Assembly: GCA_947491315.1 (NCBI GenBank)
Contig: CANLII010000020.1
Location: 1 to 42,881, forward strand
Direction: 5' to 3'
DNA length: 42,881 bases
Source: Ignavibacteria bacterium
GTDB lineage: Bacteria; Bacteroidota; Ignavibacteria; Kapaibacteriales; UBA961
Each line of letters opens with the position of its first letter. Positions within the stretch are counted from its first letter, which is position 1. The translations under genes and the position numbers were made by a program. Positions 1-42,881 of the stretch are shown here, in pieces. The notes under the pieces were generated by a model. The model worked only from the letters and a program-made list of their open reading frames with translations. It was not told the origin of the DNA and made no database searches.

Positions 1-1840
1 GATGTTCAATATTCGTAAACCCTTTCATTACCTCAAAACCTCTAATATCAAAGATTGTAATTGAAACAAATGATGGTTGAGCAATTGCATAGTGAATAAG
101 TGTGGATTGAGAAAAGGGGTTTGGGTAATTTCCTATAACCAAGAGTGAATTTGACATTCCGTCTTCAATATTCAAGGGAAGTTCGCCTGGATTTGCGGGT
201 CCACCAAGTCGAGTTGGAATATTTGCAGCAGCAGGCTTTAAAGAATTTTTTCCCGACTGAGTTACATATCCCTTATAGAATGATTCACCTTTATTCTTCG
301 TATTTGTGGAATCAACAAAATACCAATCAGCTTGGGCTTTATCATTTTGAATGTCAAGTATCATATATCCATGATTATCTAGTTCAATTTCTTTTATATG
401 TGGATTGACAAATTTTAATTGTCCTGCAATCAACTTGCTTTGTGGTGAATTCGGCGGTGTATTTTGTAATTCATTGATATTTGCCGATGATATACTTGGG
501 GTGACAAACTCAACTGCTGCTGCGCCTTCACCTGTTTGAGGTTTATAGGAAGTATCATTTGCTCTTACCGGTAAATCGGAAGCCCAAGTACAATGAATGT
601 CTCCAGTCACAACAATTGTATTTGTTATCGAGTTATTCTTGATGAATCTCAGTAATTTTTCTCTTTCGGCTGGATATCCATCCCAAGAATCAAGATTAGT
701 AAATCCGGAAAGAGGCATCATCATCACTTGATTTGCAAGCACTTTCCATTGTGATTTTGATGACTTTAGTGACTGCGTGAGCCATGCATATTGAGTAGTA
801 CCAAGTAATGTTCTATTGGGACTAATCCACTCGACTGTATCTATGGCTTTTGAATTCGTATCTTTAGAACCAAGCGGTTTCTCGCGCCCTTCCAATCTCG
901 TATCGAGCATGAAGATTTCACATAAGTCACCATAATTTATGGTTCTATATATTTTCCCTTGTACGGACTGTTCTCTAATTGGCAACCATTCGAAATATGC
1001 TTTTTCGCCGGCTATCTTTCGAAGCTGCCAATCTCCTTCCGTTGACGGATTATGATTATCTGCTCCACCAGGCCAAGAGTCATTTGCAGTTTCATGGTCA
1101 TCCCAGATTCCAATAAACGGATGCAGTTGATGTAATCTTCGTAAATCAGGATCTAGTCTATAAAATGAATATCGTATTCTGTAATCAGATAATGTGACTA
1201 TTTCACCTTTGGGTTCATGACCTCTATCAACTGCCTTGGAATATCCATATCCTCCTTCTGCATATTCATAGATATAATCTCCCAAAAATAGTACTGCATC
1301 AAGGTCATTTCTCAAAGCCATAGTTGCATAAGCATTAAAATACCCTTGTTGGTAATTTGCACATGATGCAATACCAAATCGAAGTGCATCTACTTTTTTT
1401 GAAGGAGCAGTTTTTGTTCTTCCAATGATTGATTCTTTCCCCAAACCCGAAAACTTATAGTAATATGTAGTACCCGGTTCTAGTGGTCCAACATCAACTT
1501 TTACAGTATAATCTTTACTTTGATCTGTTGTTATGGTGCCACTCAGTACGATGTTCGAACAGTTTGGATCTTTTCCCACAAACCATTTCACTTCAGTTGG
1601 ACCATCATTGTCAGGAGTGATTCTGGTCCATAAAATCACCTGATTCTGAAGGGGATCACCAGATGCAACACCATGATAAAATGGTTTTAATGCTGGGTCA
1701 AAGACTAGATTTGTGGTAACAATTTCTTTCGGAAGAGGTCTGGCATATGAAAATATATTATTTGTTGTGTTCCCACTATGCGCGAAAATCAATACGGTAT
1801 TCATGACTAATGCAATCAATACGAATAATAGTACATTCAT
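1..1840 (-). CDS. PhoD-like alkaline phosphatase with T9SS-type C-terminal tail, partial (3' end beyond window)
   Basis: The reading frame is open from ATG at 1840 to the left edge without a stop. The first ~22 residues (MNVLLFVLIALVMNTVLIFA) form a signal peptide. Next comes an N-terminal Ig-like domain (FYHGVASGDP, LWTRITP, PGTTYYYKF), then the metallophosphatase core: FGIASCANYQQGYFNAY, GDYIYEYAEGGYG, WDDHETANDSW and GDIHCTWASD. These are the metal-binding motifs of the PhoD family, which hydrolyses phosphate mono- and diesters outside the cytoplasm. Near the left edge it reads NYPNPFSQSTLIHYAI...FDIRG, the start of a T9SS type A sorting domain, so the protein is probably exported across the outer membrane. 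Only a few tens of residues seem to be missing. Upstream lie AGAGG, a TAGATTTG box and an inverted repeat. Family call is firm; the exact substrate is unknown. Confidence 0.93.
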   Translation of the reverse strand, partial: MNVLLFVLIALVMNTVLIFAHSGNTTNNIFSYARPLPKEIVTTNLVFDPALKPFYHGVASGDPLQNQVILWTRITPDNDGPTEVKWFVGKDPNCSNIVLSGTITTDQSKDYTVKVDVGPLEPGTTYYYKFSGLGKESIIGRTKTAPSKKVDALRFGIASCANYQQGYFNAYATMALRNDLDAVLFLGDYIYEYAEGGYGYSKAVDRGHEPKGEIVTLSDYRIRYSFYRLDPDLRRLHQLHPFIGIWDDHETANDSWPGGADNHNPSTEGDWQLRKIAGEKAYFEWLPIREQSVQGKIYRTINYGDLCEIFMLDTRLEGREKPLGSKDTNSKAIDTVEWISPNRTLLGTTQYAWLTQSLKSSKSQWKVLANQVMMMPLSGFTNLDSWDGYPAEREKLLRFIKNNSITNTIVVTGDIHCTWASDLPVRANDTSYKPQTGEGAAAVEFVTPSISSANINELQNTPPNSPQSKLIAGQLKFVNPHIKEIELDNHGYMILDIQNDKAQADWYFVDSTNTKNKGESFYKGYVTQSGKNSLKPAAANIPTRLGGPANPGELPLNIEDGMSNSLLVIGNYPNPFSQSTLIHYAIAQPSFVSITIFDIRGFEVMKGFTNIEH

Positions 1841-1855
1841 ACATTACCTCTTTGA

Positions 1856-1888
1856 AGCTAGAAAAAAATGAATTCTACAAATCTAGCT
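1856..1888 (-). promoter_or_regulatory. Promoter -7 box and inverted repeat upstream of the phoD-like gene
   Basis: On the minus strand TAGATTTG (1885-1878) matches the Bacteroidota -7 consensus TAnnTTTG and predicts a transcript start near 1872, about 30 nt before the ATG. A perfect 7-bp inverted repeat (AGCTAGA at 1856-1862, TCTAGCT at 1882-1888) overlaps this box and the predicted start, which would suit an operator or a 5'-UTR hairpin. No convincing -33 TTTG was seen at the expected distance. The sequences are seen directly; the function is inferred. Confidence 0.45.
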
Positions 1889-2315
1889 GGATGATATTAC
1901 CTCAGAGTAATTGATACTTTATCAAATTGTAGGGTTATGTATTTCGATGTGAAACTGCTGATTTTTCTTTTTTGATATTGTATTGATATTGTGATCTTAT
2001 TGAAAAATATAATCTCAACTTTTATATTGTTGTCATGATAAAACAACATTCGATTCTATATTATGCTTTATTTGCTGGAAGGAAAATTCATATATTTTTT
2101 TTTTGCAATGGTGGCATGCGAAGCATGAGTGGTGAGTTCTTCATTTCTCTGTACTAAGGGTTCGCCGAGGGCGGGGGCGGGAAAAATAGAAATCAACATG
2201 TAGGATTGCAAATGAAATGGAAGAATGGAATGGAAAACGATAAAGAGTCTCACCCCGCCCTGAATTTTGAGCATAGTCAAGAAACGGGCAACCCTCTGCT
2301 GTGCTCGGTGTACAT
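1889..2315. other. AT-rich intergenic region without a recognisable gene
   Basis: This stretch is AT-rich up to about 2100 and then shifts to mixed composition. I see no reading frame with a family motif. A small palindrome CATGC-GAA-GCATG lies near 2117-2129, and a G-rich run (gagggcgggggcggg) near 2167-2181. Short frames that run through here continue into the repeat arrays and look like chance. It separates the phoD-like promoter from the repeat cluster. Confidence 0.6.
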
Positions 2316-2465
2316 AATAGCCCCAGCGGGGCGGAATCACAACAGCCCCAGCGGGGCGACATCCCAATAGCCCCAGCGGGGCGACATCGTAATAGCCCCA
2401 GCGGGGCGGTATCACAACAGCCCCAGCGGGGCGACATCATAATAGCTCCGGAGGAGCGGCATAAA
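2316..2465. repeat. Tandem array of six 25-bp palindromic repeats
   Basis: Six consecutive units of exactly 25 bp start at 2316, 2341, 2366, 2391, 2416 and 2441. Each begins AATAG or AACAG followed by a perfect palindrome core, GCCCC-AGC-GGGGC in units 1-5 and GCTCC-GGAG-GAGC in unit 6, then a variable ~8-bp tail (for example GGAATCAC, GACATCCC, GACATCGT). Units differ by a few bases but keep pairing, so the fold is preserved. Units are contiguous with no unique spacers, so this is not a CRISPR array. It resembles REP-type intergenic palindromes. Confidence 0.9.
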
Positions 2466-2560
2466 ACATTGTGTGCAAAATATATGTTTGGATAAAAAAA
2501 CGATTTCGATGCGATTTGAAATTATGATGCGAATGTGATGTTTGCAATTCGGCCGATGTT

Positions 2561-2635
2561 ATTTCGCCCCTCTGGGGCTATTGTGATTTCGCCCCTCTGG
2601 GGCTATTATTATTTCGCCCCTACGGGGCTGTACTC
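2561..2635. repeat. Three 25-bp palindromic repeats in inverted orientation to the first array
   Basis: Units start at 2561, 2586 and 2611 with the same 25-bp period. They read ATTTC-GCCCC-TCT-GGGGC-TATT, with TAC in the loop of the third unit. The reverse complement (AATAGCCCCAGAGGGGCGAAAT) is clearly the same family as the array at 2316-2465, so the two arrays face each other across a ~95-bp AT-rich spacer (2466-2560). Opposed arrays could pair with one another as well as fold singly. Confidence 0.85.
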
Positions 2636-2735
2636 CGAGCGGAGCCGATGATTGTACTCCGAGCGGAGCCGAGGAGTGACTGGAGCAGATGAGAGAGCGA
2701 AGTCGAGGTGTGTGCTCCGAGCGAAGCCGAGGAGT
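2630..2735. repeat. Second palindromic repeat family (CTCCGAGCGGAG), partly degenerate
   Basis: Two near-identical units, GTACTCCGAGCGGAGCCGA, start at 2630 and 2654 (24-bp period). A degenerate copy lies around 2682-2708 (GGAGCAGATGAGAGAGCGAAG) and a further copy, GTGCTCCGAGCGAAGCCGA, at 2712. The core CTCCG-AGC-GGAG is again a stem with a 3-nt AGC loop. The cluster abuts the third unit of the preceding array and ends about 20 bp before the promoter box of the downstream methyltransferase gene. Confidence 0.8.
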
Positions 2736-2754
2736 GATTCCTCCGTTTATTCGG

Positions 2755-2762
2755 TATCTTTG
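2755..2762 (+). promoter_or_regulatory. -7 promoter box TATCTTTG for the RNA methyltransferase gene
   Basis: TATCTTTG is a full match to TAnnTTTG. The transcript would start near 2768, about 20 nt before ATG 2787. This also argues that the upstream in-frame codons back to 2652, which lie inside the repeat cluster, are not translated. No good -33 element was found. Confidence 0.5.
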
Positions 2763-2786
2763 CATTCACATTACTTGAATGCCAGC

Positions 2787-4253
2787 ATGAAAAAGAGAGA
2801 TTCGCAAGGAAAGAAAATACGCACACCGAAGAAGACGGCAGGACCGAAGAAGACGGCAGGAAATACGCCATTTTATCTAGGACTCAAAAGCAAACCGAAA
2901 CCGGTGAAGAAAAAAGCGGTGAAACAAGAACGTTTTGTTGAAGAAGAAGTAGATGAACAACCGCGATTTCATAAGCCGTTCAGACGCAAATCTATGCTGG
3001 ATGATGCTTTTTCACGCTCGATTCTGATGGCACTTCCAGAAAGACCCGAAAATGACACTGTGCATCATGGACTCGAGCCGCTAGCGGAATATCCCTATTT
3101 GACAGAACAAATGGTGAAGGTGTCGGCCTTTACGCAGTTCTGGACAAGACATGGTCTGCCCGGTGAGATTCTACCGCTTATTCCATCGCCAAAACCCCGC
3201 GCATATCGCGCAACAACACGCAGAAAAGTATTCTTCAATGGTCAATCATTGATGCTGGGATTCGGGGATCAACAATATCTGACATTCCCGAAAAAAGGCG
3301 CAATGTCTATCGCGAAATCTGCCATCGAACCCGAAGATCATTATATGGTCTTTGAACTTATCGGAAAAAAACTTCTCACAAAACCATATCAAGAATTGAG
3401 CAATGCCCTGAATTTCCTCATCATTCGTGATACAGGTGAAAAAGCGGTGATCTTCAATGTTGCGGAATTAAATGGTGAAATCGTTCGCAAATTGAAAATG
3501 CTCGGTGAAATGCTCGCAAAAACCACCCACAAAATCGTCTCGGCTTGGATCTATCATGATCCCACTCGATCAGACTATTATCTCGATCAAAAATCACTCG
3601 AACCGGGTACGATGCGCATCAAAAAATTATTCGGTTTCGATGAATTGTCACTTACCATCAATGATATAAAATTTCGCATAAGCCCATTTACTTTCTCACA
3701 AGTGAATGTACCGATGATAAAGATGATGTTGGCTAGATTAAGAGCATTTCCTTCCTCCGGGATTAATCCCAAGGGAAGAACCCGATTTATTGATCTCTAC
3801 TGCGGCTATGGACTCTTCTCCCATGCCCTTGCAGACATGTTCAGTGAGGTCTATGGCATAGATTCTTCAAAAGCGGGAATTGGGTCGGCAAAACAATTGG
3901 TGGAGCGCAGAAGGAAAATCGGACATGATATAGGTTCTATGCACTTCAAAGAAGCATTTATCACGAGAAGTACAATTCTTTCGCATCTTCCTCATGCAGA
4001 TGAAACATCTGAAGTGATACTGCTTGATCCACCTCGACAAGGAGCTGCGAATGGAGTTATTGGGGCAATTGCAAAACGCAATCCCGTGCTTGTGATTCAT
4101 GTGTTCAGCGTAATCAATGAAATTGAAAAAGCATTGCGAGAATGGAAGAAGCATGGATATGTCCCTGTTTCAGCACAAGCTTTTGATATGTTCCCCGGAA
4201 CACCAACGCTTGAAACAATCGTGATATTACAACCCCTACCCTCAAACTATTAA
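2787..4253 (+). CDS. TrmA/RlmD-like class I SAM-dependent RNA methyltransferase homologue, catalytic Cys absent
   Basis: 488 residues from ATG 2787; the frame opens further upstream but only inside the palindromic repeats and before the promoter box. The first ~90 residues are Lys/Arg-rich, as in RNA-binding tails. The middle has FRISPFTFSQVN, the RNA m5U methyltransferase signature region. The C-terminal Rossmann fold has motif I (FIDLYCGYGLFS), motif IV (LLDPPRQGAANG) and the terminal DMFPGTPTLETIVIL with the conserved Glu of the TrmA family. Where the family has its catalytic Cys (YVSCNP in RlmD/TrmA) this protein reads VIHVFSVINEI, with no Cys. The only Cys I see is in motif I, so there is also no Fe-S cluster. 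It may have another acceptor, be a binding protein, or be inactive. It converges on the next gene with stop codons overlapping by 3 nt. Confidence 0.8.
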   Translation: MKKRDSQGKKIRTPKKTAGPKKTAGNTPFYLGLKSKPKPVKKKAVKQERFVEEEVDEQPRFHKPFRRKSMLDDAFSRSILMALPERPENDTVHHGLEPLAEYPYLTEQMVKVSAFTQFWTRHGLPGEILPLIPSPKPRAYRATTRRKVFFNGQSLMLGFGDQQYLTFPKKGAMSIAKSAIEPEDHYMVFELIGKKLLTKPYQELSNALNFLIIRDTGEKAVIFNVAELNGEIVRKLKMLGEMLAKTTHKIVSAWIYHDPTRSDYYLDQKSLEPGTMRIKKLFGFDELSLTINDIKFRISPFTFSQVNVPMIKMMLARLRAFPSSGINPKGRTRFIDLYCGYGLFSHALADMFSEVYGIDSSKAGIGSAKQLVERRRKIGHDIGSMHFKEAFITRSTILSHLPHADETSEVILLDPPRQGAANGVIGAIAKRNPVLVIHVFSVINEIEKALREWKKHGYVPVSAQAFDMFPGTPTLETIVILQPLPSNY

Positions 4254-5176
4254 TAGGTAAGTATCGGCGCAAGCCAACGCTCGCATTCTTCTATGCTCAT
4301 GTTCTTTCTTTGAGCATATTCTATAACTTGATCTTTCTTGATCTTTCCGACCGTGAAATACTGCGCCTTGGGATGCGCAAAATACCAACCACATACAGAT
4401 GCTGCCGGCATCATGGCGAGTGATTCTGTGAGTGAAATACCAATTTCTTCGCCATTCAAAAGGGAAAAAAGAGTACGCTTTTCTGTGTGATCAGGACATG
4501 CCGGATAACCGGGTGCAGGACGAATCCCTTGATATTTTTCAGCGATGAGATCGGTATTCTCGAGTGCTTCATCAGCGATATATCCCCAAATATCCTTGCG
4601 CACTTTCTGATGCAAATACTCAGCTGATGCCTCGGCAAGTCTATCCGCAATGGCCTTTACCATGATCGAAGAATATTCATCATGCTGCGATTCATATTCC
4701 TTGCAAAGTACATCACAACCTATGCCCGCAGTCACAATGAATGCGCCCATATAATCAGGGGTTCCGGAATCATTCGGAGCAATAAAATCAGATAAACAGA
4801 TATTGGGAAGCGTGGATGCTTTTTGAGCTTGCTGACGCAAAAAATGTAGTGTTGCCAAAACTTGCGTGCGAGATTCATCGGTGTATAATTCCACATCATC
4901 ATCATGCACTGATTGCGCCGGAAAGACTTGACATACCGCATGGGCATGCAAAGTACCAGACTCAATGATGCGATCAAGAATCGCATGGGCATCATTGAAA
5001 AGATTCGTAGCCTCTTTGCCATAGACGGCATCATCAAGAATGCCAGGATATGAACCCTTCATTTCCCATGAAATGAAAAAAGGTGTCCAATCGATATAGT
5101 CCGACAATTCTCTCAAGGACAAATCCTTGAAAACATGTCTACCAGGTTTGCGAGGTGCTTGTGGTTGGTATAACAT
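4250..5176 (-). CDS. Free-standing MetH reactivation (AdoMet-binding) domain
   Basis: 308 residues that match only the C-terminal activation domain of cobalamin-dependent methionine synthase. The start (LRELSDYIDWTPFFISWEMKGSYPGIL) aligns with the beginning of that domain in E. coli MetH, and RPAPGYPACPDHTEK is its AdoMet-binding signature, followed by the terminal VCGWYFAHPKAQYFTVGKI. In the full-length enzyme this domain binds S-adenosylmethionine for reductive remethylation of oxidised cob(II)alamin. The gene at 9913-12708 encodes a MetH ending exactly where this domain would begin, so the two should act together. It lies 6 bp downstream of the TonB-receptor-like gene and is probably co-transcribed with it. 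Split MetH with a separate activation protein is known from Thermotoga maritima. Confidence 0.93.
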   Translation of the reverse strand: MLYQPQAPRKPGRHVFKDLSLRELSDYIDWTPFFISWEMKGSYPGILDDAVYGKEATNLFNDAHAILDRIIESGTLHAHAVCQVFPAQSVHDDDVELYTDESRTQVLATLHFLRQQAQKASTLPNICLSDFIAPNDSGTPDYMGAFIVTAGIGCDVLCKEYESQHDEYSSIMVKAIADRLAEASAEYLHQKVRKDIWGYIADEALENTDLIAEKYQGIRPAPGYPACPDHTEKRTLFSLLNGEEIGISLTESLAMMPAASVCGWYFAHPKAQYFTVGKIKKDQVIEYAQRKNMSIEECERWLAPILTY

Positions 5177-5182
5177 GATATA

Positions 5183-8086
5183 TCAATTTCCCATCTTAAA
5201 CATTCCACCACCCGGGGGTGTTGCTGGAGGTGTACCAAATGCACGCAGATTATAAGTGAAATTCAGGAGGAAATAGCGTTGTAATACATTCGTGCGTGAA
5301 TCTTCAATATAATTGGCCTGCACAGCACGATTGATGCTTTGATTCTGATTGAGCGCATCAAAGACGGATAATTTGACTTCCGCATTATCATCCAAGAAAC
5401 GCTTTCCAATACCTAAACTGAGCAGAGGAATCGTACGATTCAGATCGCCTTGTAATCCATCATTGATCGTATAATTGAAATCACCCGAAAGGACGAAACC
5501 ACCGAGGAAAATCCAATTGAATCGCGCAAACAAAGTATGAATAGCAAAGTTATTGTCCAATTCCTTGCGAATTGAATTCTGCACGATCGTATATGCCGTC
5601 CTCCATGAAATCGAGAAATCAAGATCAGAACTGATATTGCTCACAAGCGCGAGTGATGGCGTGATTGCAAGATTATCGGCATCATTACGAAAACCATTGA
5701 TGAGCGTCGGAGTGCGAGAGAAGAAGCCACCAAGATTGGAATTTACATTTAATTTGAAGCCGCTGAATGGCTCAACCGGGTAAGTATATGTGATGAATGT
5801 ACTCGCATTGAATGCACCACTGACATTGATTGGTCTCGTGAGTTGCGCACCATTTCGGAGAAGAATATTGCCGGGAAGCATCGTGTCTTTTGTCGCGATA
5901 AATGATTCCGTTGATAGCTTATCATCAATGAGCGTCAATGATGCCATCGTGAAAAATGCACGACCACTCATCATGGAAAATGTTCCATAATTTCCACGGA
6001 TCTCATGATTTATTTCTTGCACCAATGCTGAATTACCGGCATTCAAACGAACAGGATCGGTATTGTCAACAACATCCTGCAATTGTGAAAGCGATGGTTG
6101 TTGGGTTGAAACGCGATAACTGAGTCTCGCATTGCTTGACATGCCATCACGCATTTGATAGGAAAGATTCGGAAGCACATTATAGAATGTTTTTGTGGAA
6201 TTAAACCCTGTCGGAAATGATTGATCCACTGTTAATTGTGCGATTTGATAATCCACGCCGAGCGATAGATTCGATGATTGGGAGAGATTATACTTATACA
6301 TCAAACCTGGTCTTTGCGTTGCATAGGTGGTAAGTGCATTGTTTGACAGGAGCGAATTCAGTGCTGAATATTCTCCAGTAATTACATTGTAATCAAAAAT
6401 CTTTTTGTCATTGGTGCTTTGATTGATTGCATAGTTATAACTCAATTGCAATTGACCATCTTTATGTAGATTCTCTGTGAAGGAAAGATTCGTCGATGCA
6501 TTATATCCATCACCCTCAGTCGGCATGTCCTGTCTCAAAGTATCTGATACAGATTGATTGACAGTGCGGAAAAATTCATTCACCGCATTGTTTCTTCCTG
6601 AGCCGATATTATTATTTCCGGACAAGCGGGCTGAAGCCGAGAATGTACGACCTTCGGTTTCAAAACGATGTCTGTAAGACATGTCAAGACTACCATTATA
6701 GCCGGTATTTTCGGTATTAGTTGAAGTATTCGAGGAATTGATTGGAATCGAACTTTCGGTAAGCGTGATATTCTCTGAAAGATAATCTCGTTCTGTTGAT
6801 TGCAAAGTCAAGCGTGGTTCGATGGAAATCGAATTCATGGAATCGATTGTCCAATCCATTCTCACATTGAAACGATGATTGCCTGTGAGAGAATTATTAC
6901 TGTTATTCTGGAAATTATTTTGTGTGGTTGTATCATCAATGAAATAGAGTCGATTCACATCTTGTGTCGCGGAATTATCACTATAATTCAAAAAGTAACT
7001 ACTCGTCACGCTGAGCCCTTTGGCCCATGAATCGGTATAATTCACGCCAAGACCATGTGATTGTGTGATTCCATCACTTTGACCAACCATGAAATCACTC
7101 ACACCACCGCCTGTCATCCAGCGAGAACCTCTTCCACCCATTCCCGTACTCCCACTAAATGCCCGCATCATCCCGCCCATGCGTTGCATCATCGGATTAC
7201 TACCGCCACCCATCACACCGAGAATGTCTTGAATAGAAAAATTCTGCTGATTGATATTATTCGACATTCCGATGATGGAAATTCTGGAATCTTTATTGAA
7301 GATATTGATCGTTCCGCCACCGGTATAGCGTTCATCGGTACCATAACCAGCATACAGTTTACCAAATTGACCATTCTTCTTATCGGCCTTCATCACGATA
7401 TTTAATGTCTTGGTTCTATCTCCATCATCAAACTTCGTAAATGCGGATTGATCGCTCATTGCATCAAATGTTTGCACTTTGTCAATCACTTCAGCAGGGA
7501 GATTTTTGAGTGCGGCCGCGGGATCATTGCCAAAAAATGGTTTTCCGTCAACGAGTACTCTACGAACTTGCTCGCCTTGAGATTTCACGGAACCGGAGGC
7601 ATCCACTTCCATTCCGGGAAGTTTGCGGATGAGATCCTCCGCTGAGGCATTTTTGTCAGTTTTATAACTATCAGCAGTAAACTCCGTTGTATCACCCTTC
7701 ATTTCAATGCGATTCGCAACTGCAGTCACTTCCACTTCATCGGTCAGATACCCGGATTCACCCAAGCGAATCGTACCGATTTTCACGGTGTCTTTTCCGG
7801 TGGAAATGGAAATTGCTTTCGCATATTTCGCATAACCGATCGATTGCACGCTGAGTGTATAAGTGCCGGGTGAGACATTTTTGATGAAGAAAATACCTGA
7901 TCTTTCGCTTACACCGCCCGCGACGGGCTTGCTTTCACCGTCTTTCAGAAGTACGGCGCGAACGCCGGGAATCGGAGATTTTGAGGAACTGTCAATCACA
8001 ATCCCGCGAATGACAATGTCTTGTGCTTGCAGAGAAATGGATGTGAAAAGAACAAATGCCGTGAAAATGAGCTTTGTGAAATTCAT
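5183..8086 (-). CDS. TonB-dependent-receptor-like outer membrane beta-barrel protein (CarboxypepD_reg + plug + barrel)
   Basis: 967 residues. A signal peptide (ending SISLQAQ) is followed by a carboxypeptidase-regulatory-like domain (about 25-105; IVIRGIVIDSSSKSPIPG, GTYTLSVQSIGYAKY), a plug-like domain (about 115-230; DLIRKLPGMEVDASG, VLVDGKPFFG) and a long beta-barrel with many N/S-rich turns, as in Bacteroidota barrel family 3. A Gly/Met-rich loop lies at about 290-335 (MGGGSNPMMQRMGGMM), and the C-terminus is again Gly/Met-rich. These proteins are outer-membrane channels or receptors, usually for iron complexes, peptides or metals; the substrate here cannot be read. It is the first gene of a likely two-gene unit with the MetH reactivation domain 6 bp downstream. 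I found no clear -7 box in the 116 bp upstream. Confidence 0.88.
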   Translation of the reverse strand: MNFTKLIFTAFVLFTSISLQAQDIVIRGIVIDSSSKSPIPGVRAVLLKDGESKPVAGGVSERSGIFFIKNVSPGTYTLSVQSIGYAKYAKAISISTGKDTVKIGTIRLGESGYLTDEVEVTAVANRIEMKGDTTEFTADSYKTDKNASAEDLIRKLPGMEVDASGSVKSQGEQVRRVLVDGKPFFGNDPAAALKNLPAEVIDKVQTFDAMSDQSAFTKFDDGDRTKTLNIVMKADKKNGQFGKLYAGYGTDERYTGGGTINIFNKDSRISIIGMSNNINQQNFSIQDILGVMGGGSNPMMQRMGGMMRAFSGSTGMGGRGSRWMTGGGVSDFMVGQSDGITQSHGLGVNYTDSWAKGLSVTSSYFLNYSDNSATQDVNRLYFIDDTTTQNNFQNNSNNSLTGNHRFNVRMDWTIDSMNSISIEPRLTLQSTERDYLSENITLTESSIPINSSNTSTNTENTGYNGSLDMSYRHRFETEGRTFSASARLSGNNNIGSGRNNAVNEFFRTVNQSVSDTLRQDMPTEGDGYNASTNLSFTENLHKDGQLQLSYNYAINQSTNDKKIFDYNVITGEYSALNSLLSNNALTTYATQRPGLMYKYNLSQSSNLSLGVDYQIAQLTVDQSFPTGFNSTKTFYNVLPNLSYQMRDGMSSNARLSYRVSTQQPSLSQLQDVVDNTDPVRLNAGNSALVQEINHEIRGNYGTFSMMSGRAFFTMASLTLIDDKLSTESFIATKDTMLPGNILLRNGAQLTRPINVSGAFNASTFITYTYPVEPFSGFKLNVNSNLGGFFSRTPTLINGFRNDADNLAITPSLALVSNISSDLDFSISWRTAYTIVQNSIRKELDNNFAIHTLFARFNWIFLGGFVLSGDFNYTINDGLQGDLNRTIPLLSLGIGKRFLDDNAEVKLSVFDALNQNQSINRAVQANYIEDSRTNVLQRYFLLNFTYNLRAFGTPPATPPGGGMFKMGN

Positions 8087-8172
8087 GATTGACTGTTTAT
8101 AACGATGTTAGAAAATTTTGACCGCGAATAGACGAACAACACCCATGATTAGTGAAAAGTTGCGTTAAAAGA

Positions 8173-8199
8173 CAAAAAAGCCGTCACGAGGACGGCTTT
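8173..8199 (-). terminator. Rho-independent terminator of the DEAD-box helicase gene
   Basis: On the minus strand, directly after the helicase stop codon, AAAGCCGTC and GACGGCTTT pair around a short CTCGT-type loop and are followed by TTTTTTG. Strong GC-rich stem with a T-run. It lies between the helicase stop and the upstream region of the TonB-like gene, so the two minus-strand units are separated. Confidence 0.85.
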
Positions 8200-8202
8200 G
8201 AA

Positions 8203-9666
8203 TCACAATTTATGGAAGATGTCTAGATTGATTCCCGTTGTTCTGAGAATGATGTCTTTCGGCACACCCTCGGCTTTCATTCTGGCCGCTATGGATTCCT
8301 GAATATTGCGAGGCTCATAGTCTTTTTCCAGAAGTCGCTCTATGTCGGGCGATCTTTCTTGTTTTTTGGAGCCTTGACCTTTCAATATGGATTGCACCGC
8401 AGAACCCGCTCTGCTGAGTCCCTTCTCCGGTTCAAAAGAGGGACGCTCAGGGCGCTCTTTTTTCTGTGAGGGATATTGATGTTCACCACCTTGAAAACTG
8501 GGTACTCGCCTGAATGCCTCTTCGACTGACATCGATTTGATGGCATCTTTTCCGGCGATCCTCTTGATTTGTCTGAAGACATCTTGCTGATCATTCGAGC
8601 AGAAAGAAATCGCAACGCCAGTCAAACCTGCTCTTCCAGTACGACCAATTCTGTGTATATATGTTTCAGCTGCATCGGGTAAATCATAATTCACCACATA
8701 TGGCAATTGTTCAACATCAATACCACGAGCGGCGATATCTGTTGCAACAAGCACGCGTGAGCGTTTTTCCTTGAAGCGATTGAGTGCTCGCTGACGAGCG
8801 GTTTGCGTTTTATCACCATGGATTACTTCACATGGTACACCTTCTTTGCCAAGGTCTTTAGCGATGCGATCAGCGCCATGTTTCGTGCGTGAGAAGACAA
8901 GCACCGAAGTCATTGGCAATGTGTCCATCAGGCGCAGAAGTAAATCGATTTTCTTTTTTCTGTCAACAAAATACACCAATTGCTCAACTGGTTTTGCACT
9001 CGATGAAACGGGATCCACCGCGATGCGCTTGGCATCATGCAATAGGTCATTGGCCAATCGTTGAATCTCTTGAGGCATTGTTGCACTAAAGAGTAATGAT
9101 TGTCTTTTTGCGGGTAATGTATCAATAATGCTGCGGATATCATGGATAAAACCCATGTCAAGCATGTGATCTGCCTCATCGAGTACCACGATGGATACAG
9201 ATGAAAGTGATACTATGCGTTGATTCATCAAGTCGAGCAAGCGACCCGGTGTTGCAACTAAAATGTCGACACCATTGCGCATTGCTTGTTGTTGTTTGCT
9301 TTGGGCAACACCACCATAAATAACGGTATTGGTGAGTCCTGTATAGCGACCATAAGCTGAAAAACTGTCGCCAATTTGCTGCGCAAGTTCTCTCGTTGGA
9401 GAAAGAATCAATGCACGAATTGGTTTTTTTCTGCCTTTGTCTTTTTTGTCTTGTCTGTCTATGACGGGTTCTGAACCCAACAATTCCAAAATTGGCAATG
9501 CAAATGCAGCTGTTTTTCCTGTGCCCGTTTGAGCGCATCCGATGATGTCGCTACCCTGTAAAATCGAGGGAATGGCTTCCGCCTGAATGGGTGTGGGCGT
9601 GGAATATCCCTCTGCCTTGATAGCCTTTTGTAGGGCTTCATTCAAAGGCATGTCTGTAAAGTTCAT
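8203..9666 (-). CDS. DEAD-box ATP-dependent RNA helicase (RhlE-like)
   Basis: 487 residues from ATG 9666, chosen because the Q-motif region starts right after it (MNFTDMPLNEALQKAI...GYSTPTPIQ) and AAGGA lies just upstream; longer starts lack family sequence. The helicase motifs are complete and in order: AQTGTGKT (45-52), PTRELA, GG, TPGR, DEAD (about 163-166), SAT, then the second RecA domain with the HRIGRTGRAG motif. The C-terminal ~110 residues are a basic, Gln/Lys/Pro-rich tail with a short conserved-looking end (IILRTTGINLDIF). Such enzymes unwind RNA duplexes in ribosome assembly, cold adaptation and mRNA decay. The gene is monocistronic with its own terminator and a predicted ~110-nt leader, which fits post-transcriptional control. 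The exact paralogue (RhlE, CshA or DeaD type) is uncertain. Confidence 0.95.
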   Translation of the reverse strand: MNFTDMPLNEALQKAIKAEGYSTPTPIQAEAIPSILQGSDIIGCAQTGTGKTAAFALPILELLGSEPVIDRQDKKDKGRKKPIRALILSPTRELAQQIGDSFSAYGRYTGLTNTVIYGGVAQSKQQQAMRNGVDILVATPGRLLDLMNQRIVSLSSVSIVVLDEADHMLDMGFIHDIRSIIDTLPAKRQSLLFSATMPQEIQRLANDLLHDAKRIAVDPVSSSAKPVEQLVYFVDRKKKIDLLLRLMDTLPMTSVLVFSRTKHGADRIAKDLGKEGVPCEVIHGDKTQTARQRALNRFKEKRSRVLVATDIAARGIDVEQLPYVVNYDLPDAAETYIHRIGRTGRAGLTGVAISFCSNDQQDVFRQIKRIAGKDAIKSMSVEEAFRRVPSFQGGEHQYPSQKKERPERPSFEPEKGLSRAGSAVQSILKGQGSKKQERSPDIERLLEKDYEPRNIQESIAARMKAEGVPKDIILRTTGINLDIFHKL

Positions 9667-9781
9667 TCGTTCCTTGTACGTGTAAATAAGAATCATGCGC
9701 GAAGCATGGCAGGAGGAACATGAGGAGAGGATACAGCAGTTGGACGGCCGAACTATCATTCCAAAGCAATGGATCGCATTG

Positions 9782-9811
9782 CAAAACTATGGTAATTTAA
9801 GGGAAGAGCAA
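9782..9811 (-). promoter_or_regulatory. Promoter of the DEAD-box helicase gene (TTG-N19-TAGTTTTG)
   Basis: On the minus strand TTG (9811-9809), 19 nt, then TAGTTTTG (9789-9782) fit the Bacteroidota -33/-7 consensus. Transcription would start near 9776, leaving a leader of about 110 nt before ATG 9666. The leader contains a CATGC-GCGAA-GCATG palindrome (about 9692-9706 on the plus strand). Sequence seen directly; promoter function inferred. Confidence 0.55.
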
Positions 9812-9881
9812 TGCAATTGAAGAAATTACAATGAGAAAGGAAATCTTCTGCATGTTTTTTGAGTTATTGAGAACTTCACTC

Positions 9882-9908
9882 TTGAAGCGCATCAATTTCT
9901 TAATTTTG
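9882..9908 (+). promoter_or_regulatory. Promoter of metH (TTG-N16-TAATTTTG), predicted leaderless start
   Basis: TAATTTTG (9901-9908) is a full match to TAnnTTTG and lies only 4 nt before ATG 9913. A TTG at 9882-9884 is 16 nt upstream of it, slightly closer than usual. With the start about 5 nt after the box, transcription would begin at or next to the ATG. No cobalamin or SAM riboswitch motif was seen in the 246-bp intergenic region. Confidence 0.5.
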
Positions 9909-9912
9909 CAAT

Positions 9913-12708
9913 ATGAATTCAATCTATACCACCCTTCAATCGGCTCTCAAAAAACGCATCCTGATCATCGATGGCGCGATGGGCACCATGATTCAGAGGC
10001 ATGATTTGCAAGAAGAGGATTTTCGCGGAAGCAGTGAAAGTGCCGGCGAGTTTCATTCGATGCTCTGCAATCATCATCATGATGTGCGTGGTGATAATGA
10101 CCTCTTAGTACTTTCTCAGCCACATATCATTCTCGATATTCATAGACAATATCTCGCCGCGGGCGCTGATATCATCGAAACAAATACCTTTAGTTCAACC
10201 TCGATTGCACAGGCCGATTATGGTTTGCAATCCCTTGCATATCAATTGAATTATCATGCTGCGAAGCTTGCAAAGCAGGCTTGCGTGGAATATTCAACAT
10301 CTGAAAAACCTCGTTTTGCTGCCGGTGCCATTGGACCACTGAATACCTCACTTTCACTTTCTCCGGATGTGAATGATCCTGGATATCGCGCAACAACGTG
10401 GCAAAAAGTTGTGGATGCATATACCGAGCAATTGCGTGGATTGATTGCGGGTGGTGTTGACATCATACTCGTTGAAACCGTATTCGACACCTTGAATTGT
10501 AAAGCCGCGATCTATGCAATTGATGCACTATTCGAAGAATTGAATATCTCGCTTCCCGTGATGATCTCGGGCACGATTGTCGACATGAGCGGTCGCACAT
10601 TGTCGGGACAAACCACCGAAGCATTTTGGCACTCCATCAGACATTGTCCGAATCTCATAAGCGTTGGCTTGAACTGCGCTTTGGGTGCAGATCAAATGCG
10701 ACCTTTCCTCGCGGAATTATCACGCATCGCTGACTGCTTCATCAGCGTATATCCAAATGCCGGACTCCCCAATGAAATGGGTGGTTATGATGAATCACCT
10801 GACTCAATGGCAGATGTATTGAAAGAATTTGCGGAAGCAGGTTTTATCAATATCGTCGGTGGATGCTGTGGAACCACGCCTGATCATATTGGGAAGATTG
10901 CCGAAGCCGTAAAAACGATGTCACCACGCATACCGACTCCAAAAGAGCCACTGATGCGCCTTTCTGGCATGGAGCCATTCATTCTCAGACCCGAAACGAA
11001 TTTTGTGAATGCTGGCGAAAGAACGAATGTTACGGGATCCGCAAAATTCGCCAGACTCATTCGTGATAATAACTATGATGAAGCGCTTGGTATTGCCAGA
11101 CAACAAGTGGAAGCCGGCGCGCAAATCATCGATGTGAACATGGATGAAGGTATGCTGGATTCCGAGAATGCAATGCGCACGCTTTTGAATCTCATCGCAG
11201 GTGAACCCGATATTGCGCGCGTTCCGATCATGATTGATTCATCAAAGTGGTCTGTGATCGAAGCTGGACTTCAATGCGTGCAAGGCAAAAGTATCGTCAA
11301 TTCGATTTCACTCAAAGAAGGCGAAGAAGCATTCATCGCGCTTGCAAAACAAGTGCGTCGCTATGGTGCGGCCGTCATCGTGATGGCTTTTGATGAGAAG
11401 GGTCAAGCAGATTCCTATGAAAGGAAAATAGAGATCTGTTCTCGAGCATATAGCATTTTGACCAAAGTGGTGCATTTTCCGGCAGAAGACATCATTTTCG
11501 ATCCAAATATATTTGCTGTTGCAACCGGCATCGAAGAACATGCGAATTATGCAATGGATTATATCAATGCAACGGCATATATCAAGCTGAATTTACCGCT
11601 AGCGAAAATCTCTGGTGGTGTGTCGAATCTCTCATTTTCATTCCGCGGTAATGAACCCGTTCGCAAAGCGATGCATTCGGCCTTTTTATATCATGCCATT
11701 AAAGTCGGCATGGACATGGGAATCGTGAATGCCGGACAAATCGATATCTATGATGATATTCCCAAGATGCTCCTGGAACTTGTGGAAGATGTGATTTTTA
11801 ATCGCAGAACCGACTCCACCGAGCGACTCGTGGATTATGCCGAAAAACTCAAAGCGGAATCATCGGGAGAAAACACTCAAGCCCAAGAAGTGCAAGCATG
11901 GCGATCATTTCCTATTGCGGAGCGCATACATCATGCACTCGTGAAAGGACTCGATGCGCATGTGACTGAAGACATGGAAGAGGCAAGACAATCTCTGGGT
12001 TCTCCACTTGCCGTGATTGAGGGTCCGCTTATGGACGGCATGAATATCGTCGGCGAATTATTCGGCGCCGGAAAAATGTTTTTGCCACAAGTCGTTAAAT
12101 CCGCCCGCGTGATGAAAAAAGCTGTGGCATATCTCACGCCATTCATGGAAGCCGAAAAAGAATTGGCGGGAATTGCATCGGCTCCGAATGGTACGATACT
12201 CATGGCAACAGTCAAAGGCGATGTGCATGATATCGGTAAAAATATCGTGGGCGTCGTGCTTGGTTGCAATAATTATCGCGTCGTGGATCTCGGCGTGATG
12301 GTTTCCGCAGAGCGTATTTTGGATGAAGCTATCGCCTGCAATGCCGATATCATCGGTCTTTCTGGACTCATCACTCCATCACTTGATGAGATGGTGCATG
12401 TCGCAAAAGAAATGCACAGAAGAAATCTGAATATTCCACTTATGATCGGCGGCGCAACAACATCTCGCGTGCATACTTCCGTAAAGATTGCTCCTTCATA
12501 TCCAGGAACTGTTATACATGTTCTGGATGCATCAAGAGCCGTGCCCGTAGCAGGACAACTCATTTCAACCGAACATAAAGATGCATTCATGAAAGAGAAT
12601 AAGAATGAGCAAGAACGCATCAGACTCGACTATGCTCGCAGAAATTCTGAAAAGCAATTAATATCACTAGAAAAAGCACGCTCAAATAAATTGTCTCTAT
12701 TTAACTGA
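9913..12708 (+). CDS. metH: Cobalamin-dependent methionine synthase MetH lacking the reactivation domain
   Basis: 931 residues. Domains in order: homocysteine-binding barrel (about 10-330; DGAMGTMIQ near the start, zinc ligands Cys255 in GLNCALG and Cys318/Cys319 in GGCCGTT); methyltetrahydrofolate-binding barrel (about 355-640; [30 protein letters not shown]); helical cap (about 660-745); and cobalamin-binding Rossmann domain with GDVHDIGKN, where His772 is the lower cobalt ligand. It transfers the methyl group of 5-methyl-THF through cobalamin to homocysteine, making methionine in the cytoplasm. The usual ~330-residue C-terminal activation domain is missing: the protein ends [14 protein letters not shown], which aligns with the linker just before that domain in E. 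coli. The activation domain is encoded at 4250-5176 on the opposite strand. The ORF ends cleanly, so this is a gene split and not a frameshift. Confidence 0.96.
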
Positions 12709-12721
12709 TTGTCAGGATTAG

Positions 12722-12729
12722 TATGTTTG
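12722..12729 (+). promoter_or_regulatory. -7 box TATGTTTG upstream of the S9 peptidase gene
   Basis: Full match to TAnnTTTG, lying in the short gap after metH. It predicts transcription from about 12735, downstream of the ATG at 12723 and just before the ATGs at 12744 and 12750, and so supports the internal start used for the peptidase. No -33 TTG at the normal distance. Confidence 0.45.
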
Positions 12730-12743
12730 CCACGATTAACAAA

Positions 12744-14822
12744 ATGTCTATGAACTCCACAACCCTGATATTTCTTTTTTTGATATTCGCAACTAATACC
12801 ATGAATGCTCAACAATTCACGCCTCCGGTAAATATTCCAAAACTCGTCAAAGAAACCTTGCATGGCGTGATGCTCACAGATTCATATAGACATTTGGAAG
12901 ATAAAGAAAATCCGGAAGTCATTTCGTGGACAAAACAGCAACATGATGCAACGATGGAGTATCTCAAAAAAACCGCGCCGGATGTACCCGGCCTGAATGA
13001 TGAGATTCGCATATTATTTGATCGCGATGTCACTTCACCGCCAAGAATCAAAAAAGGAAATGTGTTTTTCTCCCGCAGAAAAAAAGGTGAATTGCAATTC
13101 AAGTATTATGCTTTGATCAATGGGAAGGAGAAATTACTTTTCGATCCCGTAGCACTTGATCCATCCGGAAAAACCGCGATCTCGGGTGTGGTGATCAATA
13201 AAGATGCAAGCAAACTTGCAGTTGCCACACAAACAAAAGGCGCTGAAATCACGGATTATCGCATTATTGATGCAAAAACCGGAGAGCAAATCGGTGAGAC
13301 ACTTCCCGGCGTGAGCAATTTCACATGGAAACAAGATGAATCAAAAGTATTCATCACTCCTCGAACAAAAGAATTGATTGAACATCAAATACCTCTTGGG
13401 GTCTATGAACATACACTCGGTAAACCCCTTACTGATGCCATCAAATTACTTGCACCGGCAGATGCCAAAGATTTTGCCTCGATTTATGAACCCGAAGATG
13501 AGCAAGTGCAAGTGTGGAGCACCGGTGATTTTTATAGTAATACGATTTCAATTCGGAAGATTGGAAGTTCAGACAAACCCCGCGTGATCTACTCAAGCGA
13601 GAAGTATAAATCCTATCCTGAATTCCGTGGGAATACCATCTATTGGTTCACCAATCATGATGCACCCAATTTTTACATCGCAACATCAACGCTTGAGAGT
13701 CCGGAATTCGAAAAAGCAAAAGTGCTCGTGCCGGAAGGTAAAACCGTTATTGAAGGATTTGATGTGACGAGTACATACTTACTCGTTCAAGACAAAAAAG
13801 ATGTGATGTCACGCATCATGGTGCATGATTTGAATGGTGCATTCATCAAGGAATTGACTTTACCTGAATTTGGTAATGTTGCTTCCATGAGCTATGATCG
13901 CGATGAAGATATTGTCTATGTCTCCATCTCATCATTCACAGCTACGCAAAAAATCTATAAACTTGATGGTAAAAAACTCACTTGGGAATTCTATTATCAA
14001 GATGAAATCCCAATGGATCTCACCGATATACATGCATCACTTGAATTCGTGGAATCCAAAGATGGTGTGAAGATTCCGTTATTTATCGTACATAAAAAAG
14101 ACATCAAGAAAGATGGAAATAATCCTGTCTTGATCACCGGTTATGGTGGATTCAATATCGGGATGAGTCCTGAATTCGTGGGATATAATGCATCATTTCT
14201 GAAGCGCGGTGGAATCTATGTTCGTGTCGGACTTCGCGGTGGCAATGAATATGGCGAAGCTTGGCATTTGGATGGCATGCTCAAGAAAAAACAACATACA
14301 TTCGATGATATGATTGCCGCAACCGAATGGCTCATCACAAATAAATATTCGAACTCGAATCGGATTGTCGCAAGAGGCGGCTCCAATGGTGGTTTGCTGA
14401 TGGGTGCAATTGCGACGCAAAGACCCGATCTCTATCGCGCGATTATTTGTCAGGTGCCCCTGCTTGACATGATTCGCTATCATAAATTCCGCATCGCGAG
14501 ATATTGGATTCCTGAATATGGTGATCCCGACAAAGCGGAAGATTTTGGAACGCTATTGCAGTATTCACCCTATCACAATATCAAGGCCGGCGTGCCTCTT
14601 CCCGAGATGCTCGTCAGTGTGGGTGAATTCGACATGCGGGTGGATCCACTTCATGGAAAGAAATTCGTGGCAATCGCGCAATCAAGACCCGAGCAAGACA
14701 AACCCGTGATGCTCCATGTGGATTTCGATGCAGGACATGGAACCGGAAAATCCATAGAGCAAACCATCGAAGATCAAGCATTTTTCTGGCGTTATATTTT
14801 TAGTCGTTTGAACATGAATTGA
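12744..14822 (+). CDS. Secreted prolyl-oligopeptidase family (S9A) serine peptidase
   Basis: 692 residues from ATG 12744 (12750 is also possible); a longer start at 12723 overlaps the promoter box. A signal peptide (LIFLFLIFATNTMNAQQ) predicts export to the periplasm or beyond. The middle forms the seven-bladed propeller that screens substrates. The C-terminal alpha/beta hydrolase has GGSNGG with Ser547, Asp630 in EFDMRVDP and His665 in DAGHGTGK, the complete S9 triad. Family members cleave short proline-containing peptides after Pro. Length matches the family (about 690-710). The next gene starts 8 bp downstream and is likely co-transcribed. Specificity (Pro versus other residues) is not decided by the sequence. 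Confidence 0.93.
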   Translation: MSMNSTTLIFLFLIFATNTMNAQQFTPPVNIPKLVKETLHGVMLTDSYRHLEDKENPEVISWTKQQHDATMEYLKKTAPDVPGLNDEIRILFDRDVTSPPRIKKGNVFFSRRKKGELQFKYYALINGKEKLLFDPVALDPSGKTAISGVVINKDASKLAVATQTKGAEITDYRIIDAKTGEQIGETLPGVSNFTWKQDESKVFITPRTKELIEHQIPLGVYEHTLGKPLTDAIKLLAPADAKDFASIYEPEDEQVQVWSTGDFYSNTISIRKIGSSDKPRVIYSSEKYKSYPEFRGNTIYWFTNHDAPNFYIATSTLESPEFEKAKVLVPEGKTVIEGFDVTSTYLLVQDKKDVMSRIMVHDLNGAFIKELTLPEFGNVASMSYDRDEDIVYVSISSFTATQKIYKLDGKKLTWEFYYQDEIPMDLTDIHASLEFVESKDGVKIPLFIVHKKDIKKDGNNPVLITGYGGFNIGMSPEFVGYNASFLKRGGIYVRVGLRGGNEYGEAWHLDGMLKKKQHTFDDMIAATEWLITNKYSNSNRIVARGGSNGGLLMGAIATQRPDLYRAIICQVPLLDMIRYHKFRIARYWIPEYGDPDKAEDFGTLLQYSPYHNIKAGVPLPEMLVSVGEFDMRVDPLHGKKFVAIAQSRPEQDKPVMLHVDFDAGHGTGKSIEQTIEDQAFFWRYIFSRLNMN

Positions 14823-14830
14823 GAATCATC

Positions 14831-15490
14831 ATGACAAGATTTATCTGTATCATTATTTGCGCTTTATTTGTTTCTTTCAATGCTCATGCGCAGAAACCAA
14901 AGAAGAGCAAAAAACAAATTCTTGTAAAGAAAGAAATACCCAAACGCTATGAATTGCGTTCCGGTGAACTTTTGCTGTTTTCAGAAATGGATGGCATGCG
15001 CACTAAGATCACCGTTGCATTCGACAATTATGGCGCGCGTGAAGTGACCGAATCAGTTGGCTTTCGCATGGTTGAGCAGGATCTCAATTTGAAAGTTCAT
15101 TCAAAAAGTATCTCAATGAATGGCGTACTCACAACTCTCGATTTACAAGAGAGAACCGGTACAAAACTGTCGCTCGGTCAATATGCAGATGCAGGTGGAA
15201 TCAATTTTGCGACGATTTCCGATAGCATGAAAAAAGAGATTGGACTTGTGAAAACAAATGCTACTGATACCGTTCTTGGCTATGCATGTGATATCTGGAC
15301 AATCACGCATCCAACGATTCCTTTCTCGGGAACATATTCCGTTTGGGGAAATTTAGTCATGAGAAGTGAAACCATGACAAATGGCGTGAAGATGAGAACC
15401 TTTGCGGTGAAGATTGAAGCCAATAAACCGCTCGATGAAGCAATATTGATCATACCTGAAGATATTGTCTTCAAAAAACCCGGTGAATAA
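14831..15490 (+). CDS. Small secreted protein of unknown function
   Basis: 219 residues from ATG 14831, which begins a clean signal peptide (MTRFICIIICALFVSFNAHAQ); a TTG at 14819 would overlap the previous stop and add nothing. After a Lys-rich stretch (KPKKSKKQILVKKE) the protein is predicted all-beta, with alternating patterns such as KITVAFDNYGAREV and the element TVLGYACDIWTI, which recalls small periplasmic DUF4412-like proteins; this is only a weak resemblance. It follows the S9 peptidase by 8 bp and ends 0 nt from the convergent crtZ stop. Function unknown; a periplasmic or outer-membrane-associated lipid- or metal-linked role would be speculation. Confidence 0.8.
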   Translation: MTRFICIIICALFVSFNAHAQKPKKSKKQILVKKEIPKRYELRSGELLLFSEMDGMRTKITVAFDNYGAREVTESVGFRMVEQDLNLKVHSKSISMNGVLTTLDLQERTGTKLSLGQYADAGGINFATISDSMKKEIGLVKTNATDTVLGYACDIWTITHPTIPFSGTYSVWGNLVMRSETMTNGVKMRTFAVKIEANKPLDEAILIIPEDIVFKKPGE

Positions 15491-15937
15491 TCACTTCTGA
15501 TTGAGATGTTTGGGATGCACGAAGAGAAAACCGAATTCCTCGGCATTGTCTTTCGTGACAGTCTTATGATGTAAGAGATGCGCTTTTCTGAGCGCCTCGG
15601 CATAGCGTCCCCGCATGCGCATGCCGATTTTCACGCGACGATGCACGATGATGTCATGTGCAAAAAAGTACAGCACGCCATAGACGCTGATGCCGATGCC
15701 AATCCAAAAGAGGGGAGAAAATGTGTCAATGCCCAAAAGGATACAGAGAATTGAGGCAGTTCCAAATATGATTCCAAATACATCATTCAGTTCAAATCGG
15801 CCATGTCTTGGTGTATGATGCGTTTTATGAATGAACCAAAGCGGACCATGCATAAGAAATTTATGCGATGACCATGCAATCACTTCCATTCCAATCACAG
15901 TTGCGAGAATGATGCCGAATATTTCAAGAATATGCAT
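15491..15937 (-). CDS. crtZ: CrtZ-like beta-carotene hydroxylase (fatty acid hydroxylase superfamily)
   Basis: 148 residues from ATG 15937, which overlaps the upstream stop as TGATG; the longer TTG start adds one residue. Three or four membrane helices and the full set of histidine motifs of the di-iron hydroxylases are visible: HKFLMH, HKTHH, HDIIVH and HLLHH. The order and short length are those of CrtZ, which hydroxylates the beta-ionone rings of carotene at C3 to give zeaxanthin-type pigments in the membrane. No other carotenoid gene is in the window. It is translationally coupled to the cystathionine synthase-like gene upstream, an unrelated pathway. A different small hydroxylase substrate remains possible. 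Confidence 0.88.
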   Translation of the reverse strand: MHILEIFGIILATVIGMEVIAWSSHKFLMHGPLWFIHKTHHTPRHGRFELNDVFGIIFGTASILCILLGIDTFSPLFWIGIGISVYGVLYFFAHDIIVHRRVKIGMRMRGRYAEALRKAHLLHHKTVTKDNAEEFGFLFVHPKHLNQK

Positions 15938-17310
15938 CAAAGGAAATCAATGATATCATGTCTGGAAAGCACGCCTGACAAAGAACCATAATCCGAAACC
16001 AAAATTGCATGATGCGTCTTGAGAAGGCTAATTGCGCTTTGTATATCTTTCGTTGCATCAAGAACCGGCATGGGCTCCTCTTGGACTTGTTTGACCAATG
16101 CTGAGAGAACTGTTCTATCCGCAATAACTTTTGCCATGAGTTTATTCTCGCGCAAAGTGCCAACGGAAATTCCATCATCAATCACGGGCATTTCTGAAAT
16201 CTCATATTCCTGCATGAGTTGCAATGCCTGCTCGACTGTTGCATCAGATGATATGCTGAGCAGCTTAGGAATGTCTTTGGAAGAAGATTTCACGGCAAGT
16301 GCTGTTTTTACTGTAAGGCGTTCATCATCCAATAAATGTTGTTCTTTCAGCCATTCATCGGAATGATGTTTTGTGAGATATCGCTCACCGGTATCACATA
16401 TGATGGCCACAATGATATCATCTTTCGTGAGAGTTTTCCCGAGTTTGAGGGCGGCCGCGATATTCATTCCGCTTGATCCACCGCAGAAAATGGCTTCTTC
16501 GCGAGCCAGTCTGCGAGCCGTATTGAAGGCTTCTTTATCATTGATATTCATCACATCATCGATGAGCGTGATATCGAGATTGCCCGGTATGCGCTCTTGA
16601 CCAACGCCTTCCACGAGATAGGGAAGAGTTTCCACTATACGACCAGTTTCTTTATATGTTTTGATGCAAGAACCAACGGGATCTGCGGCAATCACTTTGA
16701 TATTGGGATTTTGTTGTTTGAGATAGCGTGCTGTTCCCGTAATCGTACCACCCGTTCCAATACCGGCGATAAAATGTGTTACTTTTCCATCGGTATCATT
16801 CCAAATTTCGGGTCCGGTGGTGACTTCATGTATCGCAGGATTCGCATAAAAATCATATTGATTCAGCATCACTGCATTCGGGATTTCCTGAGCGAGTCTT
16901 TGCGCGGTATTGAAATAGTATTCCGGCGAGCTGGCCTTTGCTGCACTTGACACGATGAGCACATCCGCGCCGAGTGCTTTGAGATAACGCACGCGTTCTT
17001 GGGAAGCTTTGTCTGTCATCACGAATAAGCATTTATACCCTTTCAATGTTGCCGCAAGCGCAAGACCAATTCCGGTATTTCCACTCGTGGGTTCAATGAT
17101 GATGCCACCCGGTTTGAGAAGTCCATCTCTTTCAGCTGCTTCGAGCATTGCAATGCCGATGCGATCTTTCACGGAGCCACCGGGATTGCGACTTTCCAGC
17201 TTCACATAGATGGTCGCAGGAATATCATGCGCAATCGCATTGAGTTTGACAAGCGGCGTTTTGCCGATGAGGCCGAGTACTGAGGAATGGACATTCATAG
17301 TGGATTTCAT
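15937..17310 (-). CDS. Cystathionine beta-synthase-like PLP enzyme with C-terminal CBS domain pair
   Basis: 457 residues from ATG 17310; an upstream ATG at 17328 falls inside the promoter box, and ATG 17298 is the alternative. The N-terminal fold-type II domain (about 6-325) has LIGKTPLVKLN, GGSVKDRIG with the PLP-binding Lys48, the EPTSGNTGIGLAL loop and the GIGTGGTITG phosphate-binding loop. About 335-457 hold two CBS motifs (QLMQEYEISEMPVIDD, GVLSRHDIIDF), which often bind adenosyl compounds. This layout is that of cystathionine beta-synthase, which condenses homocysteine and serine, so it would use the same homocysteine pool as MetH. Cysteine synthase activity cannot be excluded. It overlaps crtZ by 1 nt. 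Confidence 0.92.
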   Translation of the reverse strand: MKSTMNVHSSVLGLIGKTPLVKLNAIAHDIPATIYVKLESRNPGGSVKDRIGIAMLEAAERDGLLKPGGIIIEPTSGNTGIGLALAATLKGYKCLFVMTDKASQERVRYLKALGADVLIVSSAAKASSPEYYFNTAQRLAQEIPNAVMLNQYDFYANPAIHEVTTGPEIWNDTDGKVTHFIAGIGTGGTITGTARYLKQQNPNIKVIAADPVGSCIKTYKETGRIVETLPYLVEGVGQERIPGNLDITLIDDVMNINDKEAFNTARRLAREEAIFCGGSSGMNIAAALKLGKTLTKDDIIVAIICDTGERYLTKHHSDEWLKEQHLLDDERLTVKTALAVKSSSKDIPKLLSISSDATVEQALQLMQEYEISEMPVIDDGISVGTLRENKLMAKVIADRTVLSALVKQVQEEPMPVLDATKDIQSAISLLKTHHAILVSDYGSLSGVLSRHDIIDFL

Positions 17311-17325
17311 GCATTTGTGAATGCA

Positions 17326-17333
17326 CAAAGATA
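17326..17333 (-). promoter_or_regulatory. -7 box TATCTTTG for the CBS-like gene
   Basis: On the minus strand TATCTTTG (17333-17326) matches TAnnTTTG exactly. A transcript start near 17320 leaves about 10 nt before ATG 17310, and rules out the ATG at 17328. The nearest TTG upstream is 24 nt away, too far for a standard -33. Confidence 0.5.
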
Positions 17334-17364
17334 GGAATTCTGTCTTGATGTGTAAGGCAAGTAA

Positions 17365-18327
17365 TCAGAAGGAAATCCCGACGCTGGAGCGAAGACCGAT
17401 GAATATGGTATTCCATTCATGGTTTTTTAGGATGGAATTCAGAGGCATAAGCACATATCCCTCAAAACCGAGATGTAGTGGTCCGAAGCCGAATTCCCAG
17501 CCGAGTCCTGTCTCGATTGACATCCGAATGCGCTCAATTTCCTGCATGAATGATCGCTTTTGAAGGGTGAGTATATTCGATCCGCTTGGATATCGGATCT
17601 CATCTCGACCCTGCATGATGATAGATTGATGAGTGAGATTGGATTCAAGCACATAATTGAGATTCATTCCGCCGAAAAGCGAGTAGAATGAATAGGATTG
17701 TTGTCCAAGAAGATCGAGTGATGCACCATAGAATGGTAATTCGAATGACACATGACTCATCAATTCGGTTTCATCAAGACTAATTGCATGTAATTCATGT
17801 AATGGAGCAAGTGAGTTCTGAAGATTGAGATAGGATTTCGAATTGTCCTCGGCGAAGAGCATACTATTGACAAATCGAATGCCGAGTCCTATGCGTAGAA
17901 GCATACCCAATTCAGGAATGGAAAATCTTGTTCGTAGATATTGCGTGGAATATTCTTGTTCGATGAAATCTTCATCATTTTCCTCTGAGGAAAAAGGTAG
18001 AAGAGGAATGCGGTCGTCAATGGAATAGCCAGTGTTTTTGTTGAATGTAAGTCCGGACATTCCGAAAACATCACCAGAAATATTTGAGTGTTGATGAAAT
18101 ATGCCATCAAGAAATATCAAGCCATCCGAACCGGATAATTCTATCGAACGAAATGTTCCGACTCTTGGGAACCAACCCGCTGACATATTCACGATATCTG
18201 ATTCCACCATGAAGGAATCAGGAGAGAGCGATTCCAAATCCAGCTTTGGGATTCTTCTTGGCACGGAATCAGATTCGGAAGCATGCATCAAGAATGTGGA
18301 ACAGAGCAGTAGAAGTAGATATCTCAT
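17365..18327 (-). CDS. Predicted outer-membrane beta-barrel protein of unknown function
   Basis: 320 residues from ATG 18327, which overlaps the previous stop as ATGA and starts a signal peptide (MRYLLLLLCSTFLMHASES). The rest alternates hydrophobic and polar residues with Gly/aromatic turns (LRIGLGIRF, FGFGPLHLGFEGYVLM) and ends in VGISF, a C-terminal Phe typical of barrel insertion. The region DGIFHQHSNISGDVFGMSG follows an early SRSIELSG-like strand. No family was recognised. It is the last gene of a three-gene coupled unit with the sorting-tail protein and the VWA-OmpA lipoprotein, which suggests a shared envelope job. Confidence 0.75.
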   Translation of the reverse strand: MRYLLLLLCSTFLMHASESDSVPRRIPKLDLESLSPDSFMVESDIVNMSAGWFPRVGTFRSIELSGSDGLIFLDGIFHQHSNISGDVFGMSGLTFNKNTGYSIDDRIPLLPFSSEENDEDFIEQEYSTQYLRTRFSIPELGMLLRIGLGIRFVNSMLFAEDNSKSYLNLQNSLAPLHELHAISLDETELMSHVSFELPFYGASLDLLGQQSYSFYSLFGGMNLNYVLESNLTHQSIIMQGRDEIRYPSGSNILTLQKRSFMQEIERIRMSIETGLGWEFGFGPLHLGFEGYVLMPLNSILKNHEWNTIFIGLRSSVGISF

Positions 18328-18983
18328 GGCGACACATTCCATAATCTATGAAAGATGCCCTGCCCGGTGATAAGTCTCATGCCATATACACCCGGATGAT
18401 AGGTATATGTATTCGGGATGAATTGAAAATCATGCATTCCTCGGTCTTGCATCATGGAGAATTCTTCGATGATTCGACCATCCAAAGTGATGATTGCGAT
18501 GCTGACAATACCGGGTGTATCAATCACATAAGACCAAGTGGTCACATCTCCTCGCATAACGGGATTCGGAATATTGTCCGATAATACACTGAATCGCACA
18601 TAGGGAAGCGGTGTATTCGATGATGAAATCCGAATCATGATGGATGTGTCAATTGTAATCGAATCTTCCTTCATTCCTTTGATATGAGCCAAGGTCATGC
18701 TATCAGAACCTGCCAGCGCCAAGCCATGAATGGTGAGCATCCCGTTTCCATTTCCTTGCCAAATCATGCTGTCCGCCGTGAGGCGCTGAAAGACTTGTAT
18801 ATCACCACCAATGCTAATGGAATCTATATAGAACACTGATGAATTTGAGAGTTTCAATGTATAATTTGCTGAGTCTTTTGTGATTTCGACAATGGATATA
18901 CTTCCTCTTTCCCCGACGGAGATTGGATTCTGTGCATGGATGATGCCATGCATGAAAAGAAATGCAATAAATAGGACAATCAT
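18324..18983 (-). CDS. Small secreted protein with a T9SS-sorting-like C-terminal domain
   Basis: 219 residues. A short signal peptide (MIVLFIAFLFMHGIIHAQ) precedes an all-beta region of ~110 residues (ITKDSANYTLKLSNSSVFYIDSISIGG), similar in style to Ig-like HYDIN repeats. The C-terminal ~90 residues (DNIPNPVMRGDVTTWSY, IVSIAIITLDGRIIEE, GVYGMRLITGQG) follow the T9SS type A sorting pattern NPV...V.I.I.D..G......G.Y.. . It overlaps both neighbours by 4 nt (ATGA), so the three proteins are made together. Surface exposure via T9SS is inferred; no function is assigned. Confidence 0.78.
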   Translation of the reverse strand: MIVLFIAFLFMHGIIHAQNPISVGERGSISIVEITKDSANYTLKLSNSSVFYIDSISIGGDIQVFQRLTADSMIWQGNGNGMLTIHGLALAGSDSMTLAHIKGMKEDSITIDTSIMIRISSSNTPLPYVRFSVLSDNIPNPVMRGDVTTWSYVIDTPGIVSIAIITLDGRIIEEFSMMQDRGMHDFQFIPNTYTYHPGVYGMRLITGQGIFHRLWNVSP

Positions 18984-20542
18984 TTTTGTTTGATGATGAA
19001 TTCTGTGCGACGATTTTTCTTTCGAGATTCTTCCGAATCATTTGGAACAAGCGGCATGTTTTTTCCCTTGCCCGTTATGATGAGTCTGGACTGTTTGATA
19101 CCTTTGGCGATCAATGCGCCAGCTACTGACTGCGCGCGCGAAAGTGATAATTGTGCATTGTCTTCTTCTTTGCCGATATCATCGGTATGACCTCGTATTT
19201 CAAGAGTGATATTGGGAGAAGATTTGAGTGAATAAAACACATCTTGCAAGACTTGATTCGCCGAGGCCGGAATGGCTGAACTACCCTTTTCGAATTCTAT
19301 CAATGCTGAATGCATGGTTCCTATTGCATCCCATGCATGAAGAATAGACTTGTCATATGAACCTCGGAATGCAGACACAAGATCCTTCCGCAGTGAGACG
19401 ATGCCGAAAACGCGATGAATATCTGCCGAAATCGGTGGGGCATAACTGATCACATAATGATTCTTCATGCTTTTGACGATATCTGCCAATACAAATGGAA
19501 ATTCTTTTGTGGAATAGATGCGATATAATTTTCCGCCCGTGGATTCAGCCAGCGCTCGCAGTGGTTCTTCATCGGTGATGCCATAAGCAATCGTATGAAT
19601 ATTCACGCCATGAGTTCTGGCATATCGAATAACCGAGTCTTGATCGGCTTTTGAGGAATTGTCGCCGCCATCTGAAAAAACAATCATCACTCTGCGTGTA
19701 TTGGAAATCTTTTGCAATTCCTCAATTCCCGCAATCGCCCCATCATAGATTGCTGTTCCACCGCCATATCCTTGTTCAACAATGGTGTCAGCATTGAATG
19801 TGACGCGAATCGGTATGGCGGATTCACCTCGCAAGCCATCAATGTTGAGCTGAGAAGTATAGGTTTCATAATCACTAGTGAGCGGGATTTCTCGGTGGAT
19901 TTTTGAGGTGAATTTGATTACGGAAATTGCATCTTCATCGGTGAGCATGTCCATCGTATTACGAACAGCTTCTTGTAATTTTCTTGCCCGCATTTCGCCC
20001 ATCGATGGTGAATGATCGAGTACCATCGATATCGCAATGGGTTTCCGGGAATCCTCATTGATCTCGCGTATTGAATATCGTGAAAGACCAATTTGACCAG
20101 GATTTGCTCCGCACGAATCAATGAGTAATCTCCAGATTGAATCTTTTCCTGTGATTACTTTTTTCCTGTCAGGACCCGCCAGACCACGCACAAAGAAACC
20201 TCTTTCATCTTTGACGCCAATTTTCAGGATGATGCTGTCCGGATAATTGCGATCATCAATGCCAAGAAGTGAAGTGGAAATTGCAGAGGCCGGTAATGTG
20301 CTGATGCTATCGGAAAATGATGCATTTACTTCCAGTTTTTGTAGGATGGAGTCATATGCAAGTGCTTTCAATTCGGAATAAGGGACCATTCTCAATACTG
20401 AATCCACAGGTTTTTCCGATGTCTGATAGATCGGTTTATATCCTGCGGGTGGCTTCAAATCCTCTATCTGCTTGATCAGCATATGAGGACATCCCGTGAG
20501 AGGAAGTAGTAAAAACAATATGAGGATGATTCGTGGATTCAT
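18980..20542 (-). CDS. Lipoprotein with VWA domain and C-terminal OmpA-like peptidoglycan-binding domain
   Basis: 520 residues. The lipobox LLPLTGC puts the lipidated Cys at 18. A beta region (about 70-165) leads to a von Willebrand A domain (about 168-350) with an intact metal-ion-dependent adhesion site: D176-x-S178-x-S180 (DHSPS), GGGTAIYDG and FSDGGDN. About 400-520 form an OmpA-like domain (ITLEIRGHTDDIG, LSLSRAQSVAGAL, GKGKNMPLVPND, NRRTEFII) that normally grips peptidoglycan. Thus a membrane-anchored adhesion module is tied to the cell wall. It heads a unit with two further envelope genes. A TATATTTG box lies 4 nt before the ATG, predicting a nearly leaderless mRNA. Confidence 0.88.
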   Translation of the reverse strand: MNPRIILILFLLLPLTGCPHMLIKQIEDLKPPAGYKPIYQTSEKPVDSVLRMVPYSELKALAYDSILQKLEVNASFSDSISTLPASAISTSLLGIDDRNYPDSIILKIGVKDERGFFVRGLAGPDRKKVITGKDSIWRLLIDSCGANPGQIGLSRYSIREINEDSRKPIAISMVLDHSPSMGEMRARKLQEAVRNTMDMLTDEDAISVIKFTSKIHREIPLTSDYETYTSQLNIDGLRGESAIPIRVTFNADTIVEQGYGGGTAIYDGAIAGIEELQKISNTRRVMIVFSDGGDNSSKADQDSVIRYARTHGVNIHTIAYGITDEEPLRALAESTGGKLYRIYSTKEFPFVLADIVKSMKNHYVISYAPPISADIHRVFGIVSLRKDLVSAFRGSYDKSILHAWDAIGTMHSALIEFEKGSSAIPASANQVLQDVFYSLKSSPNITLEIRGHTDDIGKEEDNAQLSLSRAQSVAGALIAKGIKQSRLIITGKGKNMPLVPNDSEESRKKNRRTEFIIKQK

Positions 20543-20546
20543 TTGG

Positions 20547-20554
20547 CAAATATA
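20547..20554 (-). promoter_or_regulatory. -7 box TATATTTG of the VWA-OmpA operon, predicted leaderless
   Basis: On the minus strand TATATTTG (20554-20547) is followed by CCAA and then ATG, the same 4-nt spacing as at metH. The start of transcription would coincide with the start codon. No -33 TTG at the usual distance. It lies in the 99-bp divergent region shared with purD, for which I found no clear box. Confidence 0.5.
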
Positions 20555-20641
20555 ATGGTTCGAAATGTGAGAAGTTTCAGCATCTTTACTAAGTTCACAT
20601 TTTGTAAATTGTATTCGGTCACACTAACAGAAAATAATCTC

Positions 20642-21934
20642 ATGAATATATTATTGATTGGCTCCGGGGGCAGAGAGCATGCATTAGCTTATGGGCTTCA
20701 TGCATCACCATCAATAAATAAGCTCTTTGCATTTCCCGGAAATCCCGGAATGCGCGGAATTGCCACCATTGTGGATTCATTGTCTCTGAATGATAGTGCC
20801 ACGATCACTGCATTTTGTCATCACAATGCTATAGATCTGGTTATTGTTGGACCCGAAGCACCACTTGTCAAGGGTCTGGCTGATGATGTACGCAAGAATG
20901 GCATAGCAGTGTTTGGTCCTTCGGCAAAGGCCGCGAGAATTGAATCTTCCAAGGGATTTTCCAAAGATCTCATGAAGAAATATGGTATTCCGACTGCCGG
21001 CTATGAGCGATTCACGGAGGAGCAATCCCATGAAGCGCATGCATATGTGAATGACAGAGCATTACCGATTGTTATCAAGGCGGATGGACTTGCCGCTGGA
21101 AAAGGCGTGATCATAGCCGAAACGCATCATGAAGCACATGAAGCGATTGATGAGATATTTTCGGGTCTATTTGCTGAGGCAGGTTCCAGCATCGTGATTG
21201 AAGATTTCTTAAAAGGTGAAGAGGCATCTGTCTTTGCGATCACAGATGGTAATAATGCTGTGTTGCTTGCACCTGCTCAGGATCATAAGCGCGCAAAAGA
21301 CGGGGACTTGGGTAAGAATACCGGTGGGATGGGAGCTTATGCGCCTGCCCCGCTCGTAACCGAAGTCGTGATGCAAAGGGTTCAAGATGAAATCGTGGAG
21401 CCAATGCTGAAGGCAATGCGCGAAGAGGGGTATCCTTTTGTGGGTTGTTTATTTGTCGGACTCATGATTGAAGATGAAAAACCATCAGTCGTAGAATTTA
21501 ACTGCAGATTCGGAGACCCAGAAACGCAGGCGGTTTTGAGTGTATTTCAGGGTGATCTTGCCAGACTACTCAATTCAGCGGCCATTGGTGCAATAGACGC
21601 AAGTGCCATGGAATCAAGAGCAAAAGGATTTGCTTGCAATGTGGTGATGGCTTCAGGCGGATATCCGGATGCATATGAGATAGGATATCCCATCAATGGG
21701 CTAGGAAAAGTCTCGGAAATTCAACATGTCCGAGTGTTTCATGCCGGAACAAAAGCATTGTCCGATGACTCAATTGTGACCGCAGGCGGTAGAGTGTTGG
21801 GTATATGTGGACTCGGTGAAACGCTTTCCGAAGCAATCGATAATGCATATAATGGACTTATTGACATACATTATCCTCACAGATATTATCGAACCGATAT
21901 TGGAAAGAAAGGATTGAATGTAACAAATCCTTGA
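20642..21934 (+). CDS. purD: Phosphoribosylamine--glycine ligase PurD
   Basis: 430 residues from ATG 20642; the frame extends upstream but the family N-terminus (MNILLIGSGGREHALA) begins here. ATP-grasp signatures are complete: FAFPGNPGMRGIA, IVGPEAPLVKGLADD, PIVIKADGLAAGKGVIIA, DHKRAKDGDLGKNTGGMGAY and EFNCRFGDPETQAVL. It catalyses the second step of purine synthesis (5-phosphoribosylamine + glycine + ATP to GAR) in the cytoplasm. The length is standard. The stop codon overlaps the TTG of the promoter of the next gene, so the sigma factor gene probably has its own start while also lying in line with purD. Confidence 0.97.
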   Translation: MNILLIGSGGREHALAYGLHASPSINKLFAFPGNPGMRGIATIVDSLSLNDSATITAFCHHNAIDLVIVGPEAPLVKGLADDVRKNGIAVFGPSAKAARIESSKGFSKDLMKKYGIPTAGYERFTEEQSHEAHAYVNDRALPIVIKADGLAAGKGVIIAETHHEAHEAIDEIFSGLFAEAGSSIVIEDFLKGEEASVFAITDGNNAVLLAPAQDHKRAKDGDLGKNTGGMGAYAPAPLVTEVVMQRVQDEIVEPMLKAMREEGYPFVGCLFVGLMIEDEKPSVVEFNCRFGDPETQAVLSVFQGDLARLLNSAAIGAIDASAMESRAKGFACNVVMASGGYPDAYEIGYPINGLGKVSEIQHVRVFHAGTKALSDDSIVTAGGRVLGICGLGETLSEAIDNAYNGLIDIHYPHRYYRTDIGKKGLNVTNP

Positions 21935-21960
21935 TATTTCACTCTTTACAATTGTCTTTG
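21931..21960 (+). promoter_or_regulatory. Promoter of the ECF sigma gene (TTG-N19-TGTCTTTG)
   Basis: TTG (21931-21933, overlapping the purD stop), 19 nt and TGTCTTTG (21953-21960), followed by CAAAG. One mismatch to TAnnTTTG but ideal spacing. The transcript would start near 21966, 9 nt before ATG 21975. It looks like a housekeeping promoter; I could not identify an ECF-type autoregulatory motif. Confidence 0.45.
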
Positions 21961-21974
21961 CAAAGTTTTTACGG

Positions 21975-22592
21975 ATGCTCAAAATGAACGGGGACAGATC
22001 ATTTCATAGGTCCCGTGCTTCTGCATCCACCGAGCTTACGGAATGTACGGATTTACAACTGTACACCATGCTCAGTGGGGGTGGAGATCGTGCACATAAA
22101 GCTTTGAGTATGTTATATAAAAGACATTCACCTCGGATCTATTCCTATTGTCGGAAAATACTCGGTGATATTCAGGCTACAGATGATATTTTTCAAGAGA
22201 CATTCGTACGATTTTACGAAATGGGTGTTTCAGGAAAGGAAATACAAAATGTGCAGGGATATTTGCTGAAGATCTCGCGCAATTTGAGTTTGAATGAAAA
22301 GGCAAAGAAATATAATAAGAGCACAATCACGATTGAAAACTTTGAGTTTCCATCATTGGACACTCCATATGAGCAGAAAGAATTATCACGATTGATTTCC
22401 ACGGCTCTTGAAATGCTTCCCGAGGATTATCGAGAGGTATTGATGCTTCGTGAGATGTATGGCTACAGTTATAATGAGATTGCGGAAATCGTTGAGACAT
22501 CCATGCCGATTGTTCGCACGCGCATTTATCGAGCAAAGCAGAAGATTCGAGTGATTCTTCAGCCATTTATAGATGATTTATACAAACATTGA
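21975..22592 (+). CDS. ECF-family RNA polymerase sigma factor
   Basis: 205 residues (ATG 21984 would give 202). The region 2 helix is visible as LYKRHSPRIYSYCRKILGDIQATDDIFQETFVRFYE, with the DDIFQETF core-binding motif, and region 4 as LEMLPEDYREVLMLREMYGYSYNEIAEI...RTRIYRAKQKIR, the -35-binding helix-turn-helix. There is no region 1.1 or 3, as expected for group 4 sigma factors. These redirect RNA polymerase to envelope- or stress-response promoters. The stop lies 10 bp before an anti-sigma-like gene, the standard pairing. The target promoter and signal are unknown. Confidence 0.94.
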   Translation: MLKMNGDRSFHRSRASASTELTECTDLQLYTMLSGGGDRAHKALSMLYKRHSPRIYSYCRKILGDIQATDDIFQETFVRFYEMGVSGKEIQNVQGYLLKISRNLSLNEKAKKYNKSTITIENFEFPSLDTPYEQKELSRLISTALEMLPEDYREVLMLREMYGYSYNEIAEIVETSMPIVRTRIYRAKQKIRVILQPFIDDLYKH

Positions 22593-22602
22593 TTAAAATA
22601 CC

Positions 22603-23793
22603 ATGAGTCAGGAATTTTCACAATTCAGTCCTTCGGAAATGATCACATTGTATATGGATGGGGAATTACCCGATGCATTACAACCATCACTTTTTGCCAT
22701 GTTATCCCAGCAGTCGGAATTGCGTCAGGAAATGCAGGATCATTTCACGGTTCGCAGACATATGGACACCAATCTGATTGCTCCTCCTCTTGCATTGGAG
22801 GAATCAATCATGAGAAGAGTTGGCGCTATAACCGTTGGTGCTTCATTGAATAGTCCTCTATCGACCGGTATTGTGGCCTCAGCAACTGCATGGATTGGAA
22901 AAGTCGTACAGCCGCTCATGTTTGTTTTGCTCGGCGCGACGCTTTCAGGAATGTACTTTGCATTCAATACTGATAAGTCCGAGCAAATTGTTCAAATGAT
23001 GAAACAAGAGAATGCCCCCATTCAACAAATCATGCAAAGTCCGGTGGTCAATGCTGCGAATAATGCGCAAATAGTGAATATGCCTTCAAAGCGCATTGGA
23101 TCTGCTATGTCGGTTACCAAAAACATGAATGCTGCAAGCATGATTGAAGATGATAATCAAATCAACAATTCCAATGCTGAAGGAAAGCTGACATCGGAAA
23201 TTGCACAACAAATATTTACTCCTTCACCAGCTGATGTGATTGTGCCGAATAATACTCAGCAAATCGATATTCCGAAAAAGGAATTGCAAGCAATCATTCA
23301 TTCAGAAGAAACTTCTCCCTTTTCACTCACCCTTCGTGGATTTACGACACATTCATTCGTGGATCAAAAAGTCACACCGAACTTTAATCCATTCATCAAT
23401 AATGTGTCTGCCGGCTTCCAATATGATCTTTCAAAAGAAGATGCTGTTTTTGTTGAAGTTGGTCAGGAATCCATTGTCCAACGATTCACCGGAATTGAAA
23501 ATAATTATACGATACAATATGATCAAACGTATCATGCGCCATGGGCAATGATTGGTTGGCAACATCGCTTTGATGCTGGCAATGCTTTCAAACCACTCAT
23601 CAGAGTTGGTGGCGGGGCAATGGAAACAGGTCCTATGGCACGCATGACAATTGGAGTGGAATATGATCTTACGCGTCATATCACCTTGATTGGTGGGATT
23701 GAAGGCATGAGTACATTCTACTCATACAAAGGTCAGGTGTTCAGCACACAAAAAGCAGGAATCACCTATGGCACGCGAATCACGCTTCGATAA
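22603..23793 (+). CDS. Anti-sigma-like protein: cytoplasmic domain, one membrane helix, linker and predicted barrel domain
   Basis: 396 residues. About 10-75 (EMITLYMDGELP, LFAMLSQQSELRQEMQDHF) look like the helical anti-sigma domains found beside ECF factors; no zinc-finger HxxxCxxC is present. One hydrophobic helix at about 102-121 (VVQPLMFVLLGATLSGMYFAF) is followed by a ~117-residue Asn/Gln/Ala-rich linker. About 239-396 are all-beta with barrel-like strands (FSLTLRGFTTHSF, NVSAGFQYDLS, KPLIRVGGGAM, ARMTIGVEYDL, AGITYGTRITLR). The layout suggests that a sigma-binding domain in the cytoplasm is joined, through an inner-membrane helix and a periplasmic linker, to an outer-membrane or periplasmic sensor. 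The N-terminal role is inferred from position and pattern. Confidence 0.8.
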   Translation: MSQEFSQFSPSEMITLYMDGELPDALQPSLFAMLSQQSELRQEMQDHFTVRRHMDTNLIAPPLALEESIMRRVGAITVGASLNSPLSTGIVASATAWIGKVVQPLMFVLLGATLSGMYFAFNTDKSEQIVQMMKQENAPIQQIMQSPVVNAANNAQIVNMPSKRIGSAMSVTKNMNAASMIEDDNQINNSNAEGKLTSEIAQQIFTPSPADVIVPNNTQQIDIPKKELQAIIHSEETSPFSLTLRGFTTHSFVDQKVTPNFNPFINNVSAGFQYDLSKEDAVFVEVGQESIVQRFTGIENNYTIQYDQTYHAPWAMIGWQHRFDAGNAFKPLIRVGGGAMETGPMARMTIGVEYDLTRHITLIGGIEGMSTFYSYKGQVFSTQKAGITYGTRITLR

Positions 23794-24910
23794 TAGTCAC
23801 ATAACTATTCTTGGCTTCGCTTGTATTATCATGTTCATGATGTTCACAATCTCTTCATGCACTCCCGTGAATGAAGTTCCAGTAGATCGAACAGGCACGG
23901 TGATTGATTCCATTACCACTGATTCTTTGTATCGAAGACATCTAATACTCAATCCAATGGTATTGGCATTCGAAACCGAGTTTCCATCCAATGAAATTGT
24001 TAAGAATATAGATATTGAAAATTCATCGGATACTCTCACTATACCAATCAAATCCATCAAACTAAAACATGGAAATAAGGGATTTTCATTGTTTTCCGAT
24101 AGTATGCAATTTGTTTTACCGCACAAAGGAATTTTGGGGAATAGTAAGTCCATTCCGATCCGATTCAATGCCCCATATGAAGGGAGATTTCATGATACGC
24201 TTGTAATCAATGATTGGAAAAACTTTTTCATTCCGCTCACTGCAATCGTTAATAGCGGTACAGTGGTTTGGATTGAAGATATCGACTTCGGAAGCATTCC
24301 ATTTGGAGAAGTGAGAGATACAATCATTCGCATCCATAATTATGGCAATGAAACAGCCGTGATTAGTAATCTCACACTCAAGGGTGATGATCCATCTGCA
24401 TTCGAATTAGTACAACAAGTCAATCAATCAATCACATTGAAACCTGGAAATAGTTTCGGCATTAAAATTAGAAGCAATTCCGATACGCAGAATGAGGAAG
24501 TGCAAGCAAGACTTGAGGCCGACATTTCCTATTCCGGAAAAGGTAATGTAAAAAGAACTGCAATCTGCAAAGCAAATGTCTATGTGAAGAGTGGTATTTA
24601 TGTGACCGATATTTCAATGCATCATGCAAAGTTGGGAGTGGTCAATGAAGCGTGGTGTACGATAGTGAATAATACATCAAAAGCATGTACCATTAGTGCA
24701 CTATTACCATATGCTGATAATCTTACTTGTAATGTGCTGATATCGGGGAATGTTCAAGGGGTAAACTTGGAAGCAGGGAAGAAATTAGCACCATTTAGAA
24801 TGAGAATTACTCCAAAAGTAAATGGACTATTTGCGATTACAATCCCATTTGTGATCATTGGCGATTCTGTGATTGATACTGTTTGCAACATCAATGGAAG
24901 GGCAGATTGA
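23768..24910 (+). CDS. Lipoprotein with three HYDIN/choice-of-anchor-D-type Ig-like repeats
   Basis: 380 residues. The start overlaps the previous gene by 26 nt and gives a lipoprotein signal with the lipobox FTISSC (Cys31). Three Ig-like repeats follow: about 50-150 (LNPMVLAFETEFPSNEIVKNIDIENSSDT), 165-270 (IDFGSIPFGEVRDTIIRIHNYGNETAVISNL) and 275-380 (ISMHHAKLGVVNEAWCTIVNNTSKACTIS), with the V-F-G-S/T-R...NxG pattern of this superfamily. These domains are structural and often mediate binding. Its place behind an ECF sigma and anti-sigma-like gene suggests a role in the same response, as sensor, regulator or product. No catalytic residues seen. Confidence 0.75.
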   Translation: MARESRFDNSHITILGFACIIMFMMFTISSCTPVNEVPVDRTGTVIDSITTDSLYRRHLILNPMVLAFETEFPSNEIVKNIDIENSSDTLTIPIKSIKLKHGNKGFSLFSDSMQFVLPHKGILGNSKSIPIRFNAPYEGRFHDTLVINDWKNFFIPLTAIVNSGTVVWIEDIDFGSIPFGEVRDTIIRIHNYGNETAVISNLTLKGDDPSAFELVQQVNQSITLKPGNSFGIKIRSNSDTQNEEVQARLEADISYSGKGNVKRTAICKANVYVKSGIYVTDISMHHAKLGVVNEAWCTIVNNTSKACTISALLPYADNLTCNVLISGNVQGVNLEAGKKLAPFRMRITPKVNGLFAITIPFVIIGDSVIDTVCNINGRAD

Positions 24911-24952
24911 CCCGAATAATCCGTAATTTTCCGCATCATTACGGAGCATAGG

Positions 24953-25585
24953 ATGTCAAAGATCATCATTGAAGATTGGTCACTCATACCATTTCGTGAG
25001 GCATGGGCAAAACAGGAAGAATATGTGCGTGATATACAAAAAGGAAATAGACAAAGCACTTTGATATTTTGTGAGCATCCGGCTGTACTCACCATCGGTA
25101 GGGAAGGTGGAGAACATAATGTGTCAGTGAGTCACGATGTGCTTTCCGCCATGAATATCGAGACGATTCCCATCAATCGCGGTGGAGATATCACAGCTCA
25201 TAATCCCGGACAACTCATCGGCTATCCGCTATTTCATCTATCGCAATTCAAAGAAGATCTACATTGGTTTTTGAGAGGAATTGAAGAGATAATCATACAA
25301 GTGCTTGCAGAATATGGAATTGAGTCCGGAAGGGTCGAAGGAAAAACAGGAGTATGGATCGAAGGAGAAAGAAAAATCTGTGCGATTGGACTTCATTGCT
25401 CACGCTGGATCACTTCACATGGCTTTGCTTTGAATGTCAATAATGATCTCTCAATCTTCAATATGATCATACCATGCGGAATTCCTGATAAATCAGTGAC
25501 TTGCATGTCTAATGAACTAGGAAAAACCATTGACATGGATGAATTGAAAGAAAAATGCCGTAAAGGATTTATTTCTATGTTTTGA
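24953..25585 (+). CDS. lipB: Octanoyltransferase LipB
   Basis: 210 residues. It moves octanoate from acyl carrier protein to the lipoyl domains of the pyruvate and 2-oxoglutarate dehydrogenase and glycine cleavage complexes, the first step of lipoate synthesis in the cytoplasm. The family motifs are complete: FCEHPAVLTIGREG, RGGDITAHNPGQLIGYP, KTGVWI, KICAIGLHCSRWITSHGFALNVN (Lys of the active site) and MIIPCGIPDKSVTCM, where the Cys of PCGI is the acyl-carrying nucleophile. Length is typical. It follows the HYDIN-type lipoprotein by 42 bp, so it may be read through from the sigma locus, but it is a housekeeping gene. The tRNA gene follows. Confidence 0.96.
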   Translation: MSKIIIEDWSLIPFREAWAKQEEYVRDIQKGNRQSTLIFCEHPAVLTIGREGGEHNVSVSHDVLSAMNIETIPINRGGDITAHNPGQLIGYPLFHLSQFKEDLHWFLRGIEEIIIQVLAEYGIESGRVEGKTGVWIEGERKICAIGLHCSRWITSHGFALNVNNDLSIFNMIIPCGIPDKSVTCMSNELGKTIDMDELKEKCRKGFISMF

Positions 25586-25646
25586 AAAAAGTGTTTGCAT
25601 GATATGGGGATAACATATAGTTTTGTGTCCCGTTCAAGAACGGATT

Positions 25647-25718
25647 GCGGGAATAGCTCAGTGGTAGAGCGCAACCTTGCCAAGGTTGATGTCGCGAGTT
25701 CGACCCTCGTTTCCCGCT
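25647..25718 (+). tRNA. tRNA-Gly (GCC)
   Basis: 72 nt without an encoded CCA. The acceptor arm GCGGGAA (25647-25653) pairs with TTCCCGC (25711-25717), with U as discriminator. The D arm begins AGCTCAGTGGTAGAGC, the anticodon arm is CAACC-TTGCCAA-GGTTG with anticodon GCC, and the T arm holds the GTTCGAC loop. The cloverleaf is complete. Two downstream hairpins (25720-25735 and 25755-25795) are candidates for termination. It lies in the gap between lipB and a damaged SRPBCC gene. Confidence 0.96.
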
Positions 25719-25719
25719 C

Positions 25720-25735
25720 AACGGCGCAAGCCGTT
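25720..25735 (+). terminator. Hairpin directly after the tRNA gene
   Basis: A perfect 6-bp stem, AACGGC and GCCGTT, closes a GCAA tetraloop 1 nt after the tRNA. It is followed by ACTTCCTCTTT, a weak T-tract. It may be a terminator or a 3'-processing signal. Confidence 0.5.
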
Positions 25736-25754
25736 ACTTCCTCTTTATGCTGCA

Positions 25755-25795
25755 TGCCTTGTCATCACTTCCCCCCGATGATGAGGCATTTTTTT
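25755..25795 (+). terminator. Rho-independent terminator downstream of tRNA-Gly
   Basis: TGCC and TCATCA (25755-25758, 25762-25767) pair with TGATGA and GGCA (25779-25788) around a C-rich loop, with a small TTG bulge, and are followed by TTTTTTT. The T-run is the clearest terminator mark here. Its 3' stem contains the ATG (25781) of a chance frame and so makes that start unlikely. Confidence 0.7.
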
Positions 25796-25859
25796 GTCTA
25801 CTCTATAACTATCATACCTATTACCATCAGCAATTTCATCCAAAAAGACAAAATTTCAT

Positions 25860-26222
25860 GTGTGGAACTGCTTCACTCAAACGAAATATATAACGCAGTG
25901 GAATCAAGCATCTGAAGATTGGCATTGTCCAAAAGCTCAGAATGATGTGAAAGTCGATGGCAAGTTTGTGTACACGATGTCAGCAAAAGATGGAAGCGTG
26001 ATTTTTGACTTTTGGGGAATCTATGATGAAATTCAAAATTATGCAGTCATCGCATATATGGTTGGGGATGAGCGCAAAGTTCGAGTGACATTTCAGGAAG
26101 AGGGTGAGCATGTTTTTATGACGGAAGTCTTTGACCCAGAACAAGTACATTCTGATGAATTACTCCATGCCGGTTGGCAAGCCATTTTGAATTCGTTTAA
26201 AGTATATTGTGAAACGACTTGA
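25860..26222 (+). pseudogene. SRPBCC (AHSA1-type) domain protein with its N-terminus out of frame
   Basis: 120 codons can be read from GTG 25860: VWNCFTQTKYITQWNQASEDWHCP, KDGSVIFDFWGIYDE and GWQAILNSFKVYCE are family hallmarks of small Bacteroidota proteins with the START-like SRPBCC fold, which binds hydrophobic ligands or acts in stress responses. Normal members begin with a strand of the type ITV or ITI about 15-20 residues before KVW. Here an ITI-like stretch (SITIIPITIS) is present at about 25802-25831 but in another frame, and the frame of VWNCF has no usual start codon before 25860 and a stop at 25806. A frameshift near the AAAAA/AAAATTT runs is the simplest explanation; a short functional protein starting at GTG, or a sequencing error, is possible. 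It converges on the C25 peptidase gene with a 4-bp gap. Confidence 0.65.
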
Positions 26223-26226
26223 TTCT

Positions 26227-29200
26227 CTATTCCGTGATGATAATTTTGCCGAAGGATGGCGCTATGAATGTATCTCCGACAACTTCAATTCTATAGACAT
26301 AGACTCCTGGTGGCATTGACACACCTTGATCATTTCTTCCATTCCATTTCAGTGTATTTTTACCGATTGAGATATCACCAGATTTTCGATACTGAATGGC
26401 ACCGCGTATATCCGCTATCGTGAGAGAATAGGTAGCTTCTTTTATCTGCGAAAGATAATTCATTTCAAATGAGATATCTGAACCACTAAATGCAGGATTC
26501 GGATAAGTACTCAATTCGTTCAATGAACTATTCAGTACGACAAGTACAGTTCTGCGAAGTGTGTCTTTATTCGCGGATGCATCTTCGGTGACCACATAGA
26601 TGATATTCTCACCCAACTCAAATCGATTCTCGGGTATATATGAAAACTCAGCTCTCATTGCAGAGCCATAAGTACCTCGCACAAAGGAATAGTCACGAAT
26701 CTTAGTATCTGAACGCAAGGCAAACGGATTATTGCGAATGAAGGTTTTTGTGGTATCAATTGGCAAAAATGAATTGTCTGAAATACGAACCGTGATGCGG
26801 GGATTCAGTGCCACAACATCATATTCGCGCACTAATTTTCCATCTGCAATAATCTCAATGGTTGGTGGTTCAATGTCTTCACCAATCGTGAGCACTTGTT
26901 TTGCAGTATTATTGAATGAAAACAATTCTGCTTTTGATTGATCGCAATTAATGCGCGCCGTCCATTCCGAAACATTTGCTAGTGCAAATGTTGAAGCACG
27001 AGATTCATAAGAAATGGGTGAATCCTTAGGAATACTCGGAATTTGTGCGACGGTGGATTCCGTATTTCCACCACCACCTATCGGTTGTTGTATGATGCAT
27101 AATGGCATATCGGACTGCGATGCCTGACGCATGGAAAGATTGAAGATATCGAGTGAACAAATCATACTATCACCTCTGATCGGCAAACCAATTCTTTGTT
27201 CAAGACCTTTCACTGTAAATGAAGTGGGCAATACGGCAAGTTCAGCTGCCGGACGATAAATCGAATTCAATGTCTTGAGATGTGGACCGGAAATTCTACC
27301 GCTTCTTTTCATTCTTACTGCAATTTCCAGATAAGGATATTGTAATGCATCGATATTGAGAAGTGAAAACTGTCCAGCATCTGATGAATCCAATGGCATG
27401 GAATTTTGTTTGGCACCATTCAAACCATGTAGTACATACTGAATCTCACCTTGACCGCGAAGAGAATCTTGTATCGACAACTCTTTCCATTCAATTGCGG
27501 GTCCGATTGGTCCTGAGAAATATGATCCTTCACGAAAAGCAATCGCATGTTCCACATTCAAAGAAAGCGTATCGGTATAAGAACCGAATGCTTCTTTTGC
27601 CGTACCGGAAAGACCGCCCTTCATGCCATAAAACACATAAGAAATGCGATAGCGGTCATCCTTTGAAATATTTGATCCATCGGGATATTGCATTCCTTTA
27701 AACACCGAATCAATAGTTGTTGCACCGAATTCTTTCAAAGTGGCAATCAGTGATTCCTCATCACCCGACATTCCTTTAGGTGTGACGATTGCACCGCGGA
27801 ATGAACCATCGGATACACTGATTGCGATGTGATCTCCTTGCTCCACAGAATCACGCAGATAGTGAATCAAATCACCACTATTTCCTGCCCGATATGTATC
27901 TTCCTGAGCACCATAAAAAGCATCAAAATCACGATATATTCCTATGCTATCAAATGGTTTTAGATGTAAGAGATTCCATTTCGAACCATTCACTCTTTCA
28001 ATGAAAGTACGATTGCCGAATTTCAGATAACCATAGCGATAATTTTCGCCCCCATTGCAAGATTCAATAAGGAGATTAACGGAGTTTTCACCGAGTGACA
28101 GAGCTTTTGATTTGGCATTCGAAACAAGATTCTTTGATTTTGATTCAGGAATGGATGCAAGATGATCTACATGAACGAATGCAGTATCTGTTATTGCTTG
28201 TGGTAATGCATGAAATGGAGTGACTTCCCATGGACTATATTGAATGGTCCTTGCATCGAATGTTCTTGTGTAGAGAATATAATCCTGAGCATTTCCGCCG
28301 GGCGTGAGTTGTACATTCGGTGTCCAATCCACATGCAATTCACCGAAAGAAAGTTGTGCAGATTCTGTTCCAGAAAATCCCGTGATCACGGATCCATCGA
28401 GTGTTTCAATGCGCAAGTCATAAGAAGTGAATTCACGATTGCGAAGCGGCAGAAGAAATCTGAATGTAGGTTTATCGCCTTGCACATTCCAGCCCGGAAG
28501 AGGATCAATCACTGTGAGTGAAGCTGCATAGACATTCATTTGAAATGCCAATACATTATTCGAAATAATATCTTCATCGACGATATTCTTCAGAGGGTCA
28601 ATCCTGAGTTCAATTCCATGTATTCCGGATTGATTCAGTGTTGGAAAAGTAAAGCTGAACTCCTGCTCAAGAGCAAATGCAGGAAACTCAATTGAGAGCG
28701 TATCTTTTCTATCAGAAACACTGCGAATACATTGTATCATGACAGGAATAGAATCCATCGTTCCGCGATTGCGGATTATACCTTTAATCGTGAAGTTTTC
28801 ATCAATTGCAGTTACAAGATCTGTTTTTATATCTTCGGAGCGAACATAGTAATCCGGATCAGATGCAATTGCAAGTTTCGTGAGTGGATCTCCAATCAAA
28901 CAAAACTGCATCATGGCATTGCGGAAAAAAGGATCTATTGTTGTGCCTTGACCAATCTTTGTTGCAAAAACCAAATCACCGATTCTGCGGAGTCCATATT
29001 TTGAAAGTGCCGTAAACATCGAGACAAAATTGAAGTAGTCCGGTGAAGTGATTCCTGTATAAGTATTCCCCGCAGATGCGATTGCTCCTTTGTCACTTTC
29101 AAGAACATATGACTCATTTCTGCATACTGTTGTCGGCTCGGCAAATGCTCCCGAATTACAAGAAAAAGTCGTGAGCAGGAAATATCTCGCCGGATTATTG

Positions 29201-31503
29201 AGGTCTTGCGCTCTCCAACCATCGAGCTCGAAATATTCTGGTGAGCCATGTCCTGCGAAATTCACCCAAAGTGAACCATCATTCACTGCAGATCGAATTT
29301 GTGTTGCGATACTTTCATCCACTCCTCCGACTTTGTTTAATCTGCGAATGCGAATGGAATCACCGGAAATCGGTGGGTCCAAAACAAAAGGAGCTATACC
29401 GTCAAATTGATTATGGAAGAATGGGTCATCTGCATCACCACCCGAGAGAAAAATGAACTTCTTCATCCAAGGTGCTGCACCAATGGAGTCATATTGGATG
29501 AGTTTATCAACGACTTTCTCGGCTTGTACGGCAGAACTAACACTTAGTCTTCCAAGGATGAGTTCCGGATCAATGGAATCATTGCTTGGCATTGTAAACC
29601 AAATGTCACTTACTGGAAAACCAAATGAGGGAATGAAATCTTCTTGATGTGCCTTGAATGTGAGTTTGAGTGGATCCCAACTTGCATCACCCATAAAAAT
29701 GATATAAGCGGGAACTGGAAATTGCCAAGAGCGATGTGTATGTCTGATGAAATTCTTGATTGCATGTGCATCTTTAGAACCATGTCCGAATTCTTTGTAA
29801 ATGTCCTCGCTTGAAATCACTGATACGGAATAGCCTTGCGATCTTCTATGCTGCGCCAAGCGCTCTGAAGCTTGAAGAAAAGCAGGATGTGAAATCAGCA
29901 ATACATCAGCTTGTCGAGAAGAATCACGCAATGAACTTTTGGGAACTGCATGTATTTCCGGGAAAACCCATGCGAGTGAATCAACAATCATTCCTTGAAA
30001 TATTCCGGGAAGAACCGAAAGAGTTGCATTGAATTGATTTCCGGAAGTATTGGCATTTTCAAGAGTGAACAATTTGCGAGCAGTGTCTATAACTATGAAT
30101 GAAGCACTTCGAAGATCAGTGAATGTCATCGATACAGCATTTGCGAGTGAATCCTCGAATGCTAAAGTTCCATTCAATAGACGAAGTGGTGACAATGAAG
30201 AAGTGGTCACATAATCAATGAAGGATTCGGTGACAAGTGTATCAGAAACAGGAATCGATTCAATGCGAAGAATATTCGGACCATGTGTGATTTGTGATGG
30301 AGCGATTTCAATATTCGTGACATGATCGGCAAATCCACCAAATGAATCTCTTTTGATGAGTGCATTATTCCAGAAGATGTCATATCGATGTTCAAATTCA
30401 ATGCTTGGCCGGTCATTTGCCCCATGAAATGCAATGCGAACATTCATTGGAGTGATTGACTGAGGAACTATGATCGTATCGATGAATGTGCGGAAATATT
30501 TGATTGTACTGATTTTTTCCCAGAAGAAATTCTTGCCTGTTGAAAAATCAGAAGACAGATAGCGATAGTCCACAGGACTGATCACATCACCGGCATAGAA
30601 TTCCGTGTCCTTTTCATGATGGATATTCACCCTTACTGCGGTATCGGAAAGTATCGGCATGATTGGAGGAAATGCAGTGAGTCTGTTTTTTGCAGTTGGT
30701 ACATCATTGAGAGTCAAGAAGAAACTTGCTTCATCAGTGACATAATTTCTCCATGTTGTATCACCTTCAGCTCTATGCGCCGCAAATATGATTACATCAT
30801 CATCATCCACTGTGCCATCTTGATCGATGATACCGATGGGATAAGATACACCTTTGAAAAACAGTTCCAATTGCGCGCTTGATTCGCCTTTCCAATTTTG
30901 TTGTTTGGAGAGAATCTCACGCATCTTCACATGAGCGATACCATCTTGCTTGGTGATGAGTTTCACATAGTCTTGCTTTGCGCTATACCAATGATCGGAC
31001 AGGATTGATTCCGACTTTTTCCGTGAAATGCGTGAACCCGGAATATGATGTGGATTGATGATATGAGCGAGGAGTCCTTTTTCTGAAAATGGAATCCGAT
31101 ATATAGAAGAAGCAAGATCAGGAGTCGCAATGTTTATGCTGAATGAATCTGCAATCAACCATGTATTATTCTCATCCTGTTTGATTGGATGAAAAGAAAA
31201 GTCAGCTATTTGGATACCACGGAAAATTGATCGTTTTTGAATGGTTGGAATGAAGATTCCATGACTTGTATCACCTTTGAATTCGCGCCATGCATGTACA
31301 TCAACAGTGATTGTTGGCTTTGCTGCATGTGGAAGAGCCATCGTAAACCCCATTCGTGAATTAGCTTTCAGGAGATCACTATGAGTGGCATGAATGATAA
31401 GCATACCGTCTGTTTGTTTTGTGTGAATACGCGCATCTGCTTGAAGCACGAATAGTAACAAAAACAGAATGTAACCGAACATATATGTGAAAATGGATTT
31501 CAT
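26227..31503 (-). CDS. C25 (gingipain/PorU-like) peptidase with ILEI-like domain and FlgD-type C-terminal domain
   Basis: 1758 residues with a signal peptide (ending VLQADA). An N-terminal beta region of ~530 residues precedes the caspase-like C25 domain (about 540-880; VLLISHPAFLQASERLAQHRRSQG, VPAYIIFMGDASWDP, LGRLSV) with His752 in FAGHGSPEYF and Cys782 in TTFSCNSGAF. About 890-990 resemble a CARDB adhesion module (RNRGTMDSIPV). About 1150-1310 resemble the ILEI/FAM3 domain (FDSIGIYRDFDAFYG, DHIAISVSDGSFRGAI, SLIATLKEFGATTID). The end (about 1675-1758; SSLNELSTYPNPAFSGSD, WNGRNDQGVSMPPGVYVYRI) is a FlgD-like/T9SS tail. PorU is the sortase of T9SS that removes sorting tails; a secreted gingipain-like protease is the alternative. 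P. gingivalis PorU is about 1160 residues, so this one is much longer. Confidence 0.88.
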   Translation of the reverse strand: MKSIFTYMFGYILFLLLFVLQADARIHTKQTDGMLIIHATHSDLLKANSRMGFTMALPHAAKPTITVDVHAWREFKGDTSHGIFIPTIQKRSIFRGIQIADFSFHPIKQDENNTWLIADSFSINIATPDLASSIYRIPFSEKGLLAHIINPHHIPGSRISRKKSESILSDHWYSAKQDYVKLITKQDGIAHVKMREILSKQQNWKGESSAQLELFFKGVSYPIGIIDQDGTVDDDDVIIFAAHRAEGDTTWRNYVTDEASFFLTLNDVPTAKNRLTAFPPIMPILSDTAVRVNIHHEKDTEFYAGDVISPVDYRYLSSDFSTGKNFFWEKISTIKYFRTFIDTIIVPQSITPMNVRIAFHGANDRPSIEFEHRYDIFWNNALIKRDSFGGFADHVTNIEIAPSQITHGPNILRIESIPVSDTLVTESFIDYVTTSSLSPLRLLNGTLAFEDSLANAVSMTFTDLRSASFIVIDTARKLFTLENANTSGNQFNATLSVLPGIFQGMIVDSLAWVFPEIHAVPKSSLRDSSRQADVLLISHPAFLQASERLAQHRRSQGYSVSVISSEDIYKEFGHGSKDAHAIKNFIRHTHRSWQFPVPAYIIFMGDASWDPLKLTFKAHQEDFIPSFGFPVSDIWFTMPSNDSIDPELILGRLSVSSAVQAEKVVDKLIQYDSIGAAPWMKKFIFLSGGDADDPFFHNQFDGIAPFVLDPPISGDSIRIRRLNKVGGVDESIATQIRSAVNDGSLWVNFAGHGSPEYFELDGWRAQDLNNPARYFLLTTFSCNSGAFAEPTTVCRNESYVLESDKGAIASAGNTYTGITSPDYFNFVSMFTALSKYGLRRIGDLVFATKIGQGTTIDPFFRNAMMQFCLIGDPLTKLAIASDPDYYVRSEDIKTDLVTAIDENFTIKGIIRNRGTMDSIPVMIQCIRSVSDRKDTLSIEFPAFALEQEFSFTFPTLNQSGIHGIELRIDPLKNIVDEDIISNNVLAFQMNVYAASLTVIDPLPGWNVQGDKPTFRFLLPLRNREFTSYDLRIETLDGSVITGFSGTESAQLSFGELHVDWTPNVQLTPGGNAQDYILYTRTFDARTIQYSPWEVTPFHALPQAITDTAFVHVDHLASIPESKSKNLVSNAKSKALSLGENSVNLLIESCNGGENYRYGYLKFGNRTFIERVNGSKWNLLHLKPFDSIGIYRDFDAFYGAQEDTYRAGNSGDLIHYLRDSVEQGDHIAISVSDGSFRGAIVTPKGMSGDEESLIATLKEFGATTIDSVFKGMQYPDGSNISKDDRYRISYVFYGMKGGLSGTAKEAFGSYTDTLSLNVEHAIAFREGSYFSGPIGPAIEWKELSIQDSLRGQGEIQYVLHGLNGAKQNSMPLDSSDAGQFSLLNIDALQYPYLEIAVRMKRSGRISGPHLKTLNSIYRPAAELAVLPTSFTVKGLEQRIGLPIRGDSMICSLDIFNLSMRQASQSDMPLCIIQQPIGGGGNTESTVAQIPSIPKDSPISYESRASTFALANVSEWTARINCDQSKAELFSFNNTAKQVLTIGEDIEPPTIEIIADGKLVREYDVVALNPRITVRISDNSFLPIDTTKTFIRNNPFALRSDTKIRDYSFVRGTYGSAMRAEFSYIPENRFELGENIIYVVTEDASANKDTLRRTVLVVLNSSLNELSTYPNPAFSGSDISFEMNYLSQIKEATYSLTIADIRGAIQYRKSGDISIGKNTLKWNGRNDQGVSMPPGVYVYRIEVVGDTFIAPSFGKIIITE

Positions 31504-31574
31504 TGATTGATATTAAACTTTGAGAACATTTTTCTGTCCAAATCGAAACTTGCTGTAAATTACAAGAGTTGACA

Positions 31575-31602
31575 CAAAACTATGGTACATAAATGAAGAC
31601 AA
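31575..31602 (-). promoter_or_regulatory. Promoter of the C25 peptidase gene (TTG-N17-TAGTTTTG)
   Basis: On the minus strand TTG (31602-31600), 17 nt and TAGTTTTG (31582-31575). The start would lie near 31569, about 66 nt before ATG 31503. The -33 lies inside the first codons of the divergent cytochrome/monooxygenase gene, so the two promoters share DNA. No clear box for the divergent gene was found. Confidence 0.45.
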
Positions 31603-33131
31603 TAATACTACTGATTGCAATGACTTTGTCAATGTTGCCAATATTTGGGAATACTCCCACTTGGTCGTCAAATATTGCTAAGACCATGTACACGCATTGC
31701 ACTTCATGTCATAGAGATGGTGGCATAGCTCCATTTTCACTCATGAAATATGAAGAAGTGGCTTCAAAGAAGAATTCAGTATTACAAGCCATCACTTCGC
31801 GTTCCATGCCTCCATATCCTGCCGACACCAAATTCCGTTCCTATTCGCATCAAAAAACGCTCTCAGATGCTGAAATCAATGACATGATTGCATGGGTGAG
31901 CAATGATGCTCCTGCCGGTGATATTGCCAATGCTCCGAAGCCACCGGCATTTTCAAGTGGACCCATCATTAAGAATCCGAGCTTCACCGCCCAAATGCCT
32001 GTCTATGCAACACAAGCAAAAGCGGGTGGAAATGACGAGTATCGCTGCTTTGTCTTGGATGGATCACCAACAAAAGATGAGTTCATCTCTGCGATTGAAG
32101 TTGTGCCCGGGAATCCCGAAATCGTCCATCATGTTCTTGTTTTTCAAGATACCTCCTCCAAACCACTGAAATTGGATGCCGAATCACCCGGACCCGGTTA
32201 TCCCGGATTCGGCGGAGTGGGATCTTCCACAGCGGATTTGATCGGAGTATATGTACCAGGTATTGAACCATATTTCTTTCCCAAAGGTTTCGGAGTTCGA
32301 TTTCAGAAAGGGGCAAGAATCATATTGCAAGTCCATTATCCTGCTGGAACAGAGGGCAAACAAGACTTCACTGCAGTGAGATTAGTGTATTCCGATGCTC
32401 CTTCCACAAGAGAGGTGTTCATAAGTCCATTATTGAATAATAAGAATATTGTGGATGGTCCATTGCGCCTTCCACCCGGACAAGTGAAAACATTCACACA
32501 GCGTATTACCATACCCAATGATGCCACTGCTTTTGCCGTGATGCCTCATATGCATTTATTAGGAAAAAGCATTGAAATCAATCTCAGGACATTGAAGGAT
32601 ACCATACCGATCATATCAATACCACATTGGGACTTTCATTGGCAGATGGCATATACATTTAAGACGCTGCAAAAGGTACCGAGGGGCTCTGTATTGGAAT
32701 CCAAAGTGACTTATGACAATACGGAAGAAAATCCTCATAATCCATCGATGCCGCCCAAAGAAGTGACTTGGGGAGAAGGCACAACTGATGAAATGATGCT
32801 TACTTATTTCTATTATACTGCCTATCAACCCGGTGATGAATTGATTGCAACAGATATTGAAGAAGAAATCTCTGATGAGAATATCTCGCTCGAAGATGTA
32901 TCATTTACTGAGATTCCCAACGGAGTGATCGTACGATTTGCCAATCCGACGGCGCTGCATTCTTTGCGCATTTTTGATGTGAAAGGTAGTGAGGCATATG
33001 CCCATCAGAGTAATCACGCGCATGCACATTCAGTGTTGACAATCCCCATTTCTGGTTCCGGTGCCTATTATCTCAATGCAACTGATGCTGATGGGAAGCA
33101 ATATCGAGGAGCATTTTGCGTGAGGCAATAA
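31593..33131 (+). CDS. Secreted cytochrome c - copper type II monooxygenase (PHM/DBM-like) fusion
   Basis: 512 residues. A signal peptide (MKTIILLIAMTLSMLPIFG) is followed by a c-type haem domain (about 28-105; CTSCH at 36-40, likely axial Met72 in SMPPYP). About 130-420 form the two-lobed copper monooxygenase fold with all six predicted copper ligands: His179, His180 (EIVHHVLVF) and His248 (LQVHYP) for CuH; His319 and His321 (MPHMHLLG) and Met401 or Met402 (DEMMLTYFYY) for CuM. The last ~80 residues (ALHSLRIFDVKGSEAYAHQ, GAYYLNATDADGKQYRG) look like a T9SS sorting tail. Such enzymes use ascorbate or another donor to hydroxylate a substrate; the haem domain could deliver the electrons. Substrate unknown. 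Confidence 0.87.
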   Translation: MKTIILLIAMTLSMLPIFGNTPTWSSNIAKTMYTHCTSCHRDGGIAPFSLMKYEEVASKKNSVLQAITSRSMPPYPADTKFRSYSHQKTLSDAEINDMIAWVSNDAPAGDIANAPKPPAFSSGPIIKNPSFTAQMPVYATQAKAGGNDEYRCFVLDGSPTKDEFISAIEVVPGNPEIVHHVLVFQDTSSKPLKLDAESPGPGYPGFGGVGSSTADLIGVYVPGIEPYFFPKGFGVRFQKGARIILQVHYPAGTEGKQDFTAVRLVYSDAPSTREVFISPLLNNKNIVDGPLRLPPGQVKTFTQRITIPNDATAFAVMPHMHLLGKSIEINLRTLKDTIPIISIPHWDFHWQMAYTFKTLQKVPRGSVLESKVTYDNTEENPHNPSMPPKEVTWGEGTTDEMMLTYFYYTAYQPGDELIATDIEEEISDENISLEDVSFTEIPNGVIVRFANPTALHSLRIFDVKGSEAYAHQSNHAHAHSVLTIPISGSGAYYLNATDADGKQYRGAFCVRQ

Positions 33132-33176
33132 GTCTCGCTCACTGAATCAGCGTAGGGAATATGCATGGGAAATATC

Positions 33177-33184
33177 TATGTTTG
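33177..33184 (+). promoter_or_regulatory. -7 box TATGTTTG for panB
   Basis: Full match to TAnnTTTG with a predicted start near 33190. It lies downstream of the first ATG of the frame (33161) and supports the ATG at 33206 as the start. No -33 TTG in the expected window. Confidence 0.45.
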
Positions 33185-33205
33185 CACTTCAAACATGAGG
33201 TTCCC

Positions 33206-34057
33206 ATGGAAAACCCAGAACAACACATTGATGCCGATCGTCATACCCATTCAGCGCCCTTGCGCAGAGTGACAACCAGGCGATTGCAAGACATGAAAAA
33301 ACAAGGCAAGCGCATATCTTGTCTCACTGCCTATGATGCTCTCATTGCCCGCATTTTGGATGATGCCGGTATAGATTTGATCCTCGTGGGGGATTCATTG
33401 GGAAATATCGTGCAGGGTCATGAAACCACCATTCCGGTAACATTGGACGATATTATATATCATACCAAGGCCGTTGTCAAAGGGGTTCAGCGGGCATTGG
33501 TAGTGGCTGACATGCCATTTATGAGTTATCAGGTTTCTCCCGAAGAAGCATTCCGTAATGCAGGGCGGCTCATGAAAGAGGCCGGTGCTAGTGCAGTAAA
33601 AGTCGAGGGTGGACACAGAGTCTGCGAAGCCGTGAGACGTATGACTGAGGCCGGAATTCCCGTGATGGCACATTTGGGTTTGACACCGCAAAGCATCAAT
33701 CAATTCGGATCATATAGAGCTAGAGGTCAAAATGCAGAAGAAGCAGAAGAAATGCTTCGAGATGCAAAGGAATTGGAAGTAGCGGGAGCATTTGCGGTAG
33801 TATTGGAGAAAATTCCCATGCAACTCGCTCAAAAGATCACCGAATCCTTGGCAATTCCCACAATCGGCATTGGTGCCGGACCACATTGTGATGGACAGAT
33901 TCTGGTATATTCGGACATGCTGGGTCTCACCATTGACTTCAGTCCTCGATTTGTCCGTAGATATGATTCCTTGCATGAGAGAGTCGATGACTCAGTGCAT
34001 AGGTATATTCAGGATATTCAAAGCGGAAATTTCCCCGATGAAAGCGAGAGTTACTGA
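33206..34057 (+). CDS. panB: 3-methyl-2-oxobutanoate hydroxymethyltransferase PanB
   Basis: 283 residues from ATG 33206; the longer start at 33161 lies upstream of the promoter box. It transfers a hydroxymethyl group from 5,10-methylene-THF to 2-oxoisovalerate, the committing step of pantothenate and hence coenzyme A synthesis. Motifs present: [40 protein letters not shown] (Mg-binding Asp), [33 protein letters not shown], and [21 protein letters not shown]. The N-terminal ~20 residues ([15 protein letters not shown]) are a non-conserved tail. Length fits the family. It stands alone; the other pantothenate genes are not in the window. Confidence 0.96.
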
Positions 34058-34075
34058 AACTTTTCCACATCTTTC

Positions 34076-34129
34076 ATGAGTATTTTGCAAACTTTTCAAA
34101 CTCTAGCATTTAGAGCATAGAATACTCAT
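34076..34129. repeat. Nested inverted repeat between panB and the ATP synthase locus
   Basis: A perfect 9-bp inverted repeat (ATGAGTATT at 34076-34084, AATACTCAT at 34121-34129) encloses a second hairpin (CTCTA-GCATT-TAGAG, 34101-34115). It starts 18 bp after the panB stop and ends 9 bp before the -33 element of the atp promoter. There is no T-run directly behind it. It could help end panB transcription or act as a binding site or RNA element at the atp promoter. Confidence 0.55.
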
Positions 34130-34138
34130 ATCTCTTCA

Positions 34139-34168
34139 TTTGTTATTCCATGCAAAATCTGTAATTTG
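34139..34168 (+). promoter_or_regulatory. Promoter of the ATP synthase locus (TTTG-N19-TAATTTG)
   Basis: TTTG (34139-34142), 19 nt, TAATTTG (34162-34168). The -7 element is one base shorter than TAnnTTTG but the full TTTG and ideal spacing make this the best two-part promoter in the window. It predicts a start near 34174 and a ~34-nt leader before the first atp gene. Confidence 0.5.
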
Positions 34169-34207
34169 TCAACTTGAAATCTGAATCTGATTACAGAAAG
34201 ACCAATT

Positions 34208-34456
34208 ATGCCTCAAAAGAAACCCGAGCCACCACGCGGATCGGTGCATAAAGATCTGGCGCCATTTATTGGTTTGGGCTCGCAACTTGCGGCTTCGGTC
34301 ATAGGTTGCGGATTTTTGGGATGGTGGCTGGATGGAAAATTTGGTACTGAACCTTGGTTAATGGTCGGATTTGGTTTTTTTGGAGCGGTTGCAGGCATGA
34401 CGCATTTCATTAGAGCTGCAATGCATGCGAATGATCCTTCTAAAAATAAAGAATGA
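34208..34456 (+). CDS. atpI: AtpI/AtpZ-like F0F1 assembly membrane protein
   Basis: 82 residues with two membrane helices (about 18-40 and 47-68) linked by a short loop (GWWLDGKFGTEPWLMV), as in the small first gene of many ATP synthase operons. The family helps assemble the c-ring or carries Mg/Ca. The N-terminus is polar and Pro-rich (PQKKPEPPRGSV). It is the first gene behind the predicted promoter. The symbol is tentative because AtpI and AtpZ/Gene-1 proteins are hard to tell apart at this size. Confidence 0.83.
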   Translation: MPQKKPEPPRGSVHKDLAPFIGLGSQLAASVIGCGFLGWWLDGKFGTEPWLMVGFGFFGAVAGMTHFIRAAMHANDPSKNKE

Positions 34457-34460
34457 GCGT

Positions 34461-34787
34461 GTGAGCGATTCCCCTTCGGATCTATATGCGATCATACTGG
34501 CACAAGTGGTATGTTTCATCAATGCTTTAGGTGGCTATCTGATAGCCAGAAAAGCTTACATGAAACCATTTGAAAAGTTTGTTTCAATTGTGCTTGGCAG
34601 CATGTCTTTGAGGATCATGGTAGTTGGTGCCTTTTCTTGGTGGGCACTCCTCATAGTACATATGCCGCAATTGGCATATGTGTTGTCTTTGGCGATTGGA
34701 GTATTCATCTACCTGTTTATGGAAATCATGTATTTCCATGTGCTATCAGACAAAATCAAGACAAGAGAAAAAGAGCAAAACAAATAA
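34461..34787 (+). CDS. Small membrane protein between atpI and atpB, probably AtpI-like
   Basis: 108 residues from GTG 34461, 4 nt after the atpI stop; an ATG at 34425 would overlap atpI by 32 nt and add only a polar tail. Four hydrophobic segments can be seen (LYAIILAQVVCFINALGGYL, FVSIVLGSMSLRIMVVGAF, WALLIVHMPQLAYVLSLAIG, FIYLFMEIMYFHV), followed by a charged end (SDKIKTREKEQ). Its size and place between the AtpI/Z-like gene and subunit a match the second small membrane protein found in Bacteroidota and Chlorobi atp loci, which may help insert F0. I did not recognise a specific family. Confidence 0.7.
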   Translation: MSDSPSDLYAIILAQVVCFINALGGYLIARKAYMKPFEKFVSIVLGSMSLRIMVVGAFSWWALLIVHMPQLAYVLSLAIGVFIYLFMEIMYFHVLSDKIKTREKEQNK

Positions 34788-34821
34788 AGAACACGATTAA
34801 CGAAATCATAGATTATCAGTC

Positions 34822-35847
34822 ATGAAGCAAGATTCTACTCTGCAACATTCCTCGGCTCAACATCCACAGCAACATGGACAATCACATGGTGCACAGCATG
34901 CTGAACATGCGCAGAACGAAGGTTTTACCTTTAATGCCATGTTCAATGAGAATTTAGGGGATCACGGCGGTTTCTATTTATTTTCCTACCATTTGGCTGA
35001 TCTGCCCTATGTCTTCGTTGATAATGGTTCATTCGAATTCTACCCGAATGTGTCTGCACTTGAAGCATCAGGAACATACGAATTGCATGCCGGTCATGTG
35101 GTTAAGACAGATGGTTCGCATATTCAATTGGATGTATCACCGACCAATTTTGTGGTATTTCAATGGATTTCCATGGTTGTGGTGATTGCGCTATTCATCA
35201 TTGGAAATCGCTCCTATAAAAAAAGTAACAGAGCTCCAAAGGGGATTGGTAATGCACTTGAAATGCTTACAATGATGATTCGTGACACCGTCGTGCGTCC
35301 AAATATCCCTAATGACAAACTTGTTTCCGCATATTTACCGTATTTCCTTTCTGTTTTCTTTTTTATATATGCGATGAATTTGGTGGGTTTGCTTCCGGGC
35401 GGACACACTGCAACTTCTGCGATCGGCACGACTGCAGGGCTTGCAATCACAGCATTTTTGATGGTGAATATTGTTATACCGGCCAAGGCGATGGGCCCGG
35501 TAGGAGCAGTTAAATCCTTCTTTCATCACTTATTGGGTGGAGCACCGTGGTGGTTGGCGCCGATTATGGTTCCGATTGAGGTGGTTGGGATATTCACGAA
35601 GCCATTCGCACTTGCTATTCGTTTGTTTGCGAATATGTCCAGTGGACACATCATTTTGTTCACACTCATTGGATTTATTTTCTTTTTCAATACAGCTGCT
35701 GTTTCGCCGGTTGTATCGCTCTTTTCGATCTTTATATATTTCTTAGAAATCCTTGTGACATTCCTTCAGGCATATATTTTCACTATGCTTACTGCGGTGT
35801 TTACAGGATTGGTGCTCGGCGATCATGTTGATGGAGAGCATCATTGA
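34822..35847 (+). CDS. atpB: ATP synthase F0 subunit a with His-rich N-terminal extension
   Basis: 341 residues. The C-terminal half has the five- or six-helix subunit a fold with the essential Arg in FALAIRLFANMSSGH, which drives rotation by interacting with the subunit c Glu, and the conserved LEILVTFLQAYIFTML helix. The first ~110 residues are an extra-long hydrophilic domain, as is common in Bacteroidota. It begins with a Gln/His-rich tract with His at 9, 14, 18, 22, 26 and 29. The C-terminus ends DHVDGEHH. The start at 34822 follows the preceding gene by 34 bp. A hairpin follows the stop. Confidence 0.96.
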   Translation: MKQDSTLQHSSAQHPQQHGQSHGAQHAEHAQNEGFTFNAMFNENLGDHGGFYLFSYHLADLPYVFVDNGSFEFYPNVSALEASGTYELHAGHVVKTDGSHIQLDVSPTNFVVFQWISMVVVIALFIIGNRSYKKSNRAPKGIGNALEMLTMMIRDTVVRPNIPNDKLVSAYLPYFLSVFFFIYAMNLVGLLPGGHTATSAIGTTAGLAITAFLMVNIVIPAKAMGPVGAVKSFFHHLLGGAPWWLAPIMVPIEVVGIFTKPFALAIRLFANMSSGHIILFTLIGFIFFFNTAAVSPVVSLFSIFIYFLEILVTFLQAYIFTMLTAVFTGLVLGDHVDGEHH

Positions 35848-35850
35848 ACT

Positions 35851-35871
35851 ATGAGCTAATAAATCGCTCAT
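35851..35871 (+). other. Hairpin between atpB and atpE
   Basis: ATGAGC and GCTCAT form a perfect 6-bp stem with a 9-nt AT-rich loop, starting 3 nt after the atpB stop. It is followed by T-rich DNA (ACCTTTTTGGTTTTTTT) leading to the atpE ribosome binding site. It may slow exonucleases or mark a processing point. Structure seen; function inferred. Confidence 0.45.
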
Positions 35872-35924
35872 GTATGTTGATTTGTCATTAACCTTTTTGG
35901 TTTTTTTACTGTACCAATTTTTTT

Positions 35925-35931
35925 TTGGAGA
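35925..35931 (+). promoter_or_regulatory. Shine-Dalgarno site of atpE
   Basis: TTGGAGAAAACAATG: GGAG lies about 7 nt before ATG 35937 in a long T-rich leader. Most other genes in the window have no such site, as is usual in Bacteroidota, so this one suggests strong translation of subunit c. It also favours 35937 over the in-frame ATG at 35925, which overlaps it. Confidence 0.5.
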
Positions 35932-35936
35932 AAACA

Positions 35937-36164
35937 ATGGATGAAAAAGGACTTGCATGGCTCGCTGCCGGTTTAGGCGTAGGTATTACTGTATTCGGCG
36001 TAGGTACAGGTATCGGACCTCTTGTAGCGGCAGCTCTTGAAGCAGGAGCTCGTCAACCAGAGACAGCAAAAGATGCTCGTACAACGATGATTATCGGTGC
36101 GGCTCTTATCGAAGGTGTTGCTCTGTTGGCTTGTATCATTTGTATTCTTCTCGCAACAAAATAA
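35937..36164 (+). CDS. atpE: ATP synthase F0 subunit c
   Basis: 75 residues from ATG 35937. Two helices form the c-ring hairpin: helix 1 (LAWLAAGLGVGITVFGVGTGIGPLVAAALEAG), the RQPE loop that contacts F1, and helix 2 (MIIGAALIEGVALLACIICIL) with the ion-binding Glu in ALIEG. The Gln and Ser/Thr ligands typical of sodium-driven rings are not present at the usual places (the helix-1 site reads GIGPLV and Glu is followed by Gly-Val), so protons are the likely coupling ion. The gene is flanked by hairpins at 35851-35871 and 36191-36216 and has a clear ribosome binding site, fitting the need for many copies per complex. Confidence 0.97.
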   Translation: MDEKGLAWLAAGLGVGITVFGVGTGIGPLVAAALEAGARQPETAKDARTTMIIGAALIEGVALLACIICILLATK

Positions 36165-36190
36165 TGTGTTGTGAGAATTGAAATTGCAAA

Positions 36191-36216
36191 GGCAGTCCTG
36201 CTTAGGTGGGACTGCC
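36191..36216 (+). other. Perfect 8-bp hairpin between atpE and atpF
   Basis: GGCAGTCC (36191-36198) and GGACTGCC (36209-36216) pair around a 10-nt loop, 26 bp after the atpE stop and 64 bp before atpF. There is no T-run, so it is probably not a full terminator. It could protect the upstream atpE message or partly stop transcription, giving more subunit c than b, delta or alpha. Confidence 0.6.
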
Positions 36217-36279
36217 ACGTATTAACTATATTCGTTTTGTCATGGGACAAAACATTTACTCACGATAAAGTATACTGAA

Positions 36280-36774
36280 ATGGACGCTTTGCTTAGTGTA
36301 AATCCCGGATTGATGATTTGGACTATCATCAATTTCTTGTTATTCTTTCTACTTCTTGGGAAGTTTGGGTTTAAGCCGATGCTTGCGGCATTGGAAGCTC
36401 GTGAACAGAGAATCAATGATTCTATAGATCAAGCTGAACAAGCCAATGAGTTGGCTCAAAAATCCATGCGGGAGAGTCGTGAAAAATTGTCGAAGGCGCA
36501 AAATGAAGTCATGGACATGCTGAAAGAAGGAAAGAATCAGGTAGAGTCAATTATTCGTAGTGCTTCTGAAGAAGCAGAGCGCATCAAGCAGGCTAAGCTT
36601 GAAGAAGCTTTGCGAGAAATTGCTCGTGAGAAAGAAGTTGCATTACAGTCATTGCGTACAGAAATGGCAACATTTATTGTGCAGGCAACAGATAAAGTCA
36701 TCGGTAAAGTGATCAATGCCGAACAGCATCGCTCTCTCATCGATGCCACGGTGAATGAATTGTCGAATAATTAA
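36280..36774 (+). CDS. atpF: ATP synthase F0 subunit b
   Basis: 164 residues: one N-terminal membrane helix (PGLMIWTIINFLLFFLLLGKFGF) and a long charged helix with Ala/Glu/Lys/Arg repeats (about 40-160), the peripheral-stalk coiled coil. The typical KPMLAALEAREQRI sequence follows the helix, and the end (MATFIVQATDKVIGKVI) contacts subunit delta. It starts 115 bp after atpE and ends 14 bp before atpH. The length is standard. Only one b gene is present, so the stalk is probably a homodimer. Confidence 0.96.
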   Translation: MDALLSVNPGLMIWTIINFLLFFLLLGKFGFKPMLAALEAREQRINDSIDQAEQANELAQKSMRESREKLSKAQNEVMDMLKEGKNQVESIIRSASEEAERIKQAKLEEALREIAREKEVALQSLRTEMATFIVQATDKVIGKVINAEQHRSLIDATVNELSNN

Positions 36775-36788
36775 TAAGAAATCGCACT

Positions 36789-37349
36789 ATGGCATCTTCA
36801 ACACGCATTGCAAATCGCTATGCATCCGCTTTGATGAATCAGGCAAAGGCTGATGGTACATTGGAAACGGTGTCGAAAGATTTTCAAGTCATCATGAATG
36901 TAGTCAATGCATCCGATGAATTCGTGGCATTATTAAAAAGTCCTGTTATCAGACACAATGCAAAAGTCAGCATTTTCAAGGAAATATTTGCCTCAGATAT
37001 TTCGCAATTGATGATGAACTTTCTGTTTTTGCTTGCTGAAAAGCATAGAGAATCCATAATTCCTGATATATTTTCTTCATTTATTGAGAAGTACAATGAA
37101 GAAATGAAATTGGTCCCGGTGCGATTCACATCTGCTGTTGAAATTGATGAAGCATTGCGTACTACATTGATCGAGTCCATTGCGAAAAGAACAGGTAAAA
37201 CCGTATTACCCACTTTTGCAGTTGATCCTGCTCTTAAAGGTGGAGTTACGATTCGCATTGCTGACACAATGATTGATGCTTCTCTTAGACATCAACTTGA
37301 TATTTTGTACAATGTTTTAACAGGATCGGCCAAAAAAACAGTGGCTTGA
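36789..37349 (+). CDS. atpH: ATP synthase F1 subunit delta
   Basis: 186 residues. The N-terminal helical domain begins STRIANRYASALMNQAKADG, the standard opening of delta, with SPVIRHNAKVSIFKEIF following; the C-terminal region has VRFTSAVEIDEALRTTLIESIAKRTGKTV and GGVTIRIADTMIDASLRHQL, the conserved signature. It joins the b stalk to the top of the alpha/beta ring. It is 14 bp after atpF and 27 bp before an unrelated outer-membrane protein gene that separates it from atpA. Confidence 0.96.
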   Translation: MASSTRIANRYASALMNQAKADGTLETVSKDFQVIMNVVNASDEFVALLKSPVIRHNAKVSIFKEIFASDISQLMMNFLFLLAEKHRESIIPDIFSSFIEKYNEEMKLVPVRFTSAVEIDEALRTTLIESIAKRTGKTVLPTFAVDPALKGGVTIRIADTMIDASLRHQLDILYNVLTGSAKKTVA

Positions 37350-37376
37350 GCCTTTTCGTTATACAGGGAAAACACG

Positions 37377-38183
37377 ATGACAACACTATGCTTTGTAATT
37401 GTCTGCACTTTGTTTGCAAGTCTGAACCTTTCTGCTCAGTCAAATGCGTCGACTGAGGGTGAAGGTGATGCACAAGTGGTTAGTTCTTTGAAGTTGAAGC
37501 CAAGAAACGGACTATTCTATATGTCCATGGGCTCTGGAAATCCTCAAAAGGAATTTCAGAGCAATATAGGAACGGGAGGATTTGCCTTCATCATGGGTGG
37601 AGGATATTCCTTTGAACCGATTCTACCCAAGAAAAATACTGATTTCAATGCCTCTTTGGTATTGGGTATGGATCTTGGTTATGTGACGCTCAGCAGAAAT
37701 ACGCGACCTGCGATATATTATCAAGTCTATGATGATTATATCTATTCAAATACTGTCGTACCACTTGATTTGTTCGCTCGATTGCAATTCAATGTTGCTC
37801 AATGGGTATTCCCATATGCTGAAATAAGTGGTGGTATGAATATCTATAGTGCCACGACAGATGGTGAGTATCGCGAGATAGTTCGTCGAGATGGACAAAA
37901 TGTTACGGAAACCAGGACCAGAGAGATTTATTCGAATCGTTCTGTTTTTTGGAAATATGGCATAGGTGCCGGCATGATGATTAAGCTCGTTGAGAATATC
38001 ACATTGCCAGATAAAGCTAGCAGTATTTTGCTTGACATCAAAGCCCGCTATAATTATGGATTACCATCCGATTATCAAAAAGTGATTGATGTTGATCAAA
38101 CCGGCACGACGAAGTATGAAAGTTATGAGAATGCAGGAACCGACATGTTATTTGTGCAGGCCGGCATCGCATTCAGATTCTAA
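37377..38183 (+). CDS. Outer-membrane beta-barrel protein inserted between atpH and atpA
   Basis: 268 residues with a signal peptide (MTTLCFVIVCTLFASLNLSAQ). The rest is all-beta with Gly/aromatic-rich strands (GLFYMSMGSGNP, GGFAFIMGGGYSF, ASLVLGMDLGYVTL, WVFPYAEISGGMNIY, YGIGAGMMIKL) and ends VQAGIAFRF, with C-terminal Phe as used by the BAM machinery. This gives about 10-12 predicted strands. No family name can be assigned. It lies 27 bp after atpH and 42 bp before atpA on the same strand, so it is probably co-transcribed with the ATP synthase genes although its product belongs to another membrane. Confidence 0.8.
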   Translation: MTTLCFVIVCTLFASLNLSAQSNASTEGEGDAQVVSSLKLKPRNGLFYMSMGSGNPQKEFQSNIGTGGFAFIMGGGYSFEPILPKKNTDFNASLVLGMDLGYVTLSRNTRPAIYYQVYDDYIYSNTVVPLDLFARLQFNVAQWVFPYAEISGGMNIYSATTDGEYREIVRRDGQNVTETRTREIYSNRSVFWKYGIGAGMMIKLVENITLPDKASSILLDIKARYNYGLPSDYQKVIDVDQTGTTKYESYENAGTDMLFVQAGIAFRF

Positions 38184-38225
38184 TTGAACATTTTTTTCTT
38201 TGAATAATACACAGGTAGATTGATC

Positions 38226-39785
38226 ATGGCAGAAGTTCGACCCGAAGAGATCTCCGCTATTTTACGCCGACAGCTTTCCGGCTTCGAGAATGAAGCCGAC
38301 ATCTATGAGGTCGGGACAGTTCTTCAAGTGGGCGACGGAGTAGCTCGCGTTTATGGATTGACAAAGGTCATGGCATCGGAATTGGTTGAATTCCCAAATG
38401 GTGTCATGGGCATGGTGCTCAATCTTGAAGAAGACAATGTGGGTGTCATTCTCTTTGGAGATGATCGCCTCGTGAAAGAAGGTGATACAGTTCGCCGTAC
38501 CGGTAAAATCGCTTCTGTGCCGGTTGGTGAAGCATTGCTCGGACGCGTCGTAAATCCTTTGGGCGTGCCCATCGATGGTAAAGGCCCTGTATTGACAAAT
38601 CAATCTTTGCCTATCGAGCGAAAAGCTTTGGGTGTAATTGAGCGTCAGCCGGTTACTGAACCATTGCAAACCGGTCTCAAGGCAATTGATGCTTTGATTC
38701 CTATCGGTCGTGGTCAGCGCGAGTTGATCATTGGTGATCGTCAGACAGGTAAGACTGTTGTTGCACTCGATACCATTATCAATCAAAAATACACTCATTC
38801 AGAAGAAGCCAAGAAACTTGGTATCAATCCGGTTTACTGTGTTTATGTAGCGATCGGACAAAAAGGTTCAACTGTTGCCAATGTTGTTGCAACTCTTGAA
38901 AAATATGGCGCGATGGAATATACCGTTATCGTTGCTGCTAATGCTGCCGATCCTGCACCACTTCAATTCATCGCTCCATATTGCGGTGCATCGATGGGTG
39001 AATTCTTCCGTGATTCAGGTCGCCACTCACTTGTTATTTATGATGATTTGACAAAGCAGGCCGCTGCTTATCGTCAGGTTTCATTGCTCCTTCGTCGTCC
39101 ACCGGGACGCGAGGCATATCCTGGTGATATTTTCTATCTGCACAGTCGCTTGCTCGAGCGTGCAGCGAAACTGAGTGATGCACTTGGAGGCGGATCCATG
39201 ACAGCTCTTCCTGTTATTGAAACACAAGCCGGTGATGTTTCCGCATATATTCCAACGAATGTTATTTCCATCACAGATGGTCAGATCTATCTTGAATCCA
39301 ATTTATTTAATGCTGGTGTTCGTCCCGCTTTGAATGTTGGTATCTCTGTTTCTCGTGTGGGTGGTAATGCTCAGATAAAAGCGATGAAACGTGTTGCGGG
39401 TCCATTGAAATTAGAACTTGCTATGTTCCGCGAATTGGAATCTTTTGCAAAATTTGGTTCAGACCTTGATAAATCTACGATGCAACAATTGCGTCGCGGT
39501 GGGAGACTGACTGAGATTTTGAAACAACAGCAATATTCACCCGTTTCTCTTGAAAGACAAATCGCCCTCGTGTTTGCAGCTACAAATGGATATCTCGATG
39601 AGATTCCCCTTGAGAATTGTCGTGAATTCGAAGATGAATTTCTTGAGCTCATGGAAACAAAGCACAAATCTCTCCTATTCTCAATCGTGGAAGTAAAAGA
39701 TATTACTGATTCGATCAGGAAAGACTTAAATGAAGTACTTACTTCATTCACAGAGAGATTCAAAGCGATTCGCGGAATCAATTGA
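38226..39785 (+). CDS. atpA: ATP synthase F1 subunit alpha
   Basis: 519 residues from ATG 38226 ([20 protein letters not shown]); the TTG 6 nt earlier is less likely. The nucleotide-binding domain has GDRQTGKT (Walker A), [33 protein letters not shown] and the [34 protein letters not shown] block. The C-terminal helical domain ends with [23 protein letters not shown]. This is the non-catalytic subunit of the F1 hexamer. The catalytic beta gene is not in the window. It is followed after 21 bp by hldD. Confidence 0.98.
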
Positions 39786-39806
39786 TAATATAGGAAATCT
39801 TGTCCC

Positions 39807-40778
39807 ATGATTGCAGTCACAGGAGCCGCCGGATTCATCGGTAGTTGTTTCGTGAAAACGCTCAATGAAAAAGGGTATAATGATATTTTGATCATTGATT
39901 CTTTGGAGCAAGATGATCGTTGGAATAATCTCGTGACAAAGCGCTTTCGAGGTATTGAACATCCAGAAGTATTCAAGAGAAAATGCTCTGAAGGACAATA
40001 TGATGCGAGCGATATTTCGGCATTGATTCATTTGGGTGCATGTTCATCCACCACCGAGCGCAATGCTGAATATCTTCTTGAAAACAATTATCGGTATAGC
40101 ATGGCCATGGCAACATTTGCTATGGCTCGTGAAATACCGTTCATCTATGCCAGCAGTGCTGCCACTTATGGTGGTGGTGAACAGGGCTATGATGATGCCT
40201 CCTCGATAGGTCTTCGTCCTTTGAATATGTATGGATATTCCAAGCAATTGTTTGATGAATGGATGATTAACAATGGCTATGAATCATCTGCCATTGGAAT
40301 CAAATTCTTCAATGTGTTTGGTCCGAATGAGTATCACAAAGGCGATATGGCCAGCATGATTTACAAATCATGGAAACAAGTGATGTCACAAGGATATATA
40401 TCGCTGTTTGCTTCAGATAATTCTGAATATCCCGATGGCGGACAAATGCGAGATTTTATTTATGTGAAGGATGCTTGCGAAGTGATGTGGAAGATGCTCA
40501 ATGAGAAATCCCCCAAAGGCATTGTAAATCTTGGTACAGGCAAAGCGCGTACATGGAATGATTTGGCAGGTTCGGTCTTCAAAGCGCTCGGCAAAGAAAC
40601 TGATATTCGATATGCGTCCATGCCTGATTCACTGAAAGGACAATATCAATATTATACTCAGGCAGAAATGAAGAAATTACAAGATTCTACTTCTGCTCAT
40701 GATTTTATGAAATTGGAAGATAGCATTGCTGATTATGTGATCAATCATTTGCAAGTTTCCACGCAACGATACTTTTGA
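39807..40778 (+). CDS. hldD: ADP-L-glycero-D-manno-heptose 6-epimerase HldD, between atpA and atpG
   Basis: 323 residues of the extended short-chain dehydrogenase/reductase fold: VTGAAGFIGS (NADP-binding loop), LGACSSTTE (the hallmark of HldD), YASSAATYG, YGYSKQLFD (catalytic Tyr and Lys), FFNVFGPNEYHKGDMASM and GTGKARTWNDLA. It converts ADP-D-glycero- to ADP-L-glycero-D-manno-heptose, the precursor of the LPS inner core, in the cytoplasm. Length fits the family. The other heptose genes are absent from the window. It is 21 bp after atpA and 26 bp before atpG, on the same strand, so it interrupts the F1 genes. Confidence 0.95.
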   Translation: MIAVTGAAGFIGSCFVKTLNEKGYNDILIIDSLEQDDRWNNLVTKRFRGIEHPEVFKRKCSEGQYDASDISALIHLGACSSTTERNAEYLLENNYRYSMAMATFAMAREIPFIYASSAATYGGGEQGYDDASSIGLRPLNMYGYSKQLFDEWMINNGYESSAIGIKFFNVFGPNEYHKGDMASMIYKSWKQVMSQGYISLFASDNSEYPDGGQMRDFIYVKDACEVMWKMLNEKSPKGIVNLGTGKARTWNDLAGSVFKALGKETDIRYASMPDSLKGQYQYYTQAEMKKLQDSTSAHDFMKLEDSIADYVINHLQVSTQRYF

Positions 40779-40804
40779 CATACATTTTTACTTGAAGCAT
40801 AGAT

Positions 40805-41683
40805 ATGGCAACACTGAGAGATATACGCAATCGCATCACAGCCGTGAAGAACACAGCCAAGATTACCTCTGCAATGCGCATGGTTGCTGCGGCAAAATTG
40901 CGCAGAGCACAGGAAGCTATTTTATCGACAAGACCATATACCGAAAAGTTTTCCGAAGTCCTGTCAAATTTGGCAGGCTCTGCTTCAGAAGACTATTTCC
41001 ATCCTTTACTCCGTAAACCCGAAGTCATCAAACACATTGCTATTGTCGTGATTTCTTCCGACCGTGGATTATGCGGAAGTTTCAATACGAATGTTCTTCG
41101 CTTGGCTCAGCAATATATTGAGCAAACTGTTCCTGCAGAATTTCCGCAAGCGAAAGTCAGTGTTGTTGCAGTAGGAAGAAGAGCTAGTCAATACTTCGCA
41201 AAAAGTTCATATGCAGTATTGGGCTTATATCCTGAGGTTTTTGCACAATTGAAATTTGTAACAGCATCAGAAATTGCAGGTATTGTGGCAAATGGTTTTA
41301 TCAATGAAGAATTTGATCGTGTGATGATTTTTAATAATGAGTTTAAATCAATCATCAAACAAGTTACAACATGCAAGCAATTATTGCCTGTTGAATCGGT
41401 GGCCAATGAATCTGCCACAAATAATGATTATATCTTCGAGCCAAGTCGCAGTGATATCATGGATACTATTCTTCCGAAATTTGTGAATACACTTGTATGG
41501 AAGGGATTGCTCGAGTCAAATGCTGCAGAACAAGCGGCAAGAATGATGGCGATGGAAAGCGCAACTACAAATGCACGCGATCTCATCCGTTCATTGCAAT
41601 TGTCCTATAATAAGGCTCGCCAAGCATCCATCACTACTGAAATGCTAGAAATCGTCGGCGGAGCAGAAGCTTTGAAGGTTTAA
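40805..41683 (+). CDS. atpG: ATP synthase F1 subunit gamma
   Basis: 292 residues. The N-terminal helix (TLRDIRNRITAVKNTAKITSAMRMVAAAKLRRAQ) and the C-terminal one (ARMMAMESATTNARDLIRSLQLSYNKARQASITTEMLEIVGGAEAL) form the central rotating shaft; DRGLCGSFNTN is the conserved loop. Length is typical. It is the last gene of the locus in this window; beta and epsilon are not here, and in Chlorobi they lie in a separate atpDC operon. An AT-rich hairpin follows the stop. Confidence 0.97.
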   Translation: MATLRDIRNRITAVKNTAKITSAMRMVAAAKLRRAQEAILSTRPYTEKFSEVLSNLAGSASEDYFHPLLRKPEVIKHIAIVVISSDRGLCGSFNTNVLRLAQQYIEQTVPAEFPQAKVSVVAVGRRASQYFAKSSYAVLGLYPEVFAQLKFVTASEIAGIVANGFINEEFDRVMIFNNEFKSIIKQVTTCKQLLPVESVANESATNNDYIFEPSRSDIMDTILPKFVNTLVWKGLLESNAAEQAARMMAMESATTNARDLIRSLQLSYNKARQASITTEMLEIVGGAEALKV

Positions 41684-41727
41684 AAGGTATAAAAACAAGG
41701 TATTTCTGTTGCTTTTATACTTTTTTA
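41684..41727 (+). terminator. AT-rich hairpin, probable terminator after atpG
   Basis: AAGGTATAAAA (41684-41694) can pair with TTTTATACTTT (41713-41723) around an 18-nt loop, with one G-T wobble, followed by more T. The stem is weak in GC but lies directly after the atpG stop and before a new transcription unit, which makes it the likely end of the atp operon. Confidence 0.5.
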
Positions 41728-41815
41728 ACATTCTTTGTAGCTTTTTTGTGGTGTATGGGCTGAGTTTTCAGCGTAATTTCGTGTCATATAATGAATGCAA
41801 TTTTTAAGGTTTGAT

Positions 41816-42517
41816 ATGAAAAAGAATTTCATGAGCATATTGCTCGCAAGTTTCGTGTTCTTCGGTCTTGCAACATTTGCTTCAAGTTGCAAAGATGATT
41901 CATGCGTGAATCCAACTGAGACTGCTGCTATTGTTGATATTGAAGCTTTTGACATCGATGCAACATATGCGAAAGTATTTTCCGGTAATGGCGATGTCAT
42001 TGAACAAAATGATCCACGCGGTGGTGGACCTGGCAAGCGTGATTCAGTACGCGGCGGTGGTCGTGATACAATCAAGCGTGATACATCTTCAAGACCAATG
42101 CCATGGCAATCTGTTCTTCCATGCCTGAAACTCACACCTGAGCAAAATGCAAAATTGCGTGAATTCATGATGGCTCAACGCGAATGTGAAAAGTCAGCTC
42201 GCGATCAATTTCGTACTGAATTAGAACCATTGCGCAGAGCTCAGAAAGCTGCAATGGATGCAATCCGTGCAGATCTCAAAGCAGGTACAATCACTCGTGA
42301 AGAAGCAAATGCAAAAGTGAGAGCTCTCAATGAGCGCATGAAGAATGCAACTCAAGAAGCCGAAGCGAAAGTAAGAGCAGCGGTGAAAGCATGCATGGAT
42401 AGATTTTTTGCAAGATTGGAATCCATCTTAACACCTGAGCAACTCGCTTTGTGGAATGAATGGAAAAGAACAGGCAAATCTCCTTGCCCAAAAAATCCAA
42501 TTGGCGTTAGACCATAA
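41816..42517 (+). CDS. Spy/CpxP-like lipoprotein with two LTPEQ motifs and an RGG-type linker
   Basis: 233 residues from ATG 41816, which follows AAGG and begins a clean lipoprotein signal (MKKNFMSILLASFVFFGLATFASSC; Cys25). The next ~70 residues are acidic and then basic with repeated RGGG and RDT (PRGGGPGKRDSVRGGGRD). From about 100 the protein is a long charged helical hairpin bounded by LTPEQNAKLREFM and ILTPEQLALWNEWK, the pattern of the periplasmic chaperones Spy and CpxP. Four Cys lie in or beside the helices. It may be a periplasmic chaperone or metal sensor. It has its own terminator, and the next gene encodes a similar signal peptide. Confidence 0.82.
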   Translation: MKKNFMSILLASFVFFGLATFASSCKDDSCVNPTETAAIVDIEAFDIDATYAKVFSGNGDVIEQNDPRGGGPGKRDSVRGGGRDTIKRDTSSRPMPWQSVLPCLKLTPEQNAKLREFMMAQRECEKSARDQFRTELEPLRRAQKAAMDAIRADLKAGTITREEANAKVRALNERMKNATQEAEAKVRAAVKACMDRFFARLESILTPEQLALWNEWKRTGKSPCPKNPIGVRP

Positions 42518-42542
42518 GCATTTAAATCCTGACTTCAATCGA

Positions 42543-42572
42543 AGCCTCATCCGAAAGGATGGGGCTTTTTTG
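42543..42572 (+). terminator. Rho-independent terminator after the Spy-like lipoprotein gene
   Basis: AGCCTCATCC and GGATGGGGCT pair (one G-T wobble) around a GAAA tetraloop, followed by TTTTTTG. It starts 25 bp after the stop codon. Strong and typical. Confidence 0.9.
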
Positions 42573-42798
42573 TTTATATGTGTAACCGATTCTCATTGTC
42601 AATGTTACTCTATTCAAGAAGGAAATGATAGATGAAAAAAGAATTCAAAAGGTAATGTAACCAAGCTTCATCATCAATGTTATTACTTCTGAAACACATG
42701 AAAACATTTGAACGAGAGGTTCAGTCAGATCGCCGGCAATCTGCATGACAGCTCACCAAATACAGAATACCTTTTAACTTTCTATAAGGAATAGAACA

Positions 42799-42881
42799 AT
42801 GAACAAACTGATCACAAAAAGCATGTTTTTGCTTGCAGCAGTGTTCGTGACAGTATTTGCATCAAGCTGTACTGATCAACT
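42799..42881 (+). CDS. Lipoprotein, 5' end only (continues beyond window)
   Basis: 27 codons are visible from ATG 42799: a lipoprotein signal (KSMFLLAAVFVTVFASSC, Cys24) followed by TDQ. The signal ends in FASSC like that of the upstream Spy-like lipoprotein, so the two may be paralogues or simply share a signal type. AAGGAATAGAAC lies before the ATG. The 226 bp between the terminator and this start show no other gene. Too short to assign a family. Confidence 0.75.
   Translation, partial: MNKLITKSMFLLAAVFVTVFASSCTDQ

Follow-up and report, generated by a model that had tools for sequence, protein, structure and literature searches.

The question raised by this locus is whether a single polypeptide could carry a signal from the outer membrane to a sigma factor in the cytoplasm. 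The window, i.e. the whole stretch of 42,881 nucleotides analysed (contig CANLII010000020.1 of an Ignavibacteria bacterium, assembly GCA_947491315.1), contains on its forward strand an operon of three genes: an ECF sigma factor (21975..22592, 205 aa), a fusion protein (22603..23793, 396 aa), separated from it by 10 bp, and a lipoprotein (23768..24910, 380 aa), whose open reading frame overlaps the end of the fusion by 26 bp. An earlier note on this DNA had claimed the same order and spacing, which are borne out by the window coordinates. The operon is confirmed as an ECF sigma factor, followed by a fusion of anti-sigma domain, membrane helix, linker and 8-stranded barrel, and by an Ig-like lipoprotein. 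The sigma factor matches the Pfam models Sigma70_r2 and Sigma70_r4_2 (E 5e-10 and 2e-15), and SigH/AlgU (6in7) and RpoE (1or7) are among its closest solved structures.

The fusion was found in 59 of 61 relatives and in 118 of the 123 genomes of the order, often with many paralogues per genome, a spread which is not due to chance. The gene directly preceding the fusion encodes an ECF sigma factor in 218 of 222 complete cases. The protein is a member of a large, previously unnamed, order-wide family in Kapabacteria.

The N-terminus of the fusion is helical, and the top three PDB matches of its profile, among 177,635 sequences, are RseA (1or7_C, E 0.0011), DdvA and RsiW; the Pfam RseA_N model scored under its cut-off on the window fusion. 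Asp19-Gly20 is invariant in a 28-sequence alignment of the domain, and the Asp19 column holds Asp or Glu in 213/216 sequences. Asp19 is the counterpart of RseA D11, where one substitution abolishes RseA activity (PMC7406223). On the side of the sigma factors, the column of RpoE R178 is Lys or Arg in 209/216. As judged from the profile matches and from co-variation with sigma, residues 1-78 (22603..22836, + strand) are an RseA-like, class I anti-sigma domain. The domain and its Asp-Gly motif are shared with the class I systems RpoE-RseA, AlgU-MucA and SigW-RsiW, as are, by prediction, the contact with sigma regions 2 and 4 and the single inner-membrane helix. RseA, unlike the fusion, has no outer-membrane barrel, and its signal comes via DegS, RseB and RseP.

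Pairing between the two proteins was evaluated by mutual information on 216 sigma/anti-sigma pairs and by statistics on the top-scoring positions, because exact contacts were not enriched overall in a Gaussian DCA on 163 pairs. Of the ten pairs with the strongest co-variation, seven fall no more than 4 residues away from a contact seen in co-crystals, a tolerance picked after the first result was known; the zone near contacts covers 8% of the matrix, and seven out of ten was reached by none of 259 shuffles. In a control where partners were swapped within each genome, the real pairing gave 6/10 pairs near contacts, vs a maximum of 2 for the swapped ones (0/250). The co-varying pairs 150-40, 151-46, 19/23-52 and 34-48 (RpoE/RseA numbering) map at sigma2 and sigma4 contacts. 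In the alignments, sigma and anti-sigma domain co-vary at the interface that co-crystal structures have revealed, and do so more strongly than mispairing within the genome can account for. Binding of the neighbouring ECF sigma factor by the N-terminus of the fusion, proposed in the earlier note, is what this in silico result predicts, co-variation being the evidence used.

The rest of the fusion is predicted to cross the envelope. A putative inner-membrane helix was located at residues 101-119 (22903..22959, + strand) from hydropathy and flanking charge; it is only moderately hydrophobic (mean Kyte-Doolittle 1.59), lies within a helix spanning residues 92-132 in the AlphaFold2 model and, according to the positive-inside rule, is oriented with the N-terminus inside in 82% of 168 homologues. 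Residues 120-238 (22960..23316, + strand) are a predicted periplasmic linker, disordered as indicated by pLDDT below 50 over most of its length. The linker counts about 116 residues in the window and 104 to 199 in the 168 homologues (median 135), and is never shorter than 104.

The all-beta C-terminal domain, 161 residues long, was modelled as a barrel of exactly 8 strands within residues 240-394, with pLDDT mostly between 84 and 97, and corresponds to a predicted outer-membrane beta-barrel at residues 239-396 (23317..23790, + strand). Its strands alternate lipid-facing and lumen-facing positions: the outward ones are Leu, Ile, Val, Phe or Tyr along most of the strands, while charges in the lumen are conserved. 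OmpA, NspA and OprF match the model at Z ~14. The computed signs all agree, and the modelling points to a transmembrane barrel of the OmpA transmembrane-domain type, with eight strands, a lipid-facing outside and a polar lumen. The predicted arrangement of inner-membrane helix, disordered periplasmic linker and C-terminal outer-membrane barrel is strongly supported by the models, and with it the earlier proposal that one polypeptide links cytoplasm, periplasm and outer membrane.

The third gene encodes a lipoprotein, with a signal peptide ending at ISSC31. The HYDIN-type domain PF22544 was detected above its cut-off (26.9 bits vs 25.5, E 6e-6), while the choice_anch_D match remains under cut-off; in the AlphaFold2 model about three beta-sandwich stretches are present past residue 58. 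Three HYDIN-type repeats had been proposed earlier: the number is matched by the model, but a single domain is significant in Pfam. From the Pfam domain and the lipobox, the product can be classified as an Ig-like lipoprotein of the HYDIN/choice-of-anchor-D type. A lipoprotein gene follows the fusion in 170 of 213 operons, about 20% having no adjacent lipoprotein by the method used. The bodies of these proteins are mostly unalike, but most carry a common tail directly after the lipidated Cys, roughly CxSPxDLDxPR. In the window, the lipidated Cys31 and the tail (CTPVNEVPVDRTGTVID) occupy 23858..23908 (+ strand). The tail score was passed by 84% of operon lipoproteins and by none of 25 control lipoproteins drawn from random genome stretches.

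Co-variation between barrel and tail was higher than in the mispairing null, with barrel residues 310, 312 and 314 in the lead. Threading of the tail through the barrel lumen was considered and dropped, since the anti-sigma domain and sigma controls select the same lead residues of the barrel; these may only mark subfamilies, and no contact between tail and barrel is claimed.

A putative ECF promoter is present at 21919..21949 (+ strand), made up of TGTAAC, a 17 bp spacer and CTCTTTAC, the family consensus being TGTAAC-N17-GTTATTAC. The TGTAAC box was found in 59 of 216 upstream regions vs 12.2 expected, with a second box at fixed spacing from it. The pattern TGTAAC-N17-GTTATT has five matches in the genome, including those ahead of the window operon and of its paralogue on contig C5, vs eight for a reversed control pattern; for this reason no regulon is claimed beyond these two operons. 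The motif suggests autoregulation.

The reading preferred here, to which a probability of about 0.7 is assigned, is that the operon encodes a signalling unit spanning the envelope, where the anti-sigma domain holds the sigma factor, barrel and lipoprotein take the input, and the sigma factor drives its own operon. The class I domain would keep the ECF sigma factor in the cytoplasm, away from RNA polymerase; the single helix would anchor the fusion in the inner membrane, the linker would span the periplasm and the barrel would sit in the outer membrane, forming with the lipoprotein, via the common tail, an input module whose variable lipoprotein body would face the signal. The signal would then cause the release of sigma, which would transcribe its own operon. 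Proteolysis of the linker and of the membrane segment is deemed the most likely mode of release, because homologues of RseP (M50 family) and HtrA are encoded in the genome. The earlier note had suggested that the fusion could do without a separate protease cascade and might report on barrel assembly; the presence of these protease families bears on the former. Topology in cells, contact between tail and barrel, signal and release step are parts of the scheme which we infer.

Other explanations concern the nature of the barrel and of its signal. The beta domain might be a soluble periplasmic barrel, the fusion being an ordinary inner-membrane anti-sigma factor with a periplasmic sensor. Soluble barrels such as PsbO do match the model, but at Z ~10, lower than outer-membrane barrels, and the hydrophobic exterior, the charged and conserved lumen and the C-terminal residue, F, L or Y in 138 of 168 homologues, all make a soluble fold highly improbable, in line with what had been anticipated for this domain. 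The same C-terminal residues lend some weight to a different mechanism, in which the barrel is its own BAM client and reports on assembly: upon failed insertion, the exposed beta-signal would induce a DegS-like protease to cut the linker and free sigma. Peptides with such C-termini activate DegS in E. coli, and the HtrA-like and M50 proteases of the genome would fit. The window barrel, however, ends in ...ITLR, with Arg instead of Phe, and the conserved lipoprotein stays unaccounted for. Since one genome often encodes many such fusions, every one with a sigma factor of its own and mostly also with a lipoprotein, several separate signals seem more plausible than a single, general signal of assembly, and an assembly reporter is regarded as improbable.

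The layout itself had been put forward as an undescribed system, a claim which does not hold: the Dma proteins of gut Bacteroides (Dma1, Dma2) are anti-sigma factors reaching from cytosol to outer membrane, with the cognate ECF sigma factor encoded alongside (PMC13088901). The Kapabacteria fusion has this same architecture, and the earlier interpretation is, overall, partly supported. A literature search combining anti-sigma and barrel terms gave no direct description of such a fusion. The cognate sigma factors of Dma reportedly belong to group ECF21, the family is said to control the formation of outer-membrane vesicles, and its tether and barrel are reportedly described in Pardue et al. (2024, PNAS e2321910121). 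The fusion could be a true homologue of Dma, diverged past detection, as the like order of parts, the sigma-first operon and a weak match of the barrel profiles over part of their length (hhalign probability 60%, 53 columns) would allow. The comparison, based on 24 Dma-like proteins from Bacteroidia and not on the Dma1 sequence itself, makes this rather unlikely. The N-domains preceding the helix are unrelated by profile (hhalign probability 2%) and differ in length, about 95 residues vs about 48; a matched PDB search with the Dma-like N-domains gave no anti-sigma match; the sigma factors of the two sets form separate clades; and a Dma-like query found no match in the genome of the window and a single, weak one in the order genomes searched. 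Since the anti-sigma domain has no detectable relation to the Dma-like proteins and the sigma clade is separate, the Kapabacteria fusion probably works like Dma and was assembled independently. What is new relative to the Dma layout is the third gene, a conserved lipoprotein with a common tail; a lipoprotein comes next in 5 of the 24 Dma-like operons, without the tail motif.

A wider proposal, to which we give somewhat less than even odds, is that trans-envelope anti-sigma factors evolved a second time, independently, as the present RseA-type, order-wide family; the barrel would be gated by a co-encoded lipoprotein that combines a shared docking tail with exchangeable sensor bodies, and many insulated copies in one cell would report different surface signals. 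If so, anti-sigma domain and outer-membrane barrel would have been joined in one chain at least twice, and trans-envelope anti-sigma factors would be a general solution, not a Bacteroides oddity. The common tail would offer a concrete, testable answer to the question, posed by Dma, of what the barrel senses and via which partner; paralogues with differing sensor bodies and one docking tail would act as a modular kit for sensing at the envelope, while the co-varying positions would reveal how many sigma/anti-sigma pairs remain insulated in one cell.

Transfer of an outer-membrane signal to an ECF sigma factor, as proposed for the fusion, is also performed by FecR/FecA cell-surface signalling, where transducer and anti-sigma factor are separate proteins, unlike the single polypeptide of the window. 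A Pfam scan found no FecR domain in the fusion, and no TonB-dependent receptor was found among the three operon genes or the flanking genes scanned. The pair of lipoprotein and beta-barrel is possibly analogous to the envelope sensor RcsF-OmpA/BamA, where the tail of the lipoprotein is held in a barrel.

The ECF sigma factor (open reading frame at 21975-22592 of the window, forward strand), the fusion of anti-sigma domain, predicted inner-membrane helix, linker and barrel (22603-23793, forward) and the lipoprotein (23768-24910, forward) follow one another with a gap of 10 bp and an overlap of 26 bp, the three-frame layout described in the earlier note. Since purD is located upstream and a lipoyl ligase gene downstream, the three-gene operon is a self-standing unit. 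By protein search, 59 of 61 relatives have the fusion, a single genome giving as many as 26 matches; by alignment search it is present in 118 of the 123 genomes of the order, which is most likely that of the Kapabacteria. It goes unnamed in NCBIfam and, above cut-off, in Pfam. An ECF sigma gene lies directly upstream on the same strand in 218 of 222 distinct complete fusions, at a median distance of 17 bp (first 164 such pairs).

A profile of the N-terminal domain, built from 24 homologues, was searched against 177,635 PDB sequences. The three best matches were RseA (1or7_C, E 0.0011), DdvA (0.0086) and RsiW (0.074), and the fusion N-terminus is classified, by sequence, as a class I anti-sigma domain. 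Residues were numbered on the E. coli RpoE and RseA sequences, the RseA part agreeing with the PDB alignment. An Asp-Gly pair that does not vary in the alignment of homologues corresponds to RseA D11-G12, and a change of D11 abolishes RseA activity (PMC7406223). The column aligned to D11 holds Asp or Glu in 213 of 216 sigma/anti-sigma pairs, and that of RpoE R178, its known partner, Lys or Arg in 209.

Co-variation was compared with the contacts that four co-crystal structures share (PMC7406223, Table 2), with the 178-11 pair added. Among the 10 inter-protein pairs that co-vary most strongly, seven have both residues no more than 4 positions away from a contact, a zone making up 8% of the sigma x anti-sigma matrix. 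This tolerance was picked after a smaller DCA run, in which exact contacts were not enriched overall. Shuffled pairs gave a mean of 0.17, and none of 259 shuffles reached the observed value. When partners were exchanged solely between paralogues within one genome, so that relatedness was preserved, at most 2 of 10 pairs fell near contacts, versus 6 of 10 observed in that subset (0/250). The two proteins co-vary at their known interface, and co-variation surviving this swap supports both sigma/anti-sigma binding and insulation between paralogous pairs.

Structure prediction, a check suggested in the earlier note, yielded an AlphaFold2 model with an eight-stranded C-terminal barrel (pLDDT mostly 84-97) and a disordered linker. 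In structural comparison this domain matches outer-membrane barrels best, with Z 15.8 for Legionella porin III and about 14 for OmpA, NspA and OprF; soluble barrels such as PsbO score lower (Z about 10). In the aligned strands, outward positions are Leu, Ile, Val, Phe or Tyr, a lipid-type face, while the conserved inward set comprises R245, E285, E289, Q308, R320, Q334, R347, E367 and K384 (consensus residues, numbered as in the window protein). The C-terminal residue is Phe, Leu or Tyr in 138 of 168 homologues. These computed signs mark the C-terminus as a membrane barrel, in line with the earlier reading of this all-beta domain. In the same 168 homologues, the N-terminus is predicted from the flanking charges to lie inside in 82%, and the linker measures at least 104 residues (median 135), long enough, if extended, to span the periplasm.

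A lipoprotein gene comes next, within 250 bp, in 170 of the 213 operons with enough sequence. The bodies of these lipoproteins form about nine groups of at least three members, plus singletons, with no detectable similarity between groups; that of the window lipoprotein has about three Ig-like repeats. In the 14 residues following the lipidated Cys the lipoproteins share a tail motif, roughly C-x-S/D-P-x-D-L/I/V-D-x-P/N-R, present in the window lipoprotein in its genus form CTPVNEVPVDR. In five-fold cross-validation 84% of operon lipoproteins passed the tail score, reached by none of 25 control lipoproteins, which were taken from 400 kb of randomly chosen sequence in four Kapabacteria genomes, including that of the window. 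That such dissimilar bodies carry one tail suggests that they dock to a shared partner, for which the barrel is the obvious candidate. Barrel and tail do co-vary above the mispairing null; the leading barrel residues, however, come out on top as well when the barrel is paired with the anti-sigma domain or the sigma factor, so that a tail-barrel contact is not established by co-variation.

Trans-envelope anti-sigma factors with a barrel are already known as a kind: the Dma proteins of Bacteroides, first described in 2024 and studied further in 2026 (PMC13088901), have the same layout, and Dma1 and Dma2 are encoded next to an ECF21 sigma factor. As a comparison set, 24 distinct barrel fusions encoded beside a sigma gene in Bacteroidia were taken as Dma-like, standing in for Dma1. 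At the N-terminus these have a segment of about half the length of that in the fusion; profile comparison did not relate it to the RseA-like domain (probability 2%), and a search of the PDB with it returned no anti-sigma factor. Their barrels match the fusion barrel weakly, over 53 columns, their sigma factors form a clade apart from those of the fusion operons (100/98 support), and only 5 of the 24 have a lipoprotein next in line, in each case one that lacks the tail. The conclusion is that the fusion works in the manner of Dma and, given these differences, was probably assembled independently.

Outside the order, a further family within the class (locus L061; barrel match E 1e-17) carries the same fusion. 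Most matches beyond the order extend no further than the N-terminal half, lie in short open frames and are predicted anti-sigma factors without a barrel; two examples, L064 and L065, have a sigma gene upstream. Locus L063, from a related genome of the class, encodes (1495-2790) a class I anti-sigma domain with a C-terminal beta-rich domain which is unrecognised by the barrel profile and is possibly another barrel type. At L243, a Bacteroidia protein behind an ECF sigma factor (2696-3541, reverse strand) weakly matches the class I domain at its N-terminus (E 0.002), with no barrel match.

Beyond the parts, pairing, interface, membrane-barrel character, tail and promoter, all established computationally, the fusion would reach across the envelope in the cell, the lipoprotein would act as input and the sigma factor would be set free by proteolysis. 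The window genome encodes two M50 and two HtrA-like proteases, which make the usual cascade feasible and weaken the earlier idea of signalling without one.

Upstream of the sigma genes, TGTAAC occurs in 59 of 216 cases versus 12.2 expected, followed after 17 bp by a second box, GTTATT, the layout expected of an ECF promoter; this suggests that the sigma factor controls its own operon. The full pattern has five sites in the window genome, two of them exactly before the two operons (that of the window and its paralogue on another contig); since the reversed control has eight, no wider regulon is claimed. A perfect TGTAAC-N17-TGTTATTA-type site at 42656-42685 precedes by 114 bp the start of a lipoprotein gene (42799-42881) running off the contig end. 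Such a sigma factor could act on this gene too, although the pattern is not above chance genome-wide.

Another lipoprotein (41795-42517) matches LTXXQ (Spy/CpxP-like) weakly, just below the curated cut-off (E 1.7e-4), and is a possible envelope-stress chaperone. On the reverse strand, a lipoprotein that combines von Willebrand A and OmpA domains (18980-20542) adjoins purD, and a 1758-aa C25-family (gingipain-like) peptidase (26227-31503) has a FlgD-type Ig domain at its C-terminus, an arrangement associated with type IX secretion.
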